A stretch of DNA of 64,000 nucleotides from Paludibacter sp. (lineage in GTDB: Bacteria > Bacteroidota > Bacteroidia > Bacteroidales > Paludibacteraceae), in assembly GCA_031292575.1 (NCBI GenBank), contig JARLGX010000037.1:1-64000 (forward strand), given 5' to 3'. Each line of letters opens with the position of its first letter. The stretch's first letter is position 1. This document shows, piece after piece, positions 1-64,000 of the stretch. Below the pieces are notes generated by a model that saw only the letters and a list, made by a program, of their open reading frames with translations, did not search any database and had not been told where the DNA came from. The translations under genes and the position numbers were made by a program.

Positions 1-2
1 AC

Positions 3-128
3 TACGCTAAGTCTTTTGACGGATATAAAACAAGAATACTATCAAAAATCACCGCTGTAACGGTTATTCAAATGATAAACAAATTATTAAACAGAAATAT
101 CAACAATCTAAAATCACTTGTGGTCTAA
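3..128 (+). CDS. C-terminal end of an IS982-like transposase (partial)
   Basis: Reading frame 3 is open from the window edge to a TAA at 126-128 and encodes about 41 residues. The peptide (YAKS..GYKTRILSKITAVTVIQMIN..., ending NNLKSLVV) resembles the C-terminal tail of IS982-family DDE transposases, where a basic 'KTRI..K' stretch precedes an 'hhQhIN' helix and a short final tail. The catalytic part lies upstream of the window, so intactness cannot be judged. The right end of the element should lie between this stop and the peptidase start at 159; 'gcactacgggt' at 130-140 may belong to the terminal repeat, but the left end is not visible. The family call is from memory of the tail sequence. 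Confidence 0.62.
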   Translation, partial: YAKSFDGYKTRILSKITAVTVIQMINKLLNRNINNLKSLVV

Positions 129-158
129 ATGCACTACGGGTATATTATATCAGCAAAT

Positions 159-2237
159 ATGAAAACATTAATTAAAACAAGTATTATGGCAATAGCCGTT
201 ATGGCAGCATCGTGTGGCGCAAAAGACGAAAAACCAATCATTGGCAAACAACAACCCAAAATAGTGAATGGGCTTATGACTCCCGAAGTTCTTTGGGCTT
301 TTGGTCGCGTTGCGGGAGCACAAGTTTCGCCTGATGGAACAAAAGTACTTTACAGTGTATCGTATTACAGCATAGACCAGAACACGGGAAATTCAGAAAT
401 TTTTGTCATGAATACTGATGGTTCTGACAAAAAACAAATCACTCACACAGCTACTCGCGAGGCTGCCGCCAAGTGGATGAAAGACAATGAGCACATCGCA
501 TTTTTATCATCCGAAACTGGAACAATGCAGTTGTGGATTATGAAAGCTGATGGTACTGATCGCAAACAAATTACTGATCGGAAAGATGGAATTACCGATT
601 TTTTATTCTCGCCGGACGAATCAAAATTATTGTTCATTGCTGATGTAAAATATGGAGCACGGACAGTTGACAAATATCCCGATCTGCCAAAAGCCAGTGG
701 TGTAATCGTAACAGATTTGATGTACAAGCATTGGGACGAGTGGGTTCAAAGTGTGCCACACCCTTTTATTGCAAATTTTAAAGATAATAAAATAAACGAC
801 GAAATAGATGTTTTGAAAGGTGAACCGTTTGAAAGCCCTATGAAACCATTTGGAGGAATTGAGCAATTGGCATGGAGCCCTGATGGAAAAACAGTGGCTT
901 ATACTTGCCGCAAAAAGACCGGTAAAGCATACGCGCTTTCAACCAATTCGGATATTTATTTTTACAACTTAGAAACAGGGAAAACCGAAAACAAAACAGT
1001 TGGCATGATGGGCTATGATCAGAATCCCACTTTTTCGCCCGATGGAAAATGGATGGCTTGGGAAAGTATGGAGCATGATGGCTATGAGTCCGACAAAGAC
1101 AGATTATTTATTATGAACCTCTCGACCGGAGAAAAAACGGATGTTTCTGCTAATTTTGACCAAAATTCGACCGGTTTAACATGGTCAGCCGACAGTAAGT
1201 CAATTTACCTCATCAGCTGTTGGCATGCTTTGACGCAAATATACAACGTTACTATAGCTGATAAAAAATTCACTCAAATCACAAAAGGAATACAGGATTA
1301 CTCCTTTGTTGCTTTAGCAAAAGACAAGTTAATTGGGGTAAAACACTCTATGAGCAAACCGGATGAAATTTATTCAATTAATCCAAAAACCGGCACCGAA
1401 ACAGAATTGTCATTCGAAAATAAAGATATTCTTTCTCAACTTCAAATGGGGAAAGTAGAAGAACGATGGATTGAAACCACCGACCACAAACAAATGCTGA
1501 CATGGGTAATTTATCCACCACATTTTGATAAAACCAAAAAATACCCAACTTTACTTTATTGCGAGGGCGGACCACAATCCACTGTAAGCCAATTTTGGTC
1601 ATACAGATGGAATTTTCAGATAATGGCTGCCAACGGCTATATCATTGTTGCACCAAATCGCCGAGGGCTACCCGGATTTGGAATGGATTGGCTTACAGAG
1701 ATTAGTGGCGATTATGGAGGACAGAATATGAAAGATTATTTTTCAGCCATTGATGCTATGGCAAAAGAACCGTTTGTAAATAAAGATAAATTGGGTTGTG
1801 TTGGAGCAAGTTACGGTGGATTCTCTGTTTATTGGATGGCGGGGCATCACGAAAAACGCTTTAAAGCATTTATTGCTCACGATGGTATGTTTAACCTTCC
1901 ACAGCAATACTTGGAAACTGAAGAAATGTGGTTTGTAAACTGGGATTTAGGCGGTCCATACTGGGATAAAATGAATGCCATTGCACAACGCTCATATGCA
2001 AATTCTCCGCATTTATTTGTAGACAAATGGGATACTCCTATTTTAGTTATTCATGGAGAGAAAGATTATCGCATTTTGGCTTCACAAGGAATGGCAGCTT
2101 TTAACGCAGCTGTATTACGTGGCGTTCCTGCAGAGATGTTGATTTTCCCTGATGAAAATCACTGGGTACTCCAACCACAGAACGGTATTCTTTGGCAACG
2201 AACATTCTTTGCATGGCTTGATAAATGGTTAAAATAA
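159..2237 (+). CDS. S9-family prolyl oligopeptidase-like peptidase, lipoprotein
   Basis: Serine peptidase of the prolyl oligopeptidase family (DPP4/acylaminoacyl-peptidase type), predicted to cleave short peptides in the periplasm or at the outer membrane. I choose the ATG at 159 (692 aa), because it starts a lipoprotein signal with lipobox AASC; the in-frame ATG at 129 adds ten residues that spoil the signal and may lie in IS sequence. Residues ~40-430 form a WD40/TolB-like propeller with repeated 'SPDG' turns. The C-terminal alpha/beta hydrolase has nucleophile Ser ~551 in GASYGG, Asp ~636 in HGEKDY and His ~668 in DENHW, so the triad is complete. It is a single gene with a terminator at 2266-2300. 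Substrate unknown. Confidence 0.93.
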   Translation: MKTLIKTSIMAIAVMAASCGAKDEKPIIGKQQPKIVNGLMTPEVLWAFGRVAGAQVSPDGTKVLYSVSYYSIDQNTGNSEIFVMNTDGSDKKQITHTATREAAAKWMKDNEHIAFLSSETGTMQLWIMKADGTDRKQITDRKDGITDFLFSPDESKLLFIADVKYGARTVDKYPDLPKASGVIVTDLMYKHWDEWVQSVPHPFIANFKDNKINDEIDVLKGEPFESPMKPFGGIEQLAWSPDGKTVAYTCRKKTGKAYALSTNSDIYFYNLETGKTENKTVGMMGYDQNPTFSPDGKWMAWESMEHDGYESDKDRLFIMNLSTGEKTDVSANFDQNSTGLTWSADSKSIYLISCWHALTQIYNVTIADKKFTQITKGIQDYSFVALAKDKLIGVKHSMSKPDEIYSINPKTGTETELSFENKDILSQLQMGKVEERWIETTDHKQMLTWVIYPPHFDKTKKYPTLLYCEGGPQSTVSQFWSYRWNFQIMAANGYIIVAPNRRGLPGFGMDWLTEISGDYGGQNMKDYFSAIDAMAKEPFVNKDKLGCVGASYGGFSVYWMAGHHEKRFKAFIAHDGMFNLPQQYLETEEMWFVNWDLGGPYWDKMNAIAQRSYANSPHLFVDKWDTPILVIHGEKDYRILASQGMAAFNAAVLRGVPAEMLIFPDENHWVLQPQNGILWQRTFFAWLDKWLK

Positions 2238-2265
2238 TGATTTAAATTCTTAAAAAAATACTTTG

Positions 2266-2300
2266 AACTCCCATTTTTAATTATAAAAATGGGAGTTTTT
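2266..2300 (+). terminator. Rho-independent terminator after the S9 peptidase
   Basis: A 13-bp inverted repeat (AACTCCCATTTTT at 2266-2278 and its complement at 2285-2297) with a 6-nt loop is followed by a T run. Confidence 0.85.
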
Positions 2301-2454
2301 ATAATCATTTAAGTTCAATTTACCTAAAGTTTAATTTCGTTTTCCTCAATTTCTTGAAATTTCAAGTTAATTTTGTATTTTTACAACTATTAATGAATTT
2401 ATTCAAATAACAATGCAACGTTTTTATGTGTTTGTTCATCTTACTTTTTAGATT

Positions 2455-3012
2455 ATGGAATTGAAAAAGCGGATAATTGACGAACAACAATTGATTGCCG
2501 GCTGTAAAGAGGGAAAATCGTGGGCTCAAAAAGAGCTATACGATTTATATTCACCTGCTATGATGAGCATTTGCATGCGCTATGCAAATAACAGAGAAAA
2601 TGCACGTGATATTTTACAGGATGGATTTATAAAATTATTTACCAAAATAGACACTTATTCCGAAACTGGTTCATTTGCGGGTTGGATAAAAAAGATTTTT
2701 ATCAATACTGCGCTTGAATTTTTAAGACAAAATGATATATTGAAACAAAGTGAGAACATTGAGGAATATGACAATACCATTGAAAATAATGATATAACGG
2801 TCCTTGAAAAAATCTCAAACGACGATTTAATGACTTGTATAAGAGAATTATCTGATGGTTATAGGACGATATTCAACCTGTATGTTATTGAAGGTTATAC
2901 ACACGCTGAAATTTCCAAAACGCTGAATATTAGTGAAGAAACATCTCGGTCTCAATTTATGCGGGCACGTAGAATTCTCCAAAAAAAGGTATTATTACTT
3001 ACAGGACACTAA
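2455..3012 (+). CDS. ECF-type RNA polymerase sigma factor
   Basis: Sigma-70 family extracytoplasmic-function factor, 185 aa, directing RNA polymerase to a stress or envelope regulon. Region 2 lies at ~25-95 (YDLYSPAMMSICMRYANN, then ARDILQDGFIKLF) and region 4 at ~125-175 with the helix-turn-helix GYTHAEISKTLNISEETSRS. The stop overlaps the next gene's region, with the anti-sigma ATG only 1 nt downstream (3014), which fits translational coupling. A TAATTTTG motif at 2368-2375 may be the housekeeping -7 box, without a clear -33 partner. It heads a four-gene operon with the anti-sigma protein, a serpin and a lipoprotein. Its regulon is not known; self-regulation is likely by analogy. Confidence 0.93.
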   Translation: MELKKRIIDEQQLIAGCKEGKSWAQKELYDLYSPAMMSICMRYANNRENARDILQDGFIKLFTKIDTYSETGSFAGWIKKIFINTALEFLRQNDILKQSENIEEYDNTIENNDITVLEKISNDDLMTCIRELSDGYRTIFNLYVIEGYTHAEISKTLNISEETSRSQFMRARRILQKKVLLLTGH

Positions 3013-3013
3013 A

Positions 3014-4279
3014 ATGCAAGACAAAATAAATAATAAAGAACAAGATCTTTTTAGCGAGCTTATCAGGCAAAAACTGGAAAATCACCAATTGCCGGTAGAT
3101 GCTGAGTGCTGGAACGAAATTGAAGAACGGTTGAAATCAAAGAAACGAAGAACAATCCCACTTTGGTTTTTGATAACCGGAGGTGCAGCTGTCGCAACTT
3201 TAGCATTGCTTTTTTCATTACACATAGCGTCAAATTCTACTGATTTCATTGGAAAGTCTAAATCTGCTAACTTTAAAATAGAAAATCCACGATTAAAACA
3301 TATTGCAAAGCAGCAAATAATACAAACGTTGGAAACTGTAAAAACGAAAAACTTCCAATTAAGTATTGAAAAGCAGTCTCTGAGAAAAAAGGATAATACA
3401 ATTAATGAGAATATGTTAGCTCAAATTCAAAAAGTCAGTCCTGATACAACAGAAAATAACCAAATCATAAATTCAAATACGGGTAAAGTAAATAATCAAA
3501 TGGGTTTGAATCAGGCAACAGCTGAAAGCGAAGACTCAATAAATGATAAAAAAATTGCAAAAATAATTCCAAACAGTCTAACTGAAATGACTATTAAGGA
3601 ATCAATTGCGAAATCAAAAGATAAAACAAACTGGCTGCTGACTGCAGCAGTGGAAACAGGAGGAGGCATGAATTTAAGCAGTTCAAATAGTAATTTGATG
3701 GCAAACAATGGATATGCTGGTTTGACTTCAGCCAGTGGCAGTTACCTTAATGACAAGATTGCTAACGATTATTCACAGAAAACTTATCTTCCACCGTTTT
3801 CAGTTGGTTTTACAATCAGAAAAAGCATTGACAAAACAATAGGTATTGAAACTGGATTGGTTTACACGTACTTAGTCTCTACATTCGCTAATAATGGTGT
3901 TCAACAGAAGGATGCAAATCTTAAATTGCATTATTTGGGAGTACCTTTAAACCTCGTTGTAAAGCTTTGGAGTAATCCTAAATGGGAAATTTATCTTTCG
4001 GGTGGCACTATGGTTGAAAAAGGACTTGTTTCAATCTATACTCAAAATGAATATATTAACAATCAGACTTCTACAACTATGATTAAAACAGGAATCGATG
4101 GATTTCAATGGTCGGCAAATGCTGCTGCAGGTGCAGCATATAAAATTCAGAAAAATTGGGGAATTTATTTCGAACCAAAGTTTTCCTATTTCTTTGACAA
4201 CAACCAGCCAGTTAGTGCCCGTACGCAATATCCTGTGGTTTTTGGGTTAAGCTTGGGATTAAGATATCAATTTAAATAA
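3014..4279 (+). CDS. Membrane-spanning anti-sigma protein with C-terminal outer-membrane beta-barrel (Dma-like)
   Basis: Predicted partner of the sigma factor just upstream; 421 aa from the ATG at 3014. The frame stays open upstream inside the sigma gene, but 3014 directly follows the sigma stop. Residues 1-48 are charged and cytoplasmic (LFSELIRQKLENHQ, a sigma-binding candidate). One transmembrane helix lies at ~49-71 (IPLWFLITGGAAVATLALLF). A Lys/Asn/Gln-rich linker runs to ~190, and the remainder is a porin-like barrel of short alternating strands ending in GLRYQFK. The protein would therefore cross the inner membrane and insert in the outer membrane. This matches the dual membrane-spanning anti-sigma proteins described in Bacteroides (Dma), where the barrel is thought to sense outer-membrane state. 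Assignment rests on architecture and position. Confidence 0.82.
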   Translation: MQDKINNKEQDLFSELIRQKLENHQLPVDAECWNEIEERLKSKKRRTIPLWFLITGGAAVATLALLFSLHIASNSTDFIGKSKSANFKIENPRLKHIAKQQIIQTLETVKTKNFQLSIEKQSLRKKDNTINENMLAQIQKVSPDTTENNQIINSNTGKVNNQMGLNQATAESEDSINDKKIAKIIPNSLTEMTIKESIAKSKDKTNWLLTAAVETGGGMNLSSSNSNLMANNGYAGLTSASGSYLNDKIANDYSQKTYLPPFSVGFTIRKSIDKTIGIETGLVYTYLVSTFANNGVQQKDANLKLHYLGVPLNLVVKLWSNPKWEIYLSGGTMVEKGLVSIYTQNEYINNQTSTTMIKTGIDGFQWSANAAAGAAYKIQKNWGIYFEPKFSYFFDNNQPVSARTQYPVVFGLSLGLRYQFK

Positions 4280-4293
4280 AATTTAAATCTGTC

Positions 4294-5523
4294 ATGAAAA
4301 AGCTTGTTCAACTCGTATTAATCGTCTTTTTTACAATTAGTTGTAGTAATCAAAACGATCCAAAAATTGTAATTCCTGTAGATGCTAAACCAATACTTCT
4401 AAAAGCAGGAATGGAAAAACGTGTAAATCAAGACAATGAATTTGCTTTTGATTTACTGAGAAATATAATCACGTCTTCGGGCGAAACAAATGTATTTATT
4501 TCGCCATTGAGTGTGAGTATTGCATTAGGAATGGCCTGGAACGGAGCAAACGGGCAGACCAAAACAGAAATGGAAACTGCCATGAAAATGAGTGGAATGA
4601 CCCCTGATGATATTAATGGTTATTACCAGATTATGCAATCCACTTTGCCAGAAATTGATCCGACAACCAAATTAAAGATTGCCAATTCATTGTGGTATAA
4701 GAATGGCTTTCCTGTAAAAGCTAATTTTTTGAAAACTAATTCCGATTATTTCAATGCATATATTAAAGAGTTGGATTTCTCGCAAAGTTGGGCTGTGGAC
4801 ACCATCAATAACTGGTGTGCAAAGAAAACAAATAATCTGATTACAAAACCGCTGGACAAAATTGATGCAAACAATGTTATTTTTTTAGTAAATGCCATTT
4901 ATTTCAAAGGAATATGGCGGAAACAATTTGAAACAAAAAATACTTCGGAAGCTAATTTCACCAATGAGCTTGGGAATGAAGTGAAAGTAAATATGATGTT
5001 CCAAAGAGATACATTTGCTTATGCAGAAGACGCTTATGCCCAATACCTTGATATGCCTTATGGCAATAAAGCATTTTCGATGACAGTTATTTTGCCGCTT
5101 GATGGAAAAACAACCACAGATGTTTTAAATCAGATGACAGCAGATACATGGAGTAATCTGATTCAGAATATGCCGACAAAAGAAGTGGAAGTTTATATGC
5201 CACGATTCAAAACCCAGAACAATTTTTTACTCAACGATCCACTAAAAAATATGGGGATGAATCTGGCCTTTACCGATTTGGCTGATTTTACAAATATTGC
5301 GGATGCAAGTTTGATGATCTCAAGGATTATTCATGATACCTATATAGAAGTCAACGAAGAAGGAACTGAGGCCGCAGCCGTAACAATTATTGAAGTTGGC
5401 GTTACTTCCGCCCACCCCACCCCTGTTTTCAGAGTCAATAAGCCCTTCCTTTTCGTTATTCGCGAAAAAAGTACTGGCGTTATACTTTTTATTGGCAAAA
5501 TGGGGAATGTGGCTAAATACTAA
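4294..5523 (+). CDS. Serpin-family protease inhibitor, lipoprotein
   Basis: A 409-aa serpin anchored as a lipoprotein (signal MKKLVQLVLIVFFTISC; acyl-Cys 17). Serpins trap target proteases by inserting the cleaved reactive-centre loop into a beta-sheet. The fold is complete, with NVFISPLSVSIALGMAWNGA near the N-terminus and NKPFLFVIREKSTGVILFIGK near the C-terminus. The hinge at ~355-363 is E-E-G-T-E-A-A-A-V, small residues as expected for an inhibitory serpin. Counting 14 residues from the hinge Gly357 puts P1-P1' at Thr371-Ser372. It starts 14 nt after the anti-sigma gene and is surely co-transcribed. Target protease unknown; the Tannerella forsythia serpin miropin is a precedent in this phylum. 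Confidence 0.93.
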   Translation: MKKLVQLVLIVFFTISCSNQNDPKIVIPVDAKPILLKAGMEKRVNQDNEFAFDLLRNIITSSGETNVFISPLSVSIALGMAWNGANGQTKTEMETAMKMSGMTPDDINGYYQIMQSTLPEIDPTTKLKIANSLWYKNGFPVKANFLKTNSDYFNAYIKELDFSQSWAVDTINNWCAKKTNNLITKPLDKIDANNVIFLVNAIYFKGIWRKQFETKNTSEANFTNELGNEVKVNMMFQRDTFAYAEDAYAQYLDMPYGNKAFSMTVILPLDGKTTTDVLNQMTADTWSNLIQNMPTKEVEVYMPRFKTQNNFLLNDPLKNMGMNLAFTDLADFTNIADASLMISRIIHDTYIEVNEEGTEAAAVTIIEVGVTSAHPTPVFRVNKPFLFVIREKSTGVILFIGKMGNVAKY

Positions 5524-5544
5524 AGGATTATACAACATAAAGTT

Positions 5545-6366
5545 ATGAAAAAGTTAAAGAGAGTCTGCAGACTTAAAATGGAAAGTTATTTTGCGACTTT
5601 ACTTTTCATAATATTCATTCAGAGTTGCGGACAAAATGAGGTATCCATAAATAGCGATACAAGTTATCCCACAACGTACAAAAAACTGGACACTGCTACC
5701 CTGACTCAAATGCGAACACAGTTTGCCACGGCGAATCCCTATCTTACCAGTTCGATCACTGATTTTGGTTTTTGTGGTTACCTTGATAACCTTTTACCGG
5801 CTCAATGGCCTGCCCGAATTCCTGATTTATCAAGGACTGAGGCTATCAATGTAGTAAAGTCTTTTATATCACAAAATACAACACTGTTGGGAGTTAAGTC
5901 AACCGACGCAATTGCATTTTCAAGTATTGATTCTTTCACCATTTCCGATGGGAGTCTTAAATGGTATATCACTACCGATTTTCAGAATTATAGCGGTTTG
6001 GAAGTCTATAATACGTATATAGATACCGATATAACAAATGGCAAAGTCATTTCATGTTCCGGCAATTGGTATCCTTATATTTATATTCCGGCTAAAATGA
6101 ATGTAACTGAAGAGAAGGCCAAATCGATTCTTTTAAACAAGGTAGTTTATTTAGCGGATATTGCCGGAAAACCCATTCCAATGACTATTACAGCTAAGAG
6201 TCTGGAAACTGCCTCGTTCTCAAATATGATTTATCCACTTGAAACAACGGATAAAATTGAATTGCATGTAGTATGGGTAGTGACTATTCCTGAAGTTTTT
6301 TATGTGGTATATTTGGACGTCATGACCGGCGAAATAATCGGAGGGTATCCAACAGTTCTTTCCTAA
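5545..6366 (+). CDS. Lipoprotein with a C-terminal PepSY-like segment
   Basis: A 273-aa exported protein I do not recognise by name. The N-terminus has basic residues, a hydrophobic stretch (YFATLLFIIFIQSC) and lipobox IQSC at Cys ~28. I keep the first ATG because it supplies the positive charges; the ATG at 5578 is an alternative. The C-terminus (LHVVWVVTIP..YVVYLDVMTGEIIGG) resembles the end of PepSY/FTP domains, small propeptide-like modules that can inhibit peptidases. It is the last gene of the sigma/anti-sigma/serpin operon, 21 nt after the serpin, so a role in controlling proteolysis at the envelope is plausible but inferred. Confidence 0.7.
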   Translation: MKKLKRVCRLKMESYFATLLFIIFIQSCGQNEVSINSDTSYPTTYKKLDTATLTQMRTQFATANPYLTSSITDFGFCGYLDNLLPAQWPARIPDLSRTEAINVVKSFISQNTTLLGVKSTDAIAFSSIDSFTISDGSLKWYITTDFQNYSGLEVYNTYIDTDITNGKVISCSGNWYPYIYIPAKMNVTEEKAKSILLNKVVYLADIAGKPIPMTITAKSLETASFSNMIYPLETTDKIELHVVWVVTIPEVFYVVYLDVMTGEIIGGYPTVLS

Positions 6367-6407
6367 AACAAATACGGAGTGATCAAAAGACCACTCCGTA
6401 TTTGTTT
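6366..6407. terminator. Bidirectional terminator between the serpin operon and fabI
   Basis: A perfect 16-bp stem (6366-6381 with 6392-6407) with a 10-nt loop. The ends are A-rich on one side and T-rich on the other, so it can end transcription from both convergent genes. Confidence 0.9.
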
Positions 6408-6423
6408 TATTTAAAAAAGTTGA

Positions 6424-7281
6424 TTATCCGTAAATAATTTTTCCATTCTCGTCTTTAAAATCTTCAAAGCTTTTGTTGTATTGTTCCATAGCACTGTAAC
6501 TCATTGCCATACTGGAGAAACCCCCATCGTGAAGAAGATTTTGCATGGTTACTTTGCGTGTAAGGTCACTAAACATTACCACACAATAGTTCGCACAATC
6601 TGAGGCAGTTGCATTTCCAAGAGGTGACATACGATCTGAAAAATCAAGAAGTCCATCTATTCCTTTTACTCCACTTCCGGCGGTTGTAACGGTTGGCGAT
6701 TGAGAAATAGTATTTACACGTACATTATGTTCACGTCCATAAATATAACCAAAACTACGTGCAATAGATTCCAACATCGATTTGGCATCGGCCATATCAT
6801 TGTATCCAAAAACAGTACGCTGAGCAGCCATATAACTAAGGGCCACCACCGAGCCATATTCATTTATAGCATCCATTTTCTTTGCAACCTGAAGCATTTT
6901 ATGAAACGAAATAGCTGAAATATCCAAAGTAGTATTCAGCATATCGTAATCCAAATCATCATAAGTTCGTTTCTTGCGCACATTTGGAGACATGCCGATA
7001 GAATGTAACACAAAGTCAATTTTTCCTCCTAAAGCTTCCATGGATTGGATAAAAACCTGTTCCAGATCTTCTACGCTAGTAGCATCGGCCGGAATAAGCT
7101 TCGCATTAAGCTTTTCAGCCAACTCGTTTGTTGTTCCCATTCGAACTGCTAATGGAGTATTTGATAAGGTGATAATCGCACCTTCTTCTACTACGCGTTC
7201 TGCAACTTTCCAAGCAATTGACATGTCGTTCAATGCTCCAAATACAATACCTCTTTTACCTTTTAATAAATCGTTACTCAT
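6424..7281 (-). CDS. fabI: Enoyl-[acyl-carrier-protein] reductase (FabI)
   Basis: Catalyses the last reductive step of each cycle of type II fatty acid elongation, using NAD(P)H, in the cytoplasm. It is an SDR-fold protein of 285 aa, slightly longer than E. coli FabI. The N-terminal cofactor motif is GKRGIVFGALNDMSIAW. The active site has the FabI-type pattern SY-x9-Y-x6-K: Tyr150, Tyr160 and Lys167. The C-terminus carries a short acidic extension ending FKDENGKIIYG. It is a single gene, convergent with the serpin operon, with a TATCTTTG -7 box about 80 nt upstream of its start. Confidence 0.96.
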   Translation of the reverse strand: MSNDLLKGKRGIVFGALNDMSIAWKVAERVVEEGAIITLSNTPLAVRMGTTNELAEKLNAKLIPADATSVEDLEQVFIQSMEALGGKIDFVLHSIGMSPNVRKKRTYDDLDYDMLNTTLDISAISFHKMLQVAKKMDAINEYGSVVALSYMAAQRTVFGYNDMADAKSMLESIARSFGYIYGREHNVRVNTISQSPTVTTAGSGVKGIDGLLDFSDRMSPLGNATASDCANYCVVMFSDLTRKVTMQNLLHDGGFSSMAMSYSAMEQYNKSFEDFKDENGKIIYG

Positions 7282-7357
7282 GTTTTATTTGTTAATAGTC
7301 CATTTATCTAACACTTTAAATTTTAGAATGTTTAATCAAACGAACTGAATTTCTGCA

Positions 7358-7365
7358 CAAAGATA
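7358..7365 (-). promoter_or_regulatory. fabI promoter, -7 box
   Basis: On the minus strand this reads TATCTTTG, matching the Bacteroidota -7 consensus TAnnTTTG. A TTTC sits 19 nt upstream in place of TTTG. Confidence 0.55.
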
Positions 7366-7508
7366 CGCTAAATGTGCAATAAATGAAAATTTTTCTAATA
7401 AAATTTCACTTTACACTTATTTATTTTACTGATATTAAGCAACTTGATATAATACATTTCATATTTAATTTCGATAGTATTTTTTTGTACATAAATAATA
7501 CAAAATAA

Positions 7509-7545
7509 AAATCACCTCAAAAACATTCAGTTTTTGAGGTGATTA
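7509..7545 (-). terminator. Terminator of the serC-serA operon
   Basis: A 13-bp stem (ATCACCTCAAAAA and its complement) with a 7-nt loop, followed on the minus strand by a T-rich stretch. It lies ~20 nt after the serA stop. Confidence 0.85.
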
Positions 7546-7563
7546 AATTATATAAAAACGAGA

Positions 7564-8481
7564 CTAATTTACTTTGAACAGAGCATTACCGTTTTTCAAG
7601 AAGCCTACAATTTGTTTTGCAGCTGCAATACCCGCATTGATATTAGCTTCTGAGGTCTGCGCTCCCATTTTTTTGGGGGTTGTAAAATAACGTCCACCTA
7701 CTTTTTCTTTCATGGTTGCATCATTACCCGGCACAATATCAGTAACATATTTAAAATCGGGATGTGATTCCATAAACTCCAGCATCTCTGCTTCGTTTAT
7801 AACCTCTTTGCGAGCTGTGTTTACAAGTACCGCACCTTTTGGCATGCGAGCAAGCAAAGCTGCATTAATAGACTGTTTGGTTTCAGCAGTTGCAGGAATA
7901 TGCAACGATACAATGTCAGAAACACTGTAAAGCTCTTCAACCGACGACAATGCTTTTACACCATCTTTCTCGATTACTTCGGCAGGACAAAATGCATCAA
8001 ACGCATACAATTCCATTCCGAAACCTTTAGCAATACGAGCCACATTGCGACCAACATTTCCGTACGCATGAATTCCAAGTTTTTTGCCCATTAATTCAGT
8101 ACCTGAAGTTCCATTATAGAAATTACGCACGGCAAAAACGAGTAAGCCAAAGACTAATTCTGCAACTGCATTTGAATTTTGTCCGGGCGTATTCATTATG
8201 CAAACTCCAGCTTTTGTAGCAGCTTCAAGGTCTACATTATCATAACCAGCTCCTGCACGTACAACTATTTTCAATTGTTTAGCTACAGCAATAACTTCCG
8301 CATCAACAATGTCGCTGCGAATAATAATTGCATCAGCATCTACAACTGCATCAAGCAATTGTTGTTTTTCTGTATATTTTTCTAGCAAAGCCAATTCGAA
8401 ACCGGCTGCTTCTATTTCTGTGCGAATTCCGTCAACTGCAACTTTTGCAAACGGTTTATCAGTAGCGATTAAAACTTTCAT
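7564..8481 (-). CDS. serA: D-3-phosphoglycerate dehydrogenase, short Lys-type (IIIK-like)
   Basis: Oxidises 3-phosphoglycerate to 3-phosphohydroxypyruvate, the first step of serine synthesis. I use the ATG at 8481 (305 aa, MKVLIATDKPFAKVAV), because the 14 residues added by an upstream ATG do not look like this family. It has only substrate- and nucleotide-binding domains, with no ASB or ACT regulatory domain. The Rossmann motif is HAYGNVG at 138-144 and the conserved Arg is in NTARKE (~224). The usual catalytic His motif PHxGG is replaced by PKKMG at ~269-273. That corresponds to type IIIK enzymes, first recognised in Entamoeba and related Bacteroidota, where Lys replaces His. It follows serC in an operon. 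Confidence 0.93.
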   Translation of the reverse strand: MKVLIATDKPFAKVAVDGIRTEIEAAGFELALLEKYTEKQQLLDAVVDADAIIIRSDIVDAEVIAVAKQLKIVVRAGAGYDNVDLEAATKAGVCIMNTPGQNSNAVAELVFGLLVFAVRNFYNGTSGTELMGKKLGIHAYGNVGRNVARIAKGFGMELYAFDAFCPAEVIEKDGVKALSSVEELYSVSDIVSLHIPATAETKQSINAALLARMPKGAVLVNTARKEVINEAEMLEFMESHPDFKYVTDIVPGNDATMKEKVGGRYFTTPKKMGAQTSEANINAGIAAAKQIVGFLKNGNALFKVN

Positions 8482-8508
8482 ATTTTTTATGTCTAAGACC
8501 AAAAGACA

Positions 8509-8538
8509 AAAGTCTAAGGACATATGACCTTAGACTTT
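8509..8538. repeat. Inverted repeat in the serC-serA spacer
   Basis: AAAGTCTAAGG and its complement CCTTAGACTTT (11-bp arms, 8-nt centre) lie between the two genes. A further GTCTAAGACC occurs at 8491-8500. It could be a hairpin that tunes serA expression or simply a Bacteroidota-style intergenic word repeat. Confidence 0.6.
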
Positions 8539-8552
8539 CGATATTTGACAGA

Positions 8553-9620
8553 TTAATGTTGTTTTTCAAATTCATTCATGCAATCTACAAGCGCCTGGAC
8601 ACTTTCAATCGGCATGGCATTATAAATAGAAGCACGGAAACCACCAACTGAGCGGTGACCTTTAATTCCAACCATTCCACGATCTGAAGCAAACTTTTGA
8701 AAATCAGCCTCCAACTCCTGATATTCTGGTTTCATTACGAAGCATACATTCATACGTGAACGGTCTTCTTTCACTGCAGTGCCCATGAAAATTTTGCTGT
8801 TATCTATCGCATTATAAAGCAACTCTGCCTTGGCAATGTTTTTCTTTTCCATTTCAACCAAACCACCGTTCTTTTTCAGCCAACGTAAAGTTTCCATGGC
8901 CGAATAAATTGGCAATACCGGAGGTGTGTTAAACATTGAACCTTCAGCTATATGTGTTTTGTAATTGAGCATGGTAGGAATGTAACGAGATACCTTACCA
9001 AGTAATTCGTCTTTTACAATTACAAATCCTAATCCGGCAGGTGCAAGATTTTTTTGAGCCCCACCATAAATAAGACCATATTTAGATACATCCAACGGAC
9101 GTGAGAAAATATCAGAAGACATATCGGCAATTAAAGGCACCGGAGAATCAATATCTGTCAATATCTCGGTTCCATAAATTGTATTATTAGTAGTAATGTG
9201 GAAATAATCAGCATCAGCCGGAATAACATAATTTTTTGGTACGAAAGTATAATTAGCATCTTTCGACGAAGCTACTTCAATAACTTCACCAAAGCCTTTG
9301 GCTTCTTTCATAGCTTTGTTAGCCCAAACGCCGGTATTTAAAAATGCAGCTTTCTTTTCGAGGAGATTAAACGGGATCATGCAGAACTGCATACTTGCTC
9401 CACCTCCCAAGAAAAGCACCGAATAACCTTCGGGGATATTCAATAATTCTTTGAAAAGTGCAACTGCTTCGTCGATTACAGCCTGAAAATCTTTGGAACG
9501 ATGGCTAATTTCCAATACAGATAATCCTGAACCATTAATATCCAAAACAGCTTGAGCAGTTTTTTCGATAACTTCACGTGGTAAAATAGAAGGACCCGCA
9601 CTAAAATTATGTTTTTTCAT
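8553..9620 (-). CDS. serC: Phosphoserine aminotransferase (SerC)
   Basis: PLP-dependent class V aminotransferase making 3-phosphoserine from 3-phosphohydroxypyruvate and glutamate; the same enzyme type can serve pyridoxal phosphate synthesis. It has the usual length at 355 aa. The start [14 protein letters not shown] is the diagnostic N-terminus, [10 protein letters not shown] binds phosphate, and Lys190 in YGGAQKN is the PLP lysine. A conserved C-terminal [15 protein letters not shown] contacts substrate. It precedes serA on the minus strand by 71 nt, so the two form a serine operon. No serB-type phosphatase is seen nearby. Confidence 0.97.
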
Positions 9621-9671
9621 ACTTCAATAATATTATTTTGTTTGATAGTTTTATCTCAAAAAAAGAAAGCA

Positions 9672-9679
9672 CAAAAGTA
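9672..9679 (-). promoter_or_regulatory. serC promoter, -7 box
   Basis: Minus-strand TACTTTTG, 51 nt upstream of the serC ATG, fits TAnnTTTG. I do not see a clear -33 box. Confidence 0.45.
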
Positions 9680-9821
9680 CTATTTTTTTTACTCTCTGCC
9701 TCGAAAAAAATGCGTTTTTATAATCTTTTGGGTATGAAAATTTATATGCATTCATCAGTAGTTCAAAAAAATACATTTTTATGCACAAACTCAAAATTAG
9801 TGTGCAACAAAAAATTTAGAA

Positions 9822-12434
9822 CTATTTCCCGGTAATAATTCTTTTCACTTCATTCAACTTGTTTAATGCTTCCACTGGAGTAAGATTATTTATGTCGAGG
9901 TTTTTAATTTCATCTCTGATCTGCTCCAACACCGGATCGTCCAATTGAAAGAAACTGAGTTGATATCCTTCACGCTGTTGGGCAATTTCGCCAACCGGTT
10001 TTGAAATACCCGATTGACGGTTATCAGTTTCTAATTGTTTCAGAATTTGTTCCGAGCGTTTTACAATGCTTTGAGGCATTCCAGCCATTTTAGCAACATG
10101 AATACCAAAACTATGCTCACTTCCACCCCGAACAAGCTTGCGAAGGAAAATCACTTTTTTGTCTACTTCTTTAACCGATACATTATAGTTTTTTATGCGG
10201 TGAAATGATTTTTCCATTTCATTTAACTCGTGATAATGAGTTGCAAAAAGCGTTTTCGCTTTGCAACTTCCATGCTCATGAATATATTCCACTATAGCCC
10301 AAGCAATAGAAATACCGTCGTAAGTGCTTGTTCCACGACCAAGTTCATCAAAAAGAATCAAACTTCGATTCGACAAATTATTCAAAATGCTTGCAGCTTC
10401 GTTCATTTCCACCATGAAAGTAGATTCGCCCTGCGAAATATTATCACTCGCTCCTACCCTGGTAAAAATCTTATCTACAACACCAATTTTTGCACTTTCA
10501 ACCGGTACAAAACAGCCAATTTGCGCCATCAAAGTTATAAGCGCTGTTTGTCGCAATAAAGCAGATTTACCGGACATATTCGGACCGGTAATGATAACAA
10601 TTTGTTGTGTTTCACCGTCCAGATACACATCATTGGCAATGTAAGTTTCACCAATCGGCAATTGTTTTTCGATAACGGGATGTCTGCCTTGTTTAATTTC
10701 CAACACATCAGTATCGGTAATTTCGGGACGAACATATTTATTTTCGGTTGAAACTTTCGTGAACGACAGCAAACAATCTAGTTGAGCAATCAGATTTGAA
10801 TCCAACTGAATAGCTGTTATATAATCGACCAGACTTAAAACTAATTCATTGAAAAGTCTCGTTTCAATGGATAGTATTTTTTCCTCAGCACCCAGAATCT
10901 TTTCTTCGTAAACTTTCAGTTCCTGAGTAATATAGCGTTCAGCATTTACCAGCGTTTGCTTCCGAATCCAGCTGTCGGGCACTTTATCTTTATGCATATT
11001 TCGCACCTCGATATAATAGCCAAACACATTGTTGAAATTGATTTTCAAACTTGGGATGCCTGTTTCTGCACTTTCGCGCTCTTGAATTTGTTGCAGAAAA
11101 TCTTTTCCGGAATAAGCCAATTGACGTAATTCATCCAAATCGGCATCAATTCCCGTGCGAATAATTCCGCCCCGATTCACCATATTAGGTGGATCATTTG
11201 ACACTTCCTTTTCAATTTTATCCGAAATAACGGCACATGCATTCAGTTGGTCGGCAATTTTACACAAAGTCACGTTATCAGTTTCAGAGCAAGCTTGCTT
11301 AATCGGCCCAATAGCCTGTAATGCCACTTTCAATTGCACCACTTCACGCGGATTGATGCGACCGACTGCTACTTTGGAAATAATGCGCTCCAAATCGCCA
11401 ATAAGTGCTATATTTTGTTCGAGAAGTAATTTTAAATCCGGATTTTTAAAGAAGTATTCTACCACGCTTAACCGCTCATTAATAGGCTTCACATCTTTTA
11501 ATGGAAAAGCAATCCAGCGTTTAAGCATTCGGGCACCCATTGGACTGATGGTTTTATCCATCACATCGAGTAAGGTTCGTGCGCCTTCATTGATTGATCC
11601 ATACAATTCTAGGTTTCGTACCGTAAAGCGGTCGAGCCACACAAAACGCTCTTCTTCAATACGCGAAAGTTGAGTTATATGACCTGTTTGTTGATGGTGC
11701 GTTTGATCAAGATAATGCATGATTGCTCCGGCTGCCACCACACCATTTGGTAAATTATCAACCCCAAATCCTTTCAGATTTTTGGTTTCGAAATGTTTTA
11801 AAAGTCGCTCATTGGCCGAATCGGGTGTGAAAGCCCAATCCTCGAGCGCATAAGTAAAAAATTTTGTTCCAAAAAGCGCTTCGAAATCTTTTCGCTTCGA
11901 GCGGTCAAACAACACTTCTTTTGGTCCGAAGCTATTCAATAATTTATCAACATATTCAGCAGTCCCTTCAGCTACAAGAAATTCGCCTGTTGAAATATCG
12001 AGAAATGAAACACCAACCTGATTTTTATTCAGATAAACACTTGCCAAGAAAGTATTTTCCTTGTGATTCAGCGTAGTGTCGCTATAAGATACACCTGGAG
12101 TAACCAATTCGGTGACACCACGTTTTACGATTTTTTTTGTGAGTTTGGGATCTTCCAACTGGTCGCAAATAGCAACGCGCATACCTGCACGAACCAACTT
12201 GGGCAAATAGGTATCAAGCGCATGATGTGGAAATCCTGCTAACTCAATTGTCTTTCCTGAACCGTTTGCGCGCTTTGTAAGTGTAATTCCCAGTACCTGA
12301 GAAGCACGAATTGCATCAGTTGAAAAGGTTTCGTAGAAGTCACCGCAACGGAAAAGCAAAATTGCATCTGGATGCATTGCTTTTATCTCGTTGAATTGCT
12401 TCATCATCGGTGTTTCTACAATTTCATTGTTCAT
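9822..12434 (-). CDS. mutS: DNA mismatch repair protein MutS
   Basis: Recognises mismatches and small loops and starts repair with MutL. It is full length at 870 aa. The N-terminal domain has the mismatch-reading motif GDFYETF (Phe33, Glu35), followed by connector, core/lever and clamp domains. The C-terminal ATPase has Walker A GPNMSGKS at ~613-620, Walker [17 protein letters not shown] and the family motif FATHYHEL. The helix-turn-helix end and a short C-terminal tail ([17 protein letters not shown]) are present. It lies 148 nt after a glycosyltransferase gene on the same strand, which I take as a separate unit. Nothing is missing. Confidence 0.98.
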
Positions 12435-12582
12435 AAAAATTATATAATAACCACTATCCCCATAAGTAAGGGGAACCAGGCAAGTTTTGTCGTCTAAATT
12501 TTAATTGTAATTATCTTGTGATTATTTTAAACACGAAACAAATCATCTATATAATAGATTTCGCATCCCTTCTTATTTCCCT

Positions 12583-13719
12583 TTAAGGGTTCGGGGTTTT
12601 AAACAAGCTATCGATCGCCTCAGTCATACGCGACCACAGGAACTTTCGTTTCTCAACTTTTATGTTTTCAATCATATTTTCAGATCGATTATTTGAAAAG
12701 AAATCTACTAACGCATTAGCTATTTGTTCTGGTTCTACTCCAACTACATAACCAACTTTTCCATCAGGAACAATTTCTGCCAATCCTCCTACTTTTGTAA
12801 CCAACATCGGTTTTTCGAAATGATAGGCAATTTGACTAACACCGCTCTGAGTGGCTGAACGGTATGGTTGAGCTACAATATCAGTCAAGCTAAAATAATT
12901 ACGGACCTCATTATCAGGAATAAAACTCGTACGCAGATCAACTATCCCCTCCAGTTTTAATCGAACAATGAGTTCCAAATAAGGTTGAGGGTTCTCATAA
13001 AACTCACCTGCAACAATTAATCTTATAGGAAATTTTCGCAATCTTTTATCAGCAAAAGCTTCTAACAGCAAATCCAATCCTTTATACTGGCGAATAAATC
13101 CAAAGAAAAGAATATAGCTTTCCTTTTCAAGTAAACCAAGTTTCAAAGCAGCTTCTTTCTTTGTCAGAGCATCACCATAATGATCGTAAATTGGGTGCGG
13201 AGAAACTGCTTTTGGTTTTTCAAGCGAGTCAAAATGGTTAATATCAGTTACAACTGAGTCTGCCATTGCCACAAAACCATCCATAGCTTTTACAAAATAT
13301 CGGGGGAAAAGTTTATCCAAAATTGAAGGTTCGTGAGGAATCATATTATGAATCAGACCTACCATCTTTGTTTTTGGCGAGCGGGCAAAACGAGCTATTG
13401 TTCCAAAACAAGGAGCCATAAAAGCCATCCAATAACAAAAAATAATTTTATCTGGCGATTCTTTTTTGATTGATTGTCCAACTTTTATCCAATTAAATGG
13501 ATTTACTGAATTAATCATTCGATTAATTTTCAAGTCTATAGGAGCAAACTCGGATGAAAATTGCGATTTTCCGGGAAATAAAAAATTTGGATACTGAAGT
13601 TTAAATGTTATGATTTCCACATCATTCCCTTGTTTCTGGTATTCGCGAGCCAACCGCTCATTGTAAGCTGCCAATCCACCTCGATAAGGAAATGCTGTAC
13701 CTACTATGATTATCTTCAT
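12583..13719 (-). CDS. GT4-family glycosyltransferase
   Basis: A 378-aa retaining GT-B glycosyltransferase (family GT4, 'group 1') that moves a sugar from a nucleotide sugar to a glycan or lipid acceptor at the cytoplasmic side of the membrane. The N-terminal domain begins with MKIIIVGTAFPYRGGLAAYN, whose glycine-rich loop is typical. The donor-binding C-terminal domain shows ILFFGFIRQYKGLDLLLEAF and a TQSGVSQIAYHFEKPMLVTKVGG region in place of the usual E-x7-E motif. Acceptor and donor cannot be read from sequence. The neighbours (mutS, LysO) give no pathway hint; it looks like a lone gene. Confidence 0.88.
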   Translation of the reverse strand: MKIIIVGTAFPYRGGLAAYNERLAREYQKQGNDVEIITFKLQYPNFLFPGKSQFSSEFAPIDLKINRMINSVNPFNWIKVGQSIKKESPDKIIFCYWMAFMAPCFGTIARFARSPKTKMVGLIHNMIPHEPSILDKLFPRYFVKAMDGFVAMADSVVTDINHFDSLEKPKAVSPHPIYDHYGDALTKKEAALKLGLLEKESYILFFGFIRQYKGLDLLLEAFADKRLRKFPIRLIVAGEFYENPQPYLELIVRLKLEGIVDLRTSFIPDNEVRNYFSLTDIVAQPYRSATQSGVSQIAYHFEKPMLVTKVGGLAEIVPDGKVGYVVGVEPEQIANALVDFFSNNRSENMIENIKVEKRKFLWSRMTEAIDSLFKTPNP

Positions 13720-13836
13720 GCAAATTAAAATTATATTAGACTGATAAACAAGCGCTTGATACGATTAAATTCTATTCATATATTTTTACAAATATCATAT
13801 AGAATAAATCACCTTAACTTGCTATGTTACTCCCTG

Positions 13837-13844
13837 CAAAAGTA
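13837..13844 (-). promoter_or_regulatory. Candidate -7 box upstream of the GT4 gene
   Basis: Minus-strand TACTTTTG, 118 nt upstream of the GT4 ATG, fits TAnnTTTG. No clear -33 box. Confidence 0.35.
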
Positions 13845-13916
13845 CAAAATTATTCATAGGGGAAGGGGTTTTCATCTACATATTTATATATCCAGAAATC
13901 GATTTCAGCAATTTCC

Positions 13917-14522
13917 TTACTTAAAACTACAAAAAAATGTGACCAAAAACGGAACAGTAAAATCAACAATGAAACCTTGATAAATAGAAACAATAGCATA
14001 ATCTTTCCCCGAAGACCGAACAATAACGGGGAAAGTTGTATCCATAGTTGTAGCTCCACCGGCTGAAATGGGTGCCAGTTTTCCAAAATATTTCACCATC
14101 CACGGAGCAAACAGCAGAGTCATTACTTCACGAATAATATTGGACAATAATGCAATAGTTCCAAGTTCAACTCCTTTGTATTGAGTAATAAGAATGCTCG
14201 AAAGCGAATAATATCCAAAACCAGAACCAACCGCCAAACAATCTGTTAAGCTACGATTTTTGACAAAAAAGCTGACCGCAGCAATTCCCAAATACGTTCC
14301 CAAAATTGTCATTAAGGGCAGAAAAATAAGTCGTGGATTTAAACTGCGAAATTGACGGAATGAATTTGGGTCGTTCCCTATGCTGATTCCAACCGAAAAC
14401 ATCAAAGCACATAACACATAAAAACTTATATTATAATCCAATAATGCATTCGGAAACCACCGAAAAACTCCTAGAAGTAGTCCGGTTGCAAAAAAGGAAA
14501 GTATAATCAGACTGCCTTTCAT
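13917..14522 (-). CDS. lysO: Lysine exporter LysO, C-terminal half protein
   Basis: Inner-membrane protein of 201 aa corresponding to the C-terminal part of the E. coli lysine exporter LysO (YbjE, ~299 aa). Recognisable are ALMFSVGISIGNDP, AVGSGFGYYSLSSIL, LSNIIREVMTLLFAPW and GGATTMDTTFPVIVRSSG, matching the conserved half that includes the acidic and Thr residues needed for transport. There are six or seven hydrophobic segments. Its ATG overlaps the stop of the 91-aa upstream gene by 4 nt (ATGA), so the two are translated together and probably form one transporter. The split appears normal in Bacteroidota rather than a recent frameshift. Confidence 0.88.
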   Translation of the reverse strand: MKGSLIILSFFATGLLLGVFRWFPNALLDYNISFYVLCALMFSVGISIGNDPNSFRQFRSLNPRLIFLPLMTILGTYLGIAAVSFFVKNRSLTDCLAVGSGFGYYSLSSILITQYKGVELGTIALLSNIIREVMTLLFAPWMVKYFGKLAPISAGGATTMDTTFPVIVRSSGKDYAIVSIYQGFIVDFTVPFLVTFFCSFK

Positions 14523-14794
14523 TTACTGATAGATTTATTGCGAACTGTCAACCAAAGTACCCAGGCAGCAACTACACTACCTAATGTGCCACCTGTTGCC
14601 AAAATAAAAGCGTCAAAACCCAGTTTTCCAAACTGTTTGATTACAATATCATTAGCCCCAACTTCCAGCCCAAGTAAAAACAATAACAGCCATATAAATG
14701 TTAGAATGAATCCGTGAATGAACCGAATCTTCCAACGACGAATCAAATAGCCAACAGCTATCCCGGTGAGCATACAAGAAATAACAACAAACAT
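14519..14794 (-). CDS. LysO N-terminal half protein (DUF340-like)
   Basis: A 91-aa inner-membrane protein equivalent to the N-terminal domain of LysO. About three hydrophobic helices are visible (FVVISCMLTGIAVGYLI, FILTFIWLLLFLLGLEVG and an Ala/Val/Leu-rich third helix). The motif LLGLEVGANDIV parallels the LFFMGISLAF region of E. coli LysO. It overlaps the downstream LysO half by 4 nt. A minus-strand TATCTTTG at 14816-14823 is a likely -7 box. By itself it is unlikely to transport; it presumably pairs with the 201-aa protein to export lysine or a related compound. Confidence 0.82.
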   Translation of the reverse strand: MFVVISCMLTGIAVGYLIRRWKIRFIHGFILTFIWLLLFLLGLEVGANDIVIKQFGKLGFDAFILATGGTLGSVVAAWVLWLTVRNKSISK

Positions 14795-14815
14795 GGCTAC
14801 TTATTTAATTATGTG

Positions 14816-14823
14816 CAAAGATA
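14816..14823 (-). promoter_or_regulatory. Promoter -7 box of the split lysO operon
   Basis: Minus-strand TATCTTTG, 22 nt upstream of the 91-aa gene; matches TAnnTTTG. No clear -33 box. Confidence 0.5.
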
Positions 14824-14884
14824 ACTGAAATTTGAAGAATGGAAAATTTGAGGTTCTTATTGCAAAAAAACAAATTAGAAAGGA

Positions 14885-14914
14885 TTGTAAAACGCAAAGA
14901 AATGAGTAATTTTG
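14885..14914 (+). promoter_or_regulatory. gpmI promoter (-33 TTG, -7 TAATTTTG)
   Basis: TTG at 14885-14887 and TAATTTTG at 14907-14914 are separated by 19 nt, matching the Bacteroidota housekeeping consensus. The predicted transcript start is ~14921, about 49 nt before the ATG. Confidence 0.72.
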
Positions 14915-14969
14915 CCGCTTCAAAAATAAAGGTATTAGTCTCGGATAAAAATCTAAATTACAAAATAAT

Positions 14970-16496
14970 ATGAGTAAAAAAGCATTACTAATGATTTTGG
15001 ATGGTTGGGGAATTGGAAATCACACCCATGCCAATGCCATTTACAGTACACCAACCCCTTACATCACTTCGTTGGTGGCAAATTATCCTAATTCGCAACT
15101 TTTAGCATCGGGCGAAGATGTTGGACTTCCTGACGGGCAAATGGGTAATTCAGAAGTCGGTCACTTGAATATTGGTGCCGGACGTGTTGTTTATCAGGAT
15201 TTAGTAAAAATCAATATAGCTTGCCGCGACAACAGCATTCTGAAAAACCCTGGCATTATCAGTGCCTATTCGTATGCCCGCGATAATAAAAAGAAAATAC
15301 ATTTCATGGGTTTAGTATCCGATGGTGGTGTTCATAGCTCGTTAGATCATCTATTCAAATTGTGCGATATTGCTAAAGAATACGGAATTGAAAACGCTTT
15401 TGTACATTGCTTTATGGACGGTCGCGATACCGACCCACGCAGCGGAAAAGGATTTATTGAACAATTGCAAAATCACACAGCCCAATCGGCTGGTAAAATA
15501 GCCTCTATTATTGGTCGATATTATGCAATGGACCGTGACAAACGTTGGGATCGCGTGAAAAAATCGTACGATTTACTGGTGAATGGAATTGGAACCGCTA
15601 CCACCGATGTAGTTGCAGCTATGCAAGCTTCGTACGATGCAGGTGTAACCGACGAATTTATCAACCCGATTGTTGCAGTAGATGCCACTGGAAAGCCACT
15701 TGCAACTATCGAAGCCGGCGACGTGGTTATTTTCTTTAACTACCGTAACGACCGCGCCAAAGAATTGACAGTGGTGTTGACCCAAACGGATATGCCTGAA
15801 GAAGGAATGCACACTATTCCATTGGAATATTACTGTATGACTCCTTACGATTCTTCTTATAAAGGCCTACATATTTTGTTCGACAAAGACAATGTTCAAA
15901 ATACACTTGGCGAATATGTTTCAAGCCTTGGAATGAAACAATTGCGTATTGCTGAGACTGAAAAATTTGCTCACGTAACTTTCTTCTTCTCAGGCGGTCG
16001 CGAAAGCGAATTCGACGGCGAAGAACGCATCCTGGTTGCCTCTCCAAAAGTTGCAACCTATGATCTTCAACCGGAAATGAGTGCGCCGGAAGTGGCTGAT
16101 AAATTGGTTGCTGCGTTGAACACACAGAAATTTGATTTTGTGGCATTGAACTTTGCAAACGGCGACATGGTTGGACATACCGGTGTTTACGAGGCTATTC
16201 AAAAAGCAGTAATAACTGTTGATAATTGCGTAAAAGAAGTCGTTGAAGCTGCAAAAGCAAATGATTATGAAGTTATTATTATCGCCGACCATGGAAATGC
16301 CGACTTCGCCGAAAATACTGACGGTTCGCCTAATACAGCTCACTCGTTGAATCCGGTTCCATTTATTTATGTAACCGAAAACAAAAATGCAAAAGTTGAA
16401 AACGGCATTTTGGCCGATGTAGCTCCTTCAATTTGTCAGATTTTGGGAATTCCACAACCGAAGGAAATGACTGGAAAAGGATTAATCAATGCATAA
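14970..16496 (+). CDS. gpmI: 2,3-bisphosphoglycerate-independent phosphoglycerate mutase
   Basis: Interconverts 3- and 2-phosphoglycerate in glycolysis and gluconeogenesis, using two Mn2+ ions and a phosphoserine intermediate. It has normal length at 508 aa. The N-terminal [11 protein letters not shown] gives metal ligand Asp11, and Ser61 in [16 protein letters not shown] is the nucleophile. The transferase insert has [19 protein letters not shown] and [14 protein letters not shown]. The remaining ligands are in [12 protein letters not shown] and IIADHGNAD. It is a single gene with its own promoter and a strong terminator, divergent from lysO. Confidence 0.98.
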
Positions 16497-16519
16497 TTAA
16501 GAATGCACAATTCATAATT

Positions 16520-16553
16520 AAAACGCTGTGGAAATTTTCTACAGCGTTTTTCG
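16520..16553 (+). terminator. gpmI terminator
   Basis: Stem of AAAACGCTGT and its complement, extended inward by GAAA/TTTC, followed by a T run. Confidence 0.9.
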
Positions 16554-16659
16554 TATTTGAAAATCATTGCAGACACAAAATTTAGGCTAAATGTGCTAAT
16601 AATCTGCACAAAACACCAAATTATAAATTATGTATTAGGAATTACAAATTGAATATCAT

Positions 16660-16667
16660 TATCTTTG
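16660..16667 (+). promoter_or_regulatory. metH promoter, -7 box
   Basis: TATCTTTG, 19 nt before the chosen metH start, matches TAnnTTTG. The -33 element is unclear. I see no cobalamin riboswitch in the short leader. Confidence 0.5.
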
Positions 16668-16685
16668 CATTTCAAAACAATAAAC

Positions 16686-19418
16686 ATGAAACTAAGAAAA
16701 GAACTTGAACATCGCATTTTGATTCTTGACGGTGCGATGGGAACAATGATACAAAGTCACAGACTCACCGAGGCCGATTATCGTGGTGAACGTTTTGCTC
16801 AATGGCCAAGCCTTGTGAAAGGAAATAATGACTTGCTGGTGCTTACTCAACCGGAAATCATCAAATCTATTCATGCTGCCTATCTCGAGGCCGGAGCTGA
16901 CATTATTGAAACCAATACTTTCAATGCTCAGGTAATTTCGATGGAAGATTATGGTATGGGGTTATTAGTTCGTGAAATCAATCTGGAAGGTGCAAAGTTA
17001 GCTCGTCAGGCAGCTGATGAATTTACGGCTAAGAATCCCGCAAAGCCTCGCTTTGTAGCCGGAGCAGTTGGCCCAACCAATAAAACGGCTTCCATGTCGC
17101 CGGATGTAAACAACCCTGCATTCCGCGCTGTAAGTTTTGATGATTTGGTGGCTGCTTATAAAGAACAAATTCTGGCACTCATTGAAGGTGGCGTTGACGC
17201 ACTTTTGATAGAAACGATTTTTGATACCTTGAATGCTAAAGCGGCAATTTTTGCTGCCGAAGAAGCTATGACAGAACTTGGAAAACGGGTAGAAATTATG
17301 CTTTCTGCTACTGTTGCCGACAAAAGCGGTCGGACCTTGTCCGGTCAGACAATCCGTGCTTTTCTGGCTTCAATTGGGCATGCAAATTTATTGTCGGTAG
17401 GTTTAAACTGTTCATTTGGTGCAAAAGATTTAAAACCATATTTACAGGAAATTAGCGCACACTCTCCCTGGTTTGTCAGTGCTTACCCAAACGCAGGTTT
17501 GCCAAATCAGTTTGGAGAATACGATGAATTACCCGAAATGATGGCTGTTCAGGTAAAGGATTATTTCGATGAACATCTTGTGAATATTATTGGAGGATGT
17601 TGTGGCACAACTCCCGATCATATTGCCACCTATCAGGAATTGATTAAAGGTGCTGAAATAAGACAACGTGCAACTGCTTCAACCAAATTAGAACTTTCAG
17701 GTCTGGAAGAAATCGAAATTGAAGATAAATCTTTATTCGTCAATATTGGTGAACGCTGCAATGTTGCCGGTTCAAAGGCTTTCTTGCGGTTAATAAACGA
17801 GAAAAAATACGAAGAGGCGCTTAGTATTGCCCGCAAACAAGTGGAAGATGGTGCTCAGATTATCGATGTGAATATGGATGATGCCATGTTAGAATCAAAA
17901 GAAGAAATGGTTACTTTTCTCCACTATTTATCATCTGAACCGGAAATTTCGCGTATCCCTATTATGATTGACTCTTCGAAATGGGAAGTGATAGAAGCCG
18001 GATTAAAATGCATTCAGGGAAAATGTATTGTCAACTCCATAAGCTTAAAAGAAGGCGAAGAAGATTTTCTGAAAAAAGCCCGCAAAATTCGTGCTTATGG
18101 CGCAGCGGTTATCGTTATGGCTTTCGACGAGAAGGGTCAGGCCGATAGTTTTGAGCGCAAAACTCAAATTTGCACCCGTGCCTATTATTTGTTGGTTGAT
18201 AAAGTTGGTTTTCCGCCTCAAGATATAATTTTCGATCCAAACGTACTGGCTATTGCTACCGGAATTGAAGAACACAACAACTATGGTGTTGATTTCATCA
18301 ATGCAACGCGTTGGATTAAACAAAATTTACCTTATGCCAAAGTAAGTGGCGGTGTAAGCAATCTTTCCTTCTCGTTCCGAGGAAATAATGTGGTTCGTGA
18401 AGCCATTCACTCGGTATTTCTCTATTATGCCATTAAAGAAGGCATGGATATGGGCATTGTGAATGCCGGCATGTTGCAAATTTATCAGGACATAGAACCT
18501 GAGCTGTTGGAGCATGTTGAAGACATTGTGCTCAATCGCCGTCCAGATGCCACCGAACGTATGATTGAACTGGCCGAAAAAGTAAAGAATCAGGCTTCGG
18601 GCGAAAAAGTGGAAAAAGTGGATGAATGGCGCTCGCGTCCGTTACAGGGCAGACTGGAATACGCTTTGATAAAAGGTCTCAGTGATTTTCTCGAAGAAGA
18701 TTTAGCGGAAGCATTGACAAAATATGATACCGCGATTGAAATTATTGAAGGTCCGTTAATGAGCGGCATGAATATCGTCGGTGACTTGTTTGGTGACGGA
18801 AAAATGTTCCTGCCGCAGGTCGTAAAAACAGCCCGAACGATGAAAAAAGCTGTGGCGATTCTTCAACCCGAAATTGAAAAGCAGAAAGTTCCCGGACAAA
18901 GTTCTTCGGCCGGGAAATTCCTTATTGCCACTGTAAAAGGTGATGTGCATGATATTGGTAAAAACATTGTTGCCGTGGTTTTGGCATGTAATAATTTCGA
19001 AGTGATTGATCTGGGCGTGATGACTCCAACCGAAAAAATTATTCAGACTGCCATTGATGAAAAAGTGGATATGGTAGGATTGAGCGGATTGATTACGCCT
19101 TCGTTGGAAGAGATGACCATTGTGGCAGCCGAAATGCAAAAAGCAGGCTTGACTATTCCATTGTTGATTGGCGGTGCAACCACTTCGAAGATTCATACTG
19201 CCGTAAAAATTGCGCCTAACTACAAAGGACCGGTGGTTTATGTAAAAGATGCTTCGGTAAATACACATGTGGTGGCACAGTTAATGAGCAAAACCAATCA
19301 TGTGGCATATGAAGCCGATATAGCTGCCGAATATCAGGCATTGCGGGAGAAACAGACTAAAAAGCCAGCTTTATTAAGTATGGATGAAGCGAAGAAGCGG
19401 AAACCAAATTTATTTTAA
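16686..19418 (+). CDS. metH: Cobalamin-dependent methionine synthase lacking the reactivation domain
   Basis: Transfers a methyl group from 5-methyl-THF via cob(I)alamin to homocysteine. I start at 16686 (910 aa, [20 protein letters not shown]); a start at 16665 would fall at the promoter. Domains in order: homocysteine-binding (1-~325, Zn ligands Cys242, Cys305 and Cys306), pterin-binding (~345-620, [13 protein letters not shown]), B12 cap (~650-735) and B12-binding (~740-875, GDVHDIGKN with His755 as cobalt ligand). It ends with KRKPNLF where E. coli MetH (1,227 aa) enters its AdoMet-binding domain. Reductive reactivation must come from another protein, not seen here. A hairpin follows the gene. 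Confidence 0.95.
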
Positions 19419-19440
19419 AGCAATTACTCTACAAATAATC

Positions 19441-19468
19441 AGCTGAATTTCTTAATTGAAATTCAGCC
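19441..19468. terminator. Hairpin between convergent metH and the helicase gene
   Basis: AGCTGAATTTC (19441-19451) and GAAATTCAGCC (19458-19468) form a 10-bp stem with a 6-nt loop. It sits between two stop codons and probably serves both genes. The right arm is part of a 16-nt sequence repeated at 22856. Confidence 0.65.
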
Positions 19469-19477
19469 GTTGATATT

Positions 19478-22400
19478 TTACACTTTCTCCACTTTACCCA
19501 AACTTACATAGCATACAAAACCACTCGTTTCGTAGCCCATTTCGGCAATCAGGTTCATGTATTGTTTCACTTGCTGAATGTAGGTTTTACTCTCCTTGTC
19601 CCCAAATTTATAATCCACAATCGTTGCTTCATTGCCTCTAATCACTACTCTGTCGGGGCGATATTGCTCACCGGTTGGAATCAGGATAGTGGTTTCGTTC
19701 AGCACCCGTGCATCAGTAGCAAACCAGCTTTCGGTTTCGGGCAGGTTCCAAAAATGTTGCATTTCTTCCATCACCGTTGCGCTTTCACTTTCGCTGATTC
19801 GGCCTTCGCGTATCATTTTTTGTATCGCTTTTTCCTGATCGGCCTTATGGGTAATTTGTTTTAAAATATCGTGCATGATAATCCCGTAATTCAAACGGCT
19901 ATCGGTCAGTTGCTGATTTTCCAACAAGTAATCCAGGCTTTGATGACGAATGCGCAAGCGGTCGGTACTGCTGACAGATGGATATTCTGAGACCTTTTCG
20001 TTGATGTCGGTATTAGGCTGCTGGGCATAAACAGGCTGCGTAGGCTCTCCCAGTTCAAACTGTTTCAATTCAGCATCAAAAGATTTTACCAACGAAATAA
20101 TTTGGGCATCTAATCCCGGTGTTTCCACTCCGAAACAAGCCGTGAACAATGCCGATAAGGAGTTTATCTTGTCCAGGCTTTCCGCTTCTTTTTTAGGCGC
20201 AGGAGCCATACAAATCAGTTCGTTTTTGGCACGGGTAAAGGCCACATAAGCCACATTCAAACTATCGATATATAGGTGCATTTGTTCATCAAAATAATTT
20301 TCGGCAAAGATAGATTGCCCGAGCTTAGCACCATATTCGATGGGCAACAGCGGCAATTCGTTGAACGGAGCCACGTCAGGTTCACACCACAGAATATTGC
20401 GCATGCGGCTATCCAAATCCCAATCACAGAAAGGCAGTATCACTACTTTAAAATCCAGACCTTTCGACTTATGGACGGTCATAATGCGCATCGCACTTTG
20501 GTTGTCGGGCGTGGAAATGCATTGCTTGATACCATTCTTTTTCCACCAGGTGAGGAAGCTGTTCAGGTCGGCAGTTTTGCCCGTTGTATAACGGAAAACC
20601 ACATCCTGAAAAGCCTGTACAAACACCGCTTCATTGTGCCAACTGCCAATGCCGAACAGCGAAATGATTTGTTCCACCATATCGTAAAGCGAGCTGTGAT
20701 GCACTTGTTTCAACCGTTCATTTTCGTCGTTGGTAAACAAAGAAGAAAAGATGTTTTCGGATGAATCGGGAATAGAAAAGCAAGCATTCAAAGCCTCATT
20801 TTCCGATTTATGTTGCCGCCCGCGGGCATATTCGTAATTCACAATAGTTTGCTGAATACTGTCTACCGGATTGACAAACAGCTGCAAAATGCCCAGAATA
20901 AACCGCACTGAAGCAGCTGCACCAATCAGTAAACCTTCATTGCCCATTATGTCGTAACAAATTTCGGGTTTGGCTTCCACCGTGGTTTTATAGTTCAGCA
21001 ATTTATGAATCACATCCTGTTCTTCGCGGTTGGTACGCACTAAAATGGCAATATCCGCCGGCCGATAACCACGCCCCTGCAACTCTTCGAGCATAGCCGG
21101 CAATCTTTCCAAACTTTCGGCTTTCCAACCGTCTTCGTTTTCATCCGCGGCAATAAAGCGCACCTCTACCCTACCCGTTCCTGCTTTGGGTGAAACCTGC
21201 TGATGAATATTGGCATACGCATGTTCAATTTTATGCGTCAACGCTTCCAACTGCGGATAAACAGGCAACACGGCTTGCAGGTTTTCATTCAGTTTGCTTT
21301 GGAGCAATTGCGCAGCCCTAAAAAAGAATGAATTGTTGAAATCAATAATATTCTTATCGCTGCGCCAGTTGGTTTCAAGGTTTTCCTCTTGTATTTGTTC
21401 CGAGCGGAAGTCGGTCAGAATTTGTTCGTCGAGCAGTTTCCAGTCGGAGTTTCGCCACCGGTAAATGCTTTGCTTCACGTCGCCCACCACCAGATTGAAC
21501 TTGCCTGCCGACAAACTATTATCCAGCAAGGGCTGAAAGTTTTTCCATTGCAAAGTAGACGTATCCTGAAACTCATCAATCATAAAATTATCGATATGAA
21601 TGCCCGTTTTTTCGTATACAAAAGGCGTATCGCTGTTGTCGATAATTTTGTTGAGCAACATGTTGGAATCGGAAATCAACATGGTGTTTTGCTCGTCGGT
21701 GAGCATTTTTATTTGCACCGCCAGATCGGATAAAATGCCTAGCGTATTGATATGTTTGAGCACCATAACCGCCGAATTATAAGTCACAATGTCGACACTC
21801 AACATTTCCACTATTTGTTGGAAACATTGTTGAAGTCCTCCCTGATAAGCAGTTTCAATAGTCGATTTTATATCCTGCGGCTTTGTTTTGGTGTAACAAT
21901 TCGTCACATCCTGGGCAAAACCTATAAATCGGGCACTGATTTCAAGCTTGCCTTTCGCCAGTTTTTCGAGCGTATTGGTGGTTTTGTACGCAAAATCTTC
22001 GTGAGTAAGTCCGTTGCGCGCCATTATGTTCATCCCTTCGGTGGCGGTTTGTTTCACTTTGGTTTCGAAGGTGGTTTTTATCTCGCGCAGGCTTTTGCGG
22101 TAGTTGGTCAGGAACTCGCGCTCGTGGAGTTTGCGGTTGGTATCTTCGGCTTTGTGCTGGTAACTTTCCTTGAAAATTTCCTTGCCCAAATCCATGATAT
22201 TGCTCCGCATATTCCAGTTTTCCGACTGCTCAATACGCTCCTCGGCATAAGCGGTGAGCCATTGCAGCAGCTGTTTATTTTCGTCTTTGGATAAATCCAG
22301 AAACAGATTATCCACCGATTGCTCCAGCGTGGAGGTATTGTCCAGTTCCAGGTTATAGCCGCCGTGCACCCCTATGTCGCGTGCAAAAGAGCGAATGACT

Positions 22401-22738
22401 TGCTGAAAAAAACGGTCGATGGTACTGATGGAAAACGAGGAATAATCGTGGAGAATGGTAGTGAGAATATGCTTCGCCCTTACATTTACAGCTTCATCGT
22501 CCAGATGAAATTTAGCCATCAACCCGGCGCGGTAATCCGACTTCTCACCTTGCGACAACGCATGCAATTCTTTCAGAATGCGCGTTTTCATTTCGTCGGT
22601 GGCTTTGTTGGTAAACGTAACGGCCAGGATGCGACGATGTGCCCGCTCCTTTTTGGGGTCGAACAGCAAGTGGATATAGTCTTGCGTGAGCCGGTATGTT
22701 TTGCCCGAACCGGCAGAGGCACGATAAATATTGAGCAT
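19478..22738 (-). CDS. UvrD/AddA-like helicase-nuclease
   Basis: Superfamily 1A helicase of 1,086 aa with a C-terminal nuclease, of the AddA/RecB type that processes double-strand breaks for RecA. Walker A is ASAGSGKT at residues 7-14. Motif II is IDEFQDTS at ~386, with GDVKQSIYRWR following; motif V/VI is seen in MTVHKSKGLDFKVVILPF and YVAFTRAKNELICMA. The final ~60 residues hold a PD-(D/E)xK nuclease core (PDRVVIRGNEATIVDYKFG, Asp ~1043). An AddB-like partner is expected, but none is in this window. The gene is visibly richer in GC than its surroundings. Its own promoter lies at 22786-22817. Confidence 0.9.
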   Translation of the reverse strand: MLNIYRASAGSGKTYRLTQDYIHLLFDPKKERAHRRILAVTFTNKATDEMKTRILKELHALSQGEKSDYRAGLMAKFHLDDEAVNVRAKHILTTILHDYSSFSISTIDRFFQQVIRSFARDIGVHGGYNLELDNTSTLEQSVDNLFLDLSKDENKQLLQWLTAYAEERIEQSENWNMRSNIMDLGKEIFKESYQHKAEDTNRKLHEREFLTNYRKSLREIKTTFETKVKQTATEGMNIMARNGLTHEDFAYKTTNTLEKLAKGKLEISARFIGFAQDVTNCYTKTKPQDIKSTIETAYQGGLQQCFQQIVEMLSVDIVTYNSAVMVLKHINTLGILSDLAVQIKMLTDEQNTMLISDSNMLLNKIIDNSDTPFVYEKTGIHIDNFMIDEFQDTSTLQWKNFQPLLDNSLSAGKFNLVVGDVKQSIYRWRNSDWKLLDEQILTDFRSEQIQEENLETNWRSDKNIIDFNNSFFFRAAQLLQSKLNENLQAVLPVYPQLEALTHKIEHAYANIHQQVSPKAGTGRVEVRFIAADENEDGWKAESLERLPAMLEELQGRGYRPADIAILVRTNREEQDVIHKLLNYKTTVEAKPEICYDIMGNEGLLIGAAASVRFILGILQLFVNPVDSIQQTIVNYEYARGRQHKSENEALNACFSIPDSSENIFSSLFTNDENERLKQVHHSSLYDMVEQIISLFGIGSWHNEAVFVQAFQDVVFRYTTGKTADLNSFLTWWKKNGIKQCISTPDNQSAMRIMTVHKSKGLDFKVVILPFCDWDLDSRMRNILWCEPDVAPFNELPLLPIEYGAKLGQSIFAENYFDEQMHLYIDSLNVAYVAFTRAKNELICMAPAPKKEAESLDKINSLSALFTACFGVETPGLDAQIISLVKSFDAELKQFELGEPTQPVYAQQPNTDINEKVSEYPSVSSTDRLRIRHQSLDYLLENQQLTDSRLNYGIIMHDILKQITHKADQEKAIQKMIREGRISESESATVMEEMQHFWNLPETESWFATDARVLNETTILIPTGEQYRPDRVVIRGNEATIVDYKFGDKESKTYIQQVKQYMNLIAEMGYETSGFVCYVSLGKVEKV

Positions 22739-22785
22739 GGGAATTAATTCATAATTTAGAATAAAATAAGCTTATTTTCTTTCCT

Positions 22786-22817
22786 CAAAGGTACAATTAA
22801 GTTTTAGAAAGTGCAAA
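22786..22817 (-). promoter_or_regulatory. Promoter of the AddA-like gene (-33 TTTG, -7 TACCTTTG)
   Basis: On the minus strand TTTG (22817-22814) and TACCTTTG (22793-22786) are separated by 20 nt, fitting the Bacteroidota consensus. The ATG lies ~48 nt downstream of the -7 box. Confidence 0.7.
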
Positions 22818-22839
22818 GTTTGAATATCAACAAAACAAC

Positions 22840-22873
22840 ATCGGCCGAACTTCAAAATTGAAATTCAGCCGAT
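22840..22873. terminator. Hairpin after the 42-residue lipoprotein gene
   Basis: Two 16-nt arms around ATCGGCCGAACTTCAA pair at 14 of 16 positions (the others G-U) with a 2-nt centre; T-rich sequence follows on both strands. It lies 57 nt past the lipoprotein stop and upstream of the helicase promoter. Confidence 0.55.
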
Positions 22874-22929
22874 AATGTGATTTTTTAATCAAAGAGCAAT
22901 TTTGTATGTCCCTGAATTTATCCTATTTA

Positions 22930-23058
22930 TTATTTCGAAGCTACTTTAGTTGCGCCTGTTGTTCCATTTACAGGTGGATTAGTAGTAGTACAACTAACTG
23001 CGACAAAAAATAATAAACTCAATACGAATGAAATTAAAAATTTACTTTTGGCATCCAT
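22930..23058 (-). CDS. Very small lipoprotein (42 aa)
   Basis: A short gene encoding 42 residues: start MDAKSKFLISFVLSLLFFVA, then the lipobox AVSC with Cys at 23, then a mature part of about 20 residues rich in Thr, Asn, Pro and Gly and ending VASK. The mature peptide would be little more than a lipid anchor with a short polar tail, like other tiny bacterial lipoproteins of unknown job. A TAACTTTG -7 box and an operator-like palindrome lie just upstream, and a hairpin follows, so it looks like an independent transcription unit. I cannot assign a function. Confidence 0.65.
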   Translation of the reverse strand: MDAKSKFLISFVLSLLFFVAVSCTTTNPPVNGTTGATKVASK

Positions 23059-23070
23059 ATTATTTATATT

Positions 23071-23103
23071 AATTACAACTTTGTAATTATAATGCCAAAG
23101 TTA
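23071..23103 (-). promoter_or_regulatory. Candidate promoter and palindrome upstream of the small lipoprotein
   Basis: Minus-strand TAACTTTG at 23103-23096 fits the -7 consensus; a TTG lies 16 nt upstream, closer than usual. Downstream, AATTACAA and TTGTAATT (23071-23088, 8-bp arms, 2-nt centre) form an operator-like palindrome in the predicted leader. Confidence 0.4.
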
Positions 23104-23161
23104 TTTTAAAAGAATCTTTCAAGGTTATATCAGTTAGTATTTTTAATAATAATTAGTATGT

Positions 23162-23497
23162 CTATTTGAAATTTATTTTTTTTACTTTAAATCCCATACC
23201 AAGTAATATTTCTGCTATTTTTACCCTAAAATCGCCTTGCACTAATATTTCTCCATCACGAGACGAACCGCCGGCACCACATTTCACCTTCAAGAGTTTT
23301 GCCAAATCTTTCAATTCGTCATCTTTGCCCTTAAAATCGGTAACTAAGGTTGCTAGTTTACCATTACGTTTGTCCAACTCCACACGCAAAGGTTCAACCT
23401 GACGCTTTTTATCCAGTTTTATTATTGTTGAAGCAGGCGTTTCTTCAACCTGCGGCACTATACTTTTAACTTCATTAAGTTTATCTCTCCAATCCAT
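23162..23497 (-). CDS. SUI1/YciH-family translation initiation factor-like protein
   Basis: A 111-aa cytoplasmic protein of the eIF1/SUI1 family (bacterial YciH). The N-terminal ~45 residues are a variable extension. The SUI1 fold follows from RVELDKRNGKLATLVTDFKG, with the diagnostic KVKCGAGGSSRDGEILVQGD and the end GFKVKKINFK. Bacterial members are thought to affect start-codon selection or stress translation, although the role is not settled. It begins 2 nt after the TrmH-family gene, so the two are one operon, consistent with a shared role in translation. Confidence 0.93.
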   Translation of the reverse strand: MDWRDKLNEVKSIVPQVEETPASTIIKLDKKRQVEPLRVELDKRNGKLATLVTDFKGKDDELKDLAKLLKVKCGAGGSSRDGEILVQGDFRVKIAEILLGMGFKVKKINFK

Positions 23498-23499
23498 AC

Positions 23500-24027
23500 T
23501 TATTGCAATAATTTAAAAATTTCCCAAATAATTATCCCACTTGTTACACTTACATTGAGCGAATGTTTTGTTCCAAACTGAGGGATTTCAATGCAACCAT
23601 CGCAGGCATCTACTACAGTTTGCTGTACTCCTTTCACTTCATTACCCAGAATAACGGCATATTTTTTTGAATTATCCAATTTCAAATCGGGTAACATGGT
23701 ACTACCAACAGCTTGTTCTATTGCAAAAACGATGTAACCCTGTGCTTTCAGTTCATTCAATGCAACATGCGTGTCTTCAAAATACTTCCATTCAACCGTA
23801 TTTTCAGCTCCAAGAGCAGTTTTATGAATCTCGGCATGAGGTGGTGTACTGGTAATTCCGCATAAATAAACGGTTTCCACTAAAAATGCATCGGCCGTGC
23901 GAAACACCGAACCTACATTGTGTAAACTGCGAATATTATCAAGGACAACTACAAGTGGAGTTTTCCTTTCATCTTTAAATTCCGCCACTGTAAGGCGATT
24001 CAATTCAGTTATTTTGAGTTTTTTCAT
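23500..24027 (-). CDS. TrmH/SpoU-family RNA 2'-O-methyltransferase
   Basis: A 175-aa SPOUT methyltransferase using S-adenosylmethionine to methylate a ribose in tRNA or rRNA. All three SpoU motifs are present: NIRSLHNVGSVFRTADAF (motif 1, with the Asn and Arg), VILGNEVKGV (motif 2) and IPQFGTKHSLNVSVTSGI (motif 3, trefoil-knot region). It lacks the N-terminal substrate-binding domain of RlmB, so the target site cannot be deduced; tRNA position 18 (TrmH-like) is one possibility. It is followed 2 nt later by the SUI1-like gene. Confidence 0.92.
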   Translation of the reverse strand: MKKLKITELNRLTVAEFKDERKTPLVVVLDNIRSLHNVGSVFRTADAFLVETVYLCGITSTPPHAEIHKTALGAENTVEWKYFEDTHVALNELKAQGYIVFAIEQAVGSTMLPDLKLDNSKKYAVILGNEVKGVQQTVVDACDGCIEIPQFGTKHSLNVSVTSGIIIWEIFKLLQ

Positions 24028-24095
24028 GAATTCAATGTGATAATCTGAGGAAATAATAATGTACTAATTAATTAGAATATTGGCACTTTTACGCA

Positions 24096-25100
24096 TTATT
24101 TTATTAAAGTAATTGCTTTTTCAATAATTGTATCGTATCCGTTTGCCTGATCGGTAGCTGATAAGCTGACCAAATAATCGGGTTCTATTCCAAACTCAAT
24201 ATTTTGCTTCGCAATATTTAACATCGGGCTTGCTGAGAATCGTACAAGCCATCCATTTGGCAATTCGCTTGAAATAGGCAGACCACCGCCACCGCCAGTT
24301 TTATCGCCAACAATTAAGGCATTTGGTGCCTGAGTCATACGATTTACAAAATCATTTGTTGCGCTAAATGCCAATCGGTTTGTCAAAACTATAACAGGGC
24401 GTTGCCATTGAGCGTTTTTATTGGCAATTGTCTTCATTGCCAAAGGAGCCGAAAAATCGGAATGGGCATCGCCAGTTTTGTGTTCAATATAACCGGTTAT
24501 GGTTTCTTGCTTGAAAAAATAGGAAGCCAGTTGGCTCGAATTGCTGAGTGAACCACCTCCATTATTCCTTACATCAATAATTAAGCCTCTACAACTGGAA
24601 AAATAATTCATCATGTAGGCTACGTTATTATCCGAAAAATTATCTTCAAAACTTCCATAGTATATATAACCAACTTTCCCATTAGCAATTTTTGCATAAT
24701 TAAATCCATTTGTAATGAGATAATTATTGCCCAAATAGCGACTGGTATTAATGAGTGCTAAACTAAAATTATCAGGATAATCGGTATACCATTTCCAATA
24801 GCGACTTTCATTAAAGTCAGAATACAAATTCACGTGACCATCTTTCAACTCATTGAGCATACTACCCATCAAATCGAAAAATGCAAATTGAGTTTTGACT
24901 GTATCAATTTTCAGTTTGTATGCAGCGTGTATTGAGTCCCAGTTGATATGTTTATAATCGAGGTAGCAATACTTTGTATCAATGATTTTCCACAACGATT
25001 CAAAGTTCCCTTCATAAGTATTGGGTTCCACTATGGGTTCGTTCATACACGAAGGAAGTAAAACTGCCGTAAATAATATAATTAGGAGATATTTTTTCAT
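24096..25100 (-). CDS. S41-family peptidase, lipoprotein
   Basis: A 334-aa exported S41 serine peptidase, related to tail-specific proteases but without a visible PDZ domain. The signal MKKYLLIILFTAVLLPSC makes Cys18 the lipid attachment site. The central part has GLIIDVRNNGGGS, a family hallmark, followed by PVIVLTNRLAFSATNDFVNR, where the nucleophile Ser is expected in FSA, and VGDKTGGGGGLP after it. The C-terminus has GIEPDYLVSLS, as in other members. It lies 20 nt behind the DUF3316-like gene and is probably co-transcribed. Substrate unknown. Confidence 0.88.
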   Translation of the reverse strand: MKKYLLIILFTAVLLPSCMNEPIVEPNTYEGNFESLWKIIDTKYCYLDYKHINWDSIHAAYKLKIDTVKTQFAFFDLMGSMLNELKDGHVNLYSDFNESRYWKWYTDYPDNFSLALINTSRYLGNNYLITNGFNYAKIANGKVGYIYYGSFEDNFSDNNVAYMMNYFSSCRGLIIDVRNNGGGSLSNSSQLASYFFKQETITGYIEHKTGDAHSDFSAPLAMKTIANKNAQWQRPVIVLTNRLAFSATNDFVNRMTQAPNALIVGDKTGGGGGLPISSELPNGWLVRFSASPMLNIAKQNIEFGIEPDYLVSLSATDQANGYDTIIEKAITLIK

Positions 25101-25120
25101 CTTTATTTAATTAAAAATTT

Positions 25121-25969
25121 CTATTCATTTGTTGAAATGAAATTTTGAGGGATATGTCTTTTTCTTCCGGAGAACGAAATTTCATCGAAAGTGGTTCCAG
25201 CTGATATACTAAATTCATTGCGTTCAAAAACCATATCATTAGCTTTGTACTTTAATTTTTGATAACTCAAACCAAATTGCCAGGTAGTTCGGGAAAAAGG
25301 AACATCAATGGTGAGCTTAGGATTTATGCCGCGTTTATTTATTATTGAGCTGAGATGCGACACATTGGAGAGATTGCCTAAATCGAACATCTCATAATCT
25401 GATTCACCTGCAAGTGGTACAAACATCCAACCAAAAACAGGGGTTTCAACAGCCAATTGAAGCCTCAATGTTCTTCGGCGTAAAGGAATATCATACATTG
25501 CAATGCCAGACAAATTAAGATTTGTTGCCAAATCAACGTTTACGGGATTATTTATATTTCTAACAACATATTTGTAACCAAAATCAATGTCCCAGCTACC
25601 ACCGGCAAGCAGTTGCAGACCTTTTATTGGTCTGAAATGATAATGCATACCCCAACTGTAATTTGTTCCCAAATACAACATTGAACTTGTTTGAGGAGGA
25701 TTTAGAGCAAACCCTGCAAGTAAATAATACTTTTTTTGAATGGAAATATTGGTGTTTTCTAATGATAGAAACCTGCGACTTTCGTGATTGAATTGAATAC
25801 CGTTGCCACTATAGGTTAAAGGTGAAAGATAAGGATCGAGAAAACTGATTGTTGAGAATCCAAAAGTATTGGACTTTGTTGTGAGTAAATATTTTTGTGT
25901 CTCAGGAATTTGAGCAAATCCTTCTACACAAAAAAAGTATACAAACAGAACAATTAGTGCATTTTTCAT
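25121..25969 (-). CDS. Predicted outer-membrane beta-barrel protein, DUF3316-like
   Basis: A 282-aa exported protein with a signal peptide cleaved near VEGFAQ (residues ~15-20). The mature part is made of short alternating strands with many aromatic residues, typical of an outer-membrane barrel. Segments such as SFLDPYLSPLTYSGNGIQF, YSWGMHYHFRPIKGLQLLAG and LTIDVPFSRTTWQFGLSYQ resemble the DUF3316 family of Bacteroidota, as I recall it. No function is known for that family. It sits directly upstream of the S41 lipoprotein gene, so the two may act together at the outer membrane. A TATTTTTG -7 candidate lies at 26008-26001. Confidence 0.7.
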   Translation of the reverse strand: MKNALIVLFVYFFCVEGFAQIPETQKYLLTTKSNTFGFSTISFLDPYLSPLTYSGNGIQFNHESRRFLSLENTNISIQKKYYLLAGFALNPPQTSSMLYLGTNYSWGMHYHFRPIKGLQLLAGGSWDIDFGYKYVVRNINNPVNVDLATNLNLSGIAMYDIPLRRRTLRLQLAVETPVFGWMFVPLAGESDYEMFDLGNLSNVSHLSSIINKRGINPKLTIDVPFSRTTWQFGLSYQKLKYKANDMVFERNEFSISAGTTFDEISFSGRKRHIPQNFISTNE

Positions 25970-26121
25970 TTAACTTTTCTTTTAATAGGAATATTGCTTG
26001 CAAAAATAACGAAAATGTTTGGTAAAAAATTTTGTTGGTTTTCGGTATGATTAAGTGCATAAAACTATACTCCTGAATGAAATGCTCCGCTTGCTATATT
26101 ATTTTTTTAGCTAAAAATAAT

Positions 26122-26129
26122 TATCTTTG
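26122..26129 (+). promoter_or_regulatory. rdgB promoter, -7 box
   Basis: TATCTTTG, 33 nt before the chosen rdgB ATG. No good -33 match. Confidence 0.5.
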
Positions 26130-26161
26130 CCAACAAATGATTCAAAACATTGCAATTAGCT

Positions 26162-26740
26162 ATGAAAAAATTGGTTTTTGCCACAAATAATACCCATAAA
26201 CTATCCGAAGTCAAGGCAATACTTGAACCCAAATTTTCAATTATCAGTTTGGCTGATTTGAATTGTAATGAAGACATACCTGAAACTGCCGAAACTCTTG
26301 AAGGTAATGCTTTGCTTAAAGCAAAATACATTCATGGTAAATTTGGGTTCGATTGTTTTGCTGATGACACCGGCCTTGAGGTTGATACACTAAATGGAGA
26401 GCCTGGGGTTTATTCAGCACGTTATGCTGGTGAGGATCATAATGCACAAAACAATATGACTAAATTGTTGTCTTTATTAGGCAATTGCCCGAATAGAGAA
26501 GCCCATTTTCGGACAGTTATTGCATTGATAAAGAATGGTGAAACGAGTTTCTTTGAAGGCAGAATTGATGGTAGCATTTCGTTACAACCTATGGGTAACA
26601 GCGGGTTTGGTTATGATCCTATCTTTGTTCCGAAAGGTAAAACAGTAAGCTTTGCACAATTAAGTGCCGAAGAAAAGAATACAATTAGTCACCGTGCCTT
26701 AGCAGTAAATAAGCTGGTAGAATTCTTACAACAGAAGTAA
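26162..26740 (+). CDS. rdgB: dITP/XTP pyrophosphatase (RdgB/HAM1)
   Basis: Removes non-canonical purine triphosphates (dITP, dXTP, ITP) from the nucleotide pool by hydrolysing them to monophosphate and pyrophosphate. I start at the ATG at 26162 (192 aa), because [20 protein letters not shown] is the family N-terminus; an ATG 12 nt upstream adds only three residues. Other hallmarks are [25 protein letters not shown], with the metal-binding acidic residues, and [10 protein letters not shown] with SHRALAV near the end. It is a single gene, divergent from the DUF3316-like gene. Confidence 0.96.
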
Positions 26741-26886
26741 ATGTATTAGCATAATTACTCTCATATTTCAAGTCGGACTAAAGTAAATTTAAATCTATTG
26801 GGCAATCTTACAAAATAAAAAGAAAGTAAACGAGTTTTATTGATTTAAGTATTTCAAGGGTTCAATAATACTTCATACATATTTAT

Positions 26887-29232
26887 ATGAAAATAAAATC
26901 TTTAATTTTCGTTTTTATATTGATTATTTTTTCATCTGTAACATGGGCACAGTTAGCCATGGGCAAGTGGCAAACCCATTTTGCTTACAACAGTGTTTCT
27001 CAAATTGCACAATCTGATACTAAAATTTATGCAGTAAGCGAAGGAGCCTTGTTTTCGGTAGATAAAAAAGATGGAGAAATAGAGTTTTATAGTAAACTTA
27101 ATGGATTAACAGGTTCAAATATTAGTCAAATTGAATACAGTTCATTAAATCAAGCACTTGTTATAGTCTATAGCAATGGTAATATTGACCTTTTAAAATC
27201 GGGAGGTATAACTAACATTCCCGATCTTTACAATAAACAAATGAGTTCAAGTAAAACTGTAAATCAAATCCAATTTTATCAAAACAAGGCATATTTAGCA
27301 TCTGATTTCGGTATAGTTGTGCTAAACCTTGATAAAGACGAAGTGGCTGACACTTATTACATTGGCCCAAATGCCGCCAATGAGAAAGTTCTTAACACAA
27401 CAGTCAACAATGGAATAATTTACGCACTTACAGCTTCAACCATATTTCAAGCATCAATATTCAACACACAATTAGTGAATTACGAATTTTGGTCAGCAGC
27501 AACCGGTTTACCCGGGAGTGGCGACTTTCAGGAGATTTCTACATTTAAGGGGCACCTTATATTGTTACGTGGAGGTAAACTTTACAAACAAGAAACTGAC
27601 AACTCTTGGACACAACTATTAAGCAGCATATCACCTACAAATTTCAATGTATCTGGTTCTGACTTAAATGTTTTTGCAAGTAGTTCTGTTTATGTGGCTG
27701 ATACACTTTTCAATATAAATACTATTAGTAATATTGGAACAATCACTGATGCCGAATATGACACACAAAGCCAAACGAGTTATTTTGCAGCTAACAGTCT
27801 GGGTATTATTTCCTATAAGCAAGTGGGAAGTCAATCTCCAGAAGTAAACTATTATAAACCGGCTGGACCCGCAGTAAATATGCCTTGGGACCTGACCTTT
27901 ATGGGTAAAAAATTATTTATGGTTCCCGGTGGCAGATGGTCAACTCAAAATAATACACCCGGAGAAATAATGATGTACGAAAATGGTATATGGACGAATA
28001 TTGATTATTCAACTATTCAAAGTCAGACTGGTCATTCGGTAACTGATTTCATGAATGTAGCAGTTGATACAACAGATCCAACTCATTTTTTTGTGACATC
28101 CTATGGAACCGGGCTGTATGAGTTTAAAAATAATACTTTTTATAAATGGTATAACTATCTTAACAGTACAATTCAAGGTCACCCACTGGTTCCAAATGAC
28201 CCAAATGATTATTCAAGATTAGACGGAGCTATTTTTGATAAACAGGGGAATTTATTTTTTTGTAATTCGGGAGTATCAGCCAGTATTAAAGTATTACTGT
28301 CTAATGGTACCTGGACTCAACTAAAATATCCAAATGCAACACAAGAAACACTGGGGAAAATACTCATTAACAATCAAAATACAAATCAAAAATGGGTTTT
28401 ATCTGTACGAAGTGGAACTGTAATTGTTTTTGATGACAACGGAACTATTACAGATCAAACTGACGACAAATCAGTATATTTCCCATCATTTAACTTTCCA
28501 GAACTCGATAGTAATGGTAATACAGTTATAACATCGGTGTATGCTGGATCAGTTTACTCAATTGCACAGGATAAGAATGGGGTTATTTGGATAGGAACTG
28601 AGGTTGGACCATTTTTATTTAATAATACATCTTCGGTATATAATTCCGATTATACTTGTTCTCGCATTAAAATTCCACGCAACGACAGTACTAACTTGGC
28701 TGACTATTTATTAGTAGACCAGGCTATCACTGCTATTGCAATTGATGGAGCCAATAGAAAGTGGTTAGGAACTAAAAGGTCGGGTGTTTATTTAATGTCA
28801 GAAAATGGACAACAAACCATTCAGCATTTTACAGCTTCAAATAGTCCTTTACTTTCTAACAATATTTTATCAATTTCAATTAATCCAGTTACAGGAGAAG
28901 TGTTTTTTGGGACTGATCAAGGTTTAATTTCATATCAAAGTGACGCAAGCGAGGCCGGGAGTACTTTTACCAATGTTCATGCATATCCAAATCCTGTCCG
29001 GCAAGGTTATAAAGGAGTTATTACAATCGCTGGATTAGTTGAAAACACGCAGGTTAAAATAACTGACATTAATGGAAATTTGGTTTGTGAAACAGTTTCA
29101 AATGGAAGTATAGCCACTTGGGACGGAAAAGATGTTCACGGAAGGCGGGTTAGTACAGGAATCTATTTGGCAATATGTGCAAATGCCGATGGCACACAAA
29201 GTACAATTACAAAAATCTTGGTTATAAATTAA
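26887..29232 (+). CDS. porZ: PorZ-like type IX secretion system beta-propeller protein
   Basis: A 781-aa exported protein resembling PorZ, the surface beta-propeller protein of the T9SS attachment complex. In Porphyromonas gingivalis PorZ is needed for A-LPS attachment and maturation of secreted cargo. The signal peptide ends near TWAQ (~21). The mature part begins GKWQTHFAYNSVSQIA and continues as two propellers of repeats such as 'GVIWIGTEVGPFLFN'. The last ~85 residues are a type A T9SS C-terminal domain: AYPNPVRQGYKG, then VKITDINGNLV, then GRRVSTGIYLA and a final KILVIN. It lies 9 nt before a GT-C glycosyltransferase, suggesting one transcript. Confidence 0.88.
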   Translation: MKIKSLIFVFILIIFSSVTWAQLAMGKWQTHFAYNSVSQIAQSDTKIYAVSEGALFSVDKKDGEIEFYSKLNGLTGSNISQIEYSSLNQALVIVYSNGNIDLLKSGGITNIPDLYNKQMSSSKTVNQIQFYQNKAYLASDFGIVVLNLDKDEVADTYYIGPNAANEKVLNTTVNNGIIYALTASTIFQASIFNTQLVNYEFWSAATGLPGSGDFQEISTFKGHLILLRGGKLYKQETDNSWTQLLSSISPTNFNVSGSDLNVFASSSVYVADTLFNINTISNIGTITDAEYDTQSQTSYFAANSLGIISYKQVGSQSPEVNYYKPAGPAVNMPWDLTFMGKKLFMVPGGRWSTQNNTPGEIMMYENGIWTNIDYSTIQSQTGHSVTDFMNVAVDTTDPTHFFVTSYGTGLYEFKNNTFYKWYNYLNSTIQGHPLVPNDPNDYSRLDGAIFDKQGNLFFCNSGVSASIKVLLSNGTWTQLKYPNATQETLGKILINNQNTNQKWVLSVRSGTVIVFDDNGTITDQTDDKSVYFPSFNFPELDSNGNTVITSVYAGSVYSIAQDKNGVIWIGTEVGPFLFNNTSSVYNSDYTCSRIKIPRNDSTNLADYLLVDQAITAIAIDGANRKWLGTKRSGVYLMSENGQQTIQHFTASNSPLLSNNILSISINPVTGEVFFGTDQGLISYQSDASEAGSTFTNVHAYPNPVRQGYKGVITIAGLVENTQVKITDINGNLVCETVSNGSIATWDGKDVHGRRVSTGIYLAICANADGTQSTITKILVIN

Positions 29233-29241
29233 CTATTATTA

Positions 29242-30825
29242 ATGAAAAATTCACTTCTAAACTATTTGACTCAAAAAAGACAAACAGCAATTCTATTCTT
29301 CTTGCTTGTGCTGGGTTTTTCTGTTAGAATGATTTTAATTTCGGTAATTCCTGCAGGGTTAAATCAAGATGAAGCTTCAATTGGGTACGATGCATTTTCT
29401 ATTTTAACTACTGGATGTGACAGAAATGGGAACTCTTACCCAATTCATTTAGTTTCGTGGGGAAATGGTCAAAATGCTTTGTATGCATATTTATCAATGC
29501 CCTTTATTTACATCTTTGGATTAAATACTTTTTCGGTTAGAATCGTAAATGCTCTTTTTAGTTCTCTCTCATTAATCGTTTTTTATTCACTTTTCAAATT
29601 AATACTTGACCAAAAGAAAGCTTTAGTTGCATTAGCTATATTGACAATTTGCCCATGGAGTATTATGTCGGCTCGTTGGGGACTCGAATCAAATATTTTT
29701 CCTACAATATTCTTGATAGGAGTTTATTTTCTGTTCAAAGGAATAATTATATCTCAAAAATATTTTCCAACTTCTTTTCTGATATTTGCTATCAGTCTTT
29801 ATTCTTATGGTACTTCATATCTAATTGTACCTCTTTTTTTCTCACTAATAATACCTTTTTTGTTTATTACAAAAAGAATAACCTTTAAAAATTCTGTTTT
29901 AAGCCTTTCTATTTTTTCAGCAGTCGCATTACCACTAATTCTATTTATTATAATCAATCATCTATCTTATTCTCAATTTCAAATTTTTGGTCTAACAGTT
30001 CCAAAACTTTTAAGTAATAGGACAACTCAAATTTTCAATATAATTACGCCCAATTTTTTCAGTGTAATAATTAAAAATATTGTTCGTTTCTTGAATATAC
30101 TTGTTTTGCAATCTGATGGAAACGATTACAACGCAATACCTTCTGTTGGAACAATTTATGCTATTTCACTTCCGTTTTTCATCATTGGGTTACTGAATGT
30201 TCTAAAAAAATCTCCTTTTTTAAAAGAACCTCAAAATTATATTTTCGTGAGTTGGCTAGTTTGTTCATTTGCTCTCGGTTTTTCTTCGCAAGTTAATATT
30301 AATCGTTTGAATATCATGTTTCCCCCGTTGCTCTATTTCGTTATATTAGGGTTTTATGATGTTTCTGGGATGCTGAAAATTGAATATAAAAGATATTATA
30401 AATCGTTTCTTGTTATTGTTTACTCTTTGCTTTTCTTTCTTTTTACAGGTTATTACTTCATTTTCTTTAACGATAAAATAAAAAATGATTTTTCGTATGG
30501 TTTAGGAGATGCAATAAAATATGCCGAAAAAATCGATCCAAAAGGGACTATAAATATAACAAAGAACACGATAAATATGCCCTATATTTATGTTTGTTTC
30601 TATAATCAAATAGACCCAGAGATATTTAGAAAAACAGTTGTTTATGGAGATAACAACAATGGGTTTATAACCGTTAATAGCTTTGGTCATTACACGTTTG
30701 GGAATAGTAAGACTACGACATTTAATGTCAGAATACTAAGCAAAGAAGAAATGGTATATTACAATCTCGATTTGCTGAAATATAAAAACTTTGGAAATTA
30801 TTTTGTTGTACAAAACAAAAATTGA
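29242..30825 (+). CDS. Polytopic GT-C (PMT/ArnT-like) glycosyltransferase
   Basis: A 527-aa integral membrane protein with about 11 hydrophobic helices. The first periplasmic loop has NQDEASIGYDAF (Asp43, Glu44), the acidic motif of GT-C enzymes such as PMT and ArnT that take a sugar from a polyprenyl-phosphate carrier at the periplasmic face. The C-terminal ~110 residues form a soluble periplasmic tail. The gene begins 9 nt after porZ and opens an AT-rich stretch reaching to 34555. Donor and acceptor are unknown. Context suggests a cell-surface glycan, possibly the one that anchors T9SS cargo, but this is inference. Confidence 0.78.
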   Translation: MKNSLLNYLTQKRQTAILFFLLVLGFSVRMILISVIPAGLNQDEASIGYDAFSILTTGCDRNGNSYPIHLVSWGNGQNALYAYLSMPFIYIFGLNTFSVRIVNALFSSLSLIVFYSLFKLILDQKKALVALAILTICPWSIMSARWGLESNIFPTIFLIGVYFLFKGIIISQKYFPTSFLIFAISLYSYGTSYLIVPLFFSLIIPFLFITKRITFKNSVLSLSIFSAVALPLILFIIINHLSYSQFQIFGLTVPKLLSNRTTQIFNIITPNFFSVIIKNIVRFLNILVLQSDGNDYNAIPSVGTIYAISLPFFIIGLLNVLKKSPFLKEPQNYIFVSWLVCSFALGFSSQVNINRLNIMFPPLLYFVILGFYDVSGMLKIEYKRYYKSFLVIVYSLLFFLFTGYYFIFFNDKIKNDFSYGLGDAIKYAEKIDPKGTINITKNTINMPYIYVCFYNQIDPEIFRKTVVYGDNNNGFITVNSFGHYTFGNSKTTTFNVRILSKEEMVYYNLDLLKYKNFGNYFVVQNKN

Positions 30826-30882
30826 ACATAGTTTTGCCTCAAAACATAAGATAGTTTTTCGTTAAATATAATCCCCAAAAAA

Positions 30883-31941
30883 ATGAACAAACGCAGACTC
30901 AAAAAAGCAGTTAACAGGCTTCTGAATTTACCCAAAGGGAAATATTTTTTTTTATATCTGAGAAATAAAATAAATCACTTTTATTTAAAATTCAAGAAAT
31001 CTACAAAAGTTGCCTACCCTTCCAATATAATGCTTGAACTTACCAATCATTGCAACTTAGCTTGTACAACTTGCCCCAGAGAATATAATTATGGGAAAGC
31101 AATGGACAAAGGAAATATGACTGTGCAACACGCTAAAGCTATTATAGATGAAGTTTGGCCATACCTTGATTCAATCGGACTTACAGGAATGGGTGAAACC
31201 TTTTTATATAAGGATATTGAGGAAATTGTAGATTATGTAAAACAAAAAAATAAAGGTATCATCATTTCCGTTTCTACAAATGCCGTCTTGCCTGATTTTA
31301 TCCAAAAGGTTTCAAAAATCATAGGAAAAATAGATACTATTCAAATATCAATTGATGGTTTAGAAAGTGTTTATGAGTCTATCCGCCATAACGCAAGCTT
31401 TGAAACATTGGATAAGAATATACACCAACTCGCCAATATATGTCAAGGCACCACTACCACCCTAATGTTGAATATGGTTCTCACTAAAGAGAATTATTTT
31501 CAAATGGCTGAATTAGCAAAATATGCTGACAAAACTGGAATTAAATATCTCGATTTTTCTCAATTAAACTTAGCAGCTGTAACAGATATCGAAACCTCAT
31601 ATTACAAATTCTACCACTCCAAAGAGTTTTTAAACGCTATTGAAGAATTAGAAAAGATAATCGAAGCATCTTTGAACGTTACCATTACATACAATTTTAA
31701 AACAGACACAGGGTTTCAAAAATGCCCATTCCCATGGTCGCATTTTTATGTTTGTTGGGACGGATTTATAGCTCCATGTTGCGCAAAACCTTTTCCAAAG
31801 GAATTGAATTTTGGCAATGTGTTTAACGAAAAATTAATTGATATATTAAACAGTGAGGATTATCAAAATTTTCGTGAACGTTGGTTCAACAACGAAACGC
31901 CAGAGTTTTGCAAAAAATGTCATTTTACTTCAATCCAATAA
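30883..31941 (+). CDS. Radical SAM/SPASM enzyme
   Basis: A 352-aa radical S-adenosylmethionine enzyme. The CxxxCxxC motif that binds the catalytic 4Fe-4S cluster is Cys57, Cys61 and Cys64 (NHCNLACTTCPRE). The next strands carry the expected GMGETFLYKD. The C-terminal SPASM-type region has further cysteines around ~285 (QKCPFPW), ~296 (YVCWDGFIAPCC) and at 343 and 346 (FCKKCHF), for auxiliary cluster binding. The N-terminal ~40 residues are basic and may contact membrane lipid or substrate. It sits between GT-C genes, so it may modify a sugar or lipid-linked sugar. No precursor peptide gene is apparent nearby. Exact reaction unknown. Confidence 0.85.
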   Translation: MNKRRLKKAVNRLLNLPKGKYFFLYLRNKINHFYLKFKKSTKVAYPSNIMLELTNHCNLACTTCPREYNYGKAMDKGNMTVQHAKAIIDEVWPYLDSIGLTGMGETFLYKDIEEIVDYVKQKNKGIIISVSTNAVLPDFIQKVSKIIGKIDTIQISIDGLESVYESIRHNASFETLDKNIHQLANICQGTTTTLMLNMVLTKENYFQMAELAKYADKTGIKYLDFSQLNLAAVTDIETSYYKFYHSKEFLNAIEELEKIIEASLNVTITYNFKTDTGFQKCPFPWSHFYVCWDGFIAPCCAKPFPKELNFGNVFNEKLIDILNSEDYQNFRERWFNNETPEFCKKCHFTSIQ

Positions 31942-31950
31942 TTAGCGATT

Positions 31951-33105
31951 ATGACTTTATCCGAAGAAAATAAAAAATTACTTTCAAACAGATTAACCTG
32001 GATTTTCCTCATAATTATTGGACTAACAATTAAACTTGTTTTGCTTCCAGTAAAAACAGGAGATTACGTAGTATTTTTAGATCCTTGGTTGGAATTTATT
32101 AAGACACACGGTTATATATTTTCGCTTAAATATAACTTTTATGATTATACACCAAGCTATATGTACATTTTGATTTTGATTGCTAAATTAGGTTTTAACC
32201 CGCTTTATTCAGTTAAAATTGTATCTATTATTTTTGAATATTTAGCAGCATTTTTTATTGGGAAAATCGTTTATCAAAAATACAATTCAAACATAGTAAT
32301 TTGGGTTTCTCTGGCAATAATACCTTTAGTGCCAACTGTGATTTTAAACAGTTCATATCTCTCACAATGCGATTCAATCTATGCAAGTTTCATCTTTGGT
32401 AGTATTTATTTTGCTATCAAATCAAAACAGTTTATATCAATCGTATTTTTAGGTATTGCTTTTGCTTTTAAAATGCAAACAGTATTTATCTTGCCTTTAT
32501 TTTTTGTATTGATGTTAAAAGGCAATATCCGTTGGTATTATTTCTTACTAATTCCTGCAATTTTTATTTTGAGCATTTTGCCACCTTGGTTCTATGGCCG
32601 GAATTTACTGGATTTATTAAAAGTGTACGTATCACAATCAGATCATTATAAATTTCTGACTTTGAATTTTCCGAATTTATATCTCTGGATAAGTAATGAT
32701 TATTATCAATCAGTTAAAATATATGGAATGATTTTTACGTTTATAGCTACTCTATTTTTTGGGTTTTGGTTTCGTAAAAAGAAATACATATTTACATTTG
32801 AAATCTGGATAAAATTAGCATTTTTGAGTTCTATCATAATTCCTTTTATTTTGCCCGGAATGCATGAGCGGTACATGTATTTAGGTGATTTATCAGGAGT
32901 TTTATATTTCTTAGTGGTTCGAAAAAACATACATTTACCAATAGGGATTATACTGGTTTCGTCTTATTCTTACATTCGTTGTTCCCGGTTCAATGATGTT
33001 TTACCCATGGCTCCGGCCTTCTTCCTGTATCTATTAATCATAATCTTTACCATATCCGATTTTGTAACCAGTTTAAATAATAAGATATATGAAGTTACCA
33101 AGTAG
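31951..33105 (+). CDS. Polytopic GT-C glycosyltransferase (GT87-like)
   Basis: A 384-aa inner-membrane protein with roughly ten hydrophobic helices. The loop SSYLSQCDSIYASFIFGSIY resembles the 'GQxDs' segment of GT87/mannosyltransferase-type GT-C enzymes, and VFLDPWLEF near residue 40 supplies the acidic residue of the first external loop. LPGMHERYMYLGD near residue 300 also matches conserved features of this group. It follows the radical SAM gene by 9 nt and overlaps the next gene by 17 nt, so these genes are translated as one unit. Sugar and acceptor unknown. Confidence 0.72.
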   Translation: MTLSEENKKLLSNRLTWIFLIIIGLTIKLVLLPVKTGDYVVFLDPWLEFIKTHGYIFSLKYNFYDYTPSYMYILILIAKLGFNPLYSVKIVSIIFEYLAAFFIGKIVYQKYNSNIVIWVSLAIIPLVPTVILNSSYLSQCDSIYASFIFGSIYFAIKSKQFISIVFLGIAFAFKMQTVFILPLFFVLMLKGNIRWYYFLLIPAIFILSILPPWFYGRNLLDLLKVYVSQSDHYKFLTLNFPNLYLWISNDYYQSVKIYGMIFTFIATLFFGFWFRKKKYIFTFEIWIKLAFLSSIIIPFILPGMHERYMYLGDLSGVLYFLVVRKNIHLPIGIILVSSYSYIRCSRFNDVLPMAPAFFLYLLIIIFTISDFVTSLNNKIYEVTK

Positions 33106-34555
33106 AAAAGACTTATTATTTGTGATTCCTGTTTTATGTGTATACATTATACTCACAATAATTAGTGCAAATCATTGCTATTTTTGGGATAATATCCAGC
33201 AAATTTCCAAAGAAGCGCACTGGTATTATCTTACTGATTTTAAACATCTTTTAATGCCTGATCAAAATTCGGGAGCCGAAATTACTGGTACAGGCTATCA
33301 TCCTCCGTTGATGGGATTAATGACGGCTTTATTGTGGAAGGTTTTTGGTTACAATCTTTGGGTTTCGCATGTTTTTGTATTTTTCTGGTTATTGATTCTT
33401 ATTTACAATGTATGGAAATTAATCAGTAGAGTTATTCCTGAAAAATTTGTTGGGTGGGTGTTGCTCATATCACTTTTGGAACCTACGGTTTTGTCTCAGT
33501 TTTCTACTGCTTCGCCCGATTTTATTCTTTTTACGGCTTTTATTCTCTCTGTCAGAGCACTCCTTGAACAAAAACAAATTTTGCTATCAATTGGAATTTT
33601 CTTTATTTGTTGTATAAATATGAGAGGAATCTTTGTAGGTGCGATACTGTTTATTACGAATTGTTATTATTCCTATATTCAGGCAAATAGTCGTTTTAAC
33701 ATCCGTTCATTCCTCAAAATTATTGTTCCCTATCTCCCCACATTACTGCTTTTAATTGGGTACTTTACTTATTATTTCATTGTGAAAGGGTGGTTTTTTA
33801 AAAACTCAACGAGTACAGATCATTATTCAATACCAACAAGTTTTGGACGAATAATTAAGCATTTTGCAGAGTTTGGACTTAGGTCAGTTGAAAATGGTCG
33901 AATTTTGATTTGGACAATTGGAATCTATACAACTTATATTTTCGTTAAATCAAAAACTCCTATTCATCAAAATTTAAAAGTCCTAGTATTGTTTTTCTTG
34001 CTTTTGACAGGCTTGTACATCCTTTTTATTTTCATCACACAAATGCCATTTTCGGCACGATACTTTATGCCTCAATTTTTTCTGCTCACACTTCTGACTT
34101 TGTCTGGTATTATTCAAATTTTCGAAAAGAAAAGAATCTGGCGGATTTTTGTGTTGGTATTAATTTTTGAAATTAGCGGAAATTTTTGGATTTATCCTGA
34201 AAGAATAGCGAAATCGTGGGATTGTACGCTGGCACATCTGTCATATTATGAATTACGAAATGAATGTTTTAACTATATTGATCAGCAGAAACTAGATTAT
34301 AAAGAGATTTCAGGTGGATTTTGTTTATACGGAAACCGACGATTTATCGAAATGAATGGTGAAGATAAAGATATTGGAACAGACGTGAATAGTAAGTATT
34401 TTATATATTCAAATATATCAAATGTGGAAGATTCTTTTGCAGACAGTTTGAAAAATCCAAAACTTTGGATACCTATAAAATCTTTTAAACGGGGTTTTGT
34501 TTATATAATTATTTATAAAAACAAATTACCTGAAAAGAAAAATAGCATTAAATAA
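33089..34555 (+). CDS. Polytopic membrane glycosyltransferase (GT39/PMT-like)
   Basis: A 488-aa membrane protein with about ten helices and a C-terminal soluble stretch of ~100 residues. The first external loop contains YFWDNIQQISKEAHWYY and GTGYHPPLMGLMTALLWKVF, similar to PMT-like GT-C proteins, where an acidic residue and a 'HPP' turn follow the first helix. It overlaps the previous gene by 17 nt and ends the AT-rich cluster. As with its neighbours, the likely role is transfer of a sugar from a polyprenyl carrier onto a surface glycan or protein. I cannot name the substrate. Confidence 0.68.
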   Translation: MKLPSRKDLLFVIPVLCVYIILTIISANHCYFWDNIQQISKEAHWYYLTDFKHLLMPDQNSGAEITGTGYHPPLMGLMTALLWKVFGYNLWVSHVFVFFWLLILIYNVWKLISRVIPEKFVGWVLLISLLEPTVLSQFSTASPDFILFTAFILSVRALLEQKQILLSIGIFFICCINMRGIFVGAILFITNCYYSYIQANSRFNIRSFLKIIVPYLPTLLLLIGYFTYYFIVKGWFFKNSTSTDHYSIPTSFGRIIKHFAEFGLRSVENGRILIWTIGIYTTYIFVKSKTPIHQNLKVLVLFFLLLTGLYILFIFITQMPFSARYFMPQFFLLTLLTLSGIIQIFEKKRIWRIFVLVLIFEISGNFWIYPERIAKSWDCTLAHLSYYELRNECFNYIDQQKLDYKEISGGFCLYGNRRFIEMNGEDKDIGTDVNSKYFIYSNISNVEDSFADSLKNPKLWIPIKSFKRGFVYIIIYKNKLPEKKNSIK

Positions 34556-34623
34556 GCCTTTCATCTCCTCCTTTTAATACTTGTGCGTTCATTAGAATGA
34601 TTTAAACCAAACCTAAGTTCAGA

Positions 34624-35223
34624 CTATTTTCTATTTATCAGGTTCATAAATTCTTCACGTGTTTTAGCCTGTTCAAAAACGCCTGTAAAATCGGAAGTTG
34701 TGGTTATGGAATGTTGTTTCTGCACACCACGCATTTGCATGCAAAGGTGCTGAGCTTCAATAATAACCATCACTCCCATTGGATTCAGGGTTTTCTGAAT
34801 ACATTCCTTTATCTGTGTTGTCATGCGTTCCTGTACCTGCATACGGCGAGCATAAACTTCCACAATTCGGGCTATTTTGCTCAAACCGGTAATTTGCTTA
34901 TTAGGAATATATGCAATATGTGCTTTACCAAAAAAAGGTAGCATATGGTGTTCACACATGGAATAAAAATCAATATCTTTTACAATTACCATTTGCCGGT
35001 AATTTTCAGTAAACATGGCCGAACGTATTATTTCTTCGGGGTTTTGCTCGTAACCCTGCATCAAAAATTGCATGGCTTTCGATACACGTTCGGGAGTTTT
35101 AAGCAGACCTTCACGGTCAACGTCTTCGCCTAAAAGTTGTATAATTTGTAAATAGTGCTCGGCAATTTTTGCAGTTTTTTCAGCGTCAAAAGGAACAGGT
35201 TGGTTGAGATTAAAATCCATCAT
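34624..35223 (-). CDS. folE: GTP cyclohydrolase I (FolE)
   Basis: Makes 7,8-dihydroneopterin triphosphate from GTP, the first step of folate (and queuosine) synthesis; homodecameric cytosolic enzyme. The length, 199 aa, is normal. Zinc and catalytic residues are in [20 protein letters not shown] (Cys, His, His) and [19 protein letters not shown] (second Cys). [20 protein letters not shown] is the family signature. It starts 4 nt after the stop of the SPOR-domain gene, so the two are co-transcribed. The intergenic space to the convergent glycosyltransferase shows no strong hairpin. Confidence 0.97.
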
Positions 35224-35227
35224 AATT

Positions 35228-35716
35228 TTATTTTGAACTAGAAATTTGAATTTGTTCCCGAACTATATAAATTTCACTTTTCAAATTCGGGAAAGTTTCA
35301 ATTAATTGATTTTTAAATTTTTGCGCATCGGCTTGTGTTTTATAATCACCAACTCTTACTTTCCAAAAAGGTGAGGAATAATTTACATAAACGGCTTCAT
35401 TTGGGAATGCATCCTGAATTTGTTTCTCAATTCTGAAAGCTTCATTTTTGGCAGTACGTTGCACATTGCTCGAAAAAACCTGAACCCTGAAGCCATTGGT
35501 CATTTCCTGATCTTGAGAATTTGTATATCTTTTGTTTGCCAACAATTGATCTATTCGTTTGTCTTGATGAACTTTTACAGTTGCATGCGTGGAAGAATCG
35601 GTAGTTGAAAGTGCATCAAAAATATTATTTTTTTTTGAATCTTGACTTTGTTGTGCTTGCAATATCCCAACTATCAGAAGGAAAGCGATAAACAAAGAAA
35701 AACTGGCTCTTTTCAT
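35228..35716 (-). CDS. SPOR-domain exported protein
   Basis: A 162-aa protein with a signal peptide ([22 protein letters not shown]) and a C-terminal SPOR domain (~85-158). SPOR domains bind denuded peptidoglycan at division sites. Visible parts are [20 protein letters not shown], then [20 protein letters not shown] and [21 protein letters not shown] start at 35716 rather than at upstream ATGs in the same frame, since only this start gives a signal peptide. A minus-strand TAACTTTG at 35745-35738 just upstream agrees. folE follows at 4 nt, an arrangement I believe is frequent in Bacteroidales. Confidence 0.88.
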
Positions 35717-35737
35717 TTTTGGAATTTTTTTAGGGTG

Positions 35738-35745
35738 CAAAGTTA
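35738..35745 (-). promoter_or_regulatory. Promoter -7 box of the SPOR-folE operon
   Basis: Minus-strand TAACTTTG, 22 nt upstream of the chosen start; fits TAnnTTTG. No clear -33 box. Confidence 0.45.
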
Positions 35746-35871
35746 TATAAATGTTACGGTTTTTCTGATAAGTTTTGCAATTTTGTTGCAGAGACATTCT
35801 GTAAGTTGTTGATAATCCGTCGAAAGTATAAATATTCATTGTACAATATTAATTTTTAATCACTTAATGCT

Positions 35872-35879
35872 TATCTTTG
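35872..35879 (+). promoter_or_regulatory. ispD promoter, -7 box
   Basis: TATCTTTG, 33 nt before the chosen ispD ATG. It overlaps the upstream in-frame ATG at 35867, which argues against that start. Confidence 0.5.
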
Positions 35880-35911
35880 CTTTTGATTTAAATAATGGAA
35901 AGCATATTTTT

Positions 35912-36622
35912 ATGATTAAAGCTAAAATTGCTATTATTGTTGCAGGCGGAAAAGGAGAACGCATGAATGCTGATATTCCGAAGCAATTTTTGGAAATAGA
36001 TGGGAAGCCTGTTTTAATGTATTCGCTCGAAGTTTTTCATCGTTATAATGCTGATATTCAAATAATACTTGTGCTCCCTGAAGTTCAAATTGAGTTTTGG
36101 AATGAGCTTTGCAAAAAACACAATTTTGTACTTCCTCATCAAATAGTTGCCGGTGGAACAACCCGGTTTCAGTCGGTAAAAAACGGATTGAAAGCTGTTA
36201 CAATTCCATCTCTGGTGGCAATTCACGATGGTGTTCGTCCGTTAGTAAGTGTAGAAACCATTGCCCGTTGTTTTGACGAAGCAGAGCGACATAATGCTGC
36301 CATTCCTGTGGTCGATTTGGTTGACAGTATTCGTCAAATTACTGAAAACGGGAGTCAATCTGTCGACCGAAATGCGTTTAAACTCGTTCAAACTCCACAG
36401 GTTTTTGACAGTGAAATATTGAAAAGAGCTTACGAACAGGATTTTTTAGCTCTTTTTACTGATGATGCGTCGGTGGTTGAAGCCATTGGGGAAACGATAC
36501 ATTTGGTAGAAGGTAACCGCGAAAACATTAAGATTACGACCGAATTTGATTTGCGAATTGCAGAAACATTATGCAAAGACAGGTTCGCTTTTTATCCGAA
36601 AAAGATAATGCATGGCAAGTAA
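35912..36622 (+). CDS. ispD: 2-C-methyl-D-erythritol 4-phosphate cytidylyltransferase (IspD)
   Basis: Joins MEP with CTP to form CDP-ME in the non-mevalonate isoprenoid pathway. The ATG at 35912 gives 236 aa starting [19 protein letters not shown], the family nucleotide-binding loop (VAGGKGERM, then PKQF). The internal motifs [10 protein letters not shown] and [11 protein letters not shown] and the C-terminal [19 protein letters not shown] with [10 protein letters not shown] are all present. The N-terminal start used here is supported by the -7 box at 35872. The next gene, an acyltransferase, overlaps its last 11 nt, and recG follows, so ispD leads a mixed operon. Confidence 0.96.
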
Positions 36623-37670
36623 CTCAACGAACATTCAATGGCTTGATACACTCCGTGCATTAGCCATGCTTGGTGTAATTTTCATTCATATTTCCAGTCC
36701 GTTAGTTAATATGACTTACTGGGAAAATATGCCGTTTTGGTGGATTGGAAACGTGGTTGACAGTGGTGTGCGTTTCGCCGTTCCTCTATTTTTGATGCTC
36801 AGTGGAGCTACTTTGCTGAACAAGGACTATAAACCGGGTGAGTTTTATAAAAAAAGATTTACGCGGGTTTTGATTCCATTTATGTTTTGGATAGTGGTTT
36901 ATTGGATTTACAGATGGGTAACGCTAACTCCCAAAATGCAACCTCACGACATTTACACTGGATTGAAATGGGCGGGCAATTTGTTTCTAAAAGAAGGAGT
37001 TTCGAAGCATTTCTGGTATATTTACATGATTTTGGTTATTTATTTGTTTGTCCCGTTTTTGGGAACAGGATTACGCAAATTAAACATGTCAGCCGTGTTT
37101 GTCATTTTGCTATTCTGGATAACGCTTGCTTTTATGTGCAAATCCATTCCAATGAATATGTATAATTGGTCAGGAAATTATGGAAGTAAGTTGTTTGGTT
37201 ATTTTATATATTCGGGTTATTTGGTATTGGGCTATTACCTGGTTAAACTACCGGCATATTCGTCTAAAATCAGATTTCTGGCAGCTGCAATTTTCATTTT
37301 GAGTATAATTGTTTCGGCGGTTTCAACTTATTTTTTCAGTCTGAATGCTCATAAGCTCAACTTGAGTATATATGGTTATTTGTCGATAAATACCATTATT
37401 CAGTCAATCGCACTTTTTATGTGGATAAAGGATTCAAGTTTCAACAACAACTATCTCGCATGGATTATTAAAACGATAAGCAATTATAGTTACGGCATAT
37501 ACCTGGTACATATTATAATAATCAGTATTCTGTTTGACAATGGCATTTATTGGAAAACTGCAAACCCATTGGTTTCATTGCCATTGATAGTTTTAATGGT
37601 TTTTGTATGCTCATTTGGAATTATATTTGTGCTAAGAAAAATGCCTGGTGGAAAATATATTGCGGGATAA
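36612..37670 (+). CDS. Acyltransferase-3 family integral membrane protein
   Basis: A 352-aa membrane protein of the acyltransferase-3 (OafA/WecH-like) family, which O-acetylates surface polysaccharides or other sugars. It has about ten helices. The N-terminal motif [20 protein letters not shown] includes the conserved His near residue 27 that these enzymes need. [17 protein letters not shown] supplies the conserved Arg segment, and the C-terminal [17 protein letters not shown] completes the signature. It overlaps ispD by 11 nt and recG begins 6 nt later. Its acceptor is unknown; the operon partners do not point to one. Confidence 0.88.
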
Positions 37671-37676
37671 TATAAA

Positions 37677-39773
37677 ATGGATCTATCGAATCAAGACATA
37701 AAGTTTCTGCCCGGTGTAGGACCGAAAAAGGCGGATTTGCTCAACAAGGAGCTCGGCATACGTAGTGCTGAGGATTTGTTGCGGCATTATCCCTACAAAT
37801 ATGTGGATAGGAGTCGGTTTTACTATCTGCACGAGATTTCGGAAGACATGCCGTTCATTCAGGTAAAAGGGCAGATTATTCGCTTTGAAAAAGTGGGCGA
37901 AGGGCATACACAAAGGCTGACAGCTATTTTTACCGACGGGCGGGAAACCATTGAGCTGGTTTGGTTTAAAGGCGTGAAATATGTAATTGACAAATACAAA
38001 ACCGGCATTCAATACGTTGTTTTTGGCAAGCCGTCGGCATTCAACGGACGGTTTAATATCGTTCATCCCGAAATCGAACTTGCTTCGCAACTACCGCCAC
38101 CCGAGCAAATGGGATTACAGCCTTTTTATAACACATCGGAAAAAATGAAGAGCAGCTTTCTGAATTCCAAAACCATTCAGAAAATCATTTTTCCACTTAT
38201 TCAAAATATCAAAATAGGTATTCCCGAAACACTTCCGGCTTATTTGTTGAAAAGGTTTGCGCTCTTCAATCTAACCGAATCATTGGTCAATATCCATTTT
38301 CCCAAAAATGCTGATGTACTCAACAAAGCACGACAACGGCTGAAATTTGAGGAATTATTTTATATTCAACTGAATATTTTGCAGCAAACCAAGTGGCGCG
38401 ATCAGCATTTCAAGGGATTTGTTTTTGGTCAAATCGGGCATTACTTCAATACCTTTTTCAAAGATTTTCTTCCATTTGAACTTACAGGAGCTCAAAAACG
38501 CGTTTTGCGCGAAATCCGCATCGATGTGGCTTCGGGACGACAAATGAACCGCTTGCTGCAAGGTGATGTGGGCAGCGGGAAAACATTGGTAGCATTAATG
38601 GCCATGTTAATGGCTATTGATAACGGTTTTCAGGCTTGTATCATGGCTCCAACGGAGATTCTGGCAACTCAGCATTTTGCCAGCCTGAATGAATTTTTGG
38701 GCAATCTGGGTGTAAATGTAGCTTTGCTTACCGGCTCTACACGCCCAAAAGCCCGCATTGTTTTGCACGAGCAACTTCGAAGTGGCGAGCTGAATATCCT
38801 GATTGGTACACATGCAGTGATTGAAGATACTGTTCAATTCAAAAACCTGGGTTTGGTGGTTATCGACGAGCAGCACCGCTTTGGCGTGGAACAACGTGCC
38901 CGACTTTGGCGAAAAAATATACAACCGCCACATATTCTGGTAATGACCGCCACACCTATTCCACGCACATTGGCGATGACACTTTATGGCGACCTGAGCA
39001 TTTCGGTGATCGACGAGCTTCCTCCGGGACGAAAACCAATTCAGACTTATCATTATTATGAGAATAAGCGACAGGGATTGAACGGGTTTATAGCCAAACA
39101 AGTGGAAGCCGGACGACAGATTTATATTGTTTATCCGCTCATTCAGGAATCGGAAAAAGTAGATTTGCAAAATCTCGAATCGGGCTATGAATACATCCGC
39201 GAAACCTTTCCCAACTACAAAGTGAGCATGGTTCACGGCAAGCTGAAAGCAGCTGAAAAAGAACATCAGATGCAGAAATTTGTGAAAGGAGAAACGCAAA
39301 TTCTGGTTGCCACTACAGTAATTGAAGTTGGCGTAAATGTACCAAACGCTTCGGTTATGGTAATTGAAAGCGCACAACGCTTTGGGTTGTCACAGCTCCA
39401 TCAGTTGCGCGGACGGGTTGGGCGTGGTGCCGAGCAGTCGTTTTGTATTTTGCTCACCGGCTATAAACTTGGAACTGACACTCGTAAACGCATGGAAATC
39501 ATGGTACGAACAAACGATGGGTTTGAAATTTCGGAAGCTGATTTAAAACTTCGCGGTCCCGGCGATTTGGAAGGAACACAGCAGAGCGGACTACCTTTTG
39601 ATCTGAAAATTGCCAATTTGGCTCTGGATGGCAAGATGCTTGAAATAGCCAGAAATGCAGCAATTGAGATTTTGGATGACGACCCACAACTTGAAAAAAC
39701 AGAAAACAAAGTTATGGCTTCGCAATTACGCAAAATGAAAACAAATACCTTAAATTGGGGTTCAATTAGTTAA
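37677..39773 (+). CDS. recG: ATP-dependent DNA helicase RecG
   Basis: Branch-migrating helicase that remodels stalled forks and Holliday junctions. It is full length at 698 aa. The N-terminal wedge/OB-fold domain starts with FLPGVGPKKADLLNKELGI and DLLRHYPYKYVDRS. The helicase core has Walker A GDVGSGKT at ~296-303, motif II DEQH at ~397-400 (IDEQHRFGVEQRARLW), MTATPIPRTLA (motif III) and IEVGVNVPNASVMVIE followed by QLRGRVGRG (motif VI). The C-terminus has the wedge-contacting EADLKLRGPGDLEGTQQSG. It is the third gene after ispD and the acyltransferase. Confidence 0.97.
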   Translation: MDLSNQDIKFLPGVGPKKADLLNKELGIRSAEDLLRHYPYKYVDRSRFYYLHEISEDMPFIQVKGQIIRFEKVGEGHTQRLTAIFTDGRETIELVWFKGVKYVIDKYKTGIQYVVFGKPSAFNGRFNIVHPEIELASQLPPPEQMGLQPFYNTSEKMKSSFLNSKTIQKIIFPLIQNIKIGIPETLPAYLLKRFALFNLTESLVNIHFPKNADVLNKARQRLKFEELFYIQLNILQQTKWRDQHFKGFVFGQIGHYFNTFFKDFLPFELTGAQKRVLREIRIDVASGRQMNRLLQGDVGSGKTLVALMAMLMAIDNGFQACIMAPTEILATQHFASLNEFLGNLGVNVALLTGSTRPKARIVLHEQLRSGELNILIGTHAVIEDTVQFKNLGLVVIDEQHRFGVEQRARLWRKNIQPPHILVMTATPIPRTLAMTLYGDLSISVIDELPPGRKPIQTYHYYENKRQGLNGFIAKQVEAGRQIYIVYPLIQESEKVDLQNLESGYEYIRETFPNYKVSMVHGKLKAAEKEHQMQKFVKGETQILVATTVIEVGVNVPNASVMVIESAQRFGLSQLHQLRGRVGRGAEQSFCILLTGYKLGTDTRKRMEIMVRTNDGFEISEADLKLRGPGDLEGTQQSGLPFDLKIANLALDGKMLEIARNAAIEILDDDPQLEKTENKVMASQLRKMKTNTLNWGSIS

Positions 39774-39788
39774 GAAAATAGAATTTCT

Positions 39789-39819
39789 TTTGATTACAAG
39801 CGTCATTTCTTTATTTTTG
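39789..39819 (+). promoter_or_regulatory. ndk promoter (-33 TTTG, -7 TATTTTTG)
   Basis: TTTG at 39789-39792 and TATTTTTG at 39812-39819 are separated by 19 nt, matching the consensus. The ndk ATG is 43 nt downstream of the -7 box. Confidence 0.7.
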
Positions 39820-39861
39820 GACAACTTTAAATCAGTTACTCATACTAATAATTATAATTAA

Positions 39862-40326
39862 ATGGAAAAAACACTTGTAATAATCAAACCCGGAGCAATT
39901 CAACGGGGATTAATTGGTGAAGTAGTTAGACGTTTTGAACAAAAAGGATTACAAATTTGTGGCCTGAAAATGATTCAACTAACCGACGAAATTTTGATTG
40001 AACATTATGCACATATTGCTGACAAACCCTTTTTCCCACGCGTAAAAGCAGCCATGCAAGCCTGTCCGGTAATTGTTTGTTGCCTTAAAGGAATGGATGC
40101 TGTGCACGTTGTACATATTTTGGCCGGAGCCACTAATGGCCGCGAAGCTGCTATGGGAACCATGCGTGGTGATTACAGCATGAGTGTTCAATGGAATATT
40201 ATACATACCTCCGACTCCATAAAAACTGCTGACGATGAATTGGCTCGCTTTTTTAAACCCGAAGAAATCTTTGAATACAAACAATCTTATCTTGAATTTA
40301 TCTATTCGGAAGATGAAATTGTATAG
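39862..40326 (+). CDS. ndk: Nucleoside diphosphate kinase
   Basis: Balances NTP and dNTP pools by phosphate transfer through a phosphohistidine. The protein is 154 aa, with the family start EKTLVIIKPGAIQRGLIGEV. The active-site His is His115 in QWNIIHTSDS, where many relatives have NxxHGSDS. ATNGREAAMGTMRGDYSM corresponds to the conserved nucleotide-binding ATDPxxAxPGTIRGDF segment, with the Bacteroidota-style spelling. It is followed 44 nt later by an M23 peptidase gene and may be co-transcribed with it. Confidence 0.97.
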   Translation: MEKTLVIIKPGAIQRGLIGEVVRRFEQKGLQICGLKMIQLTDEILIEHYAHIADKPFFPRVKAAMQACPVIVCCLKGMDAVHVVHILAGATNGREAAMGTMRGDYSMSVQWNIIHTSDSIKTADDELARFFKPEEIFEYKQSYLEFIYSEDEIV

Positions 40327-40370
40327 CCAATAAATACTCAAATTACAAACATTAGTCAAGAAAATAATTC

Positions 40371-41234
40371 ATGTTCATTTTCTCAAAAAGAAACTTTTTA
40401 ATCTTAACCTTCTTCATCTCTATTTGGGGTGCAAATGCACAACAGACAAATTTTTCCCTTATTCCTAAAAAAGATACTGTCAATGTCTATCGCGAAATGC
40501 TGAACGATGAGTCGGATGATTTGATGGAAAATCATCCTGCAGATGACATATACAATGATATGTGGACCAGTGACCATGTGAATCCCTACAAAATTCCCAT
40601 CGACAGCATGCCCGACTCAGTAAAGATTGACTGTTCGCATTTTTATGTTCCTGTACATGGTGTTGTAACTTCCTTATTTGGTCCCCGTCGCTACAGGTTT
40701 CATTATGGAATTGACTTGCGGCTGAAAGTTGGAGATTCTGTTCGTAGTGCTTTTTCGGGGAAAGTCAGGCTTATTAATTACGAAGCCCGTGGATATGGAA
40801 ATTATATTGTAATTCGTCACGACAACGGACTTGAAACTGTTTATGGACATCTTTCTGCTGTTCTAGTTACCCTGAATCAGGATGTAAAAGGAGGTCAACT
40901 AATTGCTTATGGGGGCAATACAGGTCACTCCACAGGACCACATTTGCATTTCGAAACCCGCTATATTGGCAATGCTATAAATCCAGCACATATCATAGAC
41001 TTCAACACGGGACACGTTATTGCGAAAACTTATTTGCTTACAAAAAAAAATGCGTTCTATTACCAACATGAAGTTAAGATATTACAAGCTGCAAAATATT
41101 ATAAAGTTCGGAAACACGATACATTGGGACGAATTGCCATCAGAAATGGAACAAGCGTAAAAACATTGTGCCGCCTGAACAGAATTAAAGCTAAGACCCG
41201 CTTAAAACCGGGACAGCGCATCCGTGTGAGATAA
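40371..41234 (+). CDS. M23-family peptidase with a C-terminal LysM domain
   Basis: A 287-aa exported cell-wall hydrolase-like protein. A signal peptide ends at GANAQ (~24). The lysostaphin-type M23 domain (~95-210) has His111 and Asp115 in RFHYGIDLRL and His191-x-His193 in STGPHLHFETR, so the zinc site and catalytic His look intact. The end (~241-287) is a LysM repeat (YKVRKHDTLGRIAIRNG...LCRLNRIK...LKPGQRIRV), which binds glycan chains. It is therefore probably an active endopeptidase acting on peptidoglycan in the periplasm during growth or division. Many M23/LysM proteins of this layout are instead activators of amidases. Confidence 0.93.
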   Translation: MFIFSKRNFLILTFFISIWGANAQQTNFSLIPKKDTVNVYREMLNDESDDLMENHPADDIYNDMWTSDHVNPYKIPIDSMPDSVKIDCSHFYVPVHGVVTSLFGPRRYRFHYGIDLRLKVGDSVRSAFSGKVRLINYEARGYGNYIVIRHDNGLETVYGHLSAVLVTLNQDVKGGQLIAYGGNTGHSTGPHLHFETRYIGNAINPAHIIDFNTGHVIAKTYLLTKKNAFYYQHEVKILQAAKYYKVRKHDTLGRIAIRNGTSVKTLCRLNRIKAKTRLKPGQRIRVR

Positions 41235-41276
41235 ACACCCTGCACAATAAATCTTATTTATTTTAATCTTTTTCAT

Positions 41277-42110
41277 ATGATTTCAATAACTACGGCTATT
41301 TATAATCAATTGGATATGAATAAGCTTTTTTGGAGCTATTTAAAAAAATATACCGACTCAAACTTTGAATTAATAATCATTGATAATCATTCAACTGATG
41401 GGAGTCGCGAATTTTTTGAATCACTATCCAACGAAAACGTAATTATAATTTCAAATAATGAAAATTATTCGTACCCACATTGTCAAAATCAGGGAATTAG
41501 AATTGCAAAATATGAATATTTGGTTTTTCTGAACAATGATCTTTTAGTTTCACCACATTGGGATAGCAGAATGCTTCAGGTTTTAGGGAAAGACAACCAG
41601 GATGTGGTAAGCTTTGGAACCAACGACAGGTTAGTAAATAGAACAACTTCTAAAAAAATTCAGAAACGCTGGAAACGCATTAAATATCCGATAATTACAA
41701 TATTTGGACAACGAACTTTTAGTTTGAAATTGATGACATTTTTGTGTTATGGTAATTGGGAAAAGTTCACAGATAGAATTTTTTCAACTTACGGGCTAAC
41801 TTTAACCGAAGGTTTTTCTGGTTCGGCAATAGCAATGAACAGAGCAGCGATAGAAAAAATTGGCGAATGGGATATAACGCAACAAGGAGCTGATTTTGAT
41901 ATTTTCTACCGAACTTGCAACCGGAGCGAAACCAATGGAGATATAAAGCCTTTGGCTGTCATAAACGGGGTTTTCATGCATCATTTCAGACGATTAACTC
42001 TCTACAATAAATATCCACCGTTTGCAGACGCAGCTAATTTACGTTCAATTCAAGAAAAATGGGGGAACGAAAAACTTTCTAGATGGTTGAAAATAGTGAA
42101 TTTCGAGTAA
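41277..42110 (+). CDS. GT2-family glycosyltransferase
   Basis: A 277-aa inverting GT-A glycosyltransferase of family 2. The N-terminus MISITTAIYNQLDMNKLFW is the nucleotide-binding start, the substrate-binding aspartates are in ELIIIDNHSTDGSREF, and the DxD-like metal site is the FLNNDLLVSP segment. No transmembrane helix is obvious. The closest overall style is rhamnosyl- or glucosyl-transferases of O-antigen pathways (NNxNY.YPHCQNQGIRIAKYEYLVFLNND), but no sugar can be named. It begins 42 nt after the M23 gene and ends at a strong bidirectional terminator. Its neighbours do not form a glycan cluster. Confidence 0.85.
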   Translation: MISITTAIYNQLDMNKLFWSYLKKYTDSNFELIIIDNHSTDGSREFFESLSNENVIIISNNENYSYPHCQNQGIRIAKYEYLVFLNNDLLVSPHWDSRMLQVLGKDNQDVVSFGTNDRLVNRTTSKKIQKRWKRIKYPIITIFGQRTFSLKLMTFLCYGNWEKFTDRIFSTYGLTLTEGFSGSAIAMNRAAIEKIGEWDITQQGADFDIFYRTCNRSETNGDIKPLAVINGVFMHHFRRLTLYNKYPPFADAANLRSIQEKWGNEKLSRWLKIVNFE

Positions 42111-42129
42111 CAGTTACCAGAATTTAATT

Positions 42130-42175
42130 ACACAACAAAGCCACTTTCAACTCAATGAAAGTGGCTTTGTTGTGT
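42130..42175. terminator. Bidirectional terminator between the GT2 gene and ahcY
   Basis: A perfect 20-bp stem (42130-42149 with 42156-42175) around a 6-nt loop, between convergent genes. Confidence 0.9.
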
Positions 42176-42192
42176 AAGAATTATCAAAAAAA

Positions 42193-43614
42193 TTAATACC
42201 TGTAATGCTCAGGTTTGTATGGTCCACTTGCTTCTACACTTATGTATGCAGCTTGTTCGGGAGTAAGAACCGTTAGTTTTACACCTAATTGTTCCAAGTG
42301 CAAACGTGCAACTTCTTCGTCCAAGTGCTTTGGCAAACGATACACATCGACAGGATAATCTTTGGTAAATAATTCAATTTGTGCCAACGTTTGGTTGGTA
42401 AACGAATTACTCATTACAAAGGAAGGATGACCTGTGGCACAACCTAAATTCACCAAACGTCCATCAGCTAAAAGTAAGATGCTGTGTCCATCAGGGAAAA
42501 TATATTTGTCAACCTGAGGTTTAATATTTACCAATTCCACGCCCTGATATTTCTTGAGTTTTTCAACTTGAATTTCATTATCGAAATGACCAATATTACA
42601 AACAATGGCACCATCTTTCATTTTTTCCATGTGCTCAATACGGATTATATCTTTGTTTCCGGTGGTAGTAACATATATATTTCCTTCAGCCAAAGCATCT
42701 TCCACGGTTGTAACTTTGAAACCTTCCATCGAAGCTTGCAATGCGCATATCGGGTCAATTTCTGTAACTATTACACGAGCCCCGTAAGCCAACATTGATT
42801 TGGCACAACCTTTTCCTACATCGCCATAACCGCAAACTACAACTACTTTTCCGGCAAGCATAATGTCGGTAGCACGTTTAATTCCGTCGGCCAACGATTC
42901 GCGACAACCGTACAAATTATCAAATTTCGACTTTGTAACCGAATCATTTACATTAAAAGCTGGAAACAATAACGAACCTTCTTCCAACATTTGATACAAA
43001 CGATGAACGCCGGTTGTGGTTTCTTCCGACACTCCACGAATTTCCGGAATCATGCGTGACCAAATACCATTTTCTTCTTTCAAAACATCTTTCAATATGG
43101 CGTATAATAAACGTTCATCATCACCATCAGCTTGTTTGTCAAGAACTTTGGCATCTTTTTCGGCAGCTCCGCCTATATGAATCATCATGGTTGCATCGCC
43201 ACCGTCATCAACAATTACATTTGGTCCTTTATGACCGTCGAAAGTCAACGCCTGAAGCGTACACCACCAATATTCCTCCAAAGTTTCACCTTTCCATGCA
43301 AAAACAGGAACACCCGAAGCAGCAATAGCGGCAGCAGCATGATCTTGAGTAGAATAGATATTACAACTGCACCAACGAACTTCGGCTCCAAGTTCGACCA
43401 ACGTTTCAATTAATACTGCTGTTTGAATGGTCATGTGAAGTGAACCTGTAATCCGGGCACCCCTGAGAGGCTTTTTTGTGCCATGTTTAGCACGTAATGA
43501 CATTAAACCAGGCATTTCCTTTTCGGCTAATTCAATCTCTTTGCGGCCAAAATCGGCAAGCTTCATGTCTGCCACTTTATAAGGCAAACTACTGAATAAT
43601 TTAGTTGTGTCCAT
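42193..43614 (-). CDS. ahcY: Adenosylhomocysteinase (S-adenosyl-L-homocysteine hydrolase)
   Basis: NAD+-dependent cytosolic enzyme that splits S-adenosylhomocysteine into adenosine and homocysteine, relieving product inhibition of methyltransferases and supplying substrate to MetH. The protein is 473 aa, the long bacterial/plant form with an insert. Diagnostic are [18 protein letters not shown], the substrate part [17 protein letters not shown], the Rossmann motif [17 protein letters not shown] at ~259-268, and the C-terminal YKPEHYRY with the NAD-contacting Lys and Tyr. A TACCTTTG -7 box (43663-43656) lies 42 nt upstream. It is transcribed alone. Confidence 0.98.
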
Positions 43615-43655
43615 TATTTTTTATGTGTTAGTTTTTTATTTTCAAAATCGGAATG

Positions 43656-43663
43656 CAAAGGTA
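43656..43663 (-). promoter_or_regulatory. ahcY promoter, -7 box
   Basis: Minus-strand TACCTTTG fits TAnnTTTG. It lies ~20 nt from the divergent TatD-family -7 box. Confidence 0.45.
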
Positions 43664-43684
43664 CTAATTTTCAGCGGAAATATT

Positions 43685-43692
43685 TATCTTTG
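43685..43692 (+). promoter_or_regulatory. -7 box of the TatD-family gene
   Basis: TATCTTTG, 28 nt upstream of the ATG at 43720. Confidence 0.45.
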
Positions 43693-43719
43693 TAAATAAT
43701 AGATATTTATTTTTGTAAT

Positions 43720-44361
43720 ATGTTCGTTGACATTCACACACATAAATCTTCTAATTCTGTATATCCCGCAATCCGGAATCTGACTTTTGTCGAAGCCGAA
43801 AATCTTTTTTTGTCTAATGAAAAAGGACTTTTTTCGGCAGGCTTTCATCCATGGCACGCCGATGAATTTTCAGCAAATTCATTCTCAAATTTAGAAAAAT
43901 GGGTAAATGACAATAGATTTGTAGCTATTGGTGAATGTGGGCTTGATAAAAACAGTCAGGTATCACTTGAAAAGCAAATCCTGGTTTTTGAAAAACAAAT
44001 TTCACTTTCCGAGGAAGTACAAAAGCCATTAATAATACATTGCGTTGGATGTTTCAATGAACTTTTGAAATTGAAAAAGGAACATAATCCACATCAGCGT
44101 TGGATTATTCATGGCTTTCGTGGAAAACCTGAACTGGCCAATCAAATACTTAATTCCGGTTGTTCACTTTCGTTCGGAGAACATTTCAATACCGAAAGCG
44201 TATTCATTACTCCATTGGATAAATTATTTATTGAAACAGATGAAAGTTCTATGCCAATAAATGAAATCTTCAACCTAATTTCAAAAATCAAAGGTTGTAA
44301 TACTGAAGCATTATATGCCGGTGAAACCTTAATAAAGTCCTTTTCAATTGTTTCAAAATGA
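43720..44361 (+). CDS. Short TatD-family metal-dependent hydrolase
   Basis: A 213-aa member of the TatD amidohydrolase family, shorter than the usual ~260 aa. TatD proteins are Mg2+-dependent DNases or deoxyribonuclease-like hydrolases in the cytoplasm. The metal ligands are MFVDIHTH at the N-terminus, GFHPWHADE, then AIGECGLDK (Glu) and PLIIHCVGCFNELL (His), with WIIHGFRGKP providing another His and LFIETDESSMP the Asp. The order is complete, so the protein should be active despite the shortness. It has its own promoter, and the downstream protease gene has another. Confidence 0.85.
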   Translation: MFVDIHTHKSSNSVYPAIRNLTFVEAENLFLSNEKGLFSAGFHPWHADEFSANSFSNLEKWVNDNRFVAIGECGLDKNSQVSLEKQILVFEKQISLSEEVQKPLIIHCVGCFNELLKLKKEHNPHQRWIIHGFRGKPELANQILNSGCSLSFGEHFNTESVFITPLDKLFIETDESSMPINEIFNLISKIKGCNTEALYAGETLIKSFSIVSK

Positions 44362-44433
44362 ATTTGATAGTTAAAAGTATAATCCTTTCTATTTATAAAT
44401 TTTAAAGCAAGTATGCTCCCTATGTTTTTTTTG

Positions 44434-44441
44434 TATCTTTG
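44434..44441 (+). promoter_or_regulatory. -7 box of the C-terminal processing protease gene
   Basis: TATCTTTG, 25 nt before the chosen start at 44467. Confidence 0.5.
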
Positions 44442-44466
44442 TCATCCGTTTAAAATTAACATAGAC

Positions 44467-46053
44467 ATGAAAAAAATAATTTTTTCTCTCCTTCTTTTCA
44501 TAATTACAACTCCTGCTATTTTTGCTCAAGGGTTCTCTTCATTCCAACAACGTAAACTGACGAATGCACTTACTGCTATTTCAGAATTATATGTTGACAG
44601 TATAAATGACAAAAAAATTGTTGAAAGCACTCTCGAAAACATTCTAAAAGAATTAGATCCTCATTCAGTATATATACCAAAAGAAGAAATTGAACGCGTC
44701 AATGAACCGCTCGAAGGCAGCTTTGAGGGCGTTGGTATTCAGTTTCAATTGATGGAAGATACACTTTTAGTAGTTCAAACCGTATCAGGCTGTCCTGCCG
44801 AAAAGGTAGGCGTTTTGCCGGGCGATCGCATTATTTACATCAATAATGAATTAATTGCAGGTGTAAAAATGCAGAATTCTGATATTTTTAAGCGGCTAAG
44901 AGGTCCGAAAGGCACCGAAGTTACAGTAAAAATTAAGCGTGTAGGCAAAAAAGGGCTGCTCGAATTTAAAATTATCCGTGATAAAATTCCGCTTTACAGT
45001 GTAGATGCAACTTACATGATTGGAAAAGATATTGGATATATTAAAATAAGTAATTTTGGAGCCAATACGGTTCAGGAATTTGAGAAAGCATTAACTATTT
45101 TGCAAAAAAAAGGAATGAAAAAGCTAATTCTTAGCTTGCAAGGTAATGGCGGCGGTTATCTGAATGCTGCCACCGGTATGGCTGATGAATTTCTTCCAGC
45201 TAATAAATTAATTGTTTATACACAAGGACTTAATCAACCAAAATCGATTGAAGAGTCAACTGCAAAAGGTGATTTTGAAACAGGAAAACTAATTGTACTG
45301 GTTGATGAATATTCAGCTTCAGCCAGCGAAATTCTTTCGGGAGCTTTACAAGATTGGGATCGGGCTATTATCGTTGGGCGACGTACATTTGGAAAAGGAT
45401 TGGTTCAACGCCAGTTTCCGTTGATTGATGGTTCTATGTTGCGACTGACGGTTGCCCGGTATTACACTCCTACAGGACGTTGTATTCAAAAATCCTACAA
45501 AGGCGGTTACGACAAATATGAAATGGATATTGTAAATCGTTTCAAAAAAGGAGAACTTTTACATGCCGATAGTATTCATTTTCCAGACTCGCTACGGTAT
45601 CAAACACTTAATCTGAAACGTACAGTTTATGGTGGTGGTGGTATTATGCCCGATATCTTTGTCCCTTTAGATACAACACGCTTTACTGATTTTCACCGAA
45701 AAATTGTTGCAAGCGGCATTGTGAATAAAGTTTGCGTTCAATATATCGATAAAAATCGAGCAGAATTGAAAAAGAGATACCCGTCGTTCGAGAAATTCAA
45801 GAAGGAATATGAAGTGGATGATGAATTTTTAAATCAATTGCTGACTGCCGCAAAAAATGAAAAAATAAAAGTAGACTCAGCTCAATATGCAATTTCAAAG
45901 CCGCTTATTAAGCTTCAATTGAAAGCTTTAGTGGCTCGCGATTTATGGGACATGAATGAGTATTACCAGATAATGGATGTAGATAATGAATCTTTACAAA
46001 AGGCGATTGAGATTTTTGAGACACCTGGAGCTTACGAGAAGATATTAAAATAA
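44467..46053 (+). CDS. C-terminal processing protease (S41, PDZ-containing)
   Basis: A 528-aa periplasmic tail-specific protease that trims or degrades exported proteins from their C-termini. I start at 44467, where MKKIIFSLLLFIITTPAIFA forms a signal peptide; an upstream ATG (44413) would precede the -7 box. A PDZ domain lies at ~85-165 (EGSFEGVGIQFQLMED, ..GVLPGDRIIYIN). The catalytic Ser285 is in EYSASASEIL and the general base Lys310 in TFGKGLVQRQ, 25 residues apart as in E. coli Prc. The C-terminal ~150 residues are a helical extension. It is followed by a hairpin at 46075-46109. Confidence 0.95.
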   Translation: MKKIIFSLLLFIITTPAIFAQGFSSFQQRKLTNALTAISELYVDSINDKKIVESTLENILKELDPHSVYIPKEEIERVNEPLEGSFEGVGIQFQLMEDTLLVVQTVSGCPAEKVGVLPGDRIIYINNELIAGVKMQNSDIFKRLRGPKGTEVTVKIKRVGKKGLLEFKIIRDKIPLYSVDATYMIGKDIGYIKISNFGANTVQEFEKALTILQKKGMKKLILSLQGNGGGYLNAATGMADEFLPANKLIVYTQGLNQPKSIEESTAKGDFETGKLIVLVDEYSASASEILSGALQDWDRAIIVGRRTFGKGLVQRQFPLIDGSMLRLTVARYYTPTGRCIQKSYKGGYDKYEMDIVNRFKKGELLHADSIHFPDSLRYQTLNLKRTVYGGGGIMPDIFVPLDTTRFTDFHRKIVASGIVNKVCVQYIDKNRAELKKRYPSFEKFKKEYEVDDEFLNQLLTAAKNEKIKVDSAQYAISKPLIKLQLKALVARDLWDMNEYYQIMDVDNESLQKAIEIFETPGAYEKILK

Positions 46054-46074
46054 TAGAAGTAATTACGATGCGGT

Positions 46075-46109
46075 CAACTTTTCCTGAGTTTTAAACTTTG
46101 GAAAAGTTG
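46075..46109 (+). terminator. Hairpin terminator after the protease gene
   Basis: CAACTTTTCC and GGAAAAGTTG form a perfect 10-bp stem with a 15-nt loop, followed by a T-containing tail. It lies 22 nt past the stop and 20 nt before pnuC. Confidence 0.65.
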
Positions 46110-46128
46110 TCTGTTTTAAACCCAACCC

Positions 46129-46731
46129 ATGAGTACAATTTTTTCGTACACAATAACTCACTGGATAGAAATTGTTGGAGCTATTCTTAGCCTGATTTAT
46201 TTAGATTTATCCATCAAAGAAAAAGTAAGTTTATGGTTTTTTGGTATTATATCATCGGTATTTTATATCGTAATATTTTTCCAAACGAAGTTTTACGCGG
46301 ACATGAGTTTGCAGTTTTATTACGTTATTATAAGCATTTATGGCTGGATAAACTGGAAACGAGGAGAGCAGGAAAAAGGGAAGGAGTTACCCACAACCCG
46401 CATGTCGAAAAAATTATTTGTGAGCCTCATTATTGCCACCGTTTTAATTTACTTCATTTATTATCTGATATTGAGTAAATTTACCGATTCCACTATTCCC
46501 AAGGCAGATTCGTTGGTTGGTGCGCTAAGCATTGTTGGTACATGGATGTTAGCCCGTAAATTAATCGAAAACTGGTTGGTTTGGATTGTAGCAGATGCAC
46601 TTTGTATCGGACTTTACCTTTACAAAGGACTTTTCCCCACGGCTATTCTCTTCGTGATTTACACTATAATGGCTGTAGTTGGATATTTTCAATGGAAGAA
46701 AACTATGGAAAAGCATACACAACAGAAATAG
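46129..46731 (+). CDS. pnuC: PnuC-type nicotinamide riboside transporter
   Basis: A 200-aa membrane protein of the PnuC family, which moves nicotinamide riboside into the cell by facilitated diffusion, driven by phosphorylation inside. It has seven or so hydrophobic helices. Family features are WIEIVGAILSLIYLDLSIKE at the N-terminus, YADMSLQFYYVIISIYGWINW and WLVWIVADALCIGLYLYKG, with the conserved W, Q/N and aromatic residues that line the substrate site. It precedes a NadR-like kinase by 0.8 kb, which fits nicotinamide riboside rather than thiamine as substrate. Its 3' end faces a convergent PAP2 gene 22 nt away. Confidence 0.88.
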   Translation: MSTIFSYTITHWIEIVGAILSLIYLDLSIKEKVSLWFFGIISSVFYIVIFFQTKFYADMSLQFYYVIISIYGWINWKRGEQEKGKELPTTRMSKKLFVSLIIATVLIYFIYYLILSKFTDSTIPKADSLVGALSIVGTWMLARKLIENWLVWIVADALCIGLYLYKGLFPTAILFVIYTIMAVVGYFQWKKTMEKHTQQK

Positions 46732-46753
46732 AAGAACTATCTCACTTTCTATT

Positions 46754-47398
46754 TTATTGTTTTGTAGGTAGAAGTTCTAATTGACTGATTAACTTTTTAT
46801 TTCCTTCTTTTTTCCAAAACCAATTGTTGATTTTATAGGTTATAAAAGCACTTCCTGCACCAATAATAGCCCCGCCTAAAACATCTGTAGGATAATGCAT
46901 ACCCAAGTTCATACGCGAATATCCCACCGAGCAAGCCCACAAATAGCTCGGAGCAATAACATACCATTTAGGAAATTTCAAACTTAAAGCAGTGGCGGTG
47001 GTAAAAGCTAACGAAGTATGCCCCGATGGGAAAGAAAGCGAGGTTTCAGCTTCATAGGGGTTTATATCATTGGGATAAGTTACATAAGGTCTTGGCCTTC
47101 TTACTATATCTTTTAAACCCAATGTAAGAACGCCATCGACACCAATACTAACACCAACATATAATGCACTTTTCAATAAATCATCATCTTTATTAATCAA
47201 CGCCACAGCACCCATTATTATGGGTACTCCAATGGCTACACCGGTAGTGGTGTTCGAAATAAATTTAGAAGCCCCAATAGTTCCTGTGTTTCTGTTTATA
47301 CTTCTTAGCAGGTCAATATCTGCATTTTGAGCTGATACTTGCGTACTAAAAACAGAAAAAACACTCCAAAGCAGAATAATTGTCGTAAATTTGCGCAT
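46754..47398 (-). CDS. PAP2-family phosphatase
   Basis: A 214-aa membrane phosphatase (phosphatidic acid phosphatase type 2), likely hydrolysing undecaprenyl pyrophosphate or a lipid phosphate at the outer face of the inner membrane. A signal peptide or first helix ends near STQVSAQ. The three signature parts are KDIVRRPRPY, SFPSGHTSLAF and SRMNLGMHYPTDVLGG, giving the catalytic His pair. It is an odd insertion between pnuC and the kinase gene, on the opposite strand. TATCTTTG on the minus strand at 47417-47410 is its likely -7 box. Confidence 0.92.
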   Translation of the reverse strand: MRKFTTIILLWSVFSVFSTQVSAQNADIDLLRSINRNTGTIGASKFISNTTTGVAIGVPIIMGAVALINKDDDLLKSALYVGVSIGVDGVLTLGLKDIVRRPRPYVTYPNDINPYEAETSLSFPSGHTSLAFTTATALSLKFPKWYVIAPSYLWACSVGYSRMNLGMHYPTDVLGGAIIGAGSAFITYKINNWFWKKEGNKKLISQLELLPTKQ

Positions 47399-47409
47399 AT
47401 TTTTTTTTG

Positions 47410-47417
47410 CAAAGATA
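47410..47417 (-). promoter_or_regulatory. PAP2 gene promoter, -7 box
   Basis: Minus-strand TATCTTTG, 11 nt upstream of the PAP2 ATG. Confidence 0.45.
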
Positions 47418-47546
47418 AAAAGAATTAGTTGAATCGTTTAATTATAGAATCGTATAATTAGGTTTTAATGGATAGTCTTTCGTTTAAATTAAGACTTTCA
47501 AAAAAAAACATTTTGTTTATTCGGTTGCTGACCACTTGTTTCCTTA

Positions 47547-48068
47547 ATGTATAAAATAGCCATAATCGGACCCGAATCTACCGGTAAAACAGAATTAACC
47601 AGAGAATTAGCCAAGTATTATAAATCACTCTGGGTTCCTGAGTATGCACGTGAATATGTCGAAAAATTAACAGGGCACTACACTTTCGATGATGTTTGCA
47701 ACATTGCTTTAACCCAAATTGAAGAAGAAAAGTTTTACGAGAAACAATCAGCAATTGAGAAATTCGTTTTCTTCGACACAGATTTGATTATCACAAAGGT
47801 CTGGTTTTCTTATTGTTTCAATAGAATTCCAGATATTGTAACAGAACGAATGAAAACAAAATTTTTTGATTTATATTTGCTTTGTGCACCAGATTTGCCC
47901 TGGCAGCCCGATCCGGTAAGAGAGCATGGCGAAGACCGCGAATACTTTTTCGACTGGTATAAAAAAGAGATTGAACAAACCGGAATACCTTATGTTATTG
48001 TAAATGGAATTGGAAATCAGAGATTTCTGAATGCAATTAACGCTGTACAAACATTTAAACAAATATAA
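47547..48068 (+). CDS. NadR-like ribosylnicotinamide kinase domain protein
   Basis: A 173-aa P-loop kinase resembling the C-terminal kinase domain of NadR, which phosphorylates nicotinamide riboside to NMN. Walker A is GPESTGKTELTRELA (7-14), followed by WVPEYAREYVEKL, the segment that contacts the riboside. FFDTDLIITKVWFSYCF is Walker B, and LPWQPDPVREHGEDREYFF forms the lid. There is no adenylyltransferase domain and no DNA-binding domain, so it is a stand-alone kinase. pnuC lies nearby, making a transport-and-trap pair for NAD salvage. The cysE gene follows by 9 nt. Confidence 0.88.
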   Translation: MYKIAIIGPESTGKTELTRELAKYYKSLWVPEYAREYVEKLTGHYTFDDVCNIALTQIEEEKFYEKQSAIEKFVFFDTDLIITKVWFSYCFNRIPDIVTERMKTKFFDLYLLCAPDLPWQPDPVREHGEDREYFFDWYKKEIEQTGIPYVIVNGIGNQRFLNAINAVQTFKQI

Positions 48069-48077
48069 CCTGCTTTT

Positions 48078-48950
48078 ATGAATAAAAAACTATTAGACAC
48101 CATCAAAATTCTTTCACAAATTGAAAGTTCTAAAGATGTTTGTCACGAGCAAGGAAATAATTATGCAATGCCTTCAACTGATGTTCTTCAAGAAATAGTA
48201 GGATTAGCACGCTCCATTCTATTCCCAGGATATTTTGGAGATTCAGGGGTAAATTCTCAAACCATGATATACCACATTGGAGTAAACATTAATCGCCTGC
48301 ATTTATTACTCGCACAACAGATTAAGTCCGGAATTTGTTTCAATTGCCCAAATGAAAAAATTAATGATGTTGAGATAGACCGTATTGGGAATGAAAAAGC
48401 CACCGATTTCATTACACAATTACCCGAAATCCGCGAGAAACTGCATACGGATGTCATTGCTGCATATAATGGCGATCCGGCTGCAAAAAGTTTGGGTGAA
48501 GTGATTTTTTGCTATCCAAGCATTCGTACAATCAGTAATTACAGGATTGCACACGCACTTTTAAAATTAGACATCCCACTTATTCCACGTATAATTACAG
48601 AAATGGCTCACTCCGAAACCGGCATAGATATTCATCCGGGAGCAACAATTGGAAGCTATTTCACCATTGATCACGGAACCGGAGTTGTTATCGGCGAAAC
48701 GGCTGTTATTGGCAACAATGTGAAAATGTATCAAGGTGTTACACTCGGCGCAAAAAGTTTTCCATTAGATGAGCATGGAAATCCAATAAAGGGTAATGAC
48801 CGCCATCCGCACATTGGCAATGATGTTATCATTTATGCCAATTCCACTATTTTGGGAAATATTAAAATTGGAGATGGAGCAGTTATTGGTGGAAACCTTT
48901 GGGTAGACACCGATGTTCCGGCAGGAGCAAAACTTGCTCAAAAAAGGTAA
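48078..48950 (+). CDS. cysE: Serine O-acetyltransferase (CysE)
   Basis: Acetylates serine with acetyl-CoA, the first step to cysteine. The protein is 290 aa, with an N-terminal helical domain (~1-165) and a left-handed beta-helix of hexapeptide repeats (~180-285). The active-site His and Asp lie in YFTIDHGTGVVIGETAV and GNNVKMYQGVTLGAKSF. The N-terminal part is of the longer SATase type. It is directly downstream (9 nt) of the NadR-like kinase gene, an unrelated function, so it is probably just transcribed with it. O-acetylserine sulfhydrylase is not in the window. serA and serC elsewhere in the window would supply the serine. Confidence 0.95.
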   Translation: MNKKLLDTIKILSQIESSKDVCHEQGNNYAMPSTDVLQEIVGLARSILFPGYFGDSGVNSQTMIYHIGVNINRLHLLLAQQIKSGICFNCPNEKINDVEIDRIGNEKATDFITQLPEIREKLHTDVIAAYNGDPAAKSLGEVIFCYPSIRTISNYRIAHALLKLDIPLIPRIITEMAHSETGIDIHPGATIGSYFTIDHGTGVVIGETAVIGNNVKMYQGVTLGAKSFPLDEHGNPIKGNDRHPHIGNDVIIYANSTILGNIKIGDGAVIGGNLWVDTDVPAGAKLAQKR

Positions 48951-49042
48951 GAAAGTGAAAAGCGAATAGAAATTTTGAGATAAAAGGAATATCAGCTTAA
49001 ATATTATTAGGCAAAAACAATTGAAATATTTAAAACAATTAT

Positions 49043-50206
49043 ATGGAATTTGAAATGTTAGCGAAAACCTTTCGCGGATTAGAAGAAGTACTGGCTACCG
49101 AATTAGTAAGTATCGGTGCCAATAATGTACAACTTCAACGGAGGGCTGTGAGTTTTACCGGCGATAAAGCCATGATGTATAAAGCAAATTTATGCTGTCG
49201 TACGGCTTCACGTATTCTAAAACCAATTTTATTGTTTGATGCATCAAATCCCGATGAAGTTTACGAGCAGGTAAAAAAAATAAATTGGAGCGATTATATG
49301 ACCATCGAGAGCACTTTTGCAATCGACTCTACCATTTTTTCAGAAGAATTCCGTCATTCCAAATTCGTTGCATATCGTGTAAAAGATGCCATTGCCGATT
49401 GGTTCACCGAAAGGTTTGACAAACGACCATCGGTACGATTAGAAGGTGCACAACTGATGATTAATATTCATATTGCAGAGCATCGTTGTACTTTATCGCT
49501 GGACAGTTCGGGAGAGTCTCTCCATAAACGAGGTTATCGTGTGGCGCAAACAGAGGCTCCACTAAACGAGGCCTTAGCCGCAGGGATGTTGCTTATGGCA
49601 GGTTGGAAAGGCCAATCGAACTTTGTGGATCCTATGTGTGGTTCAGGAACGCTATTGATTGAAGCAGCTTTAATAGCCTTAAATATCCCGCCAGGAATCT
49701 ATCGTTCATCTTTCGCGTTCGAAAAATGGAATGATTTTGACGAAGAACTTTTCGACAATTTATACAACGACGATTCATACGAGCGACCTTTCAATTTTAA
49801 AATATATGGTTCGGATAATTCGCCACGCGCCATTAAAATTGCCGAACAAAATGTAAAAAGTACGGGGTTGAGCAAATATATTGAATTGCAGGTTATGCCT
49901 GTTCAAAAACTCGAAGCACCTGCTGAAAATTGCATGATTGTAACAAATCCGCCTTATGGCGAACGTATTACTTCCGACGATATTTACGGGCTCTATGCCT
50001 CACTTGGCACAACTATAAAACATAAATTTACCGGAAGCACCGCCTGGGTAATCAGTTCACACGAAGAATGTTTAGATAAAATAGGCTTAAAACCAACGGA
50101 ACGGATCCGTCTTTTGAACGGCTCACTCGATTGTTGGTACTGTCGTTACGATATTTTTGCCGGAAAACGGAATGATTTTGTGGCTAAACGGAATGGGAAT
50201 GTATAA
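49043..50206 (+). CDS. THUMP-domain 23S rRNA/tRNA guanine-N2 methyltransferase (RlmL N-terminal-like)
   Basis: A 387-aa SAM-dependent methyltransferase. The N-terminus (~1-160) is a THUMP RNA-binding domain (MEFEMLAKTFRGLEEVLATEL). The Rossmann methyltransferase has FVDPMCGSGTLLIEAALIA and the catalytic motif NPPYGER near residue 306. This equals the N-terminal half of E. coli RlmL/RlmK (m2G2445 of 23S rRNA), without the C-terminal m7G half. The same build occurs in tRNA m2G enzymes such as Trm14, so the exact site is open. Start MEFEMLAKTF is supported by family alignment. No obvious promoter lies in the short upstream gap. Confidence 0.9.
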   Translation: MEFEMLAKTFRGLEEVLATELVSIGANNVQLQRRAVSFTGDKAMMYKANLCCRTASRILKPILLFDASNPDEVYEQVKKINWSDYMTIESTFAIDSTIFSEEFRHSKFVAYRVKDAIADWFTERFDKRPSVRLEGAQLMINIHIAEHRCTLSLDSSGESLHKRGYRVAQTEAPLNEALAAGMLLMAGWKGQSNFVDPMCGSGTLLIEAALIALNIPPGIYRSSFAFEKWNDFDEELFDNLYNDDSYERPFNFKIYGSDNSPRAIKIAEQNVKSTGLSKYIELQVMPVQKLEAPAENCMIVTNPPYGERITSDDIYGLYASLGTTIKHKFTGSTAWVISSHEECLDKIGLKPTERIRLLNGSLDCWYCRYDIFAGKRNDFVAKRNGNV

Positions 50207-50305
50207 TTCATTTTGTGAATTATACATTTTATTCTAAGCAAGACTTTGAAATACAAACCTTTTCGATTGTCAACTGTGAATTATTAATTATTAATTGAAT
50301 ATCAG

Positions 50306-50336
50306 TTTGTCAGTTCAAAAAAATACCTTACTTTTG
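50306..50336 (+). promoter_or_regulatory. tRNA-Leu promoter (-33 TTTG, -7 TACTTTTG)
   Basis: TTTG at 50306-50309 and TACTTTTG at 50329-50336 are separated by 19 nt, a near-perfect Bacteroidota promoter. The tRNA begins 11 nt after the -7 box. Confidence 0.8.
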
Positions 50337-50346
50337 CACCGCAATT

Positions 50347-50430
50347 GCCCAGATGGCGGAATTGGTAGACGCGCTGGTCTCAAACACCAGTGGATTCACT
50401 TCCATGCCGGTTCGATCCCGGCTCTGGGTA
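50347..50430 (+). tRNA. tRNA-Leu (anticodon CAA)
   Basis: An 84-nt class II tRNA that decodes UUG. The acceptor GCCCAGA pairs with TCTGGGT and the discriminator is A; CCA is not encoded. The anticodon stem is CTGGT/ACCAG around loop CTCAAAC, giving anticodon CAA at 50381-50383. A long variable arm (TGGA..TCCA) and T arm GCCGG-TTCGATC-CCGGC complete the fold. Its own promoter is at 50306-50336 and a terminator follows. Confidence 0.97.
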
Positions 50431-50433
50431 CGG

Positions 50434-50477
50434 AAAAAGGAACTAAACTGTTAAAAGCGGTTTGGGTCCTTTTTTTA
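50434..50477 (+). terminator. Terminator of tRNA-Leu
   Basis: AAAAAGGAACTAAAC pairs, with two mismatched positions, with GTTTGGGTCCTTTTT, and is followed by a T run. Confidence 0.75.
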
Positions 50478-50555
50478 TTTGCTTAAATATTTGAAAATCA
50501 ATCTTAAGTTGTGCTAAATTTAATAGGGTGGTACAATTATAGATGCTTATCGTCT

Positions 50556-50563
50556 TATCTTTG
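50556..50563 (+). promoter_or_regulatory. -7 box of the efflux operon head gene
   Basis: TATCTTTG, 9 nt before the ATG at 50572. The -33 element is not clear. Confidence 0.45.
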
Positions 50564-50571
50564 CAAACGAA

Positions 50572-50979
50572 ATGAAAATCATTATCAAAAATATCGCCAG
50601 CAGATTCTTAATCTTATTTCTTGTTGTTCAGACATTTAATCTGAGCATAAATTCTCTTGACTTTTATACTCCCATACGAACAACAAATTCGGTTCAGGGG
50701 CAACAGGATTATGTTGATTCAATGATTGAATTTTTGGTAGAGAATGTGATGGGATTCTCAAAAAATACTTTCCGCGACAAAGCTAACGTTGATAATTTTT
50801 CCAAGCAACAACAAAATATTGCCCATTTCGACTTACAATGGTTTCCAAAATCAGTGATAATCACCGACCTCGAAGCCATTCAAAAACGACTTACCTATAT
50901 CATTCCAAAAAAAGAAACTCTTGTCAATCTTTATTGCAAAGAAGTTCGTCCAAATCCACCTCAGTTTCTGTTAGTTTAA
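50572..50979 (+). CDS. Small exported protein upstream of the metal-efflux operon
   Basis: A 135-aa protein with a signal peptide (ASRFLILFLVVQTFNLSINS). I do not recognise a named domain. The mature part has SLDFYTPIRTT, then a Val/Met-rich helix (DSMIEFLVENVMGFS) and ends EVRPNPPQFLLV with a Pro-Pro near the C-terminus. I recall similar small secreted proteins in front of metal RND pumps in other Bacteroidota, but cannot prove homology from memory. There are almost no Cys or His residues (one of each), so direct metal binding is not obvious. It precedes czcC by 245 nt, and a TATCTTTG box begins 16 nt before its ATG. Confidence 0.6.
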   Translation: MKIIIKNIASRFLILFLVVQTFNLSINSLDFYTPIRTTNSVQGQQDYVDSMIEFLVENVMGFSKNTFRDKANVDNFSKQQQNIAHFDLQWFPKSVIITDLEAIQKRLTYIIPKKETLVNLYCKEVRPNPPQFLLV

Positions 50980-51224
50980 TTCAAAATTAAACTGCGCTCT
51001 ATTTTTGAAATTTATCAGGCATTTTATTGGCTGTATATACAACCATTATGCAATTGTGAACACAAGTTAAGTTTATTTGTTATAGTAGTTTTCAAGCACA
51101 TATAACCTAATGACTTAGTCACTTTATTGAATCGTATCTTTCAAAATAGCAGCAGTTCATATACCAAACACTTCCTTCATAAACAAGGGAAATCAATTAT
51201 TATAAACCTAATTCGAAAATAATA

Positions 51225-52517
51225 ATGCAAAGATTTATAAAATCTGCAATTATTGCGTTGTGCCTGTTGTTACTGACAACAGTTGCCAAATCGCAATCGT
51301 ACGCGGGTATCGAACCCGATACCTTAAGAATGAAATTAGACAGTGTGGAACATGTCTTTTTGAGAAAAAACCTAATGTTATTGGCCCAACGCTACAACAT
51401 TGATGCTCAAAATGCACTTGTTGCTCAAGCAAAGTTGTTTCCAAATCCTAATCTGAATTTTGGAACAACACTTTACCAATCGGTTACAAAACAATTTTTT
51501 CCAATAGGTAAGGATGGAGAAATTTCTGTAGGACTGTCGCAGGTTATTATGCTTGCAGGAAAGCATAATAAACAAGTACAAATGGCTCAAACCAATGCAG
51601 CCCTTTCGGAGTATCAGTTTTACGATTTGCTCAGGACATTGAAACACACCTTGAGAACTGACTTTTTCAACATTCATTTTCTCTTGCAATCAGCCAAAGT
51701 ATATGATACGGAAATAGCTGCATTACAACAAGTAACCAATGCTTTTGCCCAACAAAACGGGAAAGGTTATATTTCGGAAAAAGAAGTGATTCGTGTAAAA
51801 GCACAGTTATACAACTTGCAAAGCGAATACAATGACTTTAAAAGTCAGATAAACGATGTGCAAAGTGAGCTTCGGGTATTATTGCAAATGAGCAATGTTT
51901 TTGTTGTTCCCGATGTAGATTCTAACACTTTGAATCAGCTTAATCCAATGAAATATCCGTTGGCAGCCATCATTGATTCGGCTTATGTCACCCGTCCCGA
52001 TTTGAAAATTGCCAAACTTAACACTGATCTTAGTGCACAAAACTATAAGTTGCAAAAAGCAATGGCTGTTCCCGATCTGACTGTTCAGTTAGGTTATGAC
52101 CAACAAGGAAGTTACATCAATAACCTTACTACTTTAGGATTTGGCATTGATCTTCCGTTTCTGAACCGCAACCAGGGAAACATCAAATCTGCCAAAGCAT
52201 TAATCAAATATAACCAGGCAACATTCGATGCTACACGTGCAGGTATCGATGAACAGATTTACAACGCCCTGAAAAAGGCAATGGACGATGACAAACTCTT
52301 GAAAAGCCGCGATGCTTCGTTTGAAACAGATTTCACACGTTTGCAGGGTGAAGTGCTGAAGAACTATCAGGTAAGGAATATCAGTTTGCTCGATTTTCTT
52401 GACTTTTATGATTCGTATAAGCAAAACTCATTACAAATTAACTCGATAAAATTCAACAGAGTAAGTGCATTCGAAGATTTAAATTTCTATACCGGTGTTG
52501 ATTATTTTAAAAACTAA
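51225..52517 (+). CDS. TolC-family outer-membrane efflux protein (CzcC-like)
   Basis: A 430-aa outer-membrane factor for the RND pump downstream. A signal peptide ends at KSQS (~24). The mature protein has two related halves rich in alpha-helical coiled coil, such as NIDAQNALVAQAKLFPNPNL and the AKALIKYNQATFDATRAGID part, characteristic of TolC/CusC/CzcC. It forms the trimeric channel across the outer membrane and periplasm. It is the first of three tightly spaced genes (12 and 11 nt gaps) with adaptor and pump. The 245-nt gap upstream shows no obvious regulator site. Confidence 0.92.
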   Translation: MQRFIKSAIIALCLLLLTTVAKSQSYAGIEPDTLRMKLDSVEHVFLRKNLMLLAQRYNIDAQNALVAQAKLFPNPNLNFGTTLYQSVTKQFFPIGKDGEISVGLSQVIMLAGKHNKQVQMAQTNAALSEYQFYDLLRTLKHTLRTDFFNIHFLLQSAKVYDTEIAALQQVTNAFAQQNGKGYISEKEVIRVKAQLYNLQSEYNDFKSQINDVQSELRVLLQMSNVFVVPDVDSNTLNQLNPMKYPLAAIIDSAYVTRPDLKIAKLNTDLSAQNYKLQKAMAVPDLTVQLGYDQQGSYINNLTTLGFGIDLPFLNRNQGNIKSAKALIKYNQATFDATRAGIDEQIYNALKKAMDDDKLLKSRDASFETDFTRLQGEVLKNYQVRNISLLDFLDFYDSYKQNSLQINSIKFNRVSAFEDLNFYTGVDYFKN

Positions 52518-52529
52518 AACTTTCTACAA

Positions 52530-53636
52530 ATGAAAAAGATAAATTCAATCTCAATTACATTCGCGGTAATTCTTTTTACAGTTGCCCTTTTCAATCAGTC
52601 ATGCAAAAAAGCCAATGCAAGTCCGGATGCTGATAACTCAAAATATGTGCTGCCCGATTCGTTGGTCAGAACGTTGAAGTTCGACACCATTCAGGACTGT
52701 CAGATTACCAACACGATAACAATTTCCGGAAAAGTTTCGTTTAACGACGATCATGTTGTAAAGATATACCCAATGGTGAGTGGAGTCATCCAAAACATGT
52801 CGGTAATGCTGGGCGATTATGTTCAAAAAGGTCAGATTTTGGCGGTAATTAAGAGTTCCGAAATGGCCGGTTACAGCAACGATTTGGTCAATGCCGAAAG
52901 CAATTTGCGTGTAGCCAATAAAAACATGGATGCTACACAGGATATGTTTAAAAGCGGATTGGCTTCACAAAAAGATTTGTTGACAGCACAAGCAGCTCAG
53001 GAACAAGCACAATCTGAGTTGAGCCGTGTAAAAAGAGTTTTGCATATTAATGGTGGAAATACGAATGGCGATTATGTTGTTCGTGCACCAATAGCAGGTT
53101 TTGTAGTGGAAAAACTTGCCACGAACGATATGTCTATCCGCCCCGATAATAGTACCAATCTTTTTACCATTTCCGATTTGAAGAGTGTATGGATTATTGC
53201 CAATGTGTATGAATCAAACATTAGTATGGTACATTTAAATGACGCAGTGGATGTGACCACCCTATCTTATCCCGATAAAATATTCAGAGGTAAGGTAGAC
53301 AAAATTATGAATGTTCTTGACCCAACCAATAAAGTAATGAAGGTTCGTATCGATTTGCCAAATCCCGGATATTTGCTGAAACCGGAAATGTTTGCCAACG
53401 TAAAAATTACCAACGAAGGTAATCGTACTGCTAAGTGCATCTCTTCTTCGGCCATTGTATTTGATCACAGTCAGAATTATATCATGGTTTATCATTCCAG
53501 CTCCGATATAAAAATTGTACCGGTGGAAGTAATTAATTCTATTGGAGACAGAACCTATATTTCGGGTGATGTCAAAGTTGGCGATAAAATAATTGCCTCA
53601 CAATCCATTCTTATTTACAATGCCCTGAATAATTAA
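52530..53636 (+). CDS. RND efflux periplasmic adaptor (CzcB-like), lipoprotein
   Basis: A 368-aa membrane fusion protein linking pump and TolC channel. The N-terminus MKKINSISIT...FNQSC has a lipobox with Cys25. The order is typical: beta-barrel/lipoyl parts around VKIYPMVSGVIQNMSVMLGDYVQKG, then a coiled-coil hairpin (GYSNDLVNAESNLRVANKNM...AQEQAQSELSRV) and GDYVVRAPIAGFVVEKLATN as the second lipoyl half. There is no Met- or His-rich metal-binding tail. It lies between czcC and czcA. Confidence 0.93.
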   Translation: MKKINSISITFAVILFTVALFNQSCKKANASPDADNSKYVLPDSLVRTLKFDTIQDCQITNTITISGKVSFNDDHVVKIYPMVSGVIQNMSVMLGDYVQKGQILAVIKSSEMAGYSNDLVNAESNLRVANKNMDATQDMFKSGLASQKDLLTAQAAQEQAQSELSRVKRVLHINGGNTNGDYVVRAPIAGFVVEKLATNDMSIRPDNSTNLFTISDLKSVWIIANVYESNISMVHLNDAVDVTTLSYPDKIFRGKVDKIMNVLDPTNKVMKVRIDLPNPGYLLKPEMFANVKITNEGNRTAKCISSSAIVFDHSQNYIMVYHSSSDIKIVPVEVINSIGDRTYISGDVKVGDKIIASQSILIYNALNN

Positions 53637-53647
53637 TTCGTAATTGT

Positions 53648-56600
53648 ATGAACAAGCTATTAAAAAACATAATATCCTTCTCGCTGAAGAATTATTATTT
53701 CATCCTTATGGCTACGGGTGTGTTGCTGATTGCCGGAATAATTACTTTCAAGAATATGCCTATCGAAGCATTTCCCGATGTAACCAATACCGAAATAAGT
53801 ATTATTACACAATGGCCGGGACGCAGTGCTGAAGAAGTTGAAAAATTTGTGACAACTCCCATCGAAATTGCCATGAATCCGGTGCAGAAGAAAGTGAGTC
53901 TTCGCTCTACAAGTATCTTTGGGTTATCGTTCATTAAACTTGTATTCGAAGATGGTGTAGTGGATAAAGATGCCCGCGTACAAGTGACTAATTTATTGTC
54001 AAATGCCGATTTACCCGATGGTGTACAGCCTTCGGTACAGCCACCGACCGGACCAACAGGTGAAATTTTCCGATACACTTTAAGAAGCACTTTTCGGGAT
54101 CAAAGGGAGTTAAAAACAATGCAAGATTGGGTTATCGACCGGCAATTACGAGCTGTACCGGGCGTTGCCGATGTGGTAAGTTTTGGAGGAATGGTAAAAA
54201 CTTACGAAATTAGAGTTGACCCCGGAAAACTGGCTACGCTAGGCATTACTCCATTAGATTTGTACACAGCCATTAGTAAAAGTAATGTTAACATTGGTGG
54301 TGATATTATCAACAAGAATAATCAGGCCTATGTGGTACGTGGAATCGGGCTGTTAAACAACATCAATGAAATCAAAAACGTGGTAGTTCAGAATATCAAC
54401 GGTATTCCCGTATTGGTAAAAGATGTTGCCGATGTTGAAGTTTCCAACCTTCCTCGCTTGGGTTTGGTTGGACGGTCAGATGCCATTTTTGATGACAAAG
54501 GAAAACGGACAATTACCAACGAAGATGATGTGGTAGAAGCTATCGTTGTTATGCGAAAAGGAGAAAATCCGTCGGAAGTCATTCAGGCCGTGAAAGAGAA
54601 AATTGATGATATAAACAATCGTGTTTTGCCCCATGACACGAAGATTGTACCCTATTACAATCGCGAGAATCTGATTAGCTTTGCTACCAGCACCGTATTA
54701 CATAACCTTTTTGAAGGAATATTGCTGGTAACGCTGATTGTATCATTGTTTATGTTCAACTGGCGAACCACACTGATTGTGTCCATCATTATACCATTGT
54801 CGTTGCTTTTTGCATTTATCTGTCTGAATTTGATGGGAATGAGTGCTAATTTACTGTCGCTCGGGGCTGTCGATTTCGGGATAATAATAGATGGGGCCGT
54901 GGTGATGGTCGAAGGGCTTTTTGTTGTGCTCGACCAAAAAGCGAAAGAAGTGGGCATGTTGCGGTTCAATAAGATGACTAAGACCGGACTGATAAAACGG
55001 GATGGAGCCCGACTTGGAAAATCAATTTTCTTTTCGAAACTTATTATTATTACCGGACTTTTGCCAATTTTTGCGTTCCAGAAAGTGGAAGGCAAGATGT
55101 TTTCACCTTTGGCATACACGCTTGGTTTTGCATTGTTGGGAGCATTGATCACAACGCTGACTTTAGTACCTGTACTGATAAAACTTTTGTTGAAAGAAAA
55201 CGTGAAAGAAAAACATAATCCTATCGTGCATTTCCTTACTGAAAAATTGATGCGTGGATTTGATTTTACTTACAGTCATAAAAGACCTACGTTAACCGGA
55301 GCATTCATCATTATTGTTATCGGATTATTCTCTTTCAACTTCTTAGGGTCCGAATTCTTACCCGAGATTAACGAAGGTGCCATTTGGCTGCGCGCACAAT
55401 TGCCTTATTCTGTTTCGCTGGATAAATCTATCGAAGTTTCTAAACAAATCAGGGCTGCGGTGATGAAGTTTCCACAAGTGCAGAATGTTGTTTCACAAAC
55501 CGGTCGACCGGATGATGGAACCGATGTAGCCGGATTTTACAACAACGAATTTGATATTTCTTTAGCTCCCGAATCGGATTGGAAACCTAAAATATCCAAG
55601 GAAGAACTGATTGATGCTATGAATAAAAAGCTTTCGGTCATTCCCGGCGTTGACTTCAACTTTTCACAACCAATTACCGACAACATAGAAGAAGCGGTGT
55701 CGGGTGTAAAAGGATCTATTTGTGTGAAGATATTTGGAGACTCGCTGGATTATATGGAAAGTAAGTCGGACGAAGTATGCAACATACTCAGGAAAGTAAG
55801 GGGAATTTCCGATTTGGGTGTAATCAGGAACATTGGACAACCCGAACTGGACATTGATTTGAATCAGGAGAAGATGGCATTCTACGGAGTTTCAACTGCC
55901 GATGCCAATGCTGTAATTGAAATGGCAATCGGTGGAAAAGTGGCTTCAACTTTATATGAAGGTATCGAGAAGTTTGATATTCGCATTCGTTTTCCGGAGA
56001 AATACCGCAACACAGTGGATAAAATTGGTGAACTGATGGTTCCCACTTCGAGCGGATCGAAAGTCCCGATTAAGGAAATAGCAGAAATTACTACGAAAAC
56101 CGGTCCTTGTTTGATTTTCAGGGATGCTAATCGAAGATATTCTGCCGTTAAGTTTTCCGTTCGCGACCGCGATATGGGAAGTGCTGTGAAAGAAGCTCAG
56201 AAAAAGGTAAATGACGTTGTCAAATTGAAAAAAGGTTATGATATGGTTTGGCAGGGAGATTTTGAAAACCAGCAACGGGCTGTGAAACGCCTTACTCAGG
56301 TTGTTCCATTGAGTTTAATCCTAATTTTCCTCTTGCTCTTTATCATGTTTGGAAACATGAAAGATGCAGGATTGGTATTTCTAAATGTGCCCTTTGCAAT
56401 AGTGGGTGGAATCACGGTGCTGTTACTTACCGGAACCAACTTCAGTATATCTGCCGGCATTGGGTTTATTGCCTTGTTTGGTATTTGTATCCTGAGCGGA
56501 GTACTGTTGATTAGTGCTTTTAAAGATAACATTGAACGACTGAAAGGAGAAAAAAATCTGTTGCAAATATCCATTCGATTGGGCGTTCGAACCATGATAC

Positions 56601-56821
56601 GACCTGTGATGATGACTGCTTTAATGGCGGCTATCGGATTGTTTCCTGCTGCCATATCGCATGGAATAGGTTCGGAAAGTGCTCAACCGTTGGCAAGGGT
56701 AGTAATTGGTGGTATTTTGTTTGCCATGTTCTTCTCCCTGTTGATTTTCCCGCTGATATTTGCCTGGGCTTACCGAAGTGTTGGAAGTATTCATGAGAAA
56801 AAAACACTTGAAAACTTATAA
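53648..56821 (+). CDS. Heavy-metal RND efflux pump (CzcA-type)
   Basis: A 1,057-aa inner-membrane proton/cation antiporter of the HME-RND group. It has twelve helices and two large periplasmic loops. The fourth helix has GAVDFGIIIDGAVVMVE with Asp409, Asp415 and Glu422, spaced as in CzcA of Cupriavidus (Asp402, Asp408, Glu415). That points to divalent ions (Zn, Co, Cd or Ni) more than to Cu(I)/Ag(I). Start MNKLLKNIISFSLKNYYFIL and the N-terminal AFPDVTNTEISIITQWPGRS are typical. It is the last gene of the operon and is followed by a terminator. Ion range is inferred only. Confidence 0.93.
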   Translation: MNKLLKNIISFSLKNYYFILMATGVLLIAGIITFKNMPIEAFPDVTNTEISIITQWPGRSAEEVEKFVTTPIEIAMNPVQKKVSLRSTSIFGLSFIKLVFEDGVVDKDARVQVTNLLSNADLPDGVQPSVQPPTGPTGEIFRYTLRSTFRDQRELKTMQDWVIDRQLRAVPGVADVVSFGGMVKTYEIRVDPGKLATLGITPLDLYTAISKSNVNIGGDIINKNNQAYVVRGIGLLNNINEIKNVVVQNINGIPVLVKDVADVEVSNLPRLGLVGRSDAIFDDKGKRTITNEDDVVEAIVVMRKGENPSEVIQAVKEKIDDINNRVLPHDTKIVPYYNRENLISFATSTVLHNLFEGILLVTLIVSLFMFNWRTTLIVSIIIPLSLLFAFICLNLMGMSANLLSLGAVDFGIIIDGAVVMVEGLFVVLDQKAKEVGMLRFNKMTKTGLIKRDGARLGKSIFFSKLIIITGLLPIFAFQKVEGKMFSPLAYTLGFALLGALITTLTLVPVLIKLLLKENVKEKHNPIVHFLTEKLMRGFDFTYSHKRPTLTGAFIIIVIGLFSFNFLGSEFLPEINEGAIWLRAQLPYSVSLDKSIEVSKQIRAAVMKFPQVQNVVSQTGRPDDGTDVAGFYNNEFDISLAPESDWKPKISKEELIDAMNKKLSVIPGVDFNFSQPITDNIEEAVSGVKGSICVKIFGDSLDYMESKSDEVCNILRKVRGISDLGVIRNIGQPELDIDLNQEKMAFYGVSTADANAVIEMAIGGKVASTLYEGIEKFDIRIRFPEKYRNTVDKIGELMVPTSSGSKVPIKEIAEITTKTGPCLIFRDANRRYSAVKFSVRDRDMGSAVKEAQKKVNDVVKLKKGYDMVWQGDFENQQRAVKRLTQVVPLSLILIFLLLFIMFGNMKDAGLVFLNVPFAIVGGITVLLLTGTNFSISAGIGFIALFGICILSGVLLISAFKDNIERLKGEKNLLQISIRLGVRTMIRPVMMTALMAAIGLFPAAISHGIGSESAQPLARVVIGGILFAMFFSLLIFPLIFAWAYRSVGSIHEKKTLENL

Positions 56822-56856
56822 ACACTTTAGTTTTCAGATGATTTATAATTAATCAA

Positions 56857-56888
56857 AAGAGGCGGAATGAATCAACATTCCGCCTCTT
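56857..56888. terminator. Bidirectional terminator between czcA and the MATE gene
   Basis: AAGAGGCGGAATG (56857-56869) and its complement (56876-56888) form a perfect 13-bp stem with a 6-nt loop, between convergent genes. Confidence 0.88.
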
Positions 56889-56961
56889 CTCTTTGCAACA
56901 GCACTTCATTTGCAAACGAGAAGATTGAGATTAAAAGTTTTACCATTGATTTCAACAAAGC

Positions 56962-58299
56962 TTAGTTTCTTTTCCATATCTTAGTAAACATTGGGAGTTC
57001 ATAGCCCACCATGAAAACCCATCCTACAAGGCATGCCCAGGCAATACCTTTCAGTCCGAAATAAGGAGCCATCAGGTAAGCAGAAATTACCCGGGCCACT
57101 ATTTGAGTAAAAGTGGAGTTCAGCGTTATTTTCAACTTCCCCAACCCACGGAAATAGCCTTGAAGAATGTTGGTAAATCCGGGAAGAAGGTAAAGAAACG
57201 ACATGATTTTCAGATACTGTACACCTAAGTCTACGACTCTGGCCCCTTCTCTTCCTACAAATAATGTAACGAACGGACGAGCGAAAACAAAGATAATTAC
57301 CATCATGACCGTACTATAAATCCCCTCCATTTTCAGCCCTGTAAGAAACCCTTTCCTAATGCGTCTTGTGCCACTATTCCCAATGTTATTTTGTGCCAGG
57401 AAACCCGTTACACCATGTGCAATATTTTGTTGTACAACCAACACAAAGTCATCGATTCTACTCACTGCATTGAAAGCAGCAATAGAAAAGATTCCCAGCG
57501 GATTGACAGCACCCTGTACCAGAAGTTTTCCTATGTGAAGAGTGATTTGCTGCATGGCTGCCACCGAGCTGTAGTTCACCGTTTCGCGCAGCAATGATCG
57601 GTCAAAAACAAATTCATGTCGTGTATATTTCAGAATAGGAATCCTTTTTCTAACATAGATAATACAAAACAGGGCTGATAATGCTTCGGCAATAACTGTA
57701 GCACATGCGGCACCAGCTATTCCTAACTTCAGCACCGCAACAAAGAGTAAATCCAACAGAACATTAAGCACAGCAGAAGCTATCAGAAAGTAGAGAGAGG
57801 CATTTGAATTGCCCATACTACGCAACGTGGAAGCATAAATGTTGTAGATAAAGGTGAAGAACATCCCCACGAAGATAATTCGTAAAAATAGAGTCGCATC
57901 ATCAATGATTGCTGCCGGAGTATGCATCAGAGACAAAATTGCACGCGAAAAAATTAATCCCAACACAATAATTATCAGTGTAAATACACCTCCTGTAATA
58001 AGTGCCGTTGATATCTCACGTTTAAGTTTGGCAATATCACCTGAACCAAAGAAATTCCCCATTAGCACTGACATTCCCAGACAAATACCTACCAACAGAA
58101 ACAAAATAATATTCATAATCGGGCTTGCTGCTCCTACAGCTGCCAAAGCATTGGCTCCGATAAAACGACCTACAATAATTGAATCTGCAGCATTATAGGT
58201 AAGCAGGCAAAGGTTTCCAACAATTAGCGGTACGGTAAAATTTATAATCTGTGGAGTGATAGGCCCCGATGTCATGTCAACAATCTTTCCTTGCTTCAT
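56962..58299 (-). CDS. MATE-family efflux transporter
   Basis: A 445-aa membrane protein of the MATE (NorM/MepA-like) family, exporting cationic drugs or metabolites by Na+ or H+ antiport. Twelve helices in two bundles are evident. N-terminal ITPQIINFTVPLIVGNLCLLTYNAADSIIVG and the segment ALAAVGAASPIMNIILFLLVGICLGMSVLMG match conserved helices 1 and 2. The second bundle repeats the pattern (AAFNAVSRIDDFVLVVQQNIAHGVTGFLAQNN). Substrate unknown. A TACCTTTG -7 box (58328-58321) lies 21 nt before the start. It is transcribed toward the efflux operon but is not part of it. Confidence 0.94.
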   Translation of the reverse strand: MKQGKIVDMTSGPITPQIINFTVPLIVGNLCLLTYNAADSIIVGRFIGANALAAVGAASPIMNIILFLLVGICLGMSVLMGNFFGSGDIAKLKREISTALITGGVFTLIIIVLGLIFSRAILSLMHTPAAIIDDATLFLRIIFVGMFFTFIYNIYASTLRSMGNSNASLYFLIASAVLNVLLDLLFVAVLKLGIAGAACATVIAEALSALFCIIYVRKRIPILKYTRHEFVFDRSLLRETVNYSSVAAMQQITLHIGKLLVQGAVNPLGIFSIAAFNAVSRIDDFVLVVQQNIAHGVTGFLAQNNIGNSGTRRIRKGFLTGLKMEGIYSTVMMVIIFVFARPFVTLFVGREGARVVDLGVQYLKIMSFLYLLPGFTNILQGYFRGLGKLKITLNSTFTQIVARVISAYLMAPYFGLKGIAWACLVGWVFMVGYELPMFTKIWKRN

Positions 58300-59018
58300 C
58301 TTATTCTAACTTTCGGACTACAAAGGTAGTTATTTGACAGATAGAAGCGATTACCGAGGCACAAAGAAGCATCAAAATTTAGCAACTATTATTTTTTCTA
58401 CCTCCTCCCTCTCTTGCGCCCCAAAAGTTTAGTACTTAATTATATATACCAATTCAATGTAACGAATTCAAAGTTTAAAAGAAAACACCAACTTTTCAAA
58501 TTTATTTCTTAACTCCACAAACTTACAAAAAAGAATTAACCTAAAGATAAATTTAATAAATTATTTTATATATAACATAAAAAGAAGAGGCACACTTACG
58601 TGCAAATCAACCGGATAACTCGTTTAGCTTGCTAAGAGAGAGTTTCTTTTCACCTCACTGGCTCGGGTTATATCAGCACTTGCATAAAGGGGACACAAAA
58701 TGCCGAAGAGCCATATTTGGTAACAACCGCCACCCTGAGCCAATACGTTGTCAGGGACTGTAAGTCCCGTCAATTCAGTTAACGCCTGCGATGATACCGA
58801 CATAGAAAGAATTTTCAATAAAAGTTATTTTATTACATTTCAACGGATTTCAGCAATTAAAATAATAAATAAATTCAAATTAGGTTAAGTTAGCCTTACT
58901 TTTTGAAATGATTACAATGTTTTTGGGTAAAAATCCGTTATTTTGTTTACATTTATAGAATCAGATGTTTTGCCATTATTTGCACAGCTATAAAACAACA
59001 GAAACTAACTAAACAATT
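58300..59018. other. Long intergenic region between the MATE gene and the DUF2271 lipoprotein gene
   Basis: A 719-nt gap without a convincing gene. Near the MATE start, minus-strand TACCTTTG at 58328-58321 is a likely -7 box. 58370-58580 is very AT-rich. The notable content is the GC-rich island at 58585-58800, listed separately. 58811-59018 is AT-rich again and must hold the promoter of the lipoprotein gene; I see no clean TAnnTTTG there. Confidence 0.7.
58585..58800. ncRNA. Candidate structured RNA or decayed element (strand unknown)
   Basis: About 47% GC by hand count, against under 20% in the 80 nt to its left. It holds several hairpins: GCAC-6nt-GTGC at 58590-58603, TTAGC-TT-GCTAA at 58624-58635, GGGACT-GTA-AGTCCC at 58754-58768, and a long-range helix joining TGGCTCGGG (58659-58667) with CCCTGAGCCA (58733-58742, one bulge). 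A 64-residue minus-strand frame also crosses it (58624-58818). I match no known RNA family: not tmRNA, RNase P, SRP or a riboswitch I know. Confidence 0.35.
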
Positions 59019-61037
59019 ATGAATTTCAAACTCAATATAATACTGTTTGTTGCTTTACTTTTAAACAGTTGCACAACAAATACAAACATGGCGCCGGTGT
59101 TAACTACAAGCGTGGCAAGCCAGATAACCGTAAACACAGCCATTGTGGGTGGAGAATTAATTACCGATGGAGGAAACAGAATACTTGAACAAGGTATATG
59201 TTGGGATTCAATTGCCAATCCGACAATTGCAAAAAATAAAATTGTAAATTCATCAGGGAAAACCATTTTTTCAGATACAATTAAAGGTTTAAAAGCAAAT
59301 AAGTCCTACAATGTGAGGGCATTTGCAACTAATTTTTTAGGGACATCCTATGGTAAAAATGAAACATTTACCACCCTAAAAACGCCTGTTATAAATGTTC
59401 CATTACTTATTACTAATGTTGTTACGTCAATAAGTAACACAACAGCTCTCTCGGGAGGTTCCATGACTTCCGATGGAGGTTCTCCAATTATTGCCCGGGG
59501 AGTTTGTTGGAGCACAAGCGCTGCACCAACCGTAGCCCTAAGTACCAAAACAACCGACGGCACAGGTTTTGGAAGTTTTACAAGCTCTATTACCGGACTT
59601 TCACCATCAACCACCTATCATGTCAGAGCTTATGCAACCAATGGTCAGGGTACCGGATATGGTCAGGACCAGATATTTACAACTACCCAGACAGTTGTTC
59701 CAACGCTCTCAACCACTACGGTTACTTTTATTGGAACAACTACAGCTGTATCAGGGGGGAATATTTCTTCTGATGGTGGTGCAACAGTTACAGTGCGTGG
59801 CGTTTGCTGGAGCACCAGTTCGGGGGCAACAACTGCTTTAAGTACCAAAACCACTGATGGAACTGGTACAGGCAGCTTTACCAGTAATTTAACCGGACTT
59901 ACCGCATCAACTCTTTATTATGTAAGGGCTTATGCCACAAATTCGCAGGGAACAGCCTATGGAAACGAAGTTACATTTACTACTTCGGCTCTGGTTACAA
60001 CTCCAACAGTTCCTGTTCTTTTTACAAATGCAATCACCTCAATTGGTTCTGCAACTGCCGTTTCGGGTGGAGTTACAACCTCAGATGGCGGCTCAACCAT
60101 AACAGCTCGGGGAATTTGTTGGAGTACTTCTTCAGGTCCTACAGTTTCTCTAAGTACCAAAACATCAGATGGAACCGGACCCGGAACTTTTACCAGTAAC
60201 TTGTCTGGACTTACTGCGTCAACAACTTATTACGTAAGGGCTTATGCCACAAATGCTACCGGTACTGGTTATGGACAGGAATTGTCATTTAGTACAACTG
60301 CTCAAGCAACAATTCCGACGCTGACAACAACTGCAATTTCTGCAATTGCCATCACAACAGCTACATCAGGTGGAAGTATCAGCACAGATGGTGGTTCATC
60401 TGTAACTGCCCGGGGAGTTTGCTGGAGTACAAGCTCAGGAGCTACCGTTGCATTGAGTACCAAAACATCGGATGGCTCCGGTACAGGTAGCTTTACAAGC
60501 AGTATAACCGGACTAACCGGATCGACAGCTTATTATGTTCGGGCTTATGCCACAAACGCTATTGGCACCGCCTATGGAAATGAGTTAACATTCACCACCG
60601 GTGCAGCTTCGGTAAATACAACCGGAACTTTATCCGTTAGTGTTTTAACTGTAGCTCCAGGTGGAGGCTTCCAGCCTAAAAATGTGGTAGCTATCTGGAT
60701 AGAAACGAATGCAGGTGTTTTTGTGAAATCATTATTGGTCTATGCGAATGCCCGTAAGGTTGATTTGACTACGTGGTATCCTAACTCCGGTGGTAGCACT
60801 GTGAATGCCATAACCGGCGCAACCCAGAGCAGTAATGCAACCCGAACTTGTACCTGGGATGGAACCGATGTAAGTGGAGCTGTAGTCCTAGACGGAACTT
60901 ATAAAGTTTGTATGAATATTGCTGACGGTAAAACGGCATTTGCTTCATTTCCATTTGTAAAAGGGCCAACAGCTGTAACTCTAACTCCTGCAAATGTTAC
61001 TGGTTTCTCGAATATTTCGATAAGTTGGGTTCATTAA
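59019..61037 (+). CDS. Lipoprotein with tandem Fn3-like repeats and a C-terminal DUF2271-like domain
   Basis: A 672-aa lipoprotein (MNFKLNIILFVALLLNSC, Cys18). After it come about five tandem units of ~100 aa, each with 'ARGVCWSTSSGPT..LSTKTxDGTGxGxFTSxLxGLT' followed by 'YYVRAYATN..GTxYG', the look of fibronectin type III-like beta-sandwich repeats. The final ~130 residues (APGGGFQPKNVVAIWIETN, GATQSSNAT, CTWDGTDVSG..DGTYKVCMNI) match the DUF2271 pattern as I recall it. DUF2271 proteins are periplasmic and often near PepSY and flavin-transfer genes. The repeats could act as a stalk. The cytochrome gene follows in the same direction at 298 nt. Confidence 0.75.
   Translation: MNFKLNIILFVALLLNSCTTNTNMAPVLTTSVASQITVNTAIVGGELITDGGNRILEQGICWDSIANPTIAKNKIVNSSGKTIFSDTIKGLKANKSYNVRAFATNFLGTSYGKNETFTTLKTPVINVPLLITNVVTSISNTTALSGGSMTSDGGSPIIARGVCWSTSAAPTVALSTKTTDGTGFGSFTSSITGLSPSTTYHVRAYATNGQGTGYGQDQIFTTTQTVVPTLSTTTVTFIGTTTAVSGGNISSDGGATVTVRGVCWSTSSGATTALSTKTTDGTGTGSFTSNLTGLTASTLYYVRAYATNSQGTAYGNEVTFTTSALVTTPTVPVLFTNAITSIGSATAVSGGVTTSDGGSTITARGICWSTSSGPTVSLSTKTSDGTGPGTFTSNLSGLTASTTYYVRAYATNATGTGYGQELSFSTTAQATIPTLTTTAISAIAITTATSGGSISTDGGSSVTARGVCWSTSSGATVALSTKTSDGSGTGSFTSSITGLTGSTAYYVRAYATNAIGTAYGNELTFTTGAASVNTTGTLSVSVLTVAPGGGFQPKNVVAIWIETNAGVFVKSLLVYANARKVDLTTWYPNSGGSTVNAITGATQSSNATRTCTWDGTDVSGAVVLDGTYKVCMNIADGKTAFASFPFVKGPTAVTLTPANVTGFSNISISWVH
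59385..60610 (+). repeat. In-gene tandem repeat of ~300-nt units
   Basis: The stretch encoding 'CWSTS' recurs at about 59508, 59809, 60120 and 60424, so the unit is 300-311 nt. The copies are similar but not identical; a fifth, more divergent copy lies at the N-terminus (~59100-59385). Confidence 0.75.
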
Positions 61038-61335
61038 TGAGAATGAAAGCATCACTTAATTGTACAATTACTGAAAATTGCCGTTGACGATAAAAAATTA
61101 TTGATGATGCTTTAAAACCGATTTAGTTTATATCTTTGCAAACAACAAATACAAAATTGAGATTTTTGAAAAAAGGAAATAATTATAACTGAATATAGAA
61201 AATTTATTCAAGATTAAAACGTTATTGAATGTACAAATTGTTATATTTTATTTATAGTATGAATGAAAGATTTAATTATAAGCTCTGAATGATTAACTAT
61301 ATAAACTATTGACTAACAACTTCGAAATATAATCT
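61038..61335 (+). promoter_or_regulatory. Region upstream of the multiheme cytochrome gene with a -7 box
   Basis: TATCTTTG at 61131-61138 fits the -7 consensus, which would give a leader of about 190 nt before the ATG at 61336. The leader is AT-rich; I see no strong hairpin. Confidence 0.45.
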
Positions 61336-62286
61336 ATGAACTATAAATTAATCTCATTAGTTATAACTTTCTTTCTACTTCAAAGTGTTCAGGTCAAAGC
61401 ATTGAAATCTCCTCATGGCGAAAAATTAAAAAAAGAATGTTCACTCTGCCACGTAACCGAAAACTGGACTAAAATTAAACACGATAGTTTTAACCACAAT
61501 AAAACCAAGTTTCCTTTAAAAGGACAGCACGGTGCAGTTTCTTGTAAAAAATGCCATCCCACGTTGGTTTTTGACAAAGCCCCTCTGGGATGTGTTGCAT
61601 GCCATACCGATATTCACGAAGGCACAGTAGGAAATGATTGTGGACGGTGTCATTCTCAGAACTCTTGGATTGTAAGTAATATCAGGCAAATACACCAGCA
61701 AGCAGGATTTCCATTGATTGGTGAACATGCAGCTGCCGATTGCAACAGATGTCATACCTCGGCTTCATTGCTTCGTTTCAACAATATTCGATCCGATTGT
61801 TATTCTTGCCATCAATATCAATACGAAATGACAATTAACCCAAATCATAAAGCTACCGGTTTAGGAACTGATTGCCAACGCTGCCATAATATGGCAGGTC
61901 AAACCTGGCGATCCATTGGCCACGGGTTCGATCATGGAGTTTTCCCTTTAGTTGGGGCTCATAATATTCAGTGCAGCATTTGTCATTTCAATAATGACTT
62001 TAAAACAAAATTGTCAACCGTCTGCTCCAGTTGTCATGATCCTGGTCCGGCAAATACATCAACACCCGCCCATACTACTAAATTCAAGAGCTTTGCCTGC
62101 TCGGATTGCCATAACACAATCAGCTGGATATCAGTAAAATTCCCGATGCACGAAATTTACGGGAAAATTTACTCGGGAGTACATAATGGGAGATGGTCTG
62201 CTTGTACAGATTGTCATCAAAATACGACTGCTTACACTTCGTATTGTTCAAAATGCCACGATTTCAATAGCGGAAATTTACCTTGA
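61336..62286 (+). CDS. Dodecaheme cytochrome c (12 CxxCH motifs)
   Basis: A 316-aa exported protein (signal peptide ends near QVKA, ~20) with twelve c-type heme sites. The first Cys of each CxxCH is at 35, 70, 86, 102, 136, 155, 180, 213, 230, 255, 290 and 304. Four modules of three hemes repeat, each with a Trp, then a His, then 'FPLxGxH' (weaker in the last module) before the middle heme. Many further His residues could serve as distal ligands, giving low-potential bis-His hemes. It resembles cytochrome c3-type multiheme proteins used in electron transfer across the periplasm. It is followed at once by a beta-barrel gene, as in porin-cytochrome conduits. Confidence 0.93.
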   Translation: MNYKLISLVITFFLLQSVQVKALKSPHGEKLKKECSLCHVTENWTKIKHDSFNHNKTKFPLKGQHGAVSCKKCHPTLVFDKAPLGCVACHTDIHEGTVGNDCGRCHSQNSWIVSNIRQIHQQAGFPLIGEHAAADCNRCHTSASLLRFNNIRSDCYSCHQYQYEMTINPNHKATGLGTDCQRCHNMAGQTWRSIGHGFDHGVFPLVGAHNIQCSICHFNNDFKTKLSTVCSSCHDPGPANTSTPAHTTKFKSFACSDCHNTISWISVKFPMHEIYGKIYSGVHNGRWSACTDCHQNTTAYTSYCSKCHDFNSGNLP

Positions 62287-62297
62287 AAATTATACGA

Positions 62298-63953
62298 ATG
62301 AGTTTTATCAGCAGAAACATTAAAAATATATTCCTTATTTCCTTTATTCTGGTAGGATTTAGTCTGTCTGGACAAAACACCGCTGGCTTTATCAAGGGAA
62401 ATATTAATTTTATCAGTTCACAAAATGTATATGTTCAATTTGTAAATACCGACGGAATTGAAATTGGTGACAGCATTTTCATTTTGAAAAACGATAAATA
62501 TCAACCCATTCTGATTGTAAAAAACAAATCTTCGATTTCGTGTATAGGAACTGTAATTGGCACGAATGTACTTGCCGTATCTAATCAGGTTTATGCCCGG
62601 AAAAGAGTAGAATCAGTTCCAATTGAAGTTGCTGCACAAAAATCGAAAGAAGGAATAGCTCTGAATGACCAGGCAATTAACAGCGCAAAAGCTGAAAAAA
62701 AAGCTACCGGTAACAACTCTTCGTTCAGCGGACGAGTTTCGTTATCGGGCTTTATAAACAACACGAGCGACACGACATTAAACAGCACTTTCCGTTTTAA
62801 TTTATCGCTGAATGCACATCATATTGCCAATTCCAATTTTTCGGCGGAATGCGATCTTTCATTAACCAATAGGAACACTTACAGACCTTTCGTTAACCTA
62901 AGTAGTGTTGATTCGATGAAACTTGTCAATTTCCGTCAGACTTTCAACGATGCCAGAATTTACAACCTCTCGTTGAAATACGATATTAGTAAAACGGCAA
63001 GTGTTCTTTTCGGACGGAAAATAAACCTGAACTTAGCCAATATAGGAGCTATTGATGGGCTTCAGTTTGAAAATACCGGGAAGTTTATCTCATTTGGTGG
63101 CATTGTAGGTTCAAGACCCGATACCTATACGTATGCCATTAACCCCACTTTGTTTCAGTTTGGTGCCTACATAAGCCAACAGCTTACAAATAAGACCGGA
63201 AGCATGCAAACTTCAGTTGCATTTTTCAATCAAACAAATAACATGTTGACCGACCGACGATTTGTTTATATCCAACACAGCAATTCCCTGATAAAAAATA
63301 TTGATTTCTTCGGTTCGGCCGAAGTGGATTTGTTTGGGCTGCAAAACAATCAACCCATCAATACTTTTAACCTGACAAGCGCGTATCTTTCGCTTCGCTG
63401 GAGCGCACGGCATAATCTTTCACTTGCCTTATCGTACGATGCCCGCAAAAATATCTATTACTACGAAACCTATAAAAATTATGTGGACAGCTTGCTTGAT
63501 AAAGAAACCCGACAAGGGTTGAAATTCCAGATCAATTATCAGCCCTTCAGCCGCCTAAGTTGGGGTGGAACTGCCGGTTATCGCTTTGCTACGGCTACTT
63601 CCGATCAATCGTTAAACGGATATACCTACCTTACTTATTCACAGTTACCGCTTATTGATGCCTCGTTCACTATCGATGCCACTGCACTCAAAACAAGTTA
63701 TATGACCGGAGTGATTTACGAAGCTTCGTTATCGCGCGATTTCTTCAACGGTAAATTATTTGCCGAATTATCTTACCAAAAAGTAAATTATACATTCAAA
63801 ACCACTTCCCAATTGTTGGAAAATAATGCTGAAATAAACCTTTCGTGGCGCATTACCCGCAAGTTGATATTTTCAATGGATTTTGAAACGATGAAGGATA
63901 CAAACAGCAACTTACAAGGCCAGCTATTTTTCAATATCACTCAGCGGTTTTAG
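62298..63953 (+). CDS. Predicted outer-membrane beta-barrel protein downstream of the cytochrome
   Basis: 551 aa from the ATG at 62298; a TTG at 62283 would overlap the cytochrome stop by 4 nt and add five residues. The signal peptide is FISRNIKNIFLISFILVGFSLSGQ. Residues ~30-100 look like a small beta domain (NVYVQFVNTDGIEIGDSIFIL), then a Lys/Ala-rich linker, and from ~140 to the end alternating amphipathic strands with many aromatic residues. The last residue is Phe (FFNITQRF), the classic signal for insertion by the BAM machine. No CxxCH or named domain is seen. Its place right after the 12-heme protein suggests it is the porin part of an electron-transfer conduit, but this is inferred. 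Confidence 0.78.
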   Translation: MSFISRNIKNIFLISFILVGFSLSGQNTAGFIKGNINFISSQNVYVQFVNTDGIEIGDSIFILKNDKYQPILIVKNKSSISCIGTVIGTNVLAVSNQVYARKRVESVPIEVAAQKSKEGIALNDQAINSAKAEKKATGNNSSFSGRVSLSGFINNTSDTTLNSTFRFNLSLNAHHIANSNFSAECDLSLTNRNTYRPFVNLSSVDSMKLVNFRQTFNDARIYNLSLKYDISKTASVLFGRKINLNLANIGAIDGLQFENTGKFISFGGIVGSRPDTYTYAINPTLFQFGAYISQQLTNKTGSMQTSVAFFNQTNNMLTDRRFVYIQHSNSLIKNIDFFGSAEVDLFGLQNNQPINTFNLTSAYLSLRWSARHNLSLALSYDARKNIYYYETYKNYVDSLLDKETRQGLKFQINYQPFSRLSWGGTAGYRFATATSDQSLNGYTYLTYSQLPLIDASFTIDATALKTSYMTGVIYEASLSRDFFNGKLFAELSYQKVNYTFKTTSQLLENNAEINLSWRITRKLIFSMDFETMKDTNSNLQGQLFFNITQRF

Positions 63954-64000
63954 ACGGTCATCGGTAGATATAAAGGGAATTTATATCAATAAACAAACAG

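What the first reader, a model, noticed from the sequence alone, without database searches (positions are those of the whole stretch)
61336..63953. Twelve-heme cytochrome followed directly by an outer-membrane beta-barrel: possible new porin-cytochrome electron conduit
The sequence shows a 316-aa exported protein with 12 CxxCH motifs, followed within 11 nt (or a 4-nt overlap using TTG) by a 551-aa protein with a signal peptide, alternating strands and a terminal Phe. Known MtrAB and Pcc systems pair a multiheme cytochrome with a porin that carries electrons across the outer membrane. These proteins do not look like MtrA/MtrB or OmaB/OmbB to me, and Bacteroidales are not a classic group for this. 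The conduit role is inference.
Basis: partly seen in the sequence, partly recalled or inferred. Interest (0 to 1): 0.8.

Follow-up and report, generated by a model that had tools for sequence, protein, structure and literature searches.

The report
Bacteroidota porin-cytochrome electron conduit
Two neighbouring genes, a chain of 12 hemes and an outer-membrane pore, look like the outer end of an electrical cable that lets these bacteria pass electrons through their cell wall, in a bacterial group where such cables are hardly described.

Summary
In detail: a 316-aa exported protein with 12 CxxCH motifs and a 551-aa outer-membrane barrel (modelled with 22 strands) lie 11 nt apart. The pairing is not chance: of 75 Bacteroidota loci with a barrel homologue, 71 have a multiheme cytochrome directly upstream; three of the other four lie at contig ends. 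The pair is the outer half of a conserved cassette: inner-membrane diheme-b-like protein (IMP), FAD/2[4Fe-4S] NAD(P)-type oxidoreductase, 20-heme cytochrome, length-variable cytochrome, barrel. Here the inner half lies on another contig. The variable cytochrome grows in three-heme steps (9-64 hemes). The IMP carries the signature published for the IMPs of the proteobacterial PCC3/PCC4 conduits (strictly in 59 of 66), and gene content and heme counts resemble PCC3. Best reading: a PCC3-like trans-envelope electron conduit of Bacteroidota, fed from cytosolic NAD(P)H or ferredoxin. The gene upstream carries a DUF2271 domain with the flavinylation motif and may be a redox partner. No MtrB match was found. 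The cytochrome model failed, so which cytochrome sits in the pore is untested; homology to PCC3 porins could not be tested. Function and direction of electron flow are inferred.

The parts
61336..62286 (+). 12-heme c-type cytochrome (316 aa), short member of the length-variable cytochrome slot of the cassette; spacing pattern of four three-heme units
   Evidence: 12 CxxCH; Pfam Cytochrome_C7 and Cytochrom_c3_2 above cut-off; heme spacings 35,16,16,34,19,25,33,17,25,35,14; 48-66% identity to 7 orthologues
62298..63953 (+). outer-membrane beta-barrel (551 aa; alternative TTG start 62283), predicted 22 strands, no plug domain seen in the model, terminal Phe
   Evidence: ORF; AF2 model; structural matches to TonB-receptor barrels and OprD-type porins; no Pfam or NCBIfam family for this protein
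62382..62606 (+). small N-terminal beta domain of the barrel protein (residues 29-103), presumably periplasmic
   Evidence: strands 29-39, 44-48, 59-64, 67-77, 81-86, 97-103 in the model, moderate to low confidence; conserved in homologues
59019..61037 (+). 672-aa exported, lipoprotein-like protein: fn3 repeats plus C-terminal DUF2271 domain with [S/T]GA[S/T] flavinylation motif (TGAT at residue 599); possible redox partner of the conduit
   Evidence: Pfam PF10029 32.5 bits over cut-off 27.3; only DUF2271 match of the genome; DUF2271-like genes near the cassette in 5 relatives, motif in 6 of 7 such proteins; a DUF2271 protein was shown to be flavinylated in PMC8238504

Best explanation
The two genes encode the outer-membrane end of a trans-envelope electron conduit, similar in plan to proteobacterial PCC3. 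Proposed path: NAD(P)H or ferredoxin in the cytosol, then the membrane-anchored FAD/2[4Fe-4S] oxidoreductase, then the five-helix diheme-b-like inner-membrane protein, then the 20-heme periplasmic wire, then the 12-heme wire held in or at the 22-strand barrel, then an outside acceptor, perhaps by way of the neighbouring DUF2271 protein. Shown by computation: gene content, linkage, IMP signature, the near-fixed 20-heme and three-heme-stepped cytochromes, a wide barrel prediction. Inferred: electron transfer itself, its direction (outward favoured), docking of the cytochrome in the barrel, flavinylation of the DUF2271 protein.
For: Adjacent same-strand multiheme cytochrome (8 or more hemes) in 71 of 75 barrel loci; of the other four, three lie at contig edges and one (L156) has none. 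60 of 60 loci that hold both IMP and barrel have at least two multiheme cytochromes between them on the same strand, 58 of them with a recognised oxidoreductase. The cultured Emticicia oligotrophica DSM 17448 has the cassette on plasmid pEMTOL02. In 395 phylum genomes, 38 match the barrel profile and 40 the IMP profile strongly (E below 1e-60; 53 at E up to 1e-3); 36 are shared. IMP signature: two W-x3-H-x13-H and SGxxG in 59 of 66 IMP reading frames; six others have two H-x13-H and the SGxxG but only one full W-x3-H-x13-H, and one is truncated; this is the published PCC3/PCC4 IMP signature (PMC5566968). First cytochrome after the IMP has exactly 20 hemes in 55 of 64. aa per heme 26.3 (12-heme) and 26.6 (20-heme), against the PCC3 median of 26. 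Oxidoreductase: Pyr_redox domains, a two-[4Fe-4S] ferredoxin domain and one N-terminal TM segment. No NrfA match in the own genome.
Against: No biochemical data. The cytochrome model failed, so fit in the pore is untested. The barrel model rests on 8 sequences at pLDDT 65. In the window's genome the two halves of the cassette are on different contigs. Both PCC3 clusters of Sideroxydans ES-1 were down-regulated in Fe(II)-grown compared with thiosulfate-grown cells, so even the model system lacks proven function (PMC8788666 passages). No surface cytochrome is seen near the window pair.
Confidence: 0.75

Rival explanations
1. The 20-heme cytochrome, not the 12-heme one, enters the barrel; the 12-heme protein lies outside, as the 'extracellular' cytochrome of PCC3 is thought to.
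For: Position in the cassette matches the PCC3 extracellular slot. The cytochrome next to the barrel varies from 9 to 64 hemes, as expected of a part that protrudes, while the 20-heme length is nearly fixed, as expected of a part that spans a fixed distance.
Against: The window's 12-heme protein shows an N-terminal signal segment and no type IX sorting tail among its Pfam matches. Where two complete variable cytochromes lie between the 20-heme gene and the barrel, the one next to the barrel is the shorter in 7 of 8 loci (L047, L054, L055, L134, L138, L139, L140, with 9-16 hemes; the L055 sequence has masked stretches), which suits a short in-barrel wire; L058 is the opposite (19 then 31). Read by eye.
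Confidence: 0.4
2. Same conduit, run inwards: electrons from Fe(II), a partner cell or an electrode enter the cell.
For: PCC3 was proposed as a candidate for Fe(II) oxidation in proteobacteria (PMC5566968); related conduits may be reversible (PMC10734462 passages).
Against: The cytosolic end here includes an FAD/2[4Fe-4S] NAD(P)-type oxidoreductase; Fe(II) could not reduce NAD(P)+ without energy input (general knowledge). Relatives named Paludibacter belong to a genus known as fermentative (recalled).
Confidence: 0.15
3. The cytochromes are a periplasmic electron store or feed a periplasmic reductase; the barrel is an ordinary porin kept nearby for solute entry.
For: The 12-heme protein has Cytochrome_C7/c3 domains, families with many soluble periplasmic members (recalled).
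Against: No reductase gene was recognised in the cassette; no NrfA match in the genome; barrel-cytochrome adjacency is kept across many families, with a gap below 40 nt in 66 of 71.
Confidence: 0.15

Closest known systems
PCC3 (putative porin-cytochrome complex 3, He et al. 2017, PMC5566968; Sideroxydans, Leptothrix and others)
   Same: Porin, length-variable cytochrome (median 34 hemes in He et al.; 10-35 in Gallionellaceae, PMC10734462), periplasmic cytochrome of about 21 hemes (20 here), inner-membrane protein with two WX3HX13H and SGXXG; relative gene order as listed in the text (figure not seen); aa/heme near 26.
   Different: Cassette includes an FAD/2[4Fe-4S] NAD(P)-type oxidoreductase and in several loci a CcsBA maturation gene; Bacteroidota hosts; porin homology to PCC3 not testable here; PCC3 porins are reported with up to 42 TM regions, against 22 strands modelled here.
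MtrAB / MtoAB / PioAB
   Same: Multiheme cytochrome gene beside an outer-membrane barrel gene.
   Different: No MtrB_PioB match; no MtrA/DmsE-family match for the 12-heme protein, and the 20-heme protein scores 41.9 against a DmsE cut-off of 192.2; 22 not 26 strands (26 recalled).
Geobacter Pcc (OmbB-OmaB-OmcB)
   Same: Porin plus cytochromes in one cluster; reported in Ignavibacterium (PMC4245776, abstract and passages).
   Different: Pcc has an 8-heme periplasmic and a 12-heme outer-membrane cytochrome; here a 20-heme plus a variable cytochrome. OmbB homology not tested directly.
Flavinylated DUF2271 systems (PepSY/ApbE/DUF2271, PMC8238504)
   Same: Upstream gene has a DUF2271 domain with the [S/T]GA[S/T] motif; the genome has one ApbE match.
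   Different: Here DUF2271 is next to a porin-cytochrome pair; no ApbE adjacent (ApbE at C3:41162-41992).

Membership tests
PCC3 | porin gene next to a multiheme cytochrome gene | tested here: met
   71 of 75 barrel loci; window pair
PCC3 | periplasmic cytochrome of about 21-27 hemes | tested here: inconclusive
   heme number close: 20-heme gene on C3 of the genome (L007:8780-10378); 55 of 64 cassettes have exactly 20, five have 23, three 19, one 14; periplasmic location not testable
PCC3 | extracellular cytochrome of variable heme number | tested here: inconclusive
   variable heme number met (9-64); extracellular location not testable
PCC3 | IMP with five TM segments, two WX3HX13H and SGXXG | tested here: met
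   own IMP and the Emticicia one have the motifs; strictly 59 of 66 homologues, SGxxG in 66 of 66; five hydrophobic segments in the own IMP at a hydropathy threshold lowered to 1.3, one of them (1.48) below the 1.6 used for the other proteins; overall homology to PCC3 IMPs not tested
PCC3 | porin homologous to PCC3 porins | not testable with these tools
   no PCC3 porin sequence was reached; plasmid tblastn with the barrel found only Emticicia
PCC4 | three periplasmic cytochromes with 4, 5 and 10 hemes | tested here: not met
   20 + 12 hemes in this genome's cassette
MtrAB/MtoAB/PioAB | MtrB_PioB family barrel (PF11854) | tested here: not met
   no match for the barrel at E up to 1; not among the families matched by 19 homologues at E up to 0.1; none in the genome (whose control genomes held no match over the cut-off, so that call shows no positive control)
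MtrAB/MtoAB/PioAB | MtrA/DmsE-family decaheme cytochrome | tested here: not met
   no NCBIfam DmsE/MtrA match for the 12-heme protein at E up to 1; 20-heme protein far below the DmsE cut-off
Geobacter Pcc (OmbB-OmaB) | porin homologous to OmbB | not testable with these tools
   no OmbB sequence or named model used; NCBIfam gave no match for the barrel
Flavinylated DUF2271 protein (upstream gene) | DUF2271 domain with [S/T]GA[S/T] motif | tested here: met
   the same protein has two SGAT outside the domain; the modification itself not tested

The most novel reading that the evidence does not exclude
Bacteroidota own a distinct porin-cytochrome conduit that takes electrons straight from cytosolic NAD(P)H or ferredoxin, carries them on a near-fixed 20-heme periplasmic wire to a modular wire whose length is set in three-heme steps, and in some lineages hands them to a flavinylated DUF2271 protein (with a type IX secretion tail in some relatives) instead of a surface cytochrome.
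Probability: 0.35. Interest if true: 0.8.

Novelty: new variant of a known kind. Interest (0 to 1): 0.65.

Why it matters
Bacteroidales and their relatives are common in anoxic sediments and digesters (general knowledge) but are rarely counted among electroactive bacteria; surveys such as PMC7399161 built their porin models from MtrB, OmbB, ExtB/ExtE and ExtI, and this barrel does not match the MtrB family. A recognisable cassette, whose barrel is present in about a tenth of the sampled genomes (30 of 295 in the order, 38 of 395 in the phylum including marginal hits) and in a cultured strain, makes the question testable. The near-fixed 20-heme and three-heme-stepped cytochromes also offer a natural series for studying how heme wires are built and lengthened.

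Tried and rejected
Surface cytochrome or ApbE past 64000: none seen to position 80000 of the contig; the next genes are a TPR protein and one that reads like an endonuclease/exonuclease/phosphatase protein (by eye). MtrB/PioB, MtrA/DmsE, NrfA: not found. Solved structures by sequence: nothing credible for barrel or IMP; the 12-heme profile hit only cytochrome c552 5ze8, E 2.8e-5. AlphaFold2 of the 12-heme cytochrome: useless (pLDDT 39.7). Fold search of the barrel: many barrels match; the best Z rows are TonB receptors (22 strands, recalled) and OprD-type porins; MtrB is not among the 50 rows shown, which proves nothing. PCC3 porin sequences: the plasmid search with the 20-heme protein gave 47 records (40 listed); only Emticicia covers over 80% of the query, the other listed ones cover about half, many beside DUF1622 genes; I did not examine those neighbourhoods. 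Methylophaga pinxianii plasmid: an IMP relative (22.6% identity) between a 2Fe-2S protein with reductase-like sequence and a 7-heme cytochrome, no porin annotated in the stretch viewed.

Results against or weakening: 7 of 66 IMP frames miss the strict double W-x3-H-x13-H; one search had tested only 22 of them, all positive. Four of 40 strong-IMP genomes lacked a barrel hit (G513, G582, G651, G670); on reading, two have a partial barrel hit at the end of the fetched stretch or contig (L129, L130), one contig ends before it (L131), one has an unmatched 605-aa ORF in its place (L132). Two of 38 barrel genomes lacked a strong IMP: G573 (nothing of the cassette on reading, L148, so probably a false hit) and G510 (a 4.2-kb contig with multiheme ORFs, L147). 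15 of 75 barrel loci show no IMP in the same stretch; they include the window genome, cut contigs or stretches, G586 (IMP about 22 kb away) and L133, where the ORF picker missed an IMP that one search lists; I did not resolve all. G434 has a cassette cut down to IMP plus barrel tail. DUF2271: 13 of 30 barrel genomes against 43 of 265 others in the order (Fisher p 0.001), uncorrected for genome size or relatedness; one of seven neighbouring DUF2271-like proteins lacks the motif; of the six scanned with Pfam, DUF2271 is above its cut-off in two, below in two and not listed in two, which my own profile still recovers; the L149 one lies about 4 kb beyond the IMP gene. The three other genomes of the window's family in the sample lack the barrel. 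The modulo-3 test (54 of 69 complete adjacent cytochromes at 1 mod 3, 15 at 0, none at 2; p 2.6e-14) treats related sequences as independent. L159 and L160 (second copies of loci) were dropped before the counts; G069 and G107 (L038, L034) were not in them, though one search shows a multiheme cytochrome upstream in both. The sorting of cytochromes misfiled some 20-heme proteins; one search sorts by position instead. ORF starts in the scripts are first-start guesses, so some overlaps and lengths are inexact.

Papers: PMC5566968 passages and sections 15 and 16; PMC10734462, PMC8258643, PMC7399161, PMC4245776, PMC8788666, PMC12442390, PMC8238504, PMC11334425 passages only; others only as search listings. 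That PCC3 or this cassette is not described in Bacteroidota rests in an open-licence library; supplements were not read. PMC8258643 reports a Bacteroidetes cluster of six multiheme cytochromes plus a barrel that could be related but is not clearly the same.

Full report

The window is contig C22 of a 3.46-Mb genome. The same genome holds, on contig C3, a ResB/CcsA maturation fusion, a 261-aa membrane protein (IMP), a 456-aa FAD/2[4Fe-4S] oxidoreductase and a 20-heme cytochrome, followed by uvrB on the other strand (uvrB named by eye). In close relatives (L040, L043, L044) these genes run straight on into the 12-heme cytochrome and the barrel, with uvrB beyond them, in L044 after one more gene. 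So the window pair belongs to that cassette and has been separated from it in this genome. The separation is read from assembled contigs and was not otherwise checked.

The cassette recurs. The barrel was found in 30 of 295 genomes of the order and in 38 of 395 of the phylum, a few of them marginal. The IMP profile matches 53 of the same 395 genomes at E up to 1e-3, 40 of them strongly (E below 1e-60); 36 of the 40 are among the 38. In fetched loci, 71 of 75 barrels have a multiheme cytochrome directly upstream on the same strand, 66 of the 71 with gaps below 40 nt. In all 60 loci that hold both an IMP and a barrel, at least two multiheme cytochromes lie between them on one strand, and 58 of the 60 have a recognised oxidoreductase. 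Two layouts occur: the oxidoreductase after the IMP, or after the barrel. The cultured Emticicia oligotrophica DSM 17448 carries the cassette on plasmid pEMTOL02, with 23- and 40-heme cytochromes.

Two regularities bear on mechanism. The first cytochrome after the IMP has exactly 20 hemes in 55 of 64 cases (five have 23, three 19, one 14). The cytochrome next to the barrel ranges from 9 to 64 hemes. Of 69 complete ones, 54 are 1 modulo 3, 15 are 0 and none is 2, and heme spacings repeat every third heme (mean correlation 0.92 at lag 3 in 42 proteins). The window protein shows the same long-short-short spacing. Its N-terminal part finds its best match in the first third of 59 of 67 longer cytochromes; its C-terminal part matches 63 of 67, ending in the last 15% in 35 of them (the 67 include some misfiled 20-heme proteins). 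It is thus a short form of an extendable wire. A fixed-length piece suits a fixed span such as the periplasm, and a variable one suits an open-ended span; this is inference.

The IMP ties the cassette to known work. He et al. (PMC5566968; passages and sections 15 and 16) described PCC3 as porin, variable 'extracellular' cytochrome (median 34 hemes), periplasmic cytochrome (median 21) and a roughly 300-aa IMP with five TM helices, SGXXG and two WX3HX13H motifs. Of 66 IMP frames here, 59 carry the full signature; six more keep two HX13H pairs and the SGXXG, and one is truncated. The own IMP has the signature and five hydrophobic segments at a threshold that I lowered to 1.3. aa per heme is about 26 in both systems. 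He et al. list Alpha-, Beta- and Gammaproteobacteria for PCC3. My searches found no paper on PCC3 in Bacteroidota (and others), within an open-licence library only. PMC8258643 mentions an uncharacterised Bacteroidetes cluster with six cytochromes and a barrel. I could not compare porins directly, so I file this as PCC3-like, not as PCC3.

What differs is the cytosolic end. The oxidoreductase has a thioredoxin-reductase/YpdA/ferredoxin-NADP-reductase-like FAD domain, a two-[4Fe-4S] domain and one N-terminal TM segment. A distant IMP relative in Methylophaga pinxianii also sits beside a reductase-like gene and a multiheme cytochrome. I therefore favour outward flow from NAD(P)H or ferredoxin, as an electron sink; the direction is not shown.

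The gene upstream of the pair (59019-61037) is an exported protein of fn3 repeats with a C-terminal DUF2271 domain, the only DUF2271 match in the genome. A DUF2271 protein was shown to be flavinylated by ApbE at [S/T]GA[S/T] (PMC8238504 passages), and TGAT lies in this domain; the expected number by chance is about 0.012 per domain. DUF2271-like genes occur near the cassette in five relatives; six of the seven such proteins carry the motif, and four of the six that I scanned, from three genomes, have a type IX sorting tail above the Pfam cut-off. The genome has one ApbE match, but it stands among unrelated genes (by eye) and may serve other flavoproteins. This makes a flavoprotein partner plausible, not proven; the window protein's anchoring and exposure are uncertain.

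Verdict: an electron conduit of porin-cytochrome type is the best explanation (0.75). It is a new variant of a known, itself unproven, kind. The main open points are which cytochrome enters the barrel, the porin's relation to PCC3, the electron donor and acceptor, and the role of the DUF2271 protein.

Noticed in passing
59019-61037: fn3-repeat protein with DUF2271 domain and flavinylation motif, upstream of the pair; DUF2271-like genes lie near the cassette in five relatives.
   Followed up: partly
L145 (G434:C56, about 46016-47135): IMP residues 1-216 directly followed by barrel residues 407-534: the cassette seems to have lost its middle.
   Followed up: no
L039:4286-4849: A cytochrome b561 gene (Pfam) between the 20-heme and 12-heme genes of one relative.
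   Followed up: no
L163 (G618) and L129 (G513): Very long heme wires: 61 hemes in 1518 aa and 64 hemes in 1661 aa.
   Followed up: no
L134, L138, L129, L164, L178 (gene after the IMP): A gene of about 190-215 aa with an N-terminal TM follows the IMP in a number of loci; the L134 one has TPR repeats that match the CcmH/CycH TPR domain, so it may help cytochrome maturation.
   Followed up: partly
G000:C3:41162-41992: Single ApbE match of the genome, about 17 kb from the inner half of the cassette, without evident electron-transfer neighbours.
   Followed up: partly
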